Positions 1 to 38,521 of a stretch of DNA of 38,521 bases are shown here, piece after piece. Position numbers and translations under genes: made by a program. Position 1 is the stretch's first letter; each line of letters opens with the position of its first letter. The notes beneath the pieces were generated by a model. It searched no databases, was not told where the DNA came from, and worked only from the letters and a program-made list of their open reading frames with translations. This DNA comes from a bacterium. Its GTDB lineage: Bacteria > Patescibacteriota > Minisyncoccia > UBA6257 > JAGOQP01. The DNA lies in contig JAJYXK010000012.1 of assembly GCA_021801825.1 (NCBI GenBank), positions 1 to 38,521 on the forward strand. Direction: 5' to 3'.

Positions 1-90
1 GCGTTAACAAAAAAGGTGCAAATTCAGAGTATTTTCATTGTGGATGGATATACCGGATCGGTAAGTCAGCAATCAATGACCGAGCTATAG
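1..90 (+). CDS. 3' end of an unidentified gene
   Basis: Frame 1 is open from the window edge to a TAG at 88-90 and encodes 29 residues beginning ALTKKVQIQSIFIVDGYTG. The gene lies on the same strand as the PilMN gene 113 bp downstream, so it could be an upstream member of a pilus cluster, but I do not recognise the sequence. Too little is visible to assign a function. Confidence 0.45.
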   Translation, partial: ALTKKVQIQSIFIVDGYTGSVSQQSMTEL

Positions 91-153
91 TCTTTTATGT
101 AATAAAAAAGGAACAATGAAGGATTTCTAATGGTGTAAAATGCTAAAAATGCT

Positions 154-181
154 TTGAGAAAGGAAAGTTTTATATTATACT
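154..181 (+). promoter_or_regulatory. Promoter for the pilMN-leuS transcription unit
   Basis: A -35-like TTGAGA (154-159) and a -10 TATACT (176-181) are separated by 16 nt. The predicted start falls near 188, giving a leader of about 15 nt that contains the purine-rich AGGAAAGAG just upstream of the ATG at 204. Confidence 0.55.
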
Positions 182-203
182 AGATAGATAGGAAAGAGAT
201 TCA

Positions 204-1712
204 ATGAACATTTCATTTCTAAAAAAATTAGTACGAATCATTAATCCTAAAGTTGAAATAGGAGGACTTGAAATAACCGATACCGGCATCGTATTTTTTT
301 CTGTTACTCCAGAAACTCTAAAAACTACTCAATATTCTATATCTCTAGAGGCGGGAGTTATAAAAGAGGGGAAGGTGATTCATGAAGAAGCGCTTACCAA
401 AAGCCTCGTAGAACTTCATAAGCGTATTACTATAAAGAGCAAGAAAGAAATTCCTGTTGTAGTTTCTATTTCTGATGAAAATATCTTCACGCAATTATTC
501 ACTCTTCCTCAACTATCCGAGGGGTCGTTTGAAGAAGCGGTTCGTCTTAATATGCAGACGATTTCTCCAATTAATTTTAACGAAGCATATTCAGGATGGG
601 AGCGTATAGAAAACAATGTTAATGTCGCCGATACCGAAATAATCTCTTCTTTTGTGGAACGACCGGTTATTGATTCTTTCTTGCGATGTCTTAAGAAAAG
701 TGGATTTTTAGCAGTGGCGATTGAGCATCGTTCTATGTCTTTGGCGCGGTTTGTTTCTCAGCGCGAATCATCGTTTGCAAAAACAAAATCATATATTTTG
801 GTACACATTGGAGGAGACGGAATCACTATTGCGGTTATGAGTAAAGGACACTTGTGTTTTGATAAGTTTTCTTCTTGGCAAACGATTCTTAAGGAAATGC
901 ATGTCACACGGGATATTATATTTTCAGACTTCGCGACACTCATTATACGAGAAATTCATCAGGTGAGTAATTTCTTTGTGGGAAGATCTCATGACCCAAT
1001 ATCAGGAGTGTATATTGTGGGAGGGGCCATGGAGAGTCAATTAATAGAAACTCTAAAAAATAAATTCTCATTTGGAGTTTATCCGCTTACTATCACTCAT
1101 ACTCCAAATGATGAAGCATGGTTTGTAAGCGCTGGGGCGGCTCTCCGAGGACTTATTCCTCGTTCACAAGATGCCGCTATTAGTTTAACGCCAGAAGATA
1201 CTCGTGAAATGTTATTGCATACGCAGATACTTTCGTTCGTGGGGGCGTGGCGGGCATTGTTGATAACAGCGGGATCTATTATTTTGGGGGCATTTATTGC
1301 GGTGTATGTATTTCTAAATTATCTTATAGGAACTATTTCTTATGATTTGAATACTTCTATCACCCCCGCAAGTGTTACACGATATAATGAGTTAAAGAAA
1401 GAGGCGACGGTGTTTAATGAAGGAGTTGAGCGCGCTTCCTTGGTACAAAATCAACAAGTTCGTTGGCATAAAATTCTCTCTGATATCTATGGTCAAACAG
1501 GTCCGTTGATAGCGATTGATAGAATCTATATGCAAGCATCAGATTCTGGTATTACTATAAACGCGCGTACCAATAAAGAAGAATCAGCTATTGAGTTTAA
1601 GAGAAGAATAGAGCAACTCTCATCGGTACAGAATGTTCAGTTACCTCTTACCAGCATTACGCAAGCAGATCAGAACAATATCGTGTTCAAGATTACCTTT
1701 AATAAGAAGTAG
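204..1712 (+). CDS. Fused PilM-PilN type IV pilus assembly protein
   Basis: 502 aa. Residues 1 to about 335 look like the actin-like cytoplasmic ATPase PilM: a GGLEITDTGI start, an IEHRSMSLAR segment and a glycine-rich VHIGGDGITIAV strand. One membrane helix follows near residues 347-372. The remaining 130 residues resemble the extracytoplasmic part of PilN, with a coiled stretch and then an alpha/beta domain. In most type IV pilus systems PilM (about 350 aa) and PilN (about 180 aa) are separate proteins, with PilM binding the PilN cytoplasmic tail to link the inner-membrane platform to the assembly ATPases. Here they are one chain. The gene has its own promoter and a purine-rich leader, and leuS follows after 14 bp. 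No other pilus gene is in the window, so the role is inferred from domain form. Confidence 0.72.
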   Translation: MNISFLKKLVRIINPKVEIGGLEITDTGIVFFSVTPETLKTTQYSISLEAGVIKEGKVIHEEALTKSLVELHKRITIKSKKEIPVVVSISDENIFTQLFTLPQLSEGSFEEAVRLNMQTISPINFNEAYSGWERIENNVNVADTEIISSFVERPVIDSFLRCLKKSGFLAVAIEHRSMSLARFVSQRESSFAKTKSYILVHIGGDGITIAVMSKGHLCFDKFSSWQTILKEMHVTRDIIFSDFATLIIREIHQVSNFFVGRSHDPISGVYIVGGAMESQLIETLKNKFSFGVYPLTITHTPNDEAWFVSAGAALRGLIPRSQDAAISLTPEDTREMLLHTQILSFVGAWRALLITAGSIILGAFIAVYVFLNYLIGTISYDLNTSITPASVTRYNELKKEATVFNEGVERASLVQNQQVRWHKILSDIYGQTGPLIAIDRIYMQASDSGITINARTNKEESAIEFKRRIEQLSSVQNVQLPLTSITQADQNNIVFKITFNKK

Positions 1713-1726
1713 AAGCTATTGAAGCA

Positions 1727-4234
1727 ATGAAATATTTACCAAAGCAGATAGAAAAAAAATGGCAGAAAGCATGGGAAGAAAAAAACATATATTCCGCAAA
1801 AAATTTTTCTCAAAAAAAGAAATATTATGCGCTTGTTGAGTTTCCGTATCCTTCGGGAGATGGATTACATACCGGGCACGTGCGTGGATATACCGCAATG
1901 GATATCATTGCGCGTAAGCGTCGCATGGAAGGACATAATGTACTCTATCCCATAGGGTGGGACGCGTTTGGACTCCCTACAGAAAATTATGCTATCCAAA
2001 AAGGATTGCATCCCACCGTTATCACCAAAAAAAATACCGATACATTCCGTCGCCAATTAAAATCACTTGGATTCTCATTTGATTGGGATAGGGAAATTAA
2101 CACAACCGATCCACAATACTATAGATGGACACAGTGGATATTTTTACAGTTGTATGCGCATGGTCTTGCATATAAACAAAAAATGTTTATTAATTGGTGT
2201 CCAAAAGACAAAATTGGACTTGCGAATGAAGAAGTTGTAGATGGCGCATGTGAGCGTTGTGGAACAAAAGTTGAGCAAAGAGAAAAAGATCAATGGATGT
2301 TACGCATTACCGCGTATGCTGAGAAGTTATTAAAAGGATTAGATGCCGTTGATTATATTGAAGCGATTAAGTTGCAACAAAAAAATTGGATTGGGAAGTC
2401 AGAGGGAACACGAATTGAATTTCCAATCCATTATGTAGCAGGCAGCTCTCAATCTCCAGAAAATATAGGAGCAAATTCAATAGAAATATTTACTACGCGC
2501 GTGGACACTATTTTTGGGTGTACGTATGTGGTGGTAAATCCAAAGCATCCTATTCTAGATGCGAATCGCGCATTAATAAAAAATTGGAATGCAGTTGAAC
2601 TATATCGCGCACAGGCAGAGAAAAAAGCGGGTGCACAACGAAGAGAAATTGAAAAGGAAAAAACAGGTGTCAAAATTGAGGGTGTGTGCGTAATAAATCC
2701 TGCAACTAAAAAAGAGATTCCTTTGTTTGTATCAGATTACGTTCTTGCTGAATATGGCACCGGCGCCATTATGGCGGTTCCTGCTCACGACGAAAGAGAC
2801 TTCTCTTTTGCAAAAAAATTTAATCTCCCTATTATCCCCGTGATTACTGCTCACGCAGAATCTACTCCTAATGCAGATGAGGTGTATACGGGGGAAGGTT
2901 TAGTTATAAATTCGGGGAAGTTTATCGGGATGGAGAGCGAAAAAGCAAAAAAAGTAATTGCTGATTTTGTGCACGGAGAATCTGAGGTTCATTACCATCT
3001 GCGTGATTGGGTTTTTTCCCGCCAGCATTATTGGGGGGAACCGATTCCTTTGGTGTTTTGTAAACAATGTGAACAACGTATTAAAGGCGGCACTTTTAAG
3101 AAAGGAATTTTTTCAAAAGGGGAATTATCAAATCCCGGTTGGATTGCTCTTAAAGACAAACAACTTCCTCTGGAATTGCCAAAAGTAAAAAAATATCAAC
3201 CAACTGATACTGGAGAGTCTCCTCTTGCGGCCATGAATGCGTGGACAAAAACGGTGTGTCCGGTATGTAAGGGTGAGGCGGTGCGTGAAACAGATACTAT
3301 GCCTAACTGGGCGGGGTCTAGTTGGTACTTTTTGCGTTATATTGATCCACAAAACAAAAAAGCTCTTGCGGATGGTAAAAAGATGAAGTATTGGATGAAT
3401 GTAGATTGGTATAACGGAGGAATGGAACACACTACATTACACGTATTGTATTCTCGTTTCTGGAACAATTTTTTGTACGACATCGGAGTATCGCCAGTAG
3501 CCGAACCATATAAAAAAAGGACCTCTCACGGAATGATTTTGGGAGAGGGAGGGATTAAGATGTCAAAATCACGAGGTAATGTGGTAAATCCCGATGGAGT
3601 AGTGCAAGCATATGGTGCTGATGCTCTGCGCGTATATGAAATGTTTATGGGACCCTTTGATCAATCAATCGCGTGGGATCCAGGAAGTATTGCAGGATGT
3701 AGCCGCTTTCTTAATAAGGTGTGGGATATTTCAATGAATAAGGTTTCCGCGCGCACGTCTGCAAGTGAAGATTTAAAATATAAAATCAACACTACTATTA
3801 AGAAGGTAAGTGAGGATATAGAGTCAATGAGTTTTAATACCGCAGTTTCAACGCTGATGATATTTGTGAATACGTGCTACGCGCTAGAAGAAATTCCTAA
3901 AAACGTATGGGAACAATGTATTAAACTACTAGCTCCCTTTGCGCCATTTATTACAGAAGAACTATGGCACCAACTAGGTCATAAAAAAAGTATCCATATA
4001 GATATGTGGCCACGGTTTGATGAAAAACATCTTCGCTCCGCGATGACCCCTCTGGTGTGTCAGATAAATGGTAAGAAAAGAGCGGTTGTGGAAATTCCTG
4101 CGGGGACTGAAAAGGAAGGAGCTCTTAAACTAGCGTTGCAAGATAGAGGATTTGCCACCTATGCGAAAGACAAAGAAGTGATTAAAATTATATTTGTGCC
4201 AGATAAGATTATAAACCTGATTATAAAAGATTAA
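1727..4234 (+). CDS. leuS: Leucyl-tRNA synthetase
   Basis: 835 aa, normal for bacterial LeuRS. This cytoplasmic class I synthetase charges tRNA-Leu. The HIGH-type motif is HTGH at residues 48-51, within YPSGDGLHTGHVRGYTAMD. A CxxC pair near residues 170-180 (NWCPKD, CERCG) fits the zinc-binding module. The CP1 editing domain is present with TTRVDTIFG and MAVPAHDERD, whose aspartate is the proofreading residue of the family. A second cysteine cluster (FCKQC, CPVC) precedes the KMSKS motif at about residue 611, and the anticodon-binding and C-terminal domains follow. The ATG lies 14 bp after the pilMN stop with no separate promoter visible, so the two are probably co-transcribed. Confidence 0.97.
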   Translation: MKYLPKQIEKKWQKAWEEKNIYSAKNFSQKKKYYALVEFPYPSGDGLHTGHVRGYTAMDIIARKRRMEGHNVLYPIGWDAFGLPTENYAIQKGLHPTVITKKNTDTFRRQLKSLGFSFDWDREINTTDPQYYRWTQWIFLQLYAHGLAYKQKMFINWCPKDKIGLANEEVVDGACERCGTKVEQREKDQWMLRITAYAEKLLKGLDAVDYIEAIKLQQKNWIGKSEGTRIEFPIHYVAGSSQSPENIGANSIEIFTTRVDTIFGCTYVVVNPKHPILDANRALIKNWNAVELYRAQAEKKAGAQRREIEKEKTGVKIEGVCVINPATKKEIPLFVSDYVLAEYGTGAIMAVPAHDERDFSFAKKFNLPIIPVITAHAESTPNADEVYTGEGLVINSGKFIGMESEKAKKVIADFVHGESEVHYHLRDWVFSRQHYWGEPIPLVFCKQCEQRIKGGTFKKGIFSKGELSNPGWIALKDKQLPLELPKVKKYQPTDTGESPLAAMNAWTKTVCPVCKGEAVRETDTMPNWAGSSWYFLRYIDPQNKKALADGKKMKYWMNVDWYNGGMEHTTLHVLYSRFWNNFLYDIGVSPVAEPYKKRTSHGMILGEGGIKMSKSRGNVVNPDGVVQAYGADALRVYEMFMGPFDQSIAWDPGSIAGCSRFLNKVWDISMNKVSARTSASEDLKYKINTTIKKVSEDIESMSFNTAVSTLMIFVNTCYALEEIPKNVWEQCIKLLAPFAPFITEELWHQLGHKKSIHIDMWPRFDEKHLRSAMTPLVCQINGKKRAVVEIPAGTEKEGALKLALQDRGFATYAKDKEVIKIIFVPDKIINLIIKD

Positions 4235-4249
4235 TTTATTTTTACTGCC

Positions 4250-4378
4250 GTGATTAAGAACATTACGCTTACCTTGTTGGTTATATTTTTCTTCTTGTAT
4301 TTCTTTAATGCTATTGCGCAAGTACGCAACAAGCTACCCGCGGAACGCACCGCTCCATATATAGGCGTTCATAGATAG
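4250..4378 (+). CDS. Possible small membrane or secreted peptide (42 aa)
   Basis: A GTG-started ORF begins 16 bp after the leuS stop. It encodes MIKNITLTLLVIFFFLYFFN, then a short polar tail rich in Arg and Pro that ends at TAG. The hydrophobic N-terminus after a lysine looks like a signal peptide or single membrane helix. It sits between leuS and the terminator hairpin at 4406, so it would be on the leuS transcript. No ribosome site is convincing and I recognise no family. It may be chance. Confidence 0.35.
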   Translation: MIKNITLTLLVIFFFLYFFNAIAQVRNKLPAERTAPYIGVHR

Positions 4379-4405
4379 AAAAGTCTCTTTGATATTAAAT
4401 ACACA

Positions 4406-4429
4406 AAAGGCTCCGTAGACGGAGCCTTT
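4406..4429. terminator. Bidirectional intrinsic terminator
   Basis: A perfect 10-bp hairpin, AAAGGCTCCG / CGGAGCCTTT, with loop TAGA lies between the convergent leuS unit and the lipoprotein gene. The A and T tracts at the two ends let it work in both directions. Confidence 0.85.
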
Positions 4430-4452
4430 CAGTGTGCTGAAGGAGAAGATTT

Positions 4453-5172
4453 TTAATTAAATTTTAGAAAAGTTTTCAATTCGTCGGTATTCGCTCTCTT
4501 TTCTGCCATTCTCTTAAAGAGTTTTCTATCGGCATTAAAAAGAATCTGCCATTCTTTTACCGACAAATGACCTTTTGCAAGTACTTCTTCTGTCAAGGCT
4601 TTTTTCGCGCCGGCCAGTCTTTTGGGTAAGCGGTCCCTGAGATCAAGGATTGAGTAAAGGCTTTCTCTACTTGCTAAGATAATTTCTTTTTTCGCAGCGT
4701 GCTCTTCTAGGGCCAGAACCTCATCTGATATTTTTCCATATGCCTTTTCGTGTAAATTGACCAAAGTGTTCCAGTCCGATAGAGAAAAGGAATTTGTTCC
4801 GAAATCTGATGCCTGGTTTATTAATTCTTTTTCGTTTGGATATGAGAATAGAATTCTTTTTCTTTCTCTTTTTAAGGCCTCGGTTATGTCCTGTACATAA
4901 CCCTCATATGATCTGTAGTATTTGCGAGGTGATTCAATAATCTCCGTGAGTATTTTGGAGGCGTCTTCGAACCTCTTCATTCTTTCCATCGCTGAATAAT
5001 CATAATTTTCAACAGCATATAGGTCATCGAAGAAATTTAATCTCTTTGAGAAATCATCAAACAAGAATTCCCGAGCCTTTTCCCCGGTGGTGTTAATGGG
5101 ACTTTTTTCTTCTTTGCATGCAATAGCTAATGCAAGAATTAAGAATAATGAAAAAATAATTACCTTTTTCAC
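4453..5172 (-). CDS. Predicted lipoprotein of unknown function
   Basis: 239 aa. It begins MKKVIIFSLFLILALAIACK: positive N-terminus, hydrophobic core and a lipobox (A-I-A-C) at Cys19, so export and lipidation are expected. The mature part is charged and almost entirely helix-prone (long Glu/Lys/Arg-rich stretches), with no motif I recognise. The start is GTG at 5172-5170, preceded by an AAGGAG Shine-Dalgarno 8 nt upstream, one of the best in the window. A good sigma70-type promoter at 5272-5300 and a long inverted repeat at 5191-5250 lie upstream, and a terminator follows. These strong signals contrast with the neighbouring genes and may point to a different origin or a need for high expression. 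Confidence 0.75.
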   Translation of the reverse strand: MKKVIIFSLFLILALAIACKEEKSPINTTGEKAREFLFDDFSKRLNFFDDLYAVENYDYSAMERMKRFEDASKILTEIIESPRKYYRSYEGYVQDITEALKRERKRILFSYPNEKELINQASDFGTNSFSLSDWNTLVNLHEKAYGKISDEVLALEEHAAKKEIILASRESLYSILDLRDRLPKRLAGAKKALTEEVLAKGHLSVKEWQILFNADRKLFKRMAEKRANTDELKTFLKFN

Positions 5173-5190
5173 TTTCGTTTCTCCTTATTC

Positions 5191-5250
5191 ATTTTTAGTT
5201 GTTGTTCAAGACCACTAATTCAAAAATAATCTTGAATAACAACTAAAAAT
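5191..5250 (-). repeat. Long inverted repeat in the leader of the lipoprotein gene
   Basis: Two 21-nt arms (5191-5211 and 5230-5250) match as inverted repeats at 20 of 21 positions, and the single mismatch forms a G-U pair in RNA. The loop is 18 nt. The repeat lies between the promoter (5272-5300) and the Shine-Dalgarno near 5181-5186, so it is transcribed into the 5' leader. It could act as an operator or as a stabilising mRNA hairpin. Confidence 0.8.
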
Positions 5251-5271
5251 AGTTTGTAGGTTTCTATTTAG

Positions 5272-5300
5272 AGAATAGCACATATCTAACAAAAAGTCAA
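5272..5300 (-). promoter_or_regulatory. Promoter of the lipoprotein gene
   Basis: On the minus strand, TTGACT (5300-5295) and TATTCT (5277-5272) are separated by exactly 17 nt. The predicted start is near 5265, just before the inverted repeat. Confidence 0.7.
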
Positions 5301-5316
5301 TTACTTAAAACATCAC

Positions 5317-5345
5317 ATAAAAAGCCTTTTTGAAGGCCTTTTTAG
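5317..5345 (-). terminator. Terminator upstream of the lipoprotein promoter, after htrA
   Basis: A hairpin AAGGCC...GGCTT with A/T tracts (one bulged C) lies 30-60 bp beyond the htrA stop. Read on the minus strand it ends in a T run, as expected for an intrinsic terminator. Confidence 0.6.
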
Positions 5346-5376
5346 TCGCTATCTACTAATTTCTAGTCCCTAATCG

Positions 5377-6444
5377 CTAGTTTGTTGGTCGTTCCAGTAG
5401 TGTTGCTACTAGTTTTATTTCCTTTCCGTTGCGAAGTACTAACATTTCTACCTCAGTATCCCCACAAGAATCTTCTAGGAAATCTTCAAGCGTATAACGT
5501 TCATTAAGAGAAGTTCCATTCATAGAAATAATAATGTCGTTCTCTCGCAACCCTGCTTGATCGGCGGGGCTTTTAGGTATAATTGCTGGTTGATGCGGAG
5601 AGGGACTGGTGACTAAGATGCCTTGTCTACTTGGAAGAGAAAGCCCCAGCGCAATAGTGGGAGTAATAACGACATGTCGCACACCTAAAAACGCCCGTCT
5701 GATTTTCCCAAATTTTTTTATATCTTCTAAATCATTCTTTATAGCGTTAATAGGAACTGCAAATCCAATATTTTCTGCCTTTGATACATTAGCTGAGTTG
5801 ATTCCAATAACTTCACCGTTGCTATTAATGAGTGGGCCGCCAGAATTTCCTGGATTAATAGCGGCGTCAGTTTGAATAAGATCGTGAAGCATTTCTTTTC
5901 TGTCTTCATTATGAGCTTCAATAGTTCTTCCCAGACCCGAAATAATGCCGCGCGAAATAGTGTCAGGAAATACCCCCAACACATCTCCGATGGCGTATAC
6001 GGTCTGTCCTAATTTTATGGAAGTAGAATCTCCAAAGGGAAGCGTGGTAAATGTTTTTTCTGTCCGTATGCGTAAATAAGCCACATCGTGAATGGGATCA
6101 GTATCAATAAGTTGTGCTTGATGTATGGTACCATCGTGCAAAGTAACTTCATATTCAAAAGAGCTGGTCTTAATAACGTGAATATTGGTAATAACAATAC
6201 CCGTAGTATCAACGATAAATCCAGAACCCCCTCCACAGTCTAATGCCTCCTCGTCATTTTGATTGGGGTAGGATTTTATTTTTGTTGCGTCTCTTTCAAA
6301 CACAGGAAACCCTTGCGTAATTTTTTTGGTTCGCTTTGGGTCGGTGGTGTCAGTGGTATGGTTAGTTTTTTTTGAGATGCTGATAGAAACAACAGCCGGA
6401 AGGGATTGCTCTATTACTTCAACACGCTTTTCTTCTTCAGTCAT
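5377..6444 (-). CDS. HtrA/DegP-type serine protease with one PDZ domain, no membrane anchor
   Basis: 355 aa, trypsin-like S1C family. The catalytic triad is visible as His89 (TNIHVI), Asp120 (DPIHDVAYL) and Ser201 (GNSGGPL). A single PDZ domain covers roughly residues 255-345, with SPADQAGLRENDIIISMNG as its core. HtrA proteins normally degrade or chaperone misfolded proteins outside the cytoplasm, attached by an N-terminal helix or exported by a signal peptide. This protein starts MTEEEKRVEVIEQSLPAVVS with neither, and an in-frame stop lies a short way upstream, so a longer start is excluded. It may act inside the cell, or the export route is unusual. The usual AIGNPLG loop reads AIGDVLG. 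It belongs to a minus-strand group with the membrane proteins upstream. Confidence 0.9.
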   Translation of the reverse strand: MTEEEKRVEVIEQSLPAVVSISISKKTNHTTDTTDPKRTKKITQGFPVFERDATKIKSYPNQNDEEALDCGGGSGFIVDTTGIVITNIHVIKTSSFEYEVTLHDGTIHQAQLIDTDPIHDVAYLRIRTEKTFTTLPFGDSTSIKLGQTVYAIGDVLGVFPDTISRGIISGLGRTIEAHNEDRKEMLHDLIQTDAAINPGNSGGPLINSNGEVIGINSANVSKAENIGFAVPINAIKNDLEDIKKFGKIRRAFLGVRHVVITPTIALGLSLPSRQGILVTSPSPHQPAIIPKSPADQAGLRENDIIISMNGTSLNERYTLEDFLEDSCGDTEVEMLVLRNGKEIKLVATLLERPTN

Positions 6445-6546
6445 AAAATTAGGGATTAGTGATTAGGAGTTAGTGAAATGGTACAGTTGGACTCGTTACT
6501 AGTTGCCCGCTTCGACTTGCATCAAGCGAGGCGAGCGAGAAACTTA
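6445..6546. repeat. Spacer with short dispersed TTAGTGATTAG-type repeat and hairpin
   Basis: No gene. 6448-6475 contains tandem variants of TTAGGGATTAG / TTAGTGATTAGGAGTTAG. Related strings occur at 5356-5383 (CTAGTCCCTAATCGCTAG) and 36878-36906. The second half (6505-6540) is a GC-richer inverted segment around CGCTTCGACTTGCATCAAGCG. Confidence 0.5.
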
Positions 6547-6738
6547 TCACTTTTTCAAATACCAACCAATAGAAATAAGAACAATTCCCGCAATTCCAAT
6601 CCATGACCAAAACGACCAATCAAAAAATGAAACAGCAATTAATACCGCTATAGCGACTGTAAGCAAAATTTTCCATTTTTGATGCTTTATCCTCATAAGG
6701 TATAACTTAGTATAACGGTTATTTTTTTTGTATGCCAC
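6547..6738 (-). CDS. Small two-helix membrane protein
   Basis: Up to 63 aa with two hydrophobic segments (ILLTVAIAVLIAVSFF and WIGIAGIVLISIGWYL) and a basic N-terminus. The GTG at 6738 overlaps the upstream gene by 20 nt. The internal ATG at 6696 (MRIKHQKWK) lies just after the upstream stop and gives a more usual 49-aa protein. Neither start has a clear ribosome site. It follows the 437-aa membrane protein, so the two are probably co-transcribed. Function unknown. Confidence 0.6.
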   Translation of the reverse strand: MAYKKNNRYTKLYLMRIKHQKWKILLTVAIAVLIAVSFFDWSFWSWIGIAGIVLISIGWYLKK

Positions 6739-8032
6739 TACCGTTTGGCATTGCAGAAGAATTTATTCCTCCAGATAAGTTCATAAACACCTGCCCCATA
6801 ACATCCTCTAATCTTTTAACACCTTGTGGGGGAGTAAGTGAAAGGACGGTATTATAGCTAATATCAGAAACAACAAGTTTTATAGCGGGAATTTCTATGT
6901 CGGGATTATCCATTCTTTTAGTGATAAAATCGGGATTCATAGACACTTCTAATTTGTAAGGAAAATAGTCTGTTCCCACCCATACATCAAAAGATTTTAT
7001 TATCGATGGAGAGCCCTCTTCTATTGAAATGCCTCCATTGGTTAGATCGCTTATTTTCTGCAACATTTCTTTTAATTGTGCTTCATCTAATATAATCATT
7101 AGATGGGTAGTAGAGATATCTCCAACGTTCTCCTCCCCCTTGTTCTCAATATCAGAAATAATTTTTTCTTTATAAGTATTAAATATAGAAATTAACTTAT
7201 CTTTCTTGCTAGTAGATGTCGCTCGTTCATCCGAGGAAGCGCTTGATGTTTTTTCTGGTAATGTTGATTGAGCAAGTTCTTTAAAGGCATCAGTGCTTGA
7301 AGATGTTTTATCTACAGAGAACCACTGATTTTCCAAAAATTTTATATCACCAAATGAGTTTCCAAATAAGAGGGAAAGAGTATTCGTTACCCCGCTCACT
7401 TTTCCGTAAACAGTATTCCCTATACCAAATGAGTTGAGAGTTATGGTAATGGGCGATGTAAGGTGTGTGGAGTTGTGGTATTGTAGTGAAAAATCTGTTT
7501 TAAATGAATCTGTATTCTTTCCGGTAAAATCTATAAATTGTGTTATGGAGAATGAAAAGCCTTCATTAACTAACGCGGTAGAAGAAGTGGTTCTTTTTAT
7601 ATTATGCAGAAAGGTTTTATTCTCAGGAATGCGTGCGTCAACAGCAATAGCTGCGGTTCCTTGTATGGTTTGTATTGAGGGTAATTTTTCAAACATACGA
7701 GAGAGAATTACCGTAGGAGATGTTGTGTATTGTGTGTACGCAAAAACTGCCACCGCAATACAAAATATAATAGCACCAATTATAATGCTATAAGTTTTTA
7801 TATTTTTGTGTTTTGGTACTACGGTATGTTGAGATGCACCCATAAAATCTACTCGTACTGCGCACAGATTGCTTTGTCCTTGAGATGTTATGATGGTGTG
7901 GGCTGCTTTAAGAGCTTCTTCTATATCATGCGAATGCCAGCCGTTTTTTTGTAAGGTTGCTATTATATCAGATTCAACAACGCATGATCGTAATTGATTT
8001 ACAATATACGATACTAATTCGTTATGGTGCAT
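6719..8032 (-). CDS. Membrane-anchored extracytoplasmic protein with N-terminal UBA-like helical domain
   Basis: 437 aa. Residues 1-45 form a three-helix UBA-like segment (LVSYIVNQLR, DIIATLQKNGWHSHDIEEALKAA), a type I associate with CPR membrane proteins. One membrane helix follows at about residues 81-101. The rest is an extracytoplasmic domain of about 330 residues rich in Ser/Thr beta strands, with a low-complexity Ser/Lys linker near residues 258-285. It recalls large lipid-binding or DUF-type beta folds, but I cannot assign a family. It is divergent from the sigma factor gene at 8124, and the 91-bp spacer must hold both promoters. TATACT at 8064-8059 on the minus strand is a candidate -10. 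Confidence 0.8.
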   Translation of the reverse strand: MHHNELVSYIVNQLRSCVVESDIIATLQKNGWHSHDIEEALKAAHTIITSQGQSNLCAVRVDFMGASQHTVVPKHKNIKTYSIIIGAIIFCIAVAVFAYTQYTTSPTVILSRMFEKLPSIQTIQGTAAIAVDARIPENKTFLHNIKRTTSSTALVNEGFSFSITQFIDFTGKNTDSFKTDFSLQYHNSTHLTSPITITLNSFGIGNTVYGKVSGVTNTLSLLFGNSFGDIKFLENQWFSVDKTSSSTDAFKELAQSTLPEKTSSASSDERATSTSKKDKLISIFNTYKEKIISDIENKGEENVGDISTTHLMIILDEAQLKEMLQKISDLTNGGISIEEGSPSIIKSFDVWVGTDYFPYKLEVSMNPDFITKRMDNPDIEIPAIKLVVSDISYNTVLSLTPPQGVKRLEDVMGQVFMNLSGGINSSAMPNGSGIQKK

Positions 8033-8123
8033 AGGTAAAATATTACTTGTTATAAGTATAGCCGCTTTTCTTTGTAAAGAGAATATATTAGAAGTTATTC
8101 TTGTGATAAACTAAATACGTGTT

Positions 8124-8696
8124 ATGGAAAAGGATGACGTGCAATTAATCACGGCGTATCAAAAGGGGGATGCGCGCGCATTAGATGAGCTTATATATAA
8201 ATATACGGGATCCGTGTATGGTTTTGTGCGAAAGTTAGTTCACGTTAGTACAGAGGCGGAAGATATAACGCAAGAAACTTTTATAAAAATGTGGAAAAAA
8301 ATAGATCAGTATGATACACGGTATAATTTTAAGACTTGGCTTTTTACTATCGCGCGCAATTCCGCCATTGATTATTTAAGAAAACAGAAAAATGTTGTTT
8401 TCTCAGATTTGAGTGATGGTGAATCTATTAATTTTGAAGATACGCTTTTTGATATGAGTCCGCTTCCCGATGATTTATTTGACAATAAGAGGCAAAGAGA
8501 GAGATTGAGTATCGCTATAGATAAATTATCAATTCAACATAAGGCTGTAGTGTTACTAAAGCACGAGCAAGATTTTACTTTTGAGGAGATTGCGAGAATC
8601 CTGCATATTCCCATGAATACCGCAAAGGGGCAGTACTACCGGGCAATTCAGGCACTCAAAAAGGATGTAAATGATGCTATGGACCAAATAATGTAA
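8124..8696 (+). CDS. RNA polymerase sigma factor, ECF (sigma-70 group 4)
   Basis: 190 aa, normal for an ECF sigma factor. Region 2 spans about residues 8-90, including TEAEDITQETFIKMWKKIDQYD and FKTWLFTIARNSAIDYLRKQK. A short acidic linker follows, then region 4 (about residues 125-185) with the helix-turn-helix DFTFEEIARILHIPMNTAKG that reads the -35 element. It would direct RNA polymerase to a small regulon. It heads a tightly spaced run of genes: a membrane protein, an anchored DUF5666-like protein, then the MacA/MacB-type efflux genes. This suggests it autoregulates the operon and that the next gene is its anti-sigma partner. A candidate -10 TAAACT with upstream TG lies about 11 nt before the ATG. 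Confidence 0.93.
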   Translation: MEKDDVQLITAYQKGDARALDELIYKYTGSVYGFVRKLVHVSTEAEDITQETFIKMWKKIDQYDTRYNFKTWLFTIARNSAIDYLRKQKNVVFSDLSDGESINFEDTLFDMSPLPDDLFDNKRQRERLSIAIDKLSIQHKAVVLLKHEQDFTFEEIARILHIPMNTAKGQYYRAIQALKKDVNDAMDQIM

Positions 8697-8723
8697 AACA
8701 ATCGTATAATATAATGAGTAAAT

Positions 8724-9125
8724 ATGAACAACGAAAAAATAAAAAAAATTATTAATTCAGAAATCGCCCCCCCAGAGCTTGCGGGGAAAATTATTGCACG
8801 CGTTCATACCTTGCAAAAACGTCGTATTTTTTGGGGGACTATAATGTTGAGTTCTTTGACGGTGGGATCCTTGGGTTCTGTGATATATGCGGGCAGTTAT
8901 TTTGTTAAGATGACTGTAAAGACTGGATTTTCTCAATATATATCTTTGTTGTTTTCTGATGGGGCGACACTCATGTCTTCATGGAAAGAGTTTCTATCAT
9001 TATTAGCAGAGTCAATTCCTCTGATGGAAATTATTCTGGTATTAGTAGCCACGGGAATTTTTGTGTGGTTGTTATCCCAGATAATAGAAAAAAAGAAAGC
9101 GGTTCATTACGCCCTTAATTATTAA
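8724..9125 (+). CDS. Small membrane protein, candidate anti-sigma partner
   Basis: 133 aa. A 30-residue cytoplasmic N-terminus (MNNEKIKKIINSEIAPPELAGKII) is followed by two membrane helices (about residues 34-60 and 98-118) and a short basic tail. Its position 27 bp after an ECF sigma gene and its form (soluble N-terminus plus membrane helices) fit an anti-sigma factor. No zinc-binding HxxxCxxC motif of the ZAS class is present. The role is inferred from position only. Confidence 0.6.
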   Translation: MNNEKIKKIINSEIAPPELAGKIIARVHTLQKRRIFWGTIMLSSLTVGSLGSVIYAGSYFVKMTVKTGFSQYISLLFSDGATLMSSWKEFLSLLAESIPLMEIILVLVATGIFVWLLSQIIEKKKAVHYALNY

Positions 9126-9137
9126 ACATAATCATAT

Positions 9138-9656
9138 ATGAAGTCACTGCATGAATATATTCATTCAAAAACAGCGCGAAGAATTATTATAAGTATTGCA
9201 GCACTTATTGTTGTCTTGCTCTTTTTTGAGTTGGGAATGTTGGTGGGGTATAAAAAAGGAACTTTTGCATGTCGTTTGTCTGATAATTACTTCCGCATTT
9301 TTGGCGATGAACGGGGCGAACGAATGGGGCTTGGCATGCAAATTCCGAAGGGGGAAATGCCGGGCGGCCATGGCGCAACGGGGAAAATAGTACACATAGA
9401 ATTACCAGCAATTGTTGTCGTAAATCCGAACAAAATAGAAAAAAGTATTTATATAACCGATGACACTATTATTAAAAAAATGAACGAAACAATTTCTGCT
9501 TCTGATTTAAAGACTGATGATACTATTGTGGTAGTAGGATCGGCAAACAATCAGGGACAAATTGAAGCTCGATTGATTCGGGTGTTACCACCTCCTCCGC
9601 CGGGATTACCACCCCCCGCATCTACCACAAGCTCACAAATAAATAATACGTATTAA
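9138..9656 (+). CDS. Membrane-anchored DUF5666-like protein
   Basis: 172 aa. One N-terminal helix (about residues 15-38), then an extracytoplasmic part. After a glycine- and methionine-rich linker comes a small beta domain (GKIVHIELPAIVVVNPNKIE ... DTIVVVGSANNQGQIEARLIRV) that resembles the OB-like DUF5666 fold. The tail is proline-rich (PPPPPGLPPPAS). The gene lies 12 bp after the previous gene and 3 bp before the adaptor gene, so it is translationally coupled in the efflux operon. It may be an accessory or sensor on the outer face, which is inference. Confidence 0.6.
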   Translation: MKSLHEYIHSKTARRIIISIAALIVVLLFFELGMLVGYKKGTFACRLSDNYFRIFGDERGERMGLGMQIPKGEMPGGHGATGKIVHIELPAIVVVNPNKIEKSIYITDDTIIKKMNETISASDLKTDDTIVVVGSANNQGQIEARLIRVLPPPPPGLPPPASTTSSQINNTY

Positions 9657-9659
9657 TAT

Positions 9660-11390
9660 ATGAACACTAAATCTGAAAAACGTTTTTCTTTTGAAAAGAT
9701 AAAACGATACATTATAACGCACAAAAAAATAAGTATCGTCATATTATTATTACTACTTGTTATTATATATAGACTTTTTATAAGTGGTGGATCAGTAGAT
9801 TCTATACACTATACACTTGCAACAGTTCAGAAAGGAACCATTAGTTCTACAATTGTCGGAGCCGGACAGGTGTCTGCCTCTAATGAAGTTTCTTTGAGTA
9901 GTCAGGTTTCAGGGGAAGTGCTTTCTGTGGCTGCAAAAGTTGGACAAGAACTCAAAAAAGGAGACTTGATAGTGCAAATCAATCCCCATGATGCGGAAAT
10001 TGATTTACAAAATGCGAAAATATCTTTGCAGAAATTGTTAAAACCCACCGATGCGGCAACGATGCTTTCTGCAAAAAACGCAGTGGAGGATGCTCGGCAA
10101 GCAGAAGAGAAAGCGCAATTAGATCTCACAAAATCATATAATGATGGATTTACCACAATATCAAACACATTTCTTGATCTTCCGGACGTTTTATCTGGAT
10201 TGAATGATTTATTATACGGTAGAGATGGTTATATCTCATCTCAGTCAGTGCAGTCATATTCAGACCTCGTCCGTTCATATAGAACAACGGCGGGATTGAG
10301 TTATGATGCTGCAAATAACGCATATACCACAGTACTTGCTGAATACAAAAATATCTCCCGTTCGAGCGCTCCCGATGATGTAAAGAGAGTTCTTGATGAT
10401 GTGTATAATATGACTGGGAAAGTCTCCCAGGCTCTCAAAGATGCAAAAACAGCCGTTGATTATTTTAAGAATGTGCAGCAACAACAAAGCTCTTCTTCAT
10501 CAAGTGCCCAGAACTATGCAGCAGCAACCGCGGCTCAATCAGATATCACTACGTGGACCAATAAAGTTACTCAAGATCTAAGCTCATTATTGTCTTCACA
10601 GAATACTATCGTAAGTGCTCAAAATAATATTTTGAGCACCAAACGAGATACGGAGACAAAACAAGCAACACTCAAAAAACTTCAAGATGGTCCCGACGAG
10701 CTTGATGTTGAAAGCCAACAATTAGCTCTCAAACAGAAAGAATATGAATATGAAAAGTATTTTTTAAGAGCTCCTTTTGATGGAGTCGTGGGGAGTTTGA
10801 GTGTAAAACAAACAGATAGGATAAATAGTGGAACTGATATTGGGACATTTATTACAAAACAGAAAATAGCGGAAATTACTCTTAACGAAGTTGATGTTTC
10901 AAAAGTTGCGGTGGGGAATAAAGCAACGCTTACCTTTGACGCCCTAGATGGTTTAACTATATCGGGAACAGTGGCGGAGGTAAATTTAGTGGGCACAACT
11001 GCTCAAGGGGTAGTAAGTTATGGGATAAAAATAGAGCTTGAAGCGCAAGATACTAGAGTGAAATCTGGTATGAGCACTACGGCGACTATTACTACTCAAA
11101 CACGCCAAGATGTATTACTGGTTCCTAATAGTGCCGTAAAATCTCAAGGAGACGTAAGTTATGTGCAAGTTATGAAAGCAAATGAATCTATACCGACGAA
11201 TCAAAAAGTAACTACGGGACTTTCCGACGATACAAATACGGAAATTATCTCAGGATTACAAGAGGGGGACAAGGTTGTGGAAAAAACAACAACGGGATCA
11301 TCTTTACCCACTCAGAGCTCAAAGACAACTAGTACTAAAAATATCTTGCAGGGTGTAGGAGGCGGTTCGGGGAGAGGAATGTTTCCGTAA
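9660..11390 (+). CDS. MacA/HlyD-type efflux adaptor (membrane fusion protein)
   Basis: 576 aa, longer than typical MacA (about 370). A membrane helix lies at about residues 26-44. The first half of the lipoyl domain is recognisable as GAGQVSASNEVSLSSQVSGEV with VGQELKKGDLIVQI. A long coiled-coil/helical insert (about residues 115-345) is rich in Gln/Ser/Ala. The second lipoyl half (YFLRAPFDGVVGSLSV) and the beta-barrel and membrane-proximal domains follow (ITLNEVDVSKVAVGNKATL, VPNSAVK). The C-terminus is a Ser/Thr/Gly-rich tail. Such proteins link a MacB-type ABC transporter to the outside. In a monoderm-like cell the target would be the cell wall or surface, not an outer-membrane channel. 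Adaptor, ATPase and permease genes are adjacent, spaced 18 and 5 bp. Confidence 0.9.
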   Translation: MNTKSEKRFSFEKIKRYIITHKKISIVILLLLLVIIYRLFISGGSVDSIHYTLATVQKGTISSTIVGAGQVSASNEVSLSSQVSGEVLSVAAKVGQELKKGDLIVQINPHDAEIDLQNAKISLQKLLKPTDAATMLSAKNAVEDARQAEEKAQLDLTKSYNDGFTTISNTFLDLPDVLSGLNDLLYGRDGYISSQSVQSYSDLVRSYRTTAGLSYDAANNAYTTVLAEYKNISRSSAPDDVKRVLDDVYNMTGKVSQALKDAKTAVDYFKNVQQQQSSSSSSAQNYAAATAAQSDITTWTNKVTQDLSSLLSSQNTIVSAQNNILSTKRDTETKQATLKKLQDGPDELDVESQQLALKQKEYEYEKYFLRAPFDGVVGSLSVKQTDRINSGTDIGTFITKQKIAEITLNEVDVSKVAVGNKATLTFDALDGLTISGTVAEVNLVGTTAQGVVSYGIKIELEAQDTRVKSGMSTTATITTQTRQDVLLVPNSAVKSQGDVSYVQVMKANESIPTNQKVTTGLSDDTNTEIISGLQEGDKVVEKTTTGSSLPTQSSKTTSTKNILQGVGGGSGRGMFP

Positions 11391-11408
11391 AACGAATGCT
11401 TTGAAGCT

Positions 11409-12110
11409 ATGATAGAAATAAAAAATATAACAAAGATATATCAAACAGGAGTGGTGAATTTTGAGGCGCTAAAAGGAGTTAGTTTTGATATTCAAGACGG
11501 AGAATTTGTTGCTATTATGGGACCCTCTGGTTCGGGAAAATCCACCTTAATGCATATATTAGGAGCATTAGATACTCCCACAAGTGGAACATATTTTCTT
11601 GATAAAAAGGACGTATCTGTTCTAAGTGAAAATGAGCTTGCTGATATTCGCAGAGATAAAATAGGTTTTGTGTTCCAATCATTCAATCTATTACCTCGCG
11701 CAACGGTGTTGCGGAATGTAATTTTGCCATTGGTATATGAAGGTGTAGGGAAAGAAGAGCGAGCAAAAAAAGCCCAAGCGGCGCTTGTCTCGGCTGGGCT
11801 TGATGAAAAATATTTTCCGCACCTCTCCAACCAACTTTCAGGAGGGCAAATACAAAGAGTTGCTATCGCGCGAGCATTAGTAAATAATCCATCGTTGATT
11901 TTAGCCGATGAGCCAACGGGGAACCTAGATTCAAAGACGGGAGAGATCGTATTGGGAACATTCCAAAAATTAAACAAAGAACAGGGGAAAACTATAGTAT
12001 TAATCACTCATGAGCCAGATATCGCACAACATGCAGATAGAATCATTTTTATTAAAGATGGATTTTTAGTGAGCGATTCAAGGGGTCACAAAAAGAGAGT
12101 CATACAATAA
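11409..12110 (+). CDS. ABC transporter ATP-binding protein, MacB/LolD type
   Basis: 233 aa, normal for the LolD/MacB ATPase family. Walker A is GPSGSGKST at residues 38-46. The Q-loop is [18 protein letters not shown], typical of this subfamily, the signature is LSGGQIQR, and Walker B is [12 protein letters not shown]. The switch histidine is in LITHEPDIA. It powers the permease encoded 5 bp downstream, with the HlyD-type adaptor encoded upstream. Such systems export peptides, lipids or toxic compounds by a mechanical cycle across the membrane. The substrate cannot be told from sequence. Confidence 0.94.
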
Positions 12111-12115
12111 TACCT

Positions 12116-13339
12116 ATGAAAACACAAGATATTTTAGAAGAGACCTATTTAGCCCTTACTTCAAACAAGGTTCGCTCAGGACTTACTATGTTGGGTATTG
12201 TTATTGGAATCGGGTCGGTTATTGCGATGCTTGCCATAGGACAGGGGGCTCAAAATTCAGTTGAATCCAATATTCAATCAATAGGTTCAAATCTAATTAC
12301 TATTTCTCCAGGAGCGCAACGAGGACCAGGAACCTCGGTGAGTTCAGGAAGGGGTTCGGCAAAGTCTTTAAAATTAAGCGACGCAGAAGTGATTGCAAAA
12401 GAGATTTCGGGGGTAAAAGCGGTAGCGCCAGAAGTTTCAGGAAGATATCAGATAACCGCGAAGGGGACTAATACGAATACACAAGTAGTTGGAACGAATG
12501 GGGAATATCCTGTGGTAAAGAACGTTGAAATAGACATAGGATCTTTTATTTCTGGGCAGAATGTAAACAGTTCAGCTCGGGTTGCGGTACTCGGGTCCTC
12601 GGTGAGAGATGATTTATTTGGTACCAGTACAGATGCAGTTGGTAACTCCATAAAGATAAATAAAATAGAATTTAAAATTATTGGGGTTTTGAAAGAAAAG
12701 GGGGGATCCAGTTTTGCGAGTCAAGATGATATGGTGTTTATTCCTGTTACTACAGCCCAAAGACTTCTCTCAGGTGATGAATATTTGAATGCTATTGATG
12801 TATCCGCGCAAGACGCAAATCTTACTACTCAAATACAAGAGGAGATAACCGCTCTTTTGTTAGAAAAACATAATATTTCAGATCCCTCAAAAATAGATTT
12901 TAGAACCATGAATCAATCCGACATTGCCTCCACAGCTTCCAGTGTTACAGAGATATTTACCATTCTCTTGGGATCTGTCGCGGGAATATCGTTGGTGGTC
13001 GGAGGGATTGGTATTATGAACATGATGTTAACGACCGTTACTGAACGCACCAGAGAAATTGGGTTGCGAAAGGCTATCGGAGCAAAAGCAAAAGATATTA
13101 GTACTCAATTTCTTATTGAGGCGATTACTATCACGTTTCTGGGAGGAATAATCGGAGTTATTCTCGGATGGTGCGCTGCATTTGGAATCTCTTATTTTGG
13201 TATTATACAGACAAGCGTATCATTATTTTCAGTACTTCTTGCTTTTGGCGTGTCGGCTTTTATAGGAATTGTATTTGGATATTATCCCGCAAGACGCGCG
13301 TCAAAATTGAATCCAATTGATGCATTAAGATACGAATAA
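12116..13339 (+). CDS. ABC transporter permease, MacB/FtsX family
   Basis: 407 aa. The first membrane helix is at about residues 20-42 (VRSGLTMLGIVIGIGSVIAM). A large extracytoplasmic MacB_PCD domain follows, with QSIGSNLITISPG and VAVLGSSVRDDLFG typical of the family. The last third holds three helices forming the FtsX core (VAGISLVVGGIGIMNMMLTT, a cytoplasmic TERTREIGLRKAIGA loop that contacts the ATPase, then two more helices). It ends PARRASKLNPIDALRYE, the classic family C-terminus. It lacks a fused ATPase domain, which is the separate gene just upstream. Confidence 0.94.
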   Translation: MKTQDILEETYLALTSNKVRSGLTMLGIVIGIGSVIAMLAIGQGAQNSVESNIQSIGSNLITISPGAQRGPGTSVSSGRGSAKSLKLSDAEVIAKEISGVKAVAPEVSGRYQITAKGTNTNTQVVGTNGEYPVVKNVEIDIGSFISGQNVNSSARVAVLGSSVRDDLFGTSTDAVGNSIKINKIEFKIIGVLKEKGGSSFASQDDMVFIPVTTAQRLLSGDEYLNAIDVSAQDANLTTQIQEEITALLLEKHNISDPSKIDFRTMNQSDIASTASSVTEIFTILLGSVAGISLVVGGIGIMNMMLTTVTERTREIGLRKAIGAKAKDISTQFLIEAITITFLGGIIGVILGWCAAFGISYFGIIQTSVSLFSVLLAFGVSAFIGIVFGYYPARRASKLNPIDALRYE

Positions 13340-13375
13340 ATATAAACTTATCAACAAGATAAAAATATAAAATAA

Positions 13376-13381
13376 TATAAT
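13376..13381 (+). promoter_or_regulatory. Candidate leaderless -10 box for the cytochrome b5 gene
   Basis: A perfect TATAAT ends 7 nt before the ATG at 13389, so transcription would begin at or next to the start codon. No good -35 is visible in the AT-rich upstream stretch. The gene may thus be expressed separately from the efflux operon. Confidence 0.45.
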
Positions 13382-13388
13382 CATAAAA

Positions 13389-13751
13389 ATGAATAAAAAA
13401 TTTATTGTAGTCGGGGTGATAGTGTGTATTCTTATCGTGGTTGGTATTATTGTGAGCACCTCAAAACCCGTTCCTCAAAAGGAGACTCTCGCAAGCACTA
13501 CTCCGGTGGCTCAAAAGCAATTTACTATGGCAGAGGTTGCGCAACACAATACTAAAGATAGTTGTTATACCACGGTGCAAGGAAAAGTGTATGATCTTAC
13601 GCCAGCCATAAATACTCATCCGGGGGGACCTGATAAGATCGCGAGTATTTGTGGAATTGATGGCACACAGGCGTTTCTGGGTAAACACGGAGGGCAACCT
13701 AAACCCGAAGCCGGACTCGCAAAACTACAGATTGGGGTTTTAGCTCAGTAA
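13389..13751 (+). CDS. Membrane-anchored cytochrome b5-like heme-binding protein
   Basis: 120 aa. An N-terminal membrane helix (about residues 5-25) is followed by a short Ser/Thr/Pro linker and a cytochrome b5 domain from about residue 45 to the end. FTMAEVAQHNTKDSCYTTVQ matches the family start, and GKVYDLTPAINTHPGGPDKI carries the HPGG heme-ligand motif (His77). The second axial ligand is likely His100 in FLGKHGG. The domain binds b-type heme and passes electrons, here on the outer face of the membrane. It follows the efflux permease by 49 bp and precedes a strong terminator. A heme protein in a bacterium expected to lack respiration is notable. The partner is unknown. Confidence 0.88.
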   Translation: MNKKFIVVGVIVCILIVVGIIVSTSKPVPQKETLASTTPVAQKQFTMAEVAQHNTKDSCYTTVQGKVYDLTPAINTHPGGPDKIASICGIDGTQAFLGKHGGQPKPEAGLAKLQIGVLAQ

Positions 13752-13793
13752 AAACTAAAAACGTCACTCATAAAAAGTGATGTTTTTAGTTTT
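13751..13793 (+). terminator. Terminator hairpin at the end of the cytochrome b5 gene
   Basis: An 18-bp stem (13751-13768 with 13776-13793, one G-U pair) with a 7-nt loop is followed by T-rich sequence. It starts at the last base of the stop codon. The same sequence occurs inverted at 17928-17990. Confidence 0.85.
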
Positions 13794-14097
13794 ATAAATG
13801 CGGTACCTTTTGTACGAAATCCGAACTTTTTTTGACGAGAACCCCGACCAGTGAACTCGCCCCGCCGCCCGCCTCCGCTAACGCTTCGGCGGCAACCTCG
13901 CAGAAAAATTTTCTCCTCATTTTTTGATTTTGCGCGCAACCATCTTTTTCTTTTAAAAGGAAGAGGAAATTTTTCTGCTCGGTTCCGCCCTGCAAGTTTT
14001 CGGGCGGAGCGGCGGGGCTCAAACGCTCGGGCGAGGCGGAATTCCCCCCACACCCCCCTTCCGCCGCGCCCTCGCTTCGGCTGACGGCCAAATTCAT
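13776..14097. repeat. Left copy of a GC-rich repeat bracketing the importer cassette
   Basis: This 376-bp gap holds no believable gene. The sequence is GC-rich, unlike its surroundings. It has an A/T-GCGG boundary (ATAAATGCGG at 13794-13803), a palindrome-like block GCCTCCGCTAACGCTTCGGCGGC near 13864-13886, and a terminal block (about 14042-14097) that is the reverse complement of 17823-17878 with a single mismatch near one end. Long overlapping ORFs on both strands are by-products of the high GC. The inner end (14098-14127) adds a small hairpin GCCAGC-GTTA-GCTGGC. Confidence 0.75.
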
Positions 14098-14127
14098 GCC
14101 AGCGTTAGCTGGCGCACCGCGTTAAAT

Positions 14128-15696
14128 TTATTCTATCACGTTCTCAATTTCCTTGCCTATTTCCACTACCTTATCAATTGATCCGTCAAAAAATTCTATT
14201 TTCGCCAATTGTTGGGAAAGTTCCTGACTGCTCAATCCTACCACCGGAGCAATCGCACGAATAAAATCTTTCTCGTCTTTTTTATAAAATTCAACGGATT
14301 CTTTCCAAATTGTTTTTAATTTTTCTATTTCTTCTTTATTTTTTTCAATACAATCTTTTTTTGCGATTAGAACATCTGCAAACACGGGATAATCTTTACT
14401 AGTCGCAACCACACTTGCTCTTGATAACTCAATCGCTTTTGAAAGCCATGGCTCCCAAAGCACGGCGGCGTCAACGCTTCCGCTAATTAACGCTGTGCCG
14501 ATTTCGTCACCTTTCAAATCTTTAATATCAACATCGTCTAATTTCAGTCCATTTTTATACAAAATATATTTCAAGAAAAATTCACTGATTTCTCCTTTTT
14601 CCAGTGCCACTTTTTTACCCTTAATTTTTTTGATAGGCTCGATAGCTTCACGACTTATTAAAGCGTCGCCGCCGTGCGAAATGTTGAGTCCCGCTATAAT
14701 TTCGCCATCGGTTTCCTTAATCAAACGAATCGCTGAGTCAACCGTTACATTCAAAACATCTATTTTGCCAGATTTCCAATACTCAATTTTCTGCCTGTTA
14801 TCACTGAACGAAATTAGCTCAACGGGAAGCGAATATTTATCAAACAATCCTTTATCCTGCGCATAGAAAAATGGACTATTGCCAGGCCAATAATAAAGAC
14901 CGATTTTCAAAGCGGTGCTTTGCGCTGGCTCTCCTTCTGAAAGTTTGCTTTTGATAGTTTCTGATCGGATTATATACGATAGTGCGCGCCTGACTTTCTG
15001 AAATTCCTCATCGAAACGAAGCGTTGATTTGCGAGGATAAGAGAAAGGAATGTCTAAAATTTCTCTGACTATCCCAGGTTTTGTTCCCATTACAACAATT
15101 CGTTTTGATAAAAATAAAGCTTCTTCAATATCGTGAGTGACGAAAATGACCGTCTTTTTCCCTTCCGACCATAAATCCAAAATCAATTCCTGCATTTGAT
15201 GTCTCGTTTCAACATCTAAGGCATTAAGTGATTCGTCAAAAGCAATAATATCAGTGTCTTGTGCCAAAGCGCGCGCAAAAGCCAGTCTTTGTTGCATTCC
15301 GCCGGAAAGCCAGCCCGGATATGTATTTTTATGTTTATCTAATCCTACACTTTTTAATATTTGTTCTATCTTTTGTTTTTTATTGACTTTCGAATTTTGC
15401 AAAGCCGCAAGGATATTTTGCTCAACAGTCAAATGATTAAAATTCGCATATTTTTGCGGAACGTACGCAATGCGTTTGTCTTTTAACCAGTCTGATTGCT
15501 TTTTGGAATCAATTTTAATAAAGCCATCATCGGGTTTTTCTAAACCCAATATACACTTCAACAATGTTGTTTTCCCACAACCAGACGGACCAAGTATTGA
15601 AACAATTTCTCCTTCTTTGATATCAAAAGAGATGTTCTCTAACACCTTTTTGTTATCATAAGTTTTATAAATTTTCTGTATATTAACGTCCGCCAT
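14128..15696 (-). CDS. NrtC-like importer ATPase fused to a substrate-binding-protein domain
   Basis: 522 aa, twice the usual ATPase length. Residues 1-240 are an SsuB/TauB/NrtD-type ATPase: Walker A GPSGCGKTT (36-43), Q-loop Gln81, signature LSGGMQQR (130-137), Walker B IIAFDE (150-155), switch His188. Residues 262-522 form an NMT1/SsuA-type binding domain beginning ALKIGLYYWPGNSPFFYAQ. Its core SHGGDALISREAIEPIKKI aligns by eye with SHGADGVATAGDINSVRDL of the separate binding protein at 16465. The ATPase is cytoplasmic and no signal or helix separates the domains, so the binding domain should face the cytoplasm. The same architecture is known in cyanobacterial NrtC, where the C-terminal domain regulates uptake. 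It is the last gene of the cassette, 2 bp after the permease. Confidence 0.9.
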   Translation of the reverse strand: MADVNIQKIYKTYDNKKVLENISFDIKEGEIVSILGPSGCGKTTLLKCILGLEKPDDGFIKIDSKKQSDWLKDKRIAYVPQKYANFNHLTVEQNILAALQNSKVNKKQKIEQILKSVGLDKHKNTYPGWLSGGMQQRLAFARALAQDTDIIAFDESLNALDVETRHQMQELILDLWSEGKKTVIFVTHDIEEALFLSKRIVVMGTKPGIVREILDIPFSYPRKSTLRFDEEFQKVRRALSYIIRSETIKSKLSEGEPAQSTALKIGLYYWPGNSPFFYAQDKGLFDKYSLPVELISFSDNRQKIEYWKSGKIDVLNVTVDSAIRLIKETDGEIIAGLNISHGGDALISREAIEPIKKIKGKKVALEKGEISEFFLKYILYKNGLKLDDVDIKDLKGDEIGTALISGSVDAAVLWEPWLSKAIELSRASVVATSKDYPVFADVLIAKKDCIEKNKEEIEKLKTIWKESVEFYKKDEKDFIRAIAPVVGLSSQELSQQLAKIEFFDGSIDKVVEIGKEIENVIE

Positions 15697-15698
15697 AA

Positions 15699-16490
15699 TT
15701 ATTTTTTGTAGGGAAAAAGTTTGTTATAACTTTTTCTGAAAAGGAAATCAGAAATAAAACCAATAATGCCCATCAATAATATTCCAACATAAACATTTGA
15801 TGTTAAAGAAAATCTCTGCGCCTCTTTTATCATATGGCCTATACCAGTTTGTGCCGCAACCAATTCAACGATAATTACATATGACCAACTCAATCCTAAA
15901 GAAATACGCATATTGTCATACATTTCTGGAAGCGCGGATTGCAGTTTCATTTTGAGGCGTTGAAAAGTGGAGAAATTCAAAGAATACGCCAGATCAAAAT
16001 AATCCCTCGGAACATTTAGCAAATTGCTATCAAACAAAAGAACTATTTGAAAAAATGTTCCGATGAAAAGCAAAACTATTTTTGCCTCCTCGCCTATACC
16101 GAAGAAAAGAATTGTCAGCGGAATTAAAACCGGCACCGGAATGTACCTAATGAAATCAATATAGGGGGAAAACAGTCGCTTAAAAAATTTTGATTCCGAC
16201 ATTAACAACGCTATCGGTAATGCCACAATTATGGAAATCGCGAACGCTATCATTACTCTGTAAACAGTAGCAAAAATATCAACCGCTAAACCATTTCCAA
16301 AAAGCGACATTGCGGAAGTGACGACTTTTACTGGCGACGGCAAAAATAACGGATTTATCAAACTGGTAAATTCCGTTATTAAATACCAGATAATCAGCAA
16401 AAGCACAGCTAAAATTATAGCTGGCCAATAAGTGCGATTTGTTTTTGCTGAATTAGAGAGCACATTATTTGAATTGATTGACGATTTCAT
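15699..16490 (-). CDS. ABC importer permease, SsuC/TauC/NrtB type
   Basis: 263 aa, about six membrane helices. The N-terminal helix is WPAIILAVLLLIIWYLITEF. LFLPSPVKVVTSAMSLF is typical of the family, and the cytoplasmic coupling (EAA-like) loop is LPEMYDNMRISLGLSWSYVI, reading into VELVAAQTGIGHMI. It forms the membrane channel for the importer. Its start overlaps the binding-protein gene by 26 nt and its stop is 2 bp before the ATPase fusion, so all three are translationally coupled. Confidence 0.93.
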   Translation of the reverse strand: MKSSINSNNVLSNSAKTNRTYWPAIILAVLLLIIWYLITEFTSLINPLFLPSPVKVVTSAMSLFGNGLAVDIFATVYRVMIAFAISIIVALPIALLMSESKFFKRLFSPYIDFIRYIPVPVLIPLTILFFGIGEEAKIVLLFIGTFFQIVLLFDSNLLNVPRDYFDLAYSLNFSTFQRLKMKLQSALPEMYDNMRISLGLSWSYVIIVELVAAQTGIGHMIKEAQRFSLTSNVYVGILLMGIIGFISDFLFRKSYNKLFPYKK

Positions 16491-17460
16491 TTGTCAGTTT
16501 ATCCTCAGATTTTAAGCAGATATTTGTATCTCCATTTTTCTTTAAGATATTGCAAACGAGGTCGTAAGTTTTATAAGCATTGACCGTGTTTGTCTTATCA
16601 AACAATTTTATATTTTCTGCTTTATCAATCCAACTAACCCCGGACTTGAAGTCTTTCATGTCTTGAACCGAAACAGCAAAAGCTTTTGCCATAATCTGAT
16701 AGGCGTCATCTGGGTTTGAATTTATATAATCAAGAGCTTTGAAATATCCAGCTGCAACTTTTTCTAATGTCTCTGGGTGTTCCTTCGCTAATTTTTCATC
16801 GGCGAAAAGCAAATCCTGAACTAATCCGGGAATATCAGCACTTGATGCAAAGACTTTTGAGCCTGGGCGCGCTTTAACACTTGCGGATAAAGCCGGTTCA
16901 TAAATTCCAGCCGCGACAAGTTTCCCGGCGGCAAACGCATTTCCCGCGTCGGTTGTTGGCATGTCCTGAAAATCCAAATCTTTCAATGTCATTCCTTCTT
17001 TATCTAACAAATACTGAAGCACAAGATATGGAGGAAAGCCGGGCTCGGCTCCAACTTTTTTGCCTCGCAAATCACGCACGGAATTTATATCGCCTGCGGT
17101 TGCAACTCCGTCTGCACCATGTGATTCGTCAATTGCCAAAAAACCAAGACCTATTGGGGCAACATCTTTTGTTGTTTGGTAGATATCGTAAGTTGCCGCA
17201 TACATATTTATGTCGCCACTTCTCATGGCCGCGCGAATGTCGCCAATTGATTCAATGCGCTTTAATTCAACATCAACGCCATCAAAAAATCCTTTTTCCT
17301 TCGCGACATATAGCGGACCATATCCAGGAAAGGTAACCATAGCAATGGTAACCTTTGGAATACCAACATTGGACTGATTTGGATTTTTGAATACAAAATA
17401 TCCACCGACAACCAACAAAATTACGACTACGATAATTCCTACGAGTAAGTTTTTATTCAT
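16465..17460 (-). CDS. Membrane-anchored substrate-binding protein, NMT1/SsuA/TauA-like
   Basis: 331 aa. An N-terminal helix (about residues 5-23, LVGIIVVVILLVVGGYFVF) with no lipobox cysteine anchors it outside. The binding fold follows: VTIAMVTFPGYGPLYVAKEK, DGVDVELKRIESIGDIRAAM, then LRGKKVGAEPGFPPYLVLQY. This family serves nitrate, sulfonates, taurine, thiamine pyrimidine precursors and similar small compounds. The pocket residues do not tell me which. It is the first transport gene after the XRE regulator (39 bp gap), so it is probably under its control. Confidence 0.88.
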   Translation of the reverse strand: MNKNLLVGIIVVVILLVVGGYFVFKNPNQSNVGIPKVTIAMVTFPGYGPLYVAKEKGFFDGVDVELKRIESIGDIRAAMRSGDINMYAATYDIYQTTKDVAPIGLGFLAIDESHGADGVATAGDINSVRDLRGKKVGAEPGFPPYLVLQYLLDKEGMTLKDLDFQDMPTTDAGNAFAAGKLVAAGIYEPALSASVKARPGSKVFASSADIPGLVQDLLFADEKLAKEHPETLEKVAAGYFKALDYINSNPDDAYQIMAKAFAVSVQDMKDFKSGVSWIDKAENIKLFDKTNTVNAYKTYDLVCNILKKNGDTNICLKSEDKLTNEIVNQFK

Positions 17461-17499
17461 AAGTTTATGTTATTAAAAAATTTACGACTATTATTGATT

Positions 17500-17697
17500 T
17501 TACACTATTAAATCGTCAACGCTAATTTCTAACGCCTTGGCGATTTTCTTAAGTGTATCAAGGGTGGGGTTTTGGTTTTTGCCCGCCTCGATTTTGATAA
17601 TTGTATTATTGGCGACATCGGCCAATCTCGCCAATTTTTCTTGAGAAAGCCCTTTGGCTTCTCTTAACTTTCTTAAATTTTTGGTGATGTTTGACAT
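17500..17697 (-). CDS. XRE-family transcriptional regulator
   Basis: 65 aa, a single helix-turn-helix domain and nothing else: NLRKLREAKGLSQEKLARLADVANNTIIKIEAGKNQNPTL, then a family-typical C-terminus DTLKKIAKALEISVDDLIV. Such small proteins are repressors or toxin-antitoxin and phage-type regulators. It is first in the minus-strand cassette, 39 bp before the binding-protein gene. A paired inverted repeat lies around its own promoter (17719-17758), which suggests it represses itself and the importer. Confidence 0.9.
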   Translation of the reverse strand: MSNITKNLRKLREAKGLSQEKLARLADVANNTIIKIEAGKNQNPTLDTLKKIAKALEISVDDLIV

Positions 17698-17718
17698 AAC
17701 TAATATCGTAGTAGTAGA

Positions 17719-17758
17719 ATTAAAGTATTAGGTTATATTTCCTTTCAACTACTTTAAT
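17719..17758 (-). promoter_or_regulatory. Promoter and likely operator of the XRE-importer cassette
   Basis: On the minus strand, TTGAAA (17748-17743) and TTTAAT (17724-17719) are separated by 18 nt. A perfect 9-bp inverted repeat, ATTAAAGTA (17719-17727) and TACTTTAAT (17750-17758), has one arm on the -10 box and the other just outside the -35, with centres about three helical turns apart. Confidence 0.6.
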
Positions 17759-17822
17759 GCTACACCAAAAATTAAGAAAAGTAAATGAAGTTTTTCCCGC
17801 GGTGCTTTTTACGAAGCAAAAA

Positions 17823-17990
17823 ATGAATTTGGCCGTCAGCCGAAGCGAGGGCGCGGCGGAAGGGGGGTGTGGGGCGAATCAGTTGCCGTTTCGTTCAAAA
17901 AAGGTTCGCGCAAAGTGTAAAATATCACCGCATTTATAAAACTAAAAACATCACTTTTTATGAGTGACGTTTTTAGTTTTATAAATGCGG
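17823..17990. repeat. Right, inverted copy of the GC-rich repeat
   Basis: 17823-17878 is the reverse complement of about 14042-14097 (one mismatch near the end). The middle part differs and is shorter than in the left copy (roughly 50 versus 240 bp). The outer part (GTTCAAAAAAGGTTCG, then ACCGCATTTATAAAAC and the hairpin) again matches the left copy. The two copies therefore bracket the importer cassette as inverted repeats with a variable centre. Confidence 0.75.
17928..17990. terminator. Long terminator palindrome abutting tRNA-Ser
   Basis: The 28-bp arms (17928-17955 and 17963-17990) match except for one G-U pair, with a 7-nt loop. It overlaps the last three bases of tRNA-Ser and would end its minus-strand transcript. 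It is the same hairpin as at 13751-13793 with 10 more bp per arm. Confidence 0.8.
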
Positions 17991-18074
17991 AGGCGGGAGG
18001 ATTCGAACCTCCGATACTCTTGCGAATATACTGCATTTCGAGTGCAGCCCATTCAACCGCTCTGGCACGCCTCC
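17988..18074 (-). tRNA. tRNA-Ser (anticodon CGA)
   Basis: Acceptor GGAGGCG pairs with CGCCTCC and the discriminator is G. The anticodon stem CTGCA/TGCAG carries loop CTCGAAA. A long variable arm (TATATTCGCAAGAGTATC) marks a class II tRNA, and the T-arm has GGTTCGAATCC. CCA is not encoded. It reads UCG codons. Confidence 0.95.
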
Positions 18075-18081
18075 TTATTTT

Positions 18082-18330
18082 TTATTCTCTTATCTTTTTC
18101 TCGTATTTTTCTATGGCATCTTTGTAGTCGTCATCAGGAAATTGACAAAGCGCATGCGCAACAATTTCAATAGCAACATCGCTCACTAATCCACTATCTC
18201 GTACCAAAGGAAGATGCTGTCGTTTTGGAATATGCGCGGTTTTGTGGGGATAGTGTATTATAAAAAATTCAGAATCCTCGGTGACTTCATAAGAGCCTTC
18301 GTTTTTCATGATGGTCCGCGCGCGGTCCAT
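18082..18330 (-). CDS. Small unknown protein, probably 5'-frameshifted
   Basis: 82 aa from the ATG at 18330: charged N-terminus, then YEVTEDSEFFIIHYPHKTAH and a C-terminal helix. I recognise no family. The open frame continues upstream of this ATG as ERLEKEERKYEKD without a start. In another frame, an ATG at 18409 gives MEKSPRLDHIKTK and would join smoothly if one base were removed near 18365. The true protein may be about 108 aa with an indel, or the gene may be decaying. It lies between tRNA-Ser and tRNA-Ala on the same strand, after a TATATA-rich stretch at 18416-18430 that could be its promoter. Confidence 0.5.
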   Translation of the reverse strand: MDRARTIMKNEGSYEVTEDSEFFIIHYPHKTAHIPKRQHLPLVRDSGLVSDVAIEIVAHALCQFPDDDYKDAIEKYEKKIRE

Positions 18331-18498
18331 GTCCTTTTCGTATTTTCTCTCTTCCTTTTCTAACCTCTCCTTTTGTCTTTATGTGGTCTAATCTTGGTGA
18401 TTTTTCCATAGTGATGCGTATATATACTATACAAAAAAGAAAGATATTTGGAAAGGCCCGGCGTTTCACAAGCAGTTGTGAAACTTTTCTTCACGCAT

Positions 18499-18520
18499 AA
18501 AATCCCCAAGGGGATTATGT
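18499..18520 (-). terminator. Hairpin after tRNA-Ala
   Basis: AATCCCC/GGGGATT (about 7 bp) lies a few bases beyond the 3' end of tRNA-Ala on the minus strand and is followed by TTTTATG. It is a plausible weak terminator. Confidence 0.5.
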
Positions 18521-18523
18521 GTG

Positions 18524-18594
18524 TGGACCCACGGGGAGTCGAACCCCGACCTATTCCATGCCATGGAATCGTTCTACCGCTATACTATGGGCCC
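18524..18594 (-). tRNA. tRNA-Ala (anticodon GGC)
   Basis: Acceptor GGGCCCA pairs with TGGGTCC and includes the G3-U70 pair that identifies alanine tRNAs. The anticodon stem ATTCC/GGAAT carries loop ATGGCAT. The T-arm contains GGTTCGACTCC and the discriminator is A. CCA is not encoded. Confidence 0.94.
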
Positions 18595-18612
18595 AGCTTT
18601 TCTTCTGTGCGC

Positions 18613-18621
18613 TGGTATAAT
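18613..18621 (+). promoter_or_regulatory. Extended -10 promoter for tRNA-Arg(CCU)
   Basis: TGGTATAAT (extended -10) lies 28 nt before the tRNA. The opposite strand reads TATTAT in the same place and may serve the divergent tRNA-Ala. Confidence 0.6.
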
Positions 18622-18649
18622 ACAATACCAAAAGTGGTTTTTCAAATAC

Positions 18650-18721
18650 GCCCCTGTAGTTTAATGGATAAAACAGTCCCGTCCTAAGGGATAGATCCTT
18701 GTTCGATTCAAGGTGGGGGCA
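18650..18721 (+). tRNA. tRNA-Arg (anticodon CCU)
   Basis: Acceptor GCCCCTG pairs with TGGGGGC (with G-U pairs). The anticodon stem GTCCC/GGGAT carries loop GTCCTAA. D-loop TAGTTTAATGGATAAAAC and T-arm CTTGTTCGATTCAAG are present, and the discriminator is A. CCA is not encoded. Confidence 0.94.
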
Positions 18722-18742
18722 CTAAATATATTTTTAAATATT

Positions 18743-18758
18743 TGGACCTCTTGGTCCA
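18743..18758 (+). terminator. Short hairpin after tRNA-Arg(CCU)
   Basis: TGGACC/GGTCCA with loop TCTT lies 22 nt after the tRNA. It lacks a good T run, so it is only a weak terminator candidate. Confidence 0.4.
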
Positions 18759-18764
18759 CAACAA

Positions 18765-18796
18765 AACAAGAAAACTCCTCGCGGAGTTTTCTTGTT
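18765..18796. terminator. Strong terminator between tRNA-Arg(CCU) and tRNA-Pro
   Basis: A perfect 14-bp stem (18765-18778 with 18783-18796) has loop TCGC and A/T tracts on both sides. It can end transcripts from both convergent tRNA genes. Confidence 0.85.
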
Positions 18797-18800
18797 TCTG

Positions 18801-18871
18801 TCGGGGCGCCGGGATTCGAACCCGGAATAAATCCTCCCAAAGGACTCGTGCTAGCCGTTACACTACGCCCC
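18801..18871 (-). tRNA. tRNA-Pro (anticodon UGG)
   Basis: Acceptor GGGGCGT pairs with GCGCCCC and the discriminator is A. The anticodon stem AGTCC/GGATT carries loop TTTGGGA. The T-arm is CCGGGTTCGAATCCCGG. CCA is not encoded. Confidence 0.95.
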
Positions 18872-18939
18872 GAAGTAAAAACACCATATCATACTATTTC
18901 TTGATTCTCAATACGCTTTTCGGTACGATATCTGATAAT

Positions 18940-19011
18940 GCTTCCATAGTTCAATGGATAGAACGACTCCCTTCTAAGGAGTAGATCTAGGTTCGATTCC
19001 TAGTGGGAGTA
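18940..19011 (+). tRNA. tRNA-Arg (anticodon UCU)
   Basis: Acceptor GCTTCCA pairs with TGGGAGT. The anticodon stem ACTCC/GGAGT carries loop CTTCTAA. The T-arm is CTAGGTTCGATTCCTAG and the discriminator is A. CCA is not encoded. A partial copy of its 3' end lies at 19048-19063. Confidence 0.95.
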
Positions 19012-19047
19012 CGAAAACGAACGAAGTGAGTTGTGAGATAGCGAAGC

Positions 19048-19063
19048 TTCCTAGTAGGAGTAC
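19048..19063 (+). repeat. Partial copy of the tRNA-Arg(UCU) 3' end
   Basis: 16 nt match 18997-19012 (TTCCTAGTGGGAGTAC) at 15 positions, as a direct repeat 51 bp apart. Short duplicated tRNA 3' ends are the usual scar of integration or excision at a tRNA. Confidence 0.5.
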
Positions 19064-19110
19064 ACGCTATGGTTAAAGGTAACGTACTAGCAATATCTAA
19101 ATGAATTAAA

Positions 19111-19143
19111 CAAAAAACCATTCTGATAAGGAATGGTTTTTTG
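19111..19143. terminator. Bidirectional terminator
   Basis: A 13-bp perfect stem CAAAAAACCATTC/GAATGGTTTTTTG with a 7-nt loop lies between tRNA-Arg(UCU) and the convergent small membrane protein gene. Confidence 0.85.
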
Positions 19144-19160
19144 TTGTAAACAGGGCCATC

Positions 19161-19481
19161 TTATTGTTGTTTATTTTCTTTTGAGTTCATATAAGAGCTT
19201 GCTTCCTGTGGAAGAGCTAGGCTAGTAAATACAAATACAATACCGGCAATGATAAGAAGTGAATGATGCATAAATTCTGCAACATCTTTTTCTATTCCTA
19301 ATAGAGGGATAAATTCTACAAGAAAACTAATAGTCAAAAGAACAATTGCGACCATGGAAAGATCATAATAACGCTTAAAAAATGATCCCACCAATGACAT
19401 TCTTGTTTTTCGATTAAAATACAAAAGTATTCCACCAATGACGACCCCCAAAAGACTAATAATAATATCTTCTAATAGCAT
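19161..19481 (-). CDS. Small three-helix membrane protein
   Basis: 106 aa with three hydrophobic helices (IIISLLGVVIGGILLYF, LSMVAIVLLTISFLVEFIPL, SLLIIAGIVFVFTSLAL) joined by charged loops. The C-terminus is polar. A TATACT -10 box with upstream TG lies on the minus strand at 19518-19513. I recognise no family. It stands alone among tRNA genes between terminators. Confidence 0.6.
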   Translation of the reverse strand: MLLEDIIISLLGVVIGGILLYFNRKTRMSLVGSFFKRYYDLSMVAIVLLTISFLVEFIPLLGIEKDVAEFMHHSLLIIAGIVFVFTSLALPQEASSYMNSKENKQQ

Positions 19482-19655
19482 ACTAGTGATACATTACTGA
19501 TTAATTATTGTTAGTATAACATAAAATAAAAACAATATCACAATTATCTGAAATGATGTAAATAAGAAATTAGGCGTATGGTACAAATATTTTTAGAGTG
19601 GGTGACAATGGGTTGATTTTTTTGTAAATTTTATATACCATAGTCTGTACTGATT

Positions 19656-19727
19656 GCCGTGGTAGCTCAGTGGTAGAGCAGACGCCTGAAGAGCGTCGTG
19701 TCGGGGGTTCAATTCCCTCCCGCGGCA
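19656..19727 (+). tRNA. tRNA-Phe (anticodon GAA)
   Basis: Acceptor GCCGTGG pairs with CCGCGGC and the discriminator is A. D-arm TAGCTCAGTGGTAGAGCA is present. The anticodon stem GACGC/GCGTC carries loop CTGAAGA, and the T-arm is GGGGGTTCAATTCCCTC. CCA is not encoded. Confidence 0.96.
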
Positions 19728-19790
19728 CATAATTTCTTTTTAAAATTAGAAATTAGACATTGAAGATTCATCACATATGTGGTGTTGTAT

Positions 19791-19865
19791 GGTGGCTATA
19801 GTTTAGTGGTAAAACTCCAGTTTGTGGCACTGGTGTCGAGGGTTCAATTCCCTCTAGCCACCCCA
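19791..19865 (+). tRNA. tRNA-His (anticodon GUG), integration site of the mobile element
   Basis: The extra 5' G (19791) pairs with C73, the hallmark of tRNA-His. Acceptor GTGGCTA pairs with TAGCCAC, the anticodon stem CCAGT/ACTGG carries loop TTGTGGC, and the T-arm is GAGGGTTCAATTCCCTC. An encoded CCA follows (19863-19865), unlike the other tRNAs here. Its last two bases lie beyond the repeated core, so they come from the element. The integrase gene on the other strand ends inside this tRNA (stop at 19856-19854). Confidence 0.95.
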
Positions 19866-21455
19866 AGAGAGAATAAGTTGAGCGAAAAGTTCATTTCGTT
19901 TTGATTTATCAATAGTTTTGTCTAGTTCCAACCGTTTATATTCCGCTTCTAGTGCTGGATATGCTTTTTCTATTGGAACAAACCATTCGTTGTGTATTAT
20001 GTGGACTTCTTTATCTTTTACCGAAAAGTTCTGACCGAGGGCTGAGAATATCTCTCGTTTTTTATCAAGACCCCCAGTAATAAATTCTTTACGGGCATAA
20101 CAGGCAAAGTTGAATGTCTTTTCAGTAAGTTCAAGCCATTTCTCAGCTCGGCTCTCTGTGTCTCGTAAATTTGTTTTTAGTTTTGTAATCTTTGCCTTAA
20201 GCGCATCTCCTTCTTTAATAAATGTTTCATCATCGATAAGTTCTCGGTAACGCATTTTAGTAAGAGTATCGAGTTCTTTCTGTGTTTCGGCGAGTGATTT
20301 ATGTTGTGTCTCATATATTTTTGTCCGTTCTTCAATTTCTTTATCATTGTGTCTGTTAAGTATTTCAAGAGCCCATTCTTGAAACTTTGGTAGTATGGTA
20401 TGTCGTTCAAGTTCAATATCAATTTGATTCTCAAGTTCCTGTAGAGTTATTGGGTTTCTCTGATTACACACAGTACCTTTTTTTCTTCTGGTACACTGAT
20501 AATATACGTAAGTTTTTAATTCTCCTGTGCTTTTTATTATTTTTGTTTTTTCACACGCCGTATACATTGAACCACACACCTCACATCGCATTAGTCCTGT
20601 ATAAGCAAACTCGTGTGTCTTTGCTCGTGGTTTACCGCTTCTCCCTAAAATAACCTGAACTCGGTCATATTCTTCCAAGGTAACCATTGGTGTGTGATTT
20701 CCTTGATATATTTTACCAGACCATTCAAACATACCAGCATAGAAGATATTGATAAACATTTTATAAATAACACTATTGGCAATTTCAACATCTCCTTTTC
20801 GTTTTGTTTTTGATGTGCGGAAGCCCCACTCTCTATTTGCAATTTCTCGTATTTGTGGAGGGGTATAATTTCCAGTGAGCATCATATTCCACATTTTTCT
20901 AACTAGATGAAAACGCTCTGGGTCTTCGATAATAGTGTGCTCAAGTTTATCGTTCTTGTATCCTAAGGGGGCACGAGAGGGAAGCCACCCTCGTTCTGCC
21001 TTTCCCTCCATTCCTCTTCTACTATTTTTACGAAGGTCTATAATAAATTGATTTGCTACTCCGCTTTCAATGTTAAAAAGTAGAACATTATCATCGGGGA
21101 GATATTGACGGTCTATTGTTTGTATACATTGTAAAATACCTTGCTGAAGCATCCAGCTTATTGTTCCACTATCAATTGGATTTCGTGAGAGACGATTTAT
21201 TTGCCAACAAAGGATACCTTGAGCTTCTCCTTTCTCAATTCGTGAAAGCATACTGGTAAAGACAGAGCGACAATTTGGTTTTTTTGCAGTCTTTGCTTCG
21301 GTGAGTGTTTCTTTTATTGAAATACCAAGATTATTTGCTAACTCTTTTAGGCGGTTTACTTGGTCCTCAATAGATTGGACTTGTCTGTCCTCACTTTCCG
21401 ATGATTTACGAGCATAGAGAAAATATGTGATTTTATTTTTATCAATATTATTCAT
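19854..21455 (-). CDS. Large serine recombinase (integrase)
   Basis: 533 aa. The N-terminal resolvase domain (about residues 9-160) carries the catalytic serine in YARKSSESEDRQ (Ser18) and the conserved LCWQINRLSRNP. A recombinase domain follows (about residues 165-275, GYKNDKLEHTIIEDPE and VIYKMFINIFYAGMFEWSGK). A zinc ribbon lies near residues 300-345 (CEVCGSMYTACEK ... YYQCTRRKKGTVC), then a long coiled coil (about 360-460). Such enzymes join attP and attB with a short core. The frame ends LSWGG-stop, and the stop plus last codons are tRNA-His sequence. In the rejoined circle it would instead continue VVEEVRTIFERRNDTT and beyond (27 extra residues). A structured RNA region lies directly upstream. 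Confidence 0.93.
   Translation of the reverse strand: MNNIDKNKITYFLYARKSSESEDRQVQSIEDQVNRLKELANNLGISIKETLTEAKTAKKPNCRSVFTSMLSRIEKGEAQGILCWQINRLSRNPIDSGTISWMLQQGILQCIQTIDRQYLPDDNVLLFNIESGVANQFIIDLRKNSRRGMEGKAERGWLPSRAPLGYKNDKLEHTIIEDPERFHLVRKMWNMMLTGNYTPPQIREIANREWGFRTSKTKRKGDVEIANSVIYKMFINIFYAGMFEWSGKIYQGNHTPMVTLEEYDRVQVILGRSGKPRAKTHEFAYTGLMRCEVCGSMYTACEKTKIIKSTGELKTYVYYQCTRRKKGTVCNQRNPITLQELENQIDIELERHTILPKFQEWALEILNRHNDKEIEERTKIYETQHKSLAETQKELDTLTKMRYRELIDDETFIKEGDALKAKITKLKTNLRDTESRAEKWLELTEKTFNFACYARKEFITGGLDKKREIFSALGQNFSVKDKEVHIIHNEWFVPIEKAYPALEAEYKRLELDKTIDKSKRNELFAQLILSWGG
19857..19863 (+). repeat. attL core
   Basis: GCCACCC lies within the 3' acceptor strand of tRNA-His and recurs at 30383-30389. 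To its left is the tRNA, to its right the integrase gene. A 7-bp repeat alone is weak, but here it is backed by the integrase, the tRNA target and the frame and terminator arguments given for the element. Confidence 0.65.
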
Positions 21456-21481
21456 AAATAGGTTTTGGAGCCCAATAACTT

Positions 21482-21629
21482 AAAAACCCGAAAGGGACGC
21501 TCTGGTTGACCCAGCTATGATGCAATCACGAGGATTGAGCAAAACAGTTGGCAGAACGCCCCTTTCGGGCTCCGTTTTCTCAATAAAAATACCTCGTATT
21601 TTTATGCATCTAAAAACTACTGGGTCAAC
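21482..21629 (-). ncRNA. Candidate structured RNA or attenuator leader upstream of the integrase
   Basis: On the minus strand a perfect TATAAT is followed 7 nt later by GTTGACCCAG, which pairs with CTGGGTCAAC (21514-21505) about 105 nt downstream. Nested inside are GATGCA/TGCATC, a 10-bp hairpin ATAAAAATAC/GTATTTTTAT, the helix ATTGAGAAAAC with GTTTTGCTCAAT, and a CCC-GAAA-GGG tetraloop hairpin. A second 19-nt pairing (21486-21504 with 21552-21570, mismatches mostly G-U type) would make a pseudoknot or an alternative fold, and it ends CCCTTTCGGGTTTTT like a terminator. No coding sequence fits. It matches no class I know. It could be a free RNA or a switch controlling the integrase, whose ATG is 26 nt beyond. 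Confidence 0.55.
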
Positions 21630-21635
21630 ATAGGT

Positions 21636-21644
21636 ATTATACCA
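21636..21644 (-). promoter_or_regulatory. Extended -10 promoter for the structured RNA and integrase
   Basis: TGGTATAAT on the minus strand overlaps the stop codon of the zinc-ribbon gene. The expected start, about 21629, is exactly the first base of the first pairing strand of the RNA. No strong -35 is seen (TCAACT at 17 nt). Confidence 0.6.
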
Positions 21645-22245
21645 TATTTTTTTGTTCAAGTTGAGTGTAATGTTCATAACTTTTACCTGCCTGTTTATAT
21701 AATTTTTCAAGTTGTTTCTGCTTTCGTGTTGATTTGTTTTTGTAATATGGGTGTTTTACCTGTTCTTGGAGTTTCTCAATTTTTTGCTCAAGCGTGAGTA
21801 CGTTGAATAACGAAAACATCTTGTGTCTACGATTGGTTTTTTGTGAGCTATAAGTAAGGTTGTAACAATGACGACAGGCAAAATAATCTCCATCTTTATA
21901 AAGAGTTCCTACCCGTTTGCCACAATACACATTATTTTTATACCACGGGCAAATGAACCAATATCGTTTTCCACCATATCGGCAAGAAGTAGTCGTGAGG
22001 GGTATTTTATAATCAAAATCTTTCTTTTCATCTGTATCTTGGTCTGTTTGTGTGTAGTGAATACGAAGATAATTATCTCCCTCAAGAGTTGACACCTCGA
22101 CACCAACACTGCTTTTATATTCATCACCTAACATACCACCTTTAGTCCAAGTGATTATTCCAGATTTCCATCCTTGAAAATATCCATTTTGTCTCAAAAA
22201 TGTTGTAGATATTCTCTTTGTATTGTCTGCTTCGTTTTTGCTCAT
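21637..22245 (-). CDS. Zinc-ribbon protein of unknown function
   Basis: 202 aa from the ATG at 22245 (MSKNEADNTKRIS). An earlier in-frame start at 22383 would translate a repetitive leader and is rejected. The centre holds a zinc ribbon: ICPWYKNNVYCGKRVGTLY and YFACRHCYNLTYSSQ, four or more cysteines in two clusters, with aromatic flanks. The C-terminal third is lysine- and glutamine-rich coiled helix (LEQKIEKLQEQVKH). I have a general memory of this CRHCYNLTY pattern in unnamed proteins of mobile DNA, but no function is known to me. It lies upstream of the integrase on the same strand. Confidence 0.75.
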   Translation of the reverse strand: MSKNEADNTKRISTTFLRQNGYFQGWKSGIITWTKGGMLGDEYKSSVGVEVSTLEGDNYLRIHYTQTDQDTDEKKDFDYKIPLTTTSCRYGGKRYWFICPWYKNNVYCGKRVGTLYKDGDYFACRHCYNLTYSSQKTNRRHKMFSLFNVLTLEQKIEKLQEQVKHPYYKNKSTRKQKQLEKLYKQAGKSYEHYTQLEQKNMV

Positions 22246-22308
22246 AATTTTGCCGAAATCATTTGAGATTATATTGATATTCTTTCGTGGAAAATCGTGG
22301 ATTGATTG

Positions 22309-22373
22309 CCATAATTTTCCATAATTCCCATAATTTCCTATAGTTCTTAATATCCACCATTTTCCACCATTTC
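22309..22373. repeat. Short direct repeats upstream of the zinc-ribbon gene
   Basis: Three near copies of CCATAATTTTC/CCATAATTCC lie at 22309-22338 and two of CCACCATTTTC at 22353-22373. On the coding strand of the gene they read as GGAAATTATGG-type units in its leader. They look like iterons or repeated operator sites. Confidence 0.5.
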
Positions 22374-22443
22374 TAAAAGACAATATTTTCGTTTTTATAT
22401 TCTCTATCTCTTTAGAGGCATTACTGCTTTATAGAATTCATCA

Positions 22444-22517
22444 CCATATAGATAACTTTTACTTTATAGGAAATATTGAGTATCTATATTGTTAACTATA
22501 TATAGTTACCTATATGG
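22444..22517. repeat. AT-rich palindromic spacer
   Basis: TAACTATATATAGTTA (22493-22508) is a perfect 16-bp palindrome. Outer arms CCATATAG (22444-22451) and CTATATGG (22510-22517) are inverted repeats around the whole spacer. With the repeats at 22309-22373 it makes the 22246-22509 gap unusually structured. No gene is seen in the gap. Confidence 0.55.
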
Positions 22518-22833
22518 ATATATCTCCTTCAATTCCATATTTCTTTTTGTAATGTTCTTGTGATTTGTTTTTATATTCCGACATAATCTTGTTTTCTAGT
22601 TTTGCCCATAGTTCTTTGTCAGGAACAAAAAAGATGGGATGCCACTTGAATCCTCCTTGATAGGAGGGTGGCATCAGCCATAATTTATCCCCACGAGTGT
22701 CGGTAAATTCAGAGCTTCGAATTCTAAAACCTTTCACTAGAAAATCCCCAAATTCGAGGCTAATAATTGCCTTTAATTTTCCTTCATCAACTATCTTCAC
22801 TTTTACGATAATTTCATCAATTTTTAGTTTCAT
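22510..22833 (-). CDS. SpoVG-like regulatory protein
   Basis: 107 aa from the ATG at 22833 (MKLKIDEIIVKVKIVDEGKL). An upstream start at 22905 would add an Arg-rich, unlikely leader that overlaps the previous gene. The pattern GKLKAIISLEFGDFLVKGFR, LWLMPPSYQ and WHPIFFVPDKELWAKLENKI follows the SpoVG fold (G-x-hydrophobic-A-x-I-x-hydrophobic, V-x-x-hydrophobic-x-I, MPS, F-x-DIAHPI). SpoVG proteins bind nucleic acids and regulate gene expression. It lies in the minus-strand operon of the element and may regulate element genes. The stop overlaps the outer arm of the palindromic spacer. Confidence 0.65.
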   Translation of the reverse strand: MKLKIDEIIVKVKIVDEGKLKAIISLEFGDFLVKGFRIRSSEFTDTRGDKLWLMPPSYQGGFKWHPIFFVPDKELWAKLENKIMSEYKNKSQEHYKKKYGIEGDISI

Positions 22834-22885
22834 AGTAATTTTATATGCTTTACCTCTAAAAACCCCCACACGGGACGATTTTGTT

Positions 22886-23125
22886 CTATTTCTGGTTGTC
22901 CTCACGGCTCTTTTTTATGGTGTCCGAAATTCTAATAAGGTCTTTTATAATGTCTTTCTTTTCTGTAATATCGTAGTCATCTTCGGGGACCAGTTTATTA
23001 AACCATCGACTTATCGTTTGTCTGTTAAATCCTTGTTCCTGTATTGCTTTTACAAAACAGATATAAAAGCTGTGATGGGGATATCTTTTTACCGCATTGT
23101 TAAATCTTCTTTGGAGTGATTTCAT
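22886..23125 (-). CDS. Small HTH-like protein
   Basis: 79 aa from the ATG at 23125 (MKSLQRRFNNAVKRYPHHSF). The longer TTG start at 23164 overlaps the preceding gene and is less likely. The middle (AIQEQGFNRQTISRWFNKLV) looks like a helix-turn-helix, and the C-terminus is acidic then basic. It may bind DNA. It sits 28 nt after the next small gene, in a row of small minus-strand genes of the element. No family name known to me. Confidence 0.65.
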   Translation of the reverse strand: MKSLQRRFNNAVKRYPHHSFYICFVKAIQEQGFNRQTISRWFNKLVPEDDYDITEKKDIIKDLIRISDTIKKSREDNQK

Positions 23126-23153
23126 ATTTATAAGGTTAAGTTTTGTTAAGTTT

Positions 23154-23378
23154 TTAACGGTCAATTTCTTTAAGGTGTTTCTGTAATAATGGAAGCGTGT
23201 CCGCGCGATGTTTTTGAATTTGTTTATACTCTTTCTCGGTCATTGGCTTATAGACGACAGACATCAATCGTAAAAGCTTGATGCCTTTTTCATAGGCATC
23301 TTGCTGGTTGATTTCTTTTCCAAGCTCGTTTTTATAGAGGGCTTGAAATTTCTTAATGTCTTCATCTGACAGAACCAT
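23154..23378 (-). CDS. Tiny helical protein, first of two related copies
   Basis: 74 aa, all helical by eye. FQALYKNELGKEINQQDAYE followed by KGIKLLRLM has the same layout as FRKMFKEQYGVEYSDKEAWE with NLLGFF in the 67-aa protein at 29307, so both belong to one small family. I recall similar proteins in CPR genomes but no function. The ATG is 2 bp after the stop of the DUF5659-like gene, so the two are translationally coupled. Confidence 0.75.
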   Translation of the reverse strand: MVLSDEDIKKFQALYKNELGKEINQQDAYEKGIKLLRLMSVVYKPMTEKEYKQIQKHRADTLPLLQKHLKEIDR

Positions 23379-23380
23379 AG

Positions 23381-23680
23381 TTAGTCGGAATAAAGCTTGT
23401 TTTTAAGAGCTTTGAGGTGGTCAAAGAACGACCTTGCTTTAACTTCCAATCTATCCGAAAAATAGAGGTTTGCTATATCTTCAATACCCCTCTCTTTTTT
23501 GAAGACAAAAAGAGCTTTTCGTACATTTTCCTTGTCTACTGATAAAAGCTCAAAGCCCACACATAAAAGTGCGGTTGATACTCCGAGGTCATAAGTTGTA
23601 AATACAACTGATGGGTCATCAAGTGGAATATATTTCCATTCCTCGTCTGTTGATGACTTCTTTGTTTTCTTGTTTGTCAT
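23381..23680 (-). CDS. DUF5659-like protein
   Basis: 99 aa from the ATG at 23680 (MTNKKTKKSSTDEEWKYIPL). The frame extends up to 23746, but that part overlaps the promoter and operator. DLGVSTALLCVGFELLSVDK, then KALFVFKKERG, YFSDRLEVKARSFFDHLKAL and a Lys-rich end fit the DUF5659 pattern as I remember it (a small alpha/beta domain starting with D-L and ending F-x-x-L-x-x-LKN). Function unknown. It is the first gene of a minus-strand operon of four small genes (also 23154, 22886, 22510), behind a promoter with an inverted-repeat operator. Confidence 0.7.
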   Translation of the reverse strand: MTNKKTKKSSTDEEWKYIPLDDPSVVFTTYDLGVSTALLCVGFELLSVDKENVRKALFVFKKERGIEDIANLYFSDRLEVKARSFFDHLKALKNKLYSD

Positions 23681-23710
23681 AGTAATTATTGTTAATAAAT
23701 AATGTGAGAA

Positions 23711-23753
23711 ATTTTTCACTCTCACATATATAGGGTGAAAAATCACTAGACAA
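23711..23753 (-). promoter_or_regulatory. Promoter with overlapping inverted-repeat operator
   Basis: On the minus strand TTGTCT (23753-23748) and TATATG (23730-23725) are separated by 17 nt. A perfect 9-bp inverted repeat ATTTTTCAC/GTGAAAAAT (23711-23719, 23735-23743; spacer 15) straddles the -10 box. A repressor there would block the operon of small genes. Confidence 0.6.
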
Positions 23754-23754
23754 A

Positions 23755-23785
23755 AAATAAACCCATTTTTTTGGGGTTGTTGTTT
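23755..23785 (-). terminator. Terminator of the 586-aa gene
   Basis: On the minus strand ACCCC, A7, TGGGTTTATTTTTTG forms a short stem with a T-rich tail, about 40 nt after the stop of the 586-aa gene. Confidence 0.5.
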
Positions 23786-23822
23786 AATATTTTCTCTTTT
23801 TGTATTCTTGGTGATTACACTA

Positions 23823-25583
23823 TTATTCCTCCTGTTTGTGTCTCTCCGTTGTTTCTTCTAGGTAATCTTCTATACCGAATTTATCATTTTTCTCTTCGTT
23901 AATTTGTGGGGGAATGAGGGCTATTTTTAGTTTGTAGGTCTTAGTTTCTGAAAAATCATAGAATGGTTCAGTGTCATTTTTGAAAAGTTTTTTTAAGAAA
24001 TCAGAAATCTGTCTCTTGATTTGCTTGATGTTGTCTGGTATTGGACTAGGGATTGATTTAGTTTCGCCATTATTTTTTGCCATTTCAAGTAAAAAAATCC
24101 ACGCAAGATTTGGTCTATTGTTTTTTTCGTTTGAAAATCCAAGCCCGCCATAATTAGCAGTAACAATTTTTTTGTTATTTTGTATTAAGACGTTCTGTTC
24201 ATCTAGAAATCGTAGGGTTACATCTTTCCACTGAGTTGGTTGAAAGTGTGGCAGATGTACGGTTTTTTTCCCCTTAATTACACTACTTTCCTCGTTTTTT
24301 AGGGCAATCTTTTCAAGTCCTTTTTCTAAACCGTCAATTTCCATTTTTCCTCCAACAATCTGAATTTTTTGTATTTTCTCGTTCTCTTTTTCTGGTTTCT
24401 GATTCATCTCTTTCTTCATTGAATGTTGTTCTTTATATTTTGCAATTCTTACAAAAAGTTCATTGTTTTTCTCTTTAATTTTTTCAAGATTTTTTCTATC
24501 TGGCAAGGAGGTTTCCGTAATTCTTCCTAGAAAGTCATATAAGCCAACAAATAATTCGGCTATAGTTGGTTTGTGTGTTTGTTCTCCGAAAACACTATCA
24601 AAAATTCCATTTTCTATCTGATTATTATCTTGTATTTCAAACTCACAACCAATCATACTGCGAAAAGGTTTTTTGTATACATCTTTTAATCCACCGCATC
24701 CGTTACTATTTATTAGTCCTTCGACAATAGATATTATTTCAAAATATATTTCATTGATTTCATCATCTTGTGCGTCTTTATTCTCAAAATAAAACTTTGT
24801 TAATTTTATAAGTTCGTTCCAGTAAATATACAATTCATCTATTTTTTTTGGTAAAATTGAATATGAATTCTGATGAGTGTCTATATAATCATTGCCGTCT
24901 TTATCCATCCAATCCATTGAATTTACGCTTTTTTCGTCAGAATATCCTTCCCACAAAATGCCATTTTGTATAAAAAGATTATCGTATTCTAAATAACTGT
25001 TAAATTTATTGACGGTTTCTTGGGCAAGTTTCTTGTCTCCTTTATACATTAGGGGATGACAAGCCTCTTCAATAATCTTGAATAATATCCTTTTATAACT
25101 CTTATCCTTATACGAAGCGAGTTCCAATAGCACCGAATAAACCATTCTCCATTTTGTATTTGGATACTCAATGAGCCTTTCATTAACCCCGTTTTCTTTA
25201 AGAAAATCAACTAACTCTGGTCCAGAACCCAAGTTTCCAATTATTTGGGCGATAAGTTCTAGCGTCTTTGGTTTAATTCCTAACCGATTTTTATTTGGTA
25301 AGACCGAATCTTCTTTTTCTTCACTTGCAATAAGCTCGACCCACGCCCCAAAGCCATCTTTACTAAAGGAAACGTTCTTAATATACCTGTCTTCTTCAAG
25401 TTTTTTTATAATTAGTTTCTGTTCTCCTCTTGAAATTAAGACGGGTCCTTCCTCATATTCAGTGACGGTATACAATTGGATGTATACGGACCCTTTGGGA
25501 CTAATTTGAGTCTTTTCACTAATTTGATTTTTTACGTATTCAATTTTTTCTTTTGGTGTCATCTTAGTGTAATTGTAATTCAC
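23823..25583 (-). CDS. 586-aa protein of unknown function
   Basis: The longest frame starts at a GTG (25583). An ATG seven codons later (25562, MTPKEKIEYVKNQ) is an equally good start. No signal or membrane helix. The N-terminal 100 residues are a mixed alpha/beta domain (GSVYIQLYTVTEYEEGPVLI, GEQKLIIKKLEEDRYIKNVS). A helical middle contains acidic patches, a coiled-coil Lys/Glu-rich linker lies near residues 370-420, and the C-terminal domain is (HFQPTQWKDVTLRFLDEQNV, TANYGGLGFSNEKNNRPNLAW). The last part could be a small winged-helix-like fold, but this is a guess. It lies between the controller protein gene and the small-gene operon. Possibly element-specific, with no recognised family. 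Confidence 0.75.
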   Translation of the reverse strand: MNYNYTKMTPKEKIEYVKNQISEKTQISPKGSVYIQLYTVTEYEEGPVLISRGEQKLIIKKLEEDRYIKNVSFSKDGFGAWVELIASEEKEDSVLPNKNRLGIKPKTLELIAQIIGNLGSGPELVDFLKENGVNERLIEYPNTKWRMVYSVLLELASYKDKSYKRILFKIIEEACHPLMYKGDKKLAQETVNKFNSYLEYDNLFIQNGILWEGYSDEKSVNSMDWMDKDGNDYIDTHQNSYSILPKKIDELYIYWNELIKLTKFYFENKDAQDDEINEIYFEIISIVEGLINSNGCGGLKDVYKKPFRSMIGCEFEIQDNNQIENGIFDSVFGEQTHKPTIAELFVGLYDFLGRITETSLPDRKNLEKIKEKNNELFVRIAKYKEQHSMKKEMNQKPEKENEKIQKIQIVGGKMEIDGLEKGLEKIALKNEESSVIKGKKTVHLPHFQPTQWKDVTLRFLDEQNVLIQNNKKIVTANYGGLGFSNEKNNRPNLAWIFLLEMAKNNGETKSIPSPIPDNIKQIKRQISDFLKKLFKNDTEPFYDFSETKTYKLKIALIPPQINEEKNDKFGIEDYLEETTERHKQEE

Positions 25584-25621
25584 TCTGAATTCTACTCTGT
25601 TTTAATGTTTTTTCAAATATA

Positions 25622-25648
25622 AAAAACGGAGCATTAACGCCCCGTTTT
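25622..25648 (-). terminator. Terminator of the controller-protein gene
   Basis: On the minus strand AAAACGGGGC, GTTAAT, GCTCCGTTTTTT forms a 10-bp stem (one G-U) with a T run, 16 nt after the stop of the controller gene. Confidence 0.8.
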
Positions 25649-25663
25649 ACTAAGAATAAAATA

Positions 25664-25885
25664 TTAAAATTTGAACAAATCATCCAATTCTACACCAAGA
25701 GCTTTTGCTAATTTCTCTATGTTCTTAAGTGCAATGTTTCTTTCTCCACGTTCTATTCCTCCTATATAAGTTCGGTCCAATCCAGCCTTAAAAGATAGCT
25801 TCATCTGTGAAGTTATACCTCTTTGAATTCGGAGTTTTTTAACTTTATTACCAAATCTCTTAAGAATGTCGCTTTCTTTAGCCAT
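25664..25885 (-). CDS. XRE-family controller (C) protein of the R-M system
   Basis: 73 aa from the ATG at 25885 (MAKESDILKRFGNKVKKLRI). A TTG two codons earlier is possible. It is a single HTH domain: QMKLSFKAGLDRTYIGGIER with GERNIALKNIEKLAKALGVE, matching the short controller proteins of R-M systems (usually 75-80 aa) and their DRTYIxxIERG core. C proteins bind paired C-boxes and time the expression of the nuclease after the methylase. It is divergent from the nuclease-methylase gene, and the 112-bp spacer holds a C-box-like inverted repeat (25924-25979). A terminator follows. Confidence 0.85.
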   Translation of the reverse strand: MAKESDILKRFGNKVKKLRIQRGITSQMKLSFKAGLDRTYIGGIERGERNIALKNIEKLAKALGVELDDLFKF

Positions 25886-25923
25886 ACCCAAAATATAGGT
25901 CTTATGATGACCATAAGGCGACG

Positions 25924-25979
25924 GACTATAAGTATCACATACTTTGTGCTATATTTGATGTCATTAGATACTTATAGTC
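25924..25979. promoter_or_regulatory. C-box-like operator between controller and R-M genes
   Basis: A perfect 13-bp inverted repeat, GACTATAAGTATC (25924-25936) and GATACTTATAGTC (25967-25979), spacer 30 nt, contains ACTATAAGT/ACTTATAGT, close to the known C-box motif. A smaller repeat CTTATG/CATAAG (25901-25917) lies closer to the controller start. Both divergent promoters must lie here. TTGTGC (25945-25950) with GATACT 17 nt further is a possible plus-strand pair. Confidence 0.7.
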
Positions 25980-25997
25980 ATCTTAGTAAATATCTTT

Positions 25998-27938
25998 ATG
26001 ACCAATAAAATTGTTTGCTATATTCGTGGTGTTGAAATTGTTGAAACACCAGAAGAAAAAGTTAGACAGGAATATGTTCGTCGTCTCGTTGAAGAATATG
26101 GTTATCCAAAGGAACTTATTGATGTTGAGGTCCCAATTCAACTTGGGAGAGATGAAAGCAAAAGAGCTGATATTGTTGTTTATCGTTCAAAGCAAGATAG
26201 AGAAAGGCGGGAAAATCATAATATTATTGTTGAGTGTAAAGAACCAGATGTTAAATATCCAGATGGAGAAAAACAACTTAGAAGTTACACAAACTCTACA
26301 ACTGCTCAAATTGGCGTATGGACAAATGGTATAGAATTCAGATATTGGAAACGGTTAAAAGAACCAGACCGTTATGATGAAAAAGGATATTTACCAAAAT
26401 ATGGGCAGGAATATGGCGATAAAAAGATACTTAAGAAAGAACTCCGTCCATCAAGTAATTTACAGGCAACCTTTAAGCGTATTCACGACAATATTTATGC
26501 TAACTATAAATCTGGAAACAAAACAAAAGTGTTCTATCAAGTTATCTATCTCCTATTCGCTAAAATCCAAGATGAAAAGAGTTATGAGCCAGAATGTAGA
26601 TTTATTATATATGACCGAGAATGGGATGAAATAAGAGATAAAGGAATCAGTAAGACATTTGAAAAAAGAATTTCCGATTTATTTGAACAGGCAAAAAATC
26701 GAAAGGAGTTTGAAGATATTTTTGATGGCTCGGAAAAAATAGAGATACCAATAAGACAAGTTGCCAATGTTATCAGTGAATTTGAAAACATTACTATTTT
26801 GAATACTGATGTTAAAGGTGAAGCGTTTCAGGCATTTATTAGTGGGCAATTTAGGGGTGATGCTGGGCAATTCTTTACCCCGGACCCAATTAAGGCGTTA
26901 GTCGTGGCAATGTTAGAGCCAGAACCAGATGAGGTGGTATTAGACCCCGCTTGTGGCTCGTCTGGATTTTTGGTTTTTACTATTAACCATTACCGAAATT
27001 GGGTTAAAAAACAAAAAGGATGGATAGATGAAAAGGATAATGTTCTTGACGATACTGATTTAACCCCAGACCAGCGAGAGATTTTAAGAGGCAAAATTAA
27101 AGAATATGCGGGTGTTCATATCAAAGGAATTGATTTTGACAATGACCTCACTAAAGTTGCAAAAATGTATATGGTTATGGTTGATGATGGTCATACTAAT
27201 ATTTGGACATCTAATTCTTTAATTCCATTTGACGAGCTTACTAAAAATACTAGAGGCACAATTACCTATGAGGGTATAGATATCATAATGACCAATCCGC
27301 CGTTCGGCTCAAAAGGAAAAGTTGAAGACCCGAACATTCTTTCTGGATATGATTTTGGTTTTGCCTGGAGAAAAGACAAAAAAACTGGTGAGTTTGATAA
27401 GGAAAAATTATTAGCTGGTAAAAGAGGCGGAGGACAAGTACCAGACATCCTTTTTATTGAGCGTTGTTTATCTCTACTAAAAAAGGGAGGACGAATGGGT
27501 ATAGTTCTTCCAGACGGAGATTTAACTAACCAGAATACTGAATTTGTAAGAGCCTGGCTCAAAGATAAAGCTCAAATTGTGGCGGTAATTAGTTTGCCAC
27601 AGGAAACATTTGTACCATTTGGAGCTGGTGTAAAATCAAGCGTCTTATTTTTGAAAAAACCAAAGAGCAAATCACCAGAACGTTATCCAATCTTCTTTGC
27701 TAGTTTGGAAAAAATTGGCTACGACATAAAAGGTAGAAAAACCTATAAACGGAATGGAAATGGGGAAGTGGTTGATTGTGATGGGCGCTCAATTGATTAT
27801 CTTACTGACCGCAAAGGTAATAAAACAAAACAAGACCCAGCTTTAATTGAAATGACGGGTGCTTTAGATACTAATGTTCCAGATGTACTTAGTGAATGGA
27901 TTAAATTTAGGAAAGAATTTAAGAGCTATCTATGGTAG
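25998..27938 (+). CDS. Nuclease-methylase fusion of a restriction-modification system
   Basis: 646 aa. Residues 15-120 form the type I R-subunit N-terminal nuclease domain (HSDR_N type): Asp58 (RADIVVY) and Glu79-x-Lys81 (IIVECKEP) are the PD-(D/E)XK residues, followed by KQLRSYTN. From about residue 240 comes an N6-adenine methylase: FRGDAGQFFTPDPI, motif I DPACGSSGFL (316-325), motif IV NPPFG (433-437), and GGQVPDILFIERCL typical of HsdM. No helicase motor is present. The form recalls type IIB/IIG enzymes such as BcgI, where a nuclease-methylase chain works with a separate S subunit. The specificity gene overlaps its end by 7 nt. The controller protein is divergent. It starts at ATG 25998 next to the C-box. 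Confidence 0.92.
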   Translation: MTNKIVCYIRGVEIVETPEEKVRQEYVRRLVEEYGYPKELIDVEVPIQLGRDESKRADIVVYRSKQDRERRENHNIIVECKEPDVKYPDGEKQLRSYTNSTTAQIGVWTNGIEFRYWKRLKEPDRYDEKGYLPKYGQEYGDKKILKKELRPSSNLQATFKRIHDNIYANYKSGNKTKVFYQVIYLLFAKIQDEKSYEPECRFIIYDREWDEIRDKGISKTFEKRISDLFEQAKNRKEFEDIFDGSEKIEIPIRQVANVISEFENITILNTDVKGEAFQAFISGQFRGDAGQFFTPDPIKALVVAMLEPEPDEVVLDPACGSSGFLVFTINHYRNWVKKQKGWIDEKDNVLDDTDLTPDQREILRGKIKEYAGVHIKGIDFDNDLTKVAKMYMVMVDDGHTNIWTSNSLIPFDELTKNTRGTITYEGIDIIMTNPPFGSKGKVEDPNILSGYDFGFAWRKDKKTGEFDKEKLLAGKRGGGQVPDILFIERCLSLLKKGGRMGIVLPDGDLTNQNTEFVRAWLKDKAQIVAVISLPQETFVPFGAGVKSSVLFLKKPKSKSPERYPIFFASLEKIGYDIKGRKTYKRNGNGEVVDCDGRSIDYLTDRKGNKTKQDPALIEMTGALDTNVPDVLSEWIKFRKEFKSYLW

Positions 27939-29272
27939 AAAAACAAACGAAACAAAATATTTTTTGGCTTTGGAGCGATGTAATTGATTTTCAAAAAAGA
28001 GGAGATGTTGCATATTGGTTGTCTGAATACTTTTTGCCCGCAACTGCGCGTCTGACTAATAAACTGTCTGACGTTGCAAGGTTATCTGATTTGAAATTTA
28101 ACCCAAACAGAAATCAAAACGATAGATTTTTTTATATTGATATTTCCAACATCAATACCTCTGACGGGTCTTACGAAAAGACAGAAATAAAAAATGCTTA
28201 TGCTCCTTTAAGAGCGAGGAAGAAACTCGAGCGATTTGATGTTATAGTTTCAATGGTAAGACCAAATAGAAATGCAACATCCATAATTTTAGAGAATACC
28301 AATGATTTAGTTTGCTCAACTGGTTTTGCGGTTCTAAAAGCAATAAAAATAAATCCATATTACCTTTTTATTTTTACGAAGACATCATATTTTATAGACC
28401 AGTTAGTGCGTCAAACTTCAGCAACTATGTATCCAGCTGTTAATGAGAATGATGTTTTGGGAGTCAGATTTTCTATTCCTTCTGAAAAAGAACAGCAAAA
28501 AGTTGAGCGAATTGTCCAAGAGGTATTTCAGCTCAAAAAGGAAGCAGAAGCCGACTATCAAAAATTACAACGATTACTCAATGAAGCCTTTGGGTTAACT
28601 AGCAACGAAATAAAACAAAAACTTACTTTTTGGCGGTGGAATGATGAGGTTGATATTGTTTCAAGAATTGACCCAGATTATTACATAAAAGGTTATATGC
28701 AATTAGCTATAACAAAATCAATTAAATTAGAACCACTATCAAAATTTATTCTTAGTTATTCTGGCGGATACACATTTGAGACGGAAAAATATCTTTCAGA
28801 TGGTATACCAATAATAAGAATTAAGGACTTGAATTATCCCGAAATTAAAAAACCAGAGGATGCCTTTTTTGCCGATTTACCAGAGCTGCAACGTTTTATG
28901 GCAAAACCAGACGATATTTTAATTTCTATGTCTGGAACCATTGGTTTATCCGCCATAGTTCCTAAAGAACTTTCAAGGTGTTATATCAACCAAAGAATAA
29001 CAGCTATTACCACAAAAGGAATAAATAAATTTTATCTCTTGGCATTCTTGAACTCATCTTTTTATAGAAATGAACTAGAAAAAATTGGCACAGGTGGTGT
29101 CCAAACGAATGTTTCCTATAAACAGATTATTTCTTTATCTATACCAAGATTGGGAAATAAGGAAGAAATAATAGGAAACCTCTTAAAAGGGTTTATAGAA
29201 AAAAATAAAGAAAGCAATAAAAAACTCCAAGAAGCAAAAGAATTTGTTGAAAATCTAATATTCAAAGAATGA
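27932..29272 (+). CDS. Specificity (S) subunit of the R-M system
   Basis: 446 aa with the duplicated layout of HsdS. Target-recognition domain 1 covers about residues 30-190, followed by a helical spacer (EKEQQKVERIVQEVFQLKKE). Domain 2 covers about 225-410 (LEPLSKFILSYSGGYTFETE, GIPIIRIKDLNYPEIKKPED), followed by a second helix (NKESNKKLQEAKEFVENLIF). The two domains read two half-sites of an asymmetric or bipartite target. IISLSIPRLGNKEE and VLGVRFSIPSEKEQ are matching repeat boundaries. The ATG lies inside the last codons of the nuclease-methylase gene, so translation is coupled. The target is not predictable by eye. Confidence 0.9.
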   Translation: MVEKQTKQNIFWLWSDVIDFQKRGDVAYWLSEYFLPATARLTNKLSDVARLSDLKFNPNRNQNDRFFYIDISNINTSDGSYEKTEIKNAYAPLRARKKLERFDVIVSMVRPNRNATSIILENTNDLVCSTGFAVLKAIKINPYYLFIFTKTSYFIDQLVRQTSATMYPAVNENDVLGVRFSIPSEKEQQKVERIVQEVFQLKKEAEADYQKLQRLLNEAFGLTSNEIKQKLTFWRWNDEVDIVSRIDPDYYIKGYMQLAITKSIKLEPLSKFILSYSGGYTFETEKYLSDGIPIIRIKDLNYPEIKKPEDAFFADLPELQRFMAKPDDILISMSGTIGLSAIVPKELSRCYINQRITAITTKGINKFYLLAFLNSSFYRNELEKIGTGGVQTNVSYKQIISLSIPRLGNKEEIIGNLLKGFIEKNKESNKKLQEAKEFVENLIFKE

Positions 29273-29306
29273 GTTATAAAAGTTAGATGCCATAGCCTAA
29301 AACACA

Positions 29307-29510
29307 ATGGTTAACATAAACTTAGAAACGGTTGCGGAATTCAGAAAGATGTTCAAAGAGCAATATGGAGTTGAGTACTCAGATAAAGAAGCGTGGGAAG
29401 CCACCCACAATCTTCTTGGTTTTTTTGACCTTCTTCTTGAAATGGACAGAGAACAACATCCAGAAAATTATAGAAATAGAAAAGACAAGAGTGGAAATGT
29501 GATAGAATAA
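29307..29510 (+). CDS. Tiny helical protein, second of two related copies
   Basis: 67 aa. Shares its layout with the 74-aa protein at 23154: F-x-x-(L/M)-(Y/F)-K-x-x-x-G-x-E, then a D/K-A-x-E segment and LL. FFDLLLEMDREQHPENYRNR is a charged helix. It follows the S subunit by 34 bp and precedes the RNase H gene by 4 bp, so it is part of this plus-strand run. Function unknown. Confidence 0.75.
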   Translation: MVNINLETVAEFRKMFKEQYGVEYSDKEAWEATHNLLGFFDLLLEMDREQHPENYRNRKDKSGNVIE

Positions 29511-29514
29511 GAAT

Positions 29515-30312
29515 ATGGAAGATTGTCTGGTTATATACACAGATGGTTCTTCTGCCCCAAATCCCAGAAAAGGAGGAGTCGGTTTTCGAATCATCTTTCC
29601 AGATGGGAAATGCAAAGATTTTTCGCCATTCGGATATTTAGGTGCAACGAGCAATGAGATGGAATTACAAGCTTGTATCCTTGCATTAAGAGAAGTTTTA
29701 AGAATTAAGGACATAGAAGGCATAAACGGAATAGTGGTGTATACAGATTCACAGTATGTCGTCAGTTATTATAAAACTGCACTATTCACGTGGTCTAACC
29801 CGTGGTCTAAAAAGAAATGGTTGCGTAGCAACGGAGAACCTGTATTGAATGTACCGCAATGGAAAGAACTCTTACGTCTAATGCGTCGAATATGGGATAC
29901 TTTTCACGCATCTGTTTCGTTTGAAAAAGTTGAAGCACATTCTGGGATACAAGATAATGAGGTGGTTGATAAACTTGCAAAACATTCTCGCAGAGGACCC
30001 TCTTCTATACAGAAAATATCAGTTGGTATTGTACGAAGAAGTAAGACAACCAAAAAGACTGTTAGGGGGAGTATCTGCGGGAAGGGACAGCGTATCCGTA
30101 TTCGAGTTGTTAGTGCAAACTGGTTAAGTGTTCAGAAACTTTACCGCTTACGGTGTGAAGTTCTTTCAAAAAAGAGTGAATATTTTGGTAATATGGATTT
30201 TATCTTGTCTGAATATATGATGAGAGCGGGTCATATATATGATGTTATTCTAATGGATGGGCTAGACTATTGTCGCGCAAAGAAAGTACTTAAGGAAATT
30301 AAACTGAATTAG
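29515..30312 (+). CDS. RNase HI with a 100-residue C-terminal extension
   Basis: 265 aa. Residues 1-157 are an RNase HI fold with all catalytic residues: Asp10 (YTDGSS), Glu50 (NEMEL), Asp78 (YTDSQYV), His142 (AHSG) and Asp152 (NEVVDKLAKH). It cuts the RNA strand of RNA-DNA hybrids. The extra part (about 165-265) starts basic (VRRSKTTKKTVRGSICGKGQ) and ends with a compact alpha/beta region (VVSANWLSVQKLYRLRCEVL, SEYMMRAGHIYDVIL). I recognise no known hybrid-binding domain in it, and those are usually N-terminal. The gene is last in the element. Location next to the right end suggests cargo or a replication or maintenance role. Confidence 0.85.
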   Translation: MEDCLVIYTDGSSAPNPRKGGVGFRIIFPDGKCKDFSPFGYLGATSNEMELQACILALREVLRIKDIEGINGIVVYTDSQYVVSYYKTALFTWSNPWSKKKWLRSNGEPVLNVPQWKELLRLMRRIWDTFHASVSFEKVEAHSGIQDNEVVDKLAKHSRRGPSSIQKISVGIVRRSKTTKKTVRGSICGKGQRIRIRVVSANWLSVQKLYRLRCEVLSKKSEYFGNMDFILSEYMMRAGHIYDVILMDGLDYCRAKKVLKEIKLN

Positions 30313-30382
30313 AGCAGATACTTGGTATATAAATTGTTGTATCATTCCTTCTCTCAAATATAGTTCTCACTTCCTCTACTAC

Positions 30383-30389
30383 GCCACCC
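30383..30389 (+). repeat. attR core
   Basis: GCCACCC again, in the context CTACTACGCCACCCAGATAT. The inner side (30313-30382) reads as the missing integrase tail on the minus strand. The outer side leads straight into a terminator, as expected behind tRNA-His before integration. Confidence 0.6.
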
Positions 30390-30391
30390 AG

Positions 30392-30427
30392 ATATAAAAT
30401 AGAACCCTTTTGGGTTCTATTTTATAT
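30392..30427. terminator. Strong terminator outside attR (probably the original tRNA-His terminator)
   Basis: A perfect stem of about 16 bp (30392-30407 with 30412-30427) has loop TTTT and T-rich flanks. It lies 2 bp outside the attR core, so before insertion it would have sat directly behind tRNA-His. Confidence 0.85.
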
Positions 30428-30429
30428 TA

Positions 30430-30572
30430 TGGCTAAGCGAGCAAACTGTTTTGCTCGCGTGAGGAATTGAACGCCGGAGCATGTGCGAATAGCAATGAGC
30501 ACAGCGAGGGGGCGGTTAGACCATTCATCTGCAGATGAATGAGTCGGAACCAAGTCCCGTCGCTCACCCCAT
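30430..30572 (+). other. Hairpin-rich, tRNA-like non-coding stretch
   Basis: No gene. It starts with a perfect 9-bp hairpin GCGAGCAAA/TTTGCTCGC (30437-30458). Then GTGAG (30459-30463) could pair with CTCAC (30562-30566) to close a cloverleaf-like set: TGTGC/GCACA, the perfect 20-nt palindrome CATTCATCTGCAGATGAATG (30522-30541), and a GTCGGAACCAAGTCCCGTC arm. The end CCCGTCGCTCACCCCA looks like a tRNA 3' end and is followed at once by a terminator. But the anticodon and T loops are not canonical, so it is either a decayed tRNA or an unknown RNA. Confidence 0.4.
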
Positions 30573-30608
30573 AAAATAAAAAACAGCTTTATAGCTGTTT
30601 TTTATTTT
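30573..30608. terminator. Strong terminator upstream of alr
   Basis: A perfect 16-bp stem (30573-30588 with 30593-30608), loop TTAT, has A/T-rich ends. It closes the non-coding stretch 30430-30572 and insulates alr. Confidence 0.85.
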
Positions 30609-30611
30609 GCT

Positions 30612-30620
30612 TGGTATACT
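30612..30620 (+). promoter_or_regulatory. Leaderless extended -10 promoter of alr
   Basis: TGGTATACT ends 6 nt before the ATG at 30627, placing the expected start on the ATG. No useful -35 lies upstream, only the terminator stem. Confidence 0.55.
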
Positions 30621-30626
30621 ACATAA

Positions 30627-31772
30627 ATGTTCCCCATTAAAAAACTTTTTAGGAATATCCGCGCGCGGCGCTTTGTGTATGAATCTTTGGTTAGGGTGGT
30701 GTTATCAAAAAACGCGTTATTACATAATCTCCATATTTTTGAAAATCTATGTGCGCCGGCGCGCATCGCTCCGGTATTAAAGAGTAACGCGTATGGACAT
30801 GGACTCCTGACTATTGCTCGTGAGCTTGATAAGCAAAGGCCGGTATTTTTTGTGGTGGATTCATACTATGAGGCATTAATGATAAAAAATGAAGGGGTTA
30901 CCTCTGAAGTGTTGATTATAGGATATACACGTCCAGAAATCATACAAAATGCAAAACAAGCAGGAATAATTTTCACCATAGTTTCGTTTGATCAATTAAA
31001 AGAAGTCACAAAAAATATCACGCGCCAAACCAGAGTTCATATAAAAATAGATACCGGCATGCATCGTCAGGGAATTATGATAGATAAGATCGCTGAAGCA
31101 ATAGTTATCTTACAAAAAAATAAAAACATACACGTAGAAGGAATCTGCTCTCACCTTGCAGATGCGGATGTAAAAAATTCTCAATACACCGAATCACAGA
31201 TCACTGCATGGAACAATATATATAAAACTTTTAGCACAGCATTCCCTACCATAAAGTATGCTCACATAGAAGCAACTGCGGGTACGCGATATGTGGGAGA
31301 GGTTGTTATGAATGTCGCAAGAATTGGTTTGGGATTATACGGCATAGATAGTTACGAAGAGCCGAGCGAATCTCTTCATCCAGTGCTTTCTATGGAATCA
31401 ATTGTTGTGGGGATAAAAGAGTTAAAAAAAGATGAAGGCGTGGGATACAATCAAACCTTTCATGCTCATACCGATATGAAAATAGGAATTGTTCCTGTGG
31501 GGTATTTTGAGGGAATTCCTCGTGAGCTTTCTAATAAAGGATGCGTGAAAATAAATGACACCTATTGTCCTATTATTGGACGAGTGAGTATGAATATGAT
31601 GAGTATTGATGTTTCGGGTGTAGACGATATTGCGGAAGGAGATGCTGTGGAGGTAATAAGTAATCAAAGAGAGAGTAAGAATTCGGTAAAATCTATTGCA
31701 AACATGTGTGGTATGATTCCCTACGAAGTTTTAGTAAGAATACCGGAAAAAATACGTCGCGTGTGGAAATAA
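30627..31772 (+). CDS. alr: Alanine racemase
   Basis: 381 aa, cytoplasmic PLP enzyme that makes D-alanine for peptidoglycan. The PLP lysine is Lys52 in APVLKSNAYGHGL, the catalytic tyrosine is Tyr274 in GVGYNQTF, and the TIM barrel and C-terminal beta domain are complete (RVSMNMMSIDVSG, YEVLVRIPEKIRRVW). The first 20 residues (basic, MFPIKKLFRNIRARRFVYES) are a small extension before the usual start (LVRVVLSKNALLHNL). The gene has its own leaderless-type promoter and no visible ribosome site. It is the first gene to the right of the element. Confidence 0.95.
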   Translation: MFPIKKLFRNIRARRFVYESLVRVVLSKNALLHNLHIFENLCAPARIAPVLKSNAYGHGLLTIARELDKQRPVFFVVDSYYEALMIKNEGVTSEVLIIGYTRPEIIQNAKQAGIIFTIVSFDQLKEVTKNITRQTRVHIKIDTGMHRQGIMIDKIAEAIVILQKNKNIHVEGICSHLADADVKNSQYTESQITAWNNIYKTFSTAFPTIKYAHIEATAGTRYVGEVVMNVARIGLGLYGIDSYEEPSESLHPVLSMESIVVGIKELKKDEGVGYNQTFHAHTDMKIGIVPVGYFEGIPRELSNKGCVKINDTYCPIIGRVSMNMMSIDVSGVDDIAEGDAVEVISNQRESKNSVKSIANMCGMIPYEVLVRIPEKIRRVWK

Positions 31773-31808
31773 TGGCATAAAATCTATTATTTTTTTGCGT
31801 ATAATTAG

Positions 31809-31837
31809 TTGTAATCAATAGTGTCCTGTGATAGAAT
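31809..31837 (+). promoter_or_regulatory. Promoter of gyrB
   Basis: TTGTAA (31809-31814) and TAGAAT (31832-31837) are separated by 17 nt, with TG just before the -10 box (TGATAGAAT). A second -10-like TATAAT lies at 31800-31805. The leader would be about 30 nt. Confidence 0.65.
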
Positions 31838-31873
31838 AAGACAACGTTCAGGCGTTTTTTATTTCATTTTATT

Positions 31874-33889
31874 ATGCCAAAAGAAGCAAAGAAAGAATCG
31901 TCATATAGCGCAAAGGATATATTTGTGTTGGAGGGACTTGAACCGGTACGCAAACGCCCCGGTATGTATATTGGATCCACAGGACCCGAAGGATTGCACC
32001 ATCTTATTTGGGAGGTAGTAGACAACTCTATTGATGAAGCGATGGCGGGATACGCGAAAAATATTCGCGTGGAGTTATTACCCGATAATGTTATTTCAGT
32101 TACCGATGATGGACGCGGTATTCCAGTAGACATTCACCCCAAAACAAAAAAATCAGCGTTGGAGACGGCGTTGTGTACTCTTCATGCGGGAGGAAAATTT
32201 GGAGGTGATTCATACAAAGTATCAGGAGGATTGCACGGAGTGGGGGTATCTGTGGTAAATGCGCTCTCCACCTCTTTAAAGGCGGAAGTACATAAAGATG
32301 GAGGAATCTACACGCAAGAATATAAAATTGGAGTACCTCAATATGCGGTAAAGAAAGTTGGGAAAGCAGATGACACGGGAACAAAGATCACGTTCCGCGC
32401 CGATGCTTCTATTTTTACAGAAATAAAATACGATAGAAAAAAAATTATTGATCACTTGCGTCAACAGGCATTTTTAGTAAAAGGACTACGTATTGAGATT
32501 ATTGATCAACGGGAGGAAGTTCCTTTTTACTATGCGTTTTGTTTTGAGGGGGGCATCATCTCATTTTTGAAGTATCTAAATGAATACAACGATCAAATTC
32601 AAGATGAGCCATTTTATGTAGATAAAGAATATGATGGTATGCCCGTTGAGGCGGCATTTGTATATAACGATGACACCGAAACACAAGAACTTAGTTTTGC
32701 GAACAATATTTATACTCCCGATGGGGGAATGCACTTAACGGGATTTAGAAGCGCATTAACACGTGTTTTAAATGATTATGCGCGAGAGAACGGATACATT
32801 AAAGAGAAAGAAGAGAATTTCACTGGGGACGATGTGCGCGAAGGGCTCGTAGCAGTAGTTTCATTAAAGCTACGAGAACCTCAATTTGAGGGACAGACCA
32901 AGGCTCGTTTAGGAAACCCACCGGCTCGTAGCGCGGTAGAGAGCGTAGTGTCTGAAGCTTTGAAAGAATTTTTACAAAGGCATTCATCTGAAGCAAAAGC
33001 TATTGTGAGTAAAGCGCTTTTAGCAGTAAAAGCTCGCAAGGCGGCGAAAGCGGCAAAAGAAACGGTATTACGCAAAGGTCCCTTTGAAGGGCTTACCTTG
33101 CCAGGAAAACTTGCCGACTGTACCTCACGAGATGCCGCAGAATCAGAATTGTTTATTGTGGAGGGAGACAGCGCAGGAGGAAGTGGAAAACAGGGTCGCG
33201 ATAGACGTTATCAGGCAATACTTCCATTACGCGGAAAAATTTTGAATGTGGAAAAAGCGCGACTTGATAAAATGTTGGCAAATAACGAAATTAAGTCATT
33301 AGTAATTGCGTTAGGTACTGCAATTGGAAACGATTTTTCAGTTGATAAAATTAGATACCACAAAGTTGTTATTATGACTGATGCAGATGTGGATGGAGCG
33401 CACATTTGTACATTGTTGCTCACATTGTTTTTCAGATATTTCAGATCAATTATTGAAAATGGATTTTTATACATTGCGCAACCACCGTTATACCAAATAA
33501 AATCTGGTAAAGACATTAGATATGCATATTCGGATGATGAAAAGGATACCATTATCGCCGAGATGCAGAAATTGAAGGGGGATAGGAAAAAAGAAAAAGC
33601 TGATGCCAAAAAAATTACCAATGAATCCACAAGAGATGCAGAGGAGATTACAGAAGGAGAGACGATAAAAGGAATTAATATTCAACGATATAAAGGTTTG
33701 GGAGAGATGAACCCTGAGCAGCTGTGGGAAACTACTATGAATCCGGCGACTCGTATATTGAAGAAAGTAAATATTGATGATGCGCAAGAGGCAGATCGTC
33801 TATTTGATATCCTTATGGGAGAGAAAGTAGCACCGCGTAAGCACTTTATTCAAAGCCGTGCGACTACGGTGAAAAATCTTGACATATAG
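31874..33889 (+). CDS. gyrB: DNA gyrase subunit B
   Basis: 671 aa, normal for GyrB. The GHKL ATPase is complete: EVVDNSIDEAMAG, VTDDGRGIPVDIHP, and the ATP lid GGKFGGDSYKVSGGLHGVGV. A transducer domain follows, then the TOPRIM domain with LFIVEGDSAGGSGKQGRDRR and IMTDADVDGAHI. The C-terminus has QRYKGLGEMNPEQLWETTM. It introduces negative supercoils together with GyrA, which is not in the window. A charged insert of about 30 residues (KGDRKKEKADAKKITNE) before the last motif is not part of the usual core. Own promoter and a terminator downstream. Confidence 0.96.
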   Translation: MPKEAKKESSYSAKDIFVLEGLEPVRKRPGMYIGSTGPEGLHHLIWEVVDNSIDEAMAGYAKNIRVELLPDNVISVTDDGRGIPVDIHPKTKKSALETALCTLHAGGKFGGDSYKVSGGLHGVGVSVVNALSTSLKAEVHKDGGIYTQEYKIGVPQYAVKKVGKADDTGTKITFRADASIFTEIKYDRKKIIDHLRQQAFLVKGLRIEIIDQREEVPFYYAFCFEGGIISFLKYLNEYNDQIQDEPFYVDKEYDGMPVEAAFVYNDDTETQELSFANNIYTPDGGMHLTGFRSALTRVLNDYARENGYIKEKEENFTGDDVREGLVAVVSLKLREPQFEGQTKARLGNPPARSAVESVVSEALKEFLQRHSSEAKAIVSKALLAVKARKAAKAAKETVLRKGPFEGLTLPGKLADCTSRDAAESELFIVEGDSAGGSGKQGRDRRYQAILPLRGKILNVEKARLDKMLANNEIKSLVIALGTAIGNDFSVDKIRYHKVVIMTDADVDGAHICTLLLTLFFRYFRSIIENGFLYIAQPPLYQIKSGKDIRYAYSDDEKDTIIAEMQKLKGDRKKEKADAKKITNESTRDAEEITEGETIKGINIQRYKGLGEMNPEQLWETTMNPATRILKKVNIDDAQEADRLFDILMGEKVAPRKHFIQSRATTVKNLDI

Positions 33890-33911
33890 CCGTAGGGTTT
33901 GTAGTATGTAT

Positions 33912-33954
33912 CTATACCCCGATGGTCTGGTGTATAGAAAAAAGGGGTTTTTTT
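33912..33954 (+). terminator. Terminator after gyrB
   Basis: An imperfect stem CTATACC/GGTGTATAG and an outer ACCCC/GGGGT pairing are followed by seven T. They lie about 25 nt after the gyrB stop and before secE. Confidence 0.55.
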
Positions 33955-33973
33955 ATTACATATCTGTATCATT

Positions 33974-34162
33974 ATGATGTCAAAAATAAAATCATATTTT
34001 TCTGAGTCATATCAGGAATTGAGAAAAGTAAACTGGCCGACGCAAAAAGAAACCGCACACTTAACCTGGGTGGTTATTGGTTTTTCATTAAGCGTTGCTA
34101 TCTTTCTAGGAATTCTTGATATGGTATTCTCGTATGGCATCCGTTGGTTCATTTCTTCATAA
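33974..34162 (+). CDS. secE: Preprotein translocase subunit SecE
   Basis: 62 aa, the short one-helix form. The amphipathic segment SYQELRKVNWPTQKETAHLT is the family signature and is followed by one membrane helix (WVVIGFSLSVAIFLGILDMV). It clamps the SecY channel. The gene lies 12 bp before nusG, the classic secE-nusG pair. Two adjacent start codons (MM) make the exact start unclear by one residue. Confidence 0.95.
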   Translation: MMSKIKSYFSESYQELRKVNWPTQKETAHLTWVVIGFSLSVAIFLGILDMVFSYGIRWFISS

Positions 34163-34173
34163 TACACACAACT

Positions 34174-34767
34174 ATGGAACCAGAGAAAAAAGAGAACAGC
34201 AAACATCTTGCGTTTGATGAGAAAACGAAGAACCAAAAGGCGTGGTATGCAATTCACACCTATTCGGGATATGAAGACGCGGTGGCGCGTTATCTAAAAC
34301 AACGCGTAGAGTCGCTTTCCATGAATGATAAAATTTTTAATGTTATCGTTCCTAAAGAGAAAAAAATTCGTATTAAAAATAACAAGAAAAAAGCCGTTGA
34401 AGAAAAAATCTATCCAGGATACGTTTTAGTGCAGATGATTCTTTCGGAAGACTCTTGGTATGTGGTACGTAACACTCCTCGGGTAATGGGATTTGTGGGG
34501 CCCGATTCAACCAAACCAACCCCTCTTTCTCATGATGAAATTGAGTATTTAATGAATAGAATGAACGAAGGAGAAAGTAAGGAGGCGAAATTTAAAGTTG
34601 AGTGTGTTATTGATGATTTGGTTAAAATTATAGACGGACCATTTCGTGATTACGAAGGAAAAGTATTAGAAGTAGATGAAGAGCATGGACGAGTAAAGGT
34701 TTCGGTTCCAGTGTTCGGGCGCGATACGATTGTAGAGATTGATTCGGGACAACTACAAAAAATATAA
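34174..34767 (+). CDS. nusG: Transcription antitermination factor NusG
   Basis: 197 aa from the ATG at 34174 (MEPEKKENSK). An earlier ATG at 34144 overlaps secE and would add a hydrophobic leader, so it is rejected. The NGN domain (KAWYAIHTYSGYEDAVARYL, EEKIYPGYVLVQMILSEDSW, VRNTPRVMGFVG) and the KOW motif domain (DDLVKIIDGPFRDYEGKVLE) are complete. NusG binds RNA polymerase and couples it to ribosomes. It is followed after 115 bp by rplK. Confidence 0.96.
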   Translation: MEPEKKENSKHLAFDEKTKNQKAWYAIHTYSGYEDAVARYLKQRVESLSMNDKIFNVIVPKEKKIRIKNNKKKAVEEKIYPGYVLVQMILSEDSWYVVRNTPRVMGFVGPDSTKPTPLSHDEIEYLMNRMNEGESKEAKFKVECVIDDLVKIIDGPFRDYEGKVLEVDEEHGRVKVSVPVFGRDTIVEIDSGQLQKI

Positions 34768-34882
34768 AAGAGGAAGTATGGAGTATGTTTGTGGTGGGAG
34801 AGGGAATTATTACACACTAATTTTCTTTCTTATAAATTCATTTCTTCGTACGTGATAAAAATTACTTAATACAAAAATTATT

Positions 34883-35308
34883 ATGGCAAAAGCAATTAAA
34901 TCAGTCATCAAATTACAACTTGAAGCAGGGAAAGCAAATCCAGCTCCTCCGGTAGGAACTGCGCTTGGTCCTCATGGTATTAACATTGGTCAATTCTGTC
35001 AGCAATTCAATGAGGCAACGAAAGATATGATGGGAAATATTGTTCCTGCAGAGATTACTATTTATGAAGATCGCACCTTTGAATTCAAACTAAAAACCTC
35101 TCCGGCAAGCGATATGTTGCGTAAAGCAGCGGGTATTGAAAAGGGAGCAGCAAATCCTCTTCGTAATAAAGTAGGAAAAGTAACCAAAGCTCAAATCAAA
35201 GAAATTGCGGAAAAGAAAATGGTTGATTTGAACGCAGTGAGTATTGAGGGAGCAATGAAAATTATTGAAGGCACGGCACGATCAATGGGAATTGAGGTTA
35301 TTGAATAA
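34883..35308 (+). CDS. rplK: 50S ribosomal protein L11
   Basis: 141 aa, full length. The family start is [40 protein letters not shown] contains the conserved GPHG(I/V)N, and the C-terminal rRNA-binding half is [21 protein letters not shown]11 forms the GTPase-associated centre and is methylated in many bacteria. The usual downstream partner rplA is absent: a terminator and then gatB follow. The 115-bp upstream spacer may hold its promoter (TAATAC at about 34868). Confidence 0.96.
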
Positions 35309-35330
35309 TCAAAAACCTAAAACTAAAAAT

Positions 35331-35356
35331 AAAAGCCCTGTGTAGACAGGGCTTTT
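35331..35356. terminator. Terminator after rplK
   Basis: A perfect 10-bp stem AAAAGCCCTG/CAGGGCTTTT with loop TGTAGA, 22 nt after the stop. Confidence 0.85.
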
Positions 35357-35383
35357 GCATAAATAAAGTTGTTTCTATATACT
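35355..35383 (+). promoter_or_regulatory. Leaderless promoter of gatB
   Basis: TTGCAT (35355-35360) and TATACT (35378-35383) have a 17-nt spacer. The ATG at 35392 starts 8 nt after the -10 box, so the leader is about 0-2 nt. It overlaps the end of the rplK terminator. Confidence 0.65.
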
Positions 35384-35391
35384 AAAAACAT

Positions 35392-36876
35392 ATGAAATAT
35401 ATTCCCACCATCGGTTTGGAAATACACGCGGAATTACTCACGCAAACAAAGATGTTTTGTGATTGTTTGAACGACGAAACACAATTGGTAGCAAACACAA
35501 ACATTTGTCCGGTCTGTTTAGCTCATCCAGGATCACTTCCAGTGGCAAACAAGCAAGCAATTGATTTTGTTATCAAAACAGGGCTCGCCTTAAATTGTGA
35601 AATAAATAGATACTCAAAATTTGATAGAAAGAATTATTTTTATCCTGATCTCCCTAAAGCGTATCAGATTAGTCAGTATGATCTGCCGTTATGTAAGAAC
35701 GGATATGTGGTGCTCCCCGAAAGTGGGACAAAAATTGGTATTACTCGCATTCATCTAGAAGAAGATACTGCTAAGCTAGCCCATGCTGCCGACGGTAAAC
35801 ATTCACTGGTTGATTTTAATCGCGCGGGGGTGCCCTTAATGGAATTAGTTACGGAGCCGGATTTTCATAGCGCCGAGAGTGTGGTTGAGTTTGCACAAGA
35901 ATTTCAATTACTGCTTAGATATTTAGGAGTATCAGATGGAGATATGGAAAAAGGACATTTGCGCCTAGAAGCAAATATATCCATTGCTCCTGAAGGAAGC
36001 ACTCAATTAGGGAAAAAAGTTGAAGTAAAAAACCTCAATTCATTCCAAGCAGTGTTTCGTGCTATTCAATATGAGATAGAACGACACACGGCGTTATGGG
36101 AGGAGGGAAGAGAAAAAGAAATTGTACAAGAAACACGAGGATGGAATGAAACAAAACAAGAAACATTTTCACAACGCTCAAAAGAAGATGCGCATGATTA
36201 TCGTTATTTCCCAGATCCTGATTTACCTCCGATGATATTTAGTGACGCTGATATAGAAACTATTAGAGCTTCTATTGTTGAACTTCCCGCTCAAAGACGC
36301 CAGAGACTTTCACAAGAATATAATCTTTCCTCAAAACAAGCAGAATTATTAGTGCGTGATTTGTTTTTATGTGATTTTTTTGAAAAAGCGGTTTCTGAGC
36401 TTCGAGCACAATATAAAAATGGAAGAGTTGACCTTGTTTATAACTATATTGTAAATGATCTGAAAGGAATGGAGAAAGATCCTGTTGTTTCGGTGGGCGG
36501 GTCTGACGTTGGCCCCACGTTTATATTTATGTATGAAAATACACAGCCGGTATATGTTGCCCAAATAGTATCAATGATTGAAGATGGTAAAATTTCAAGT
36601 TATGCGGCAAAAGAGATACTTCGCGAAATATTTGAGGGGAATGGTTCTCCTGAGGAAATTGTTAATAAAAGAGGTTTATTGCAAATATCGGACGAATCAG
36701 CTTTACAGAAAGTAATTCAAGAGGTTTTGGCAACAAATGCGAAGGCGGTTGATGAATACAAAAATGGAAAAGTTTCGGCGATTCAGTTTTTAGTAGGACA
36801 AGTGATGGCAAAAACCAAAGGAACCGCAAATCCAGGAATAGTGCGAACGATGTTGGAGAAAGAACTCACGAAATAG
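35392..36876 (+). CDS. gatB: Aspartyl/glutamyl-tRNA amidotransferase subunit B
   Basis: 494 aa, normal. The catalytic cradle domain begins YIPTIGLEIHAELLTQTKMF. It has the zinc cysteines C-D-C and CPVC (NTNICPVCLAHPGSLP), and YFYPDLPKAYQISQYDLPLC and FNRAGVPLMELVTEPDFHSA are diagnostic. The C-terminal helical tail domain (YqeY-like) is complete (QFLVGQVMAKTKGTANPGIV). It works with GatA and GatC to convert Glu-tRNA-Gln or Asp-tRNA-Asn to Gln-tRNA-Gln or Asn-tRNA-Asn. GatA and GatC are not in the window. Leaderless-type promoter. It is convergent with miaA. Confidence 0.96.
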   Translation: MKYIPTIGLEIHAELLTQTKMFCDCLNDETQLVANTNICPVCLAHPGSLPVANKQAIDFVIKTGLALNCEINRYSKFDRKNYFYPDLPKAYQISQYDLPLCKNGYVVLPESGTKIGITRIHLEEDTAKLAHAADGKHSLVDFNRAGVPLMELVTEPDFHSAESVVEFAQEFQLLLRYLGVSDGDMEKGHLRLEANISIAPEGSTQLGKKVEVKNLNSFQAVFRAIQYEIERHTALWEEGREKEIVQETRGWNETKQETFSQRSKEDAHDYRYFPDPDLPPMIFSDADIETIRASIVELPAQRRQRLSQEYNLSSKQAELLVRDLFLCDFFEKAVSELRAQYKNGRVDLVYNYIVNDLKGMEKDPVVSVGGSDVGPTFIFMYENTQPVYVAQIVSMIEDGKISSYAAKEILREIFEGNGSPEEIVNKRGLLQISDESALQKVIQEVLATNAKAVDEYKNGKVSAIQFLVGQVMAKTKGTANPGIVRTMLEKELTK

Positions 36877-36877
36877 C

Positions 36878-36970
36878 TGTTAGTCGTGAGTGATTAGTCA
36901 CTAGTTAACATTCTCACATTTCACCTCCTTCGTTAAAACTTCGGCGGGCGAGCAAGAATGTGAGAATGTT
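36878..36970. repeat. Repeat-rich junction between gatB and miaA
   Basis: 36878-36906 is another TTAGT-type repeat (GTGAGTGATTAGTCACTAG). A 14-bp perfect inverted repeat follows, AACATTCTCACATT (36907-36920) and AATGTGAGAATGTT (36957-36970), which could act as a bidirectional terminator. Its loop contains a GC-rich REP-like block, CCTCCTTCGTTAAAACTTCG. The end of miaA runs through this element. Confidence 0.65.
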
Positions 36971-37882
36971 ATTTTGGAGTGTTTTATTTAGATTTGGCTC
37001 TTGTAACCATATAATTTCTTTATTCCTTTTAAACCATGTCATTTGACGTTTGGCATATTGTTGTATCTCTTTTTCCAATTGCTCTGCCACTTCTTTTTTG
37101 GTGAGGGTTCCTCTTAGGAATCGGGAAATATATCTATATTCAAGACCGAAAGAATCAAGGCGTTCATATGAAATGCCTTGTGTATGTAATTTCTGTACCT
37201 CCGTAATCATCCCAGAACGTAGACGTTTTATGAGTCGGAGATGGATTCGTTTGAGCAGTGTTTCTGATGAGGGGTTAATGCCAAGAATAAGAGTATTTTC
37301 CAACGGTTTTTTAACAAGTGGGGGAATGTGTTTTTGATTTTCTAATATCTCTAGTGCGCGGATGAGGCGACGACGATTGTGTGTATCTATGACACGTGCT
37401 CGATCAGGAGATTTTTTTTGCAGGAGTGTAAATAATTTTTCGGTAGTTAGTTTTTCTAATTTTTTGCGCAAAGAAAGATTTGGTTTTACTTCGGGGAACG
37501 AATAATTATATAGGATAGAGTCAATATAGAGTCCGGTACCTCCACATATGATGGGTACAATGTTCTGTTTCTGTAATTTTTGTAGAGTCTTTTTTGCGTA
37601 ACGCTGATATTGTGAAACAGTAAAACGACGCTTGGGAGAAGCAATATCTAGTCCATAGTGAGTGATTCCTTGCATTTCTTTTTTGTTCACTTTCCCCGAA
37701 CCAATATTAAGTCCACGATAAACTTGTCTTGAGTCGGCAGAAATAATAGCAGCATCGGATATACCAAATACGTTTTTATGAGCACGTATATAGTGAGCTA
37801 TTTGTATCGCTAAATCAGATTTTCCACTCGCGGTGGGTCCAAGCAGTATAATGGTTCTGTGTTGTGATTGACTCTGTATCAT
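36914..37882 (-). CDS. miaA: tRNA dimethylallyltransferase
   Basis: 322 aa. P-loop ILLGPTASGKSDLAIQIAH, ISADSRQVYRGLNIGSGKVN, THYGLDIASPKRRFTVSQYQ, and IICGGTGLYIDSILYNYSFP are the MiaA signatures. It transfers dimethylallyl to A37 of tRNAs that read codons starting with U. The last residues (ARRSFNEGGEM) are encoded inside the repeat at 36907-36970, so the true ancestral end was probably upstream. The promoter on the minus strand is leaderless-type (-10 six nt before the ATG). Confidence 0.95.
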   Translation of the reverse strand: MIQSQSQHRTIILLGPTASGKSDLAIQIAHYIRAHKNVFGISDAAIISADSRQVYRGLNIGSGKVNKKEMQGITHYGLDIASPKRRFTVSQYQRYAKKTLQKLQKQNIVPIICGGTGLYIDSILYNYSFPEVKPNLSLRKKLEKLTTEKLFTLLQKKSPDRARVIDTHNRRRLIRALEILENQKHIPPLVKKPLENTLILGINPSSETLLKRIHLRLIKRLRSGMITEVQKLHTQGISYERLDSFGLEYRYISRFLRGTLTKKEVAEQLEKEIQQYAKRQMTWFKRNKEIIWLQEPNLNKTLQNNILTFLLARRSFNEGGEM

Positions 37883-37888
37883 TTTTTT

Positions 37889-37916
37889 ACTATACCTAAA
37901 TTACCATATTTGTAAA
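37889..37916 (-). promoter_or_regulatory. Leaderless promoter of miaA
   Basis: On the minus strand TTTACA (37916-37911) and TATAGT (37894-37889) have a 16-nt spacer. Only six A separate the -10 from the ATG, so the start codon is at the expected transcript start. Confidence 0.65.
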
Positions 37917-37946
37917 TTAACATTTATATATAAAGGGAGGTATCCA

Positions 37947-38345
37947 ATGGCTGATGGAACAAAGATTATAGGAGTTCATCTAAGCCCAGAGAACAAACTG
38001 CTCTTAATAAGAAAGGATGGCATCTGGGACTTTCCAGGGGGAAGTATGCGTCCTGAGGAAAAAGATCATGATTGTTTAATTAGAACCATTACTGGAGAGC
38101 AGTTTCCCTACTGCACGCTTAAGATACATGATCTAATTAATCTATTCTTCGTAGGCGACTATGATGAATGTGAAAGAATCTTAGCCTATAAAGTAGAGAT
38201 TAAATCAAATATTGCAGTAGGAGAATGTTTCCAGGAGGCGGATTATCTTTCTCTTGAGGACATCTCCAAAATTAAGGGAGATTATCAGATTTCTAAAGTG
38301 GTTAATCAACTTATTATCAAGTTCAATAAGATGGGTCTACTGTAG
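37947..38345 (+). CDS. Nudix-fold protein with degenerate Nudix box
   Basis: 132 aa. The Nudix strand is GVHLSPENKLLLIRKDGIWDFPGGS, and the box reads G-SMRPE-E-KDHDCLI-R-TITGE. The usual R-E-U-x-E-E has T for the first E and G for the second E, with only the last Glu kept. Catalysis by the standard metal site is therefore doubtful, and it may be a binding protein or have a changed reaction. The ATG is preceded by AAGGGAGGT, the best Shine-Dalgarno in the right half. It is divergent from miaA (65 bp), with TATATA just before the ribosome site. A terminator follows. Confidence 0.8.
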   Translation: MADGTKIIGVHLSPENKLLLIRKDGIWDFPGGSMRPEEKDHDCLIRTITGEQFPYCTLKIHDLINLFFVGDYDECERILAYKVEIKSNIAVGECFQEADYLSLEDISKIKGDYQISKVVNQLIIKFNKMGLL

Positions 38346-38363
38346 GGCAAATATTTTTTGTAA

Positions 38364-38389
38364 AAAGAGCGCTCGTAGAGCGCCCTTTC
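38364..38389. terminator. Bidirectional terminator between nudix and thrS genes
   Basis: GCGCTC/GAGCGC with loop GTA, extended past one mismatch by AAAG/CTTT, has T and A tracts on both sides. Confidence 0.75.
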
Positions 38390-38399
38390 TTTTCTATTG

Positions 38400-38521
38400 T
38401 TATGATCGTTTTTTAATTTCTTCTATTAAACGCACAACAAATTTTTCTGTCGCCACCGTTTCAGTTTCTTTGGTGCTTCGCGAGCGTACGGCTACCATGT
38501 TTGATTCTTTTTCTTTGTCTC
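38400..38521 (-). CDS. thrS: 3' end of probable threonyl-tRNA synthetase
   Basis: A minus-strand frame open from the window edge to a stop at 38402-38400, coding about 39 residues: DKEKESNMVAVRSRSTKETE, then TVATEKFVVRLIEEIKKRS. The pattern (D-K-E, V-A-V-R-x-R, then E-x-F-x-x-x-L-x-E-E-I-x-x-R) matches the C-terminal end of bacterial ThrRS anticodon-binding domains. Only the tail is visible, so the call is by short similarity. Confidence 0.65.
   Translation of the reverse strand, partial: DKEKESNMVAVRSRSTKETETVATEKFVVRLIEEIKKRS

Follow-up and report, generated by a model that had tools for sequence, protein, structure and literature searches.

Attachment within the 3' end of its own gene and a predicted change of C-terminus in a tRNA-targeting large serine integrase

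The window, meaning the whole 38,521-nucleotide stretch of DNA analysed here, is a contig of a 654-kb genome and contains an integrated element of about 10.5 kb (19864..30382, no strand assigned), delimited by the cores at both ends and by an empty site in a relative. The target gene is tRNA-His(gtg) (19792..19865, plus strand; ARAGORN and Rfam). The attL core, GCCACCC at 19857..19863, lies inside both the tRNA-His gene and the open reading frame (ORF) of the element's integrase, and the identical attR core was placed at 30383..30389 by sequence and by alignment to the empty site. The integrase is encoded on the minus strand (19854..21455; Pfam and phrog_95) and is 533 aa long in its integrated form. 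It satisfies the criterion for a large serine recombinase (LSR), with resolvase catalytic, Recombinase and zinc-ribbon domains in canonical order in Pfam (PF00239 at residues 12-156, PF07508 at 180-270 and PF13408 at 285-345), and its fold matches those of the SPbeta, Bxb1 and phiC31 integrases. The match to the PHROGs integrase family phrog_95 ends at residue 494. The attL, attR and empty attB sequences fit attP x attB recombination by an LSR, a conclusion inferred from sequence alone, as is catalysis.

The integrase gene ends within its own target. Its final codons, TGG GGT GGC (19865-19857), encode WGG and lie antisense in tRNA-His, as does its TAG stop codon (19856-19854); the original prediction had claimed this arrangement, and the ORF and tRNA coordinates bear it out. 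When the two 7-bp cores are joined as in an excised circle, the integrase frame is extended by 27 codons, as had also been claimed, through a C-terminal tail, VVEEVRTIFERRNDTTIYIPSICSNSV (30302..30382, minus strand), that in the window is in frame with the integrase only in the circle; the long form would terminate at a TAA stop codon at 30299..30301 on the same strand. The tail had been placed in an otherwise empty stretch at 30313-30382, which held only in part, since it is encoded from 30382 to 30302 and runs 11 bp into the RNase H gene, which converges on it at the attR end (29515..30312, plus strand; PF00075 in Pfam). The left attP arm (P; 19864..19913, minus strand) encodes the end of the integrase and carries an inverted repeat in most relatives, and the right arm (P') corresponds to the first ~25 bp of the tail-coding stretch. 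This anatomy is established by the coordinates. The in-frame join across 10.5 kb had been offered as support for the attachment sites, but in this element 27 open codons would arise by chance with a probability of about 0.21. The join therefore carries little weight by itself, and the case rests on comparative data.

An empty site was found in a genome of another genus of the same family (G006:C5). There, the tRNA-His gene reads through TAGCCACCCAGAATAG and is followed directly by a right flank, GTGGCTAAGCGAGCAAACTG, homologous to that of the window. The site thus equals the left flank of the window joined to position 30383 onward, with the match continuing through GCCACCCAGA, and a relative without the element shows tRNA-His joined to the right flank, as had been predicted. 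No usable empty site was found in genomes of the same genus: in G002 about 5 kb separates the downstream gene from a different tRNA-His, and no tRNA is present on the contig of G001.

Homologues of the integrase, with approximately 35-83% identity, are spread through the order, class and phylum and extend to other phyla, and the relatives examined are mostly Patescibacteria MAGs. Single-protein pattern scans of genome and viral contigs found no relatives; a search with a 16-member alignment recovered them. The loci examined contain 119 distinct LSR ORFs, of which 85 terminate within a tRNA gene that lies antisense to them; 12 isotypes are represented (His 28, Ser 12, Asn 12, Trp 7, Gln 7, Asp 6, Pro 5, Gly 3, Tyr 2, and one each of Glu, Leu and Arg). 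Some of 23 other LSR ORF ends resemble tRNAs missed by ARAGORN. All but one of the integrated ORFs continue for 2-37 codons beyond the tRNA end, and since both frame and length vary among relatives, these ends are probably unconstrained. Most of the integrated integrase genes are still open and intact.

We searched for the far ends of related elements using DNA criteria only, namely a match to the core over 5 bp or more and, 17-20 bp beyond it, a GACGTTAGAAC-like motif, upstream of the integrase. Core repeats alone had failed to locate attR, as the cores are only 4-9 bp, and the P' motif resolved the search. A far end was found in 28 of 97 loci; attR partners are thus available for a minority, partly because many contigs stop short or the element is longer than the DNA retrieved. 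The integrase frame continues at 27 of the 28 DNA-selected far ends, an agreement that is not fully independent among relatives, since both arms have fixed spacing. Most of the tails are related to one another, with the pattern V-x-(D/E)-(D/E)-VRT-...-(Y/F)-IP-(D/N/S)-(L/F), and their length is constant at 29 residues in the YW group. The arginine codons swap among AGA, CGA and CGC while VRT is retained. Four loci gave short tails or tails without the YIP motif (L073, L190, the first hit of L140, and L079). A protein hidden Markov model (HMM) built from 25 tails and run on both strands of approximately 2 Mb identified 14 further sites in loci outside the training set; all 14 were on the integrase strand, and at 10 of them the best core match was in frame. 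The original prediction would have been refuted by homologous integrases lacking any related tail, and in this comparison of C-termini related tails are present and in frame.

The tails were then compared as coding sequence. From codon 8 onward, beyond the attachment arm, pN/pS was 0.39 in the integrase frame versus 1.07 and 1.53 in the other frames, and in eight independent pairs the differences at codon positions 1, 2 and 3 numbered 43, 29 and 72, respectively (chi-square p=4e-5). The groups used were picked for gap-free alignment, and some tails had been located by protein pattern. These data show that the tail beyond the attachment arm evolves as protein in the integrase frame. The conserved P' arm motif covers the first seven codons of the tail, and it is possible that the stranded tail is kept partly as attachment-arm DNA, which would not explain codons 8 onward. 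Translation of the tail together with the integrase requires a whole attP, so selection on the tail implies a role for the long form while the element is free and its task is integration.

Six LSRs carry an intact tail in their native sequence. In four from Bacteroidota (L141, L143, L161 and L169, the last a complete chromosome, CP075895), the integrase ORF runs into the tail and no tRNA is present; L141 has a second tail 660 bp past the integrase. In a Patescibacteria contig (L186), an upstream integrase (858-2588) reads into TVNNVRTIFERQNGYIYIPDLRNYAHA; a second element follows, with an integrase of its own that ends in WLRR, and the same tandem arrangement is seen in L106. These two arrangements indicate that tandem integration rebuilds a full-length gene from the tail of a neighbour. 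The claim that a long form would exist only on the free circle therefore failed, as it is also encoded in tandem arrays and in Bacteroidota chromosomes. The more general prediction, of a C-terminal swap with two forms of the integrase, is supported by the related tails, the selection on them, the native ORFs and the empty site. A tblastn search of phage and plasmid collections returned nothing at 1e-30 and thus gave no complete circular record of the long form.

The native L143 protein (559 aa) was modeled with AlphaFold (pLDDT 84.9, pTM 0.55; at this pTM the relative placement of domains is unreliable). A single helix at residues 516-544 is predicted to span the join near W530 and to be followed by a coil containing YIP. 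The model drew only on native long ORFs and integrated forms, as bare tails misaligned against full proteins. Solved LSRs (SPbeta, Bxb1 and phiC31) align to the L143 model up to residue 490-498, and residues ~495-559 have no structural counterpart among the top Foldseek chains, which does not exclude that one exists. Since both the solved structures and phrog_95 stop before the join, the swap spares the canonical LSR; integration probably alters an extra C-terminal helix or segment, as far as a predicted model can indicate.

These observations lead us to favor, with a probability of roughly 0.62, a reading in which a long enzyme serves the integration stage and a short one is the committed form; the functional difference between the two is inferred. 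The element carries its attP within the 3'-terminal part of its own serine integrase gene, and in this reading the gene, complete on the free circle, would give a long enzyme with the conserved tail of ~25-30 residues, the form that would act in recombination of attP with the tRNA 3' end. Integration severs the gene at the core and strands the tail at the other end, behind attR. The integrated copy would then produce a shorter enzyme whose last residues, from a few to ~40, derive from antisense tRNA; this enzyme would retain the catalytic, recombinase, zinc-ribbon and coiled-coil domains and lose the second half of the extra helix. The tail is proposed to promote or license integration; its loss would make re-integration weaker and so commit the element, while the remaining scaffold could still be turned to excision. 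That both forms are produced is likely but inferred, there being no expression, circle-junction or activity data for any member, and the original suggestion that the tail biases the enzyme toward integration or excision remains an inference.

Two other readings, both judged less likely, remain live. The tail might be essential for all activity, so that integration disables the integrase as a serine counterpart of the suicidal integrases, and the element stays frozen unless another copy or a tandem neighbour supplies a long enzyme. Such a lock would be consistent with selection on a tail that can act only when joined to the integrase, with the full-length gene rebuilt in tandem arrays, and with the commonness of related elements, which makes help in trans plausible. 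Against it, the alignments of known LSR structures and of phrog_95 end near residue 494 of the respective protein, before the join, so that all canonical domains survive, and the integrated genes are for the most part undamaged. It is also possible that the tail acts as a direction switch, blocking excision, with the short form excision-proficient by itself and the state of the gene replacing or lessening the need for a separate directionality factor. In favor of a switch, the join falls in an accessory helix while the remainder of the enzyme is complete, and other LSRs set directionality through the coiled-coil and zinc domain (PMC5814800, PMC10754689). However, a contact between tail and coiled coil is not seen in any structure, integration would be unstable if an excising form went unregulated, and a separate directionality factor is not excluded. 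A bolder version, which we can only raise as a possibility, is that the integrase is a sensor of its own state, the circle encoding a long form that integrates and the chromosome a short form that excises. If so, the recombination product itself would rewire the direction of the enzyme, and tandem elements could swap tails and thereby control one another.

Two further explanations appear very unlikely. One holds that the tail is a degradation signal, making the free-form integrase short-lived in the manner of ssrA-like C-terminal tags, and the nearest phage logic is indeed a C-terminal tag that is lost on integration (PMC9262239). Such a tag as the lost C-terminus is unsupported here: the host tmRNA tag is AKPMAFAFA, whereas the window tail ends in SICSNSV, and conservation lies in VRT and YIP rather than in a terminal AA. 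The other treats the tail as a by-product of an attP that overlaps the gene end, the downstream frame having no role and the resemblance among tails reflecting arm DNA only. The overlap of the first seven codons with the P' motif, and the ease with which a single 27-codon frame may arise by chance, speak for this view, but it does not account for the codon-pattern selection beyond the arm, with its frame controls, the constant 29-residue tails of the YW group, or the intact native ORFs.

Returning to the favored reading of a long integration-stage enzyme and a short committed one, its concept was anticipated by McMurdie 2011 for DsiB of the Dehalococcoides ssrA genomic islands (PMC3146451). 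The gene for this CcrB-like serine recombinase always overlaps attL, antisense in the 3' end of an RNA gene and with its stop codon outside the island, and the authors suggested that full function of DsiB may require the circle or a neighbouring island that provides the 3' fragment. Its C-terminal part was described as divergent, and neither a conserved tail nor selection on it was shown (PMC3146451). The window integrase gene likewise overlaps attL in an RNA gene at its 3' end, but the target of DsiB is the tmRNA (ssrA), whereas the family described here uses tRNAs of many isotypes. The difference in clade rests on name only; the family enzymes score far below the CcrB and XisF cut-offs. No DsiA, RecF, ParB or Mom module was found among the element ORFs in Pfam, PHROGs and NCBIfam scans. 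The conserved tail and the tRNA-targeting LSR group are not described in the open-access literature that we searched, and within that scope the tail, its tRNA-wide range and the evidence of selection are likely to be new.

By analogy, the nearest mechanism is that of the archaeal suicidal tyrosine integrases (SSV1, pTN3 and pT26-2), in which attP lies in the integrase gene, the gene is split on integration and activity can be resupplied by related elements (PMC8371274). The window attP is likewise inside the integrase ORF and interrupted by integration, but the window enzyme has serine recombinase domains only, and whereas the suicidal integrases split the N-terminal from the catalytic part, the window LSR loses only an accessory C-terminal end. 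A 2021 review described self-disrupting integrases as exclusively archaeal and of the tyrosine type (PMC8371274); the present family resembles them, is of the bacterial serine type, is common in Patescibacteria and occurs in other phyla, and sheds only an accessory tail. In the integration-dependent immunity of mycobacteriophages (BPs), attP also lies in a coding gene, the target is a tRNA and a changed C-terminus senses the integration state (PMC9262239), but there the integrase is a tyrosine enzyme, the protein that changes is the repressor, and what it loses is an ssrA-like degradation tag. The SPbeta integrase SprA/YokA (PDB 9y66, 9dxh and 9dxd) shares the LSR fold over ~460 residues, but its alignments stop at residue 492-494 of the L143 model and leave the extra helix and tail unmatched. 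Two natural forms of one enzyme would make direction-setting in LSRs directly testable. LSRs are also genome-engineering tools, and annotation of this family from integrated copies gives the wrong C-terminus, such that cloning its integrases as annotated would drop a conserved segment.

The terminal CCA of the target is also affected by integration. The six other tRNAs in the window do not encode a CCA and none is present in the empty-site tRNA-His of G006 (CCACCCAGA), while the encoded CCA of the window tRNA-His (19863-19865) is completed by the element. The complement of this triplet, TGG, falls in the integrase frame at 60 of 87 distinct attL sites, where it specifies a near-invariant tryptophan.

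The encoded CCA of tRNA-His (window 19863-19865) is donated by the element, and the near-invariant Trp codon of the serine integrase is the antisense of this tRNA CCA. TGG boundaries lay in the integrase frame in all cases (60 of 60).

In the majority of family members the left attP arm, which lies within the integrase coding sequence (19864-19913 in the window, with the equivalent stretch taken in each relative), forms an inverted repeat. The mean folding energy of this arm was -10.98 for the real sequences versus -6.73 for shuffled ones, with the real sequence lower in 73 of 87, and the control using synonymous codons gave a z of -1.41. Pairing within the repeat was preserved despite a variable inner stem. 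Two Bacteroidota loci, L143 (about 6167-6190) and L169 (about 11566-11589), carry a 24-bp near-perfect palindrome, TCAACGATGGTGCGCCATCGTTGA, at the would-be core; in both it sits in an uninterrupted integrase gene, with attP intact within a chromosome.

Several relatives' loci (L066, L186, L115, L141 and L157) contain at least two sites in series for the conserved C-terminal tail, whose first part doubles as the right attP arm (P'). These sites include 457-546 and 3292-3381 on the minus strand of L066, 2505 and 3585 in L186, a Patescibacteria contig, and 3994 in L141. Since such sites occur serially, and some of these loci lack a second integrase, the data suggest stacked or non-autonomous elements sharing one attachment site.

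To the right of the element, a repeat of about 50-90 bp (window 30435-30523), present in multiple copies in the source genome and in related genomes, is followed by a stretch resembling the 3' end of tRNA-His, CAAGTCCCGTCGCTCACCCC (about 30550-30571), which is close to the tRNA-His 3' end of the same-genus genome G002. It is possible that the repeat and this stretch reflect an earlier insertion event at this tRNA-His gene.

Within the element, comparison with Pfam, PHROGs, PADLOC, NCBIfam and PDB sequences gave no hit for a 586-aa ORF on the minus strand (window 23823-25583). The genes at 25998-29272 are a restriction-modification cargo: the first product joins an HSDR_N domain and an N6 methylase in one protein, and a type I specificity subunit comes next.
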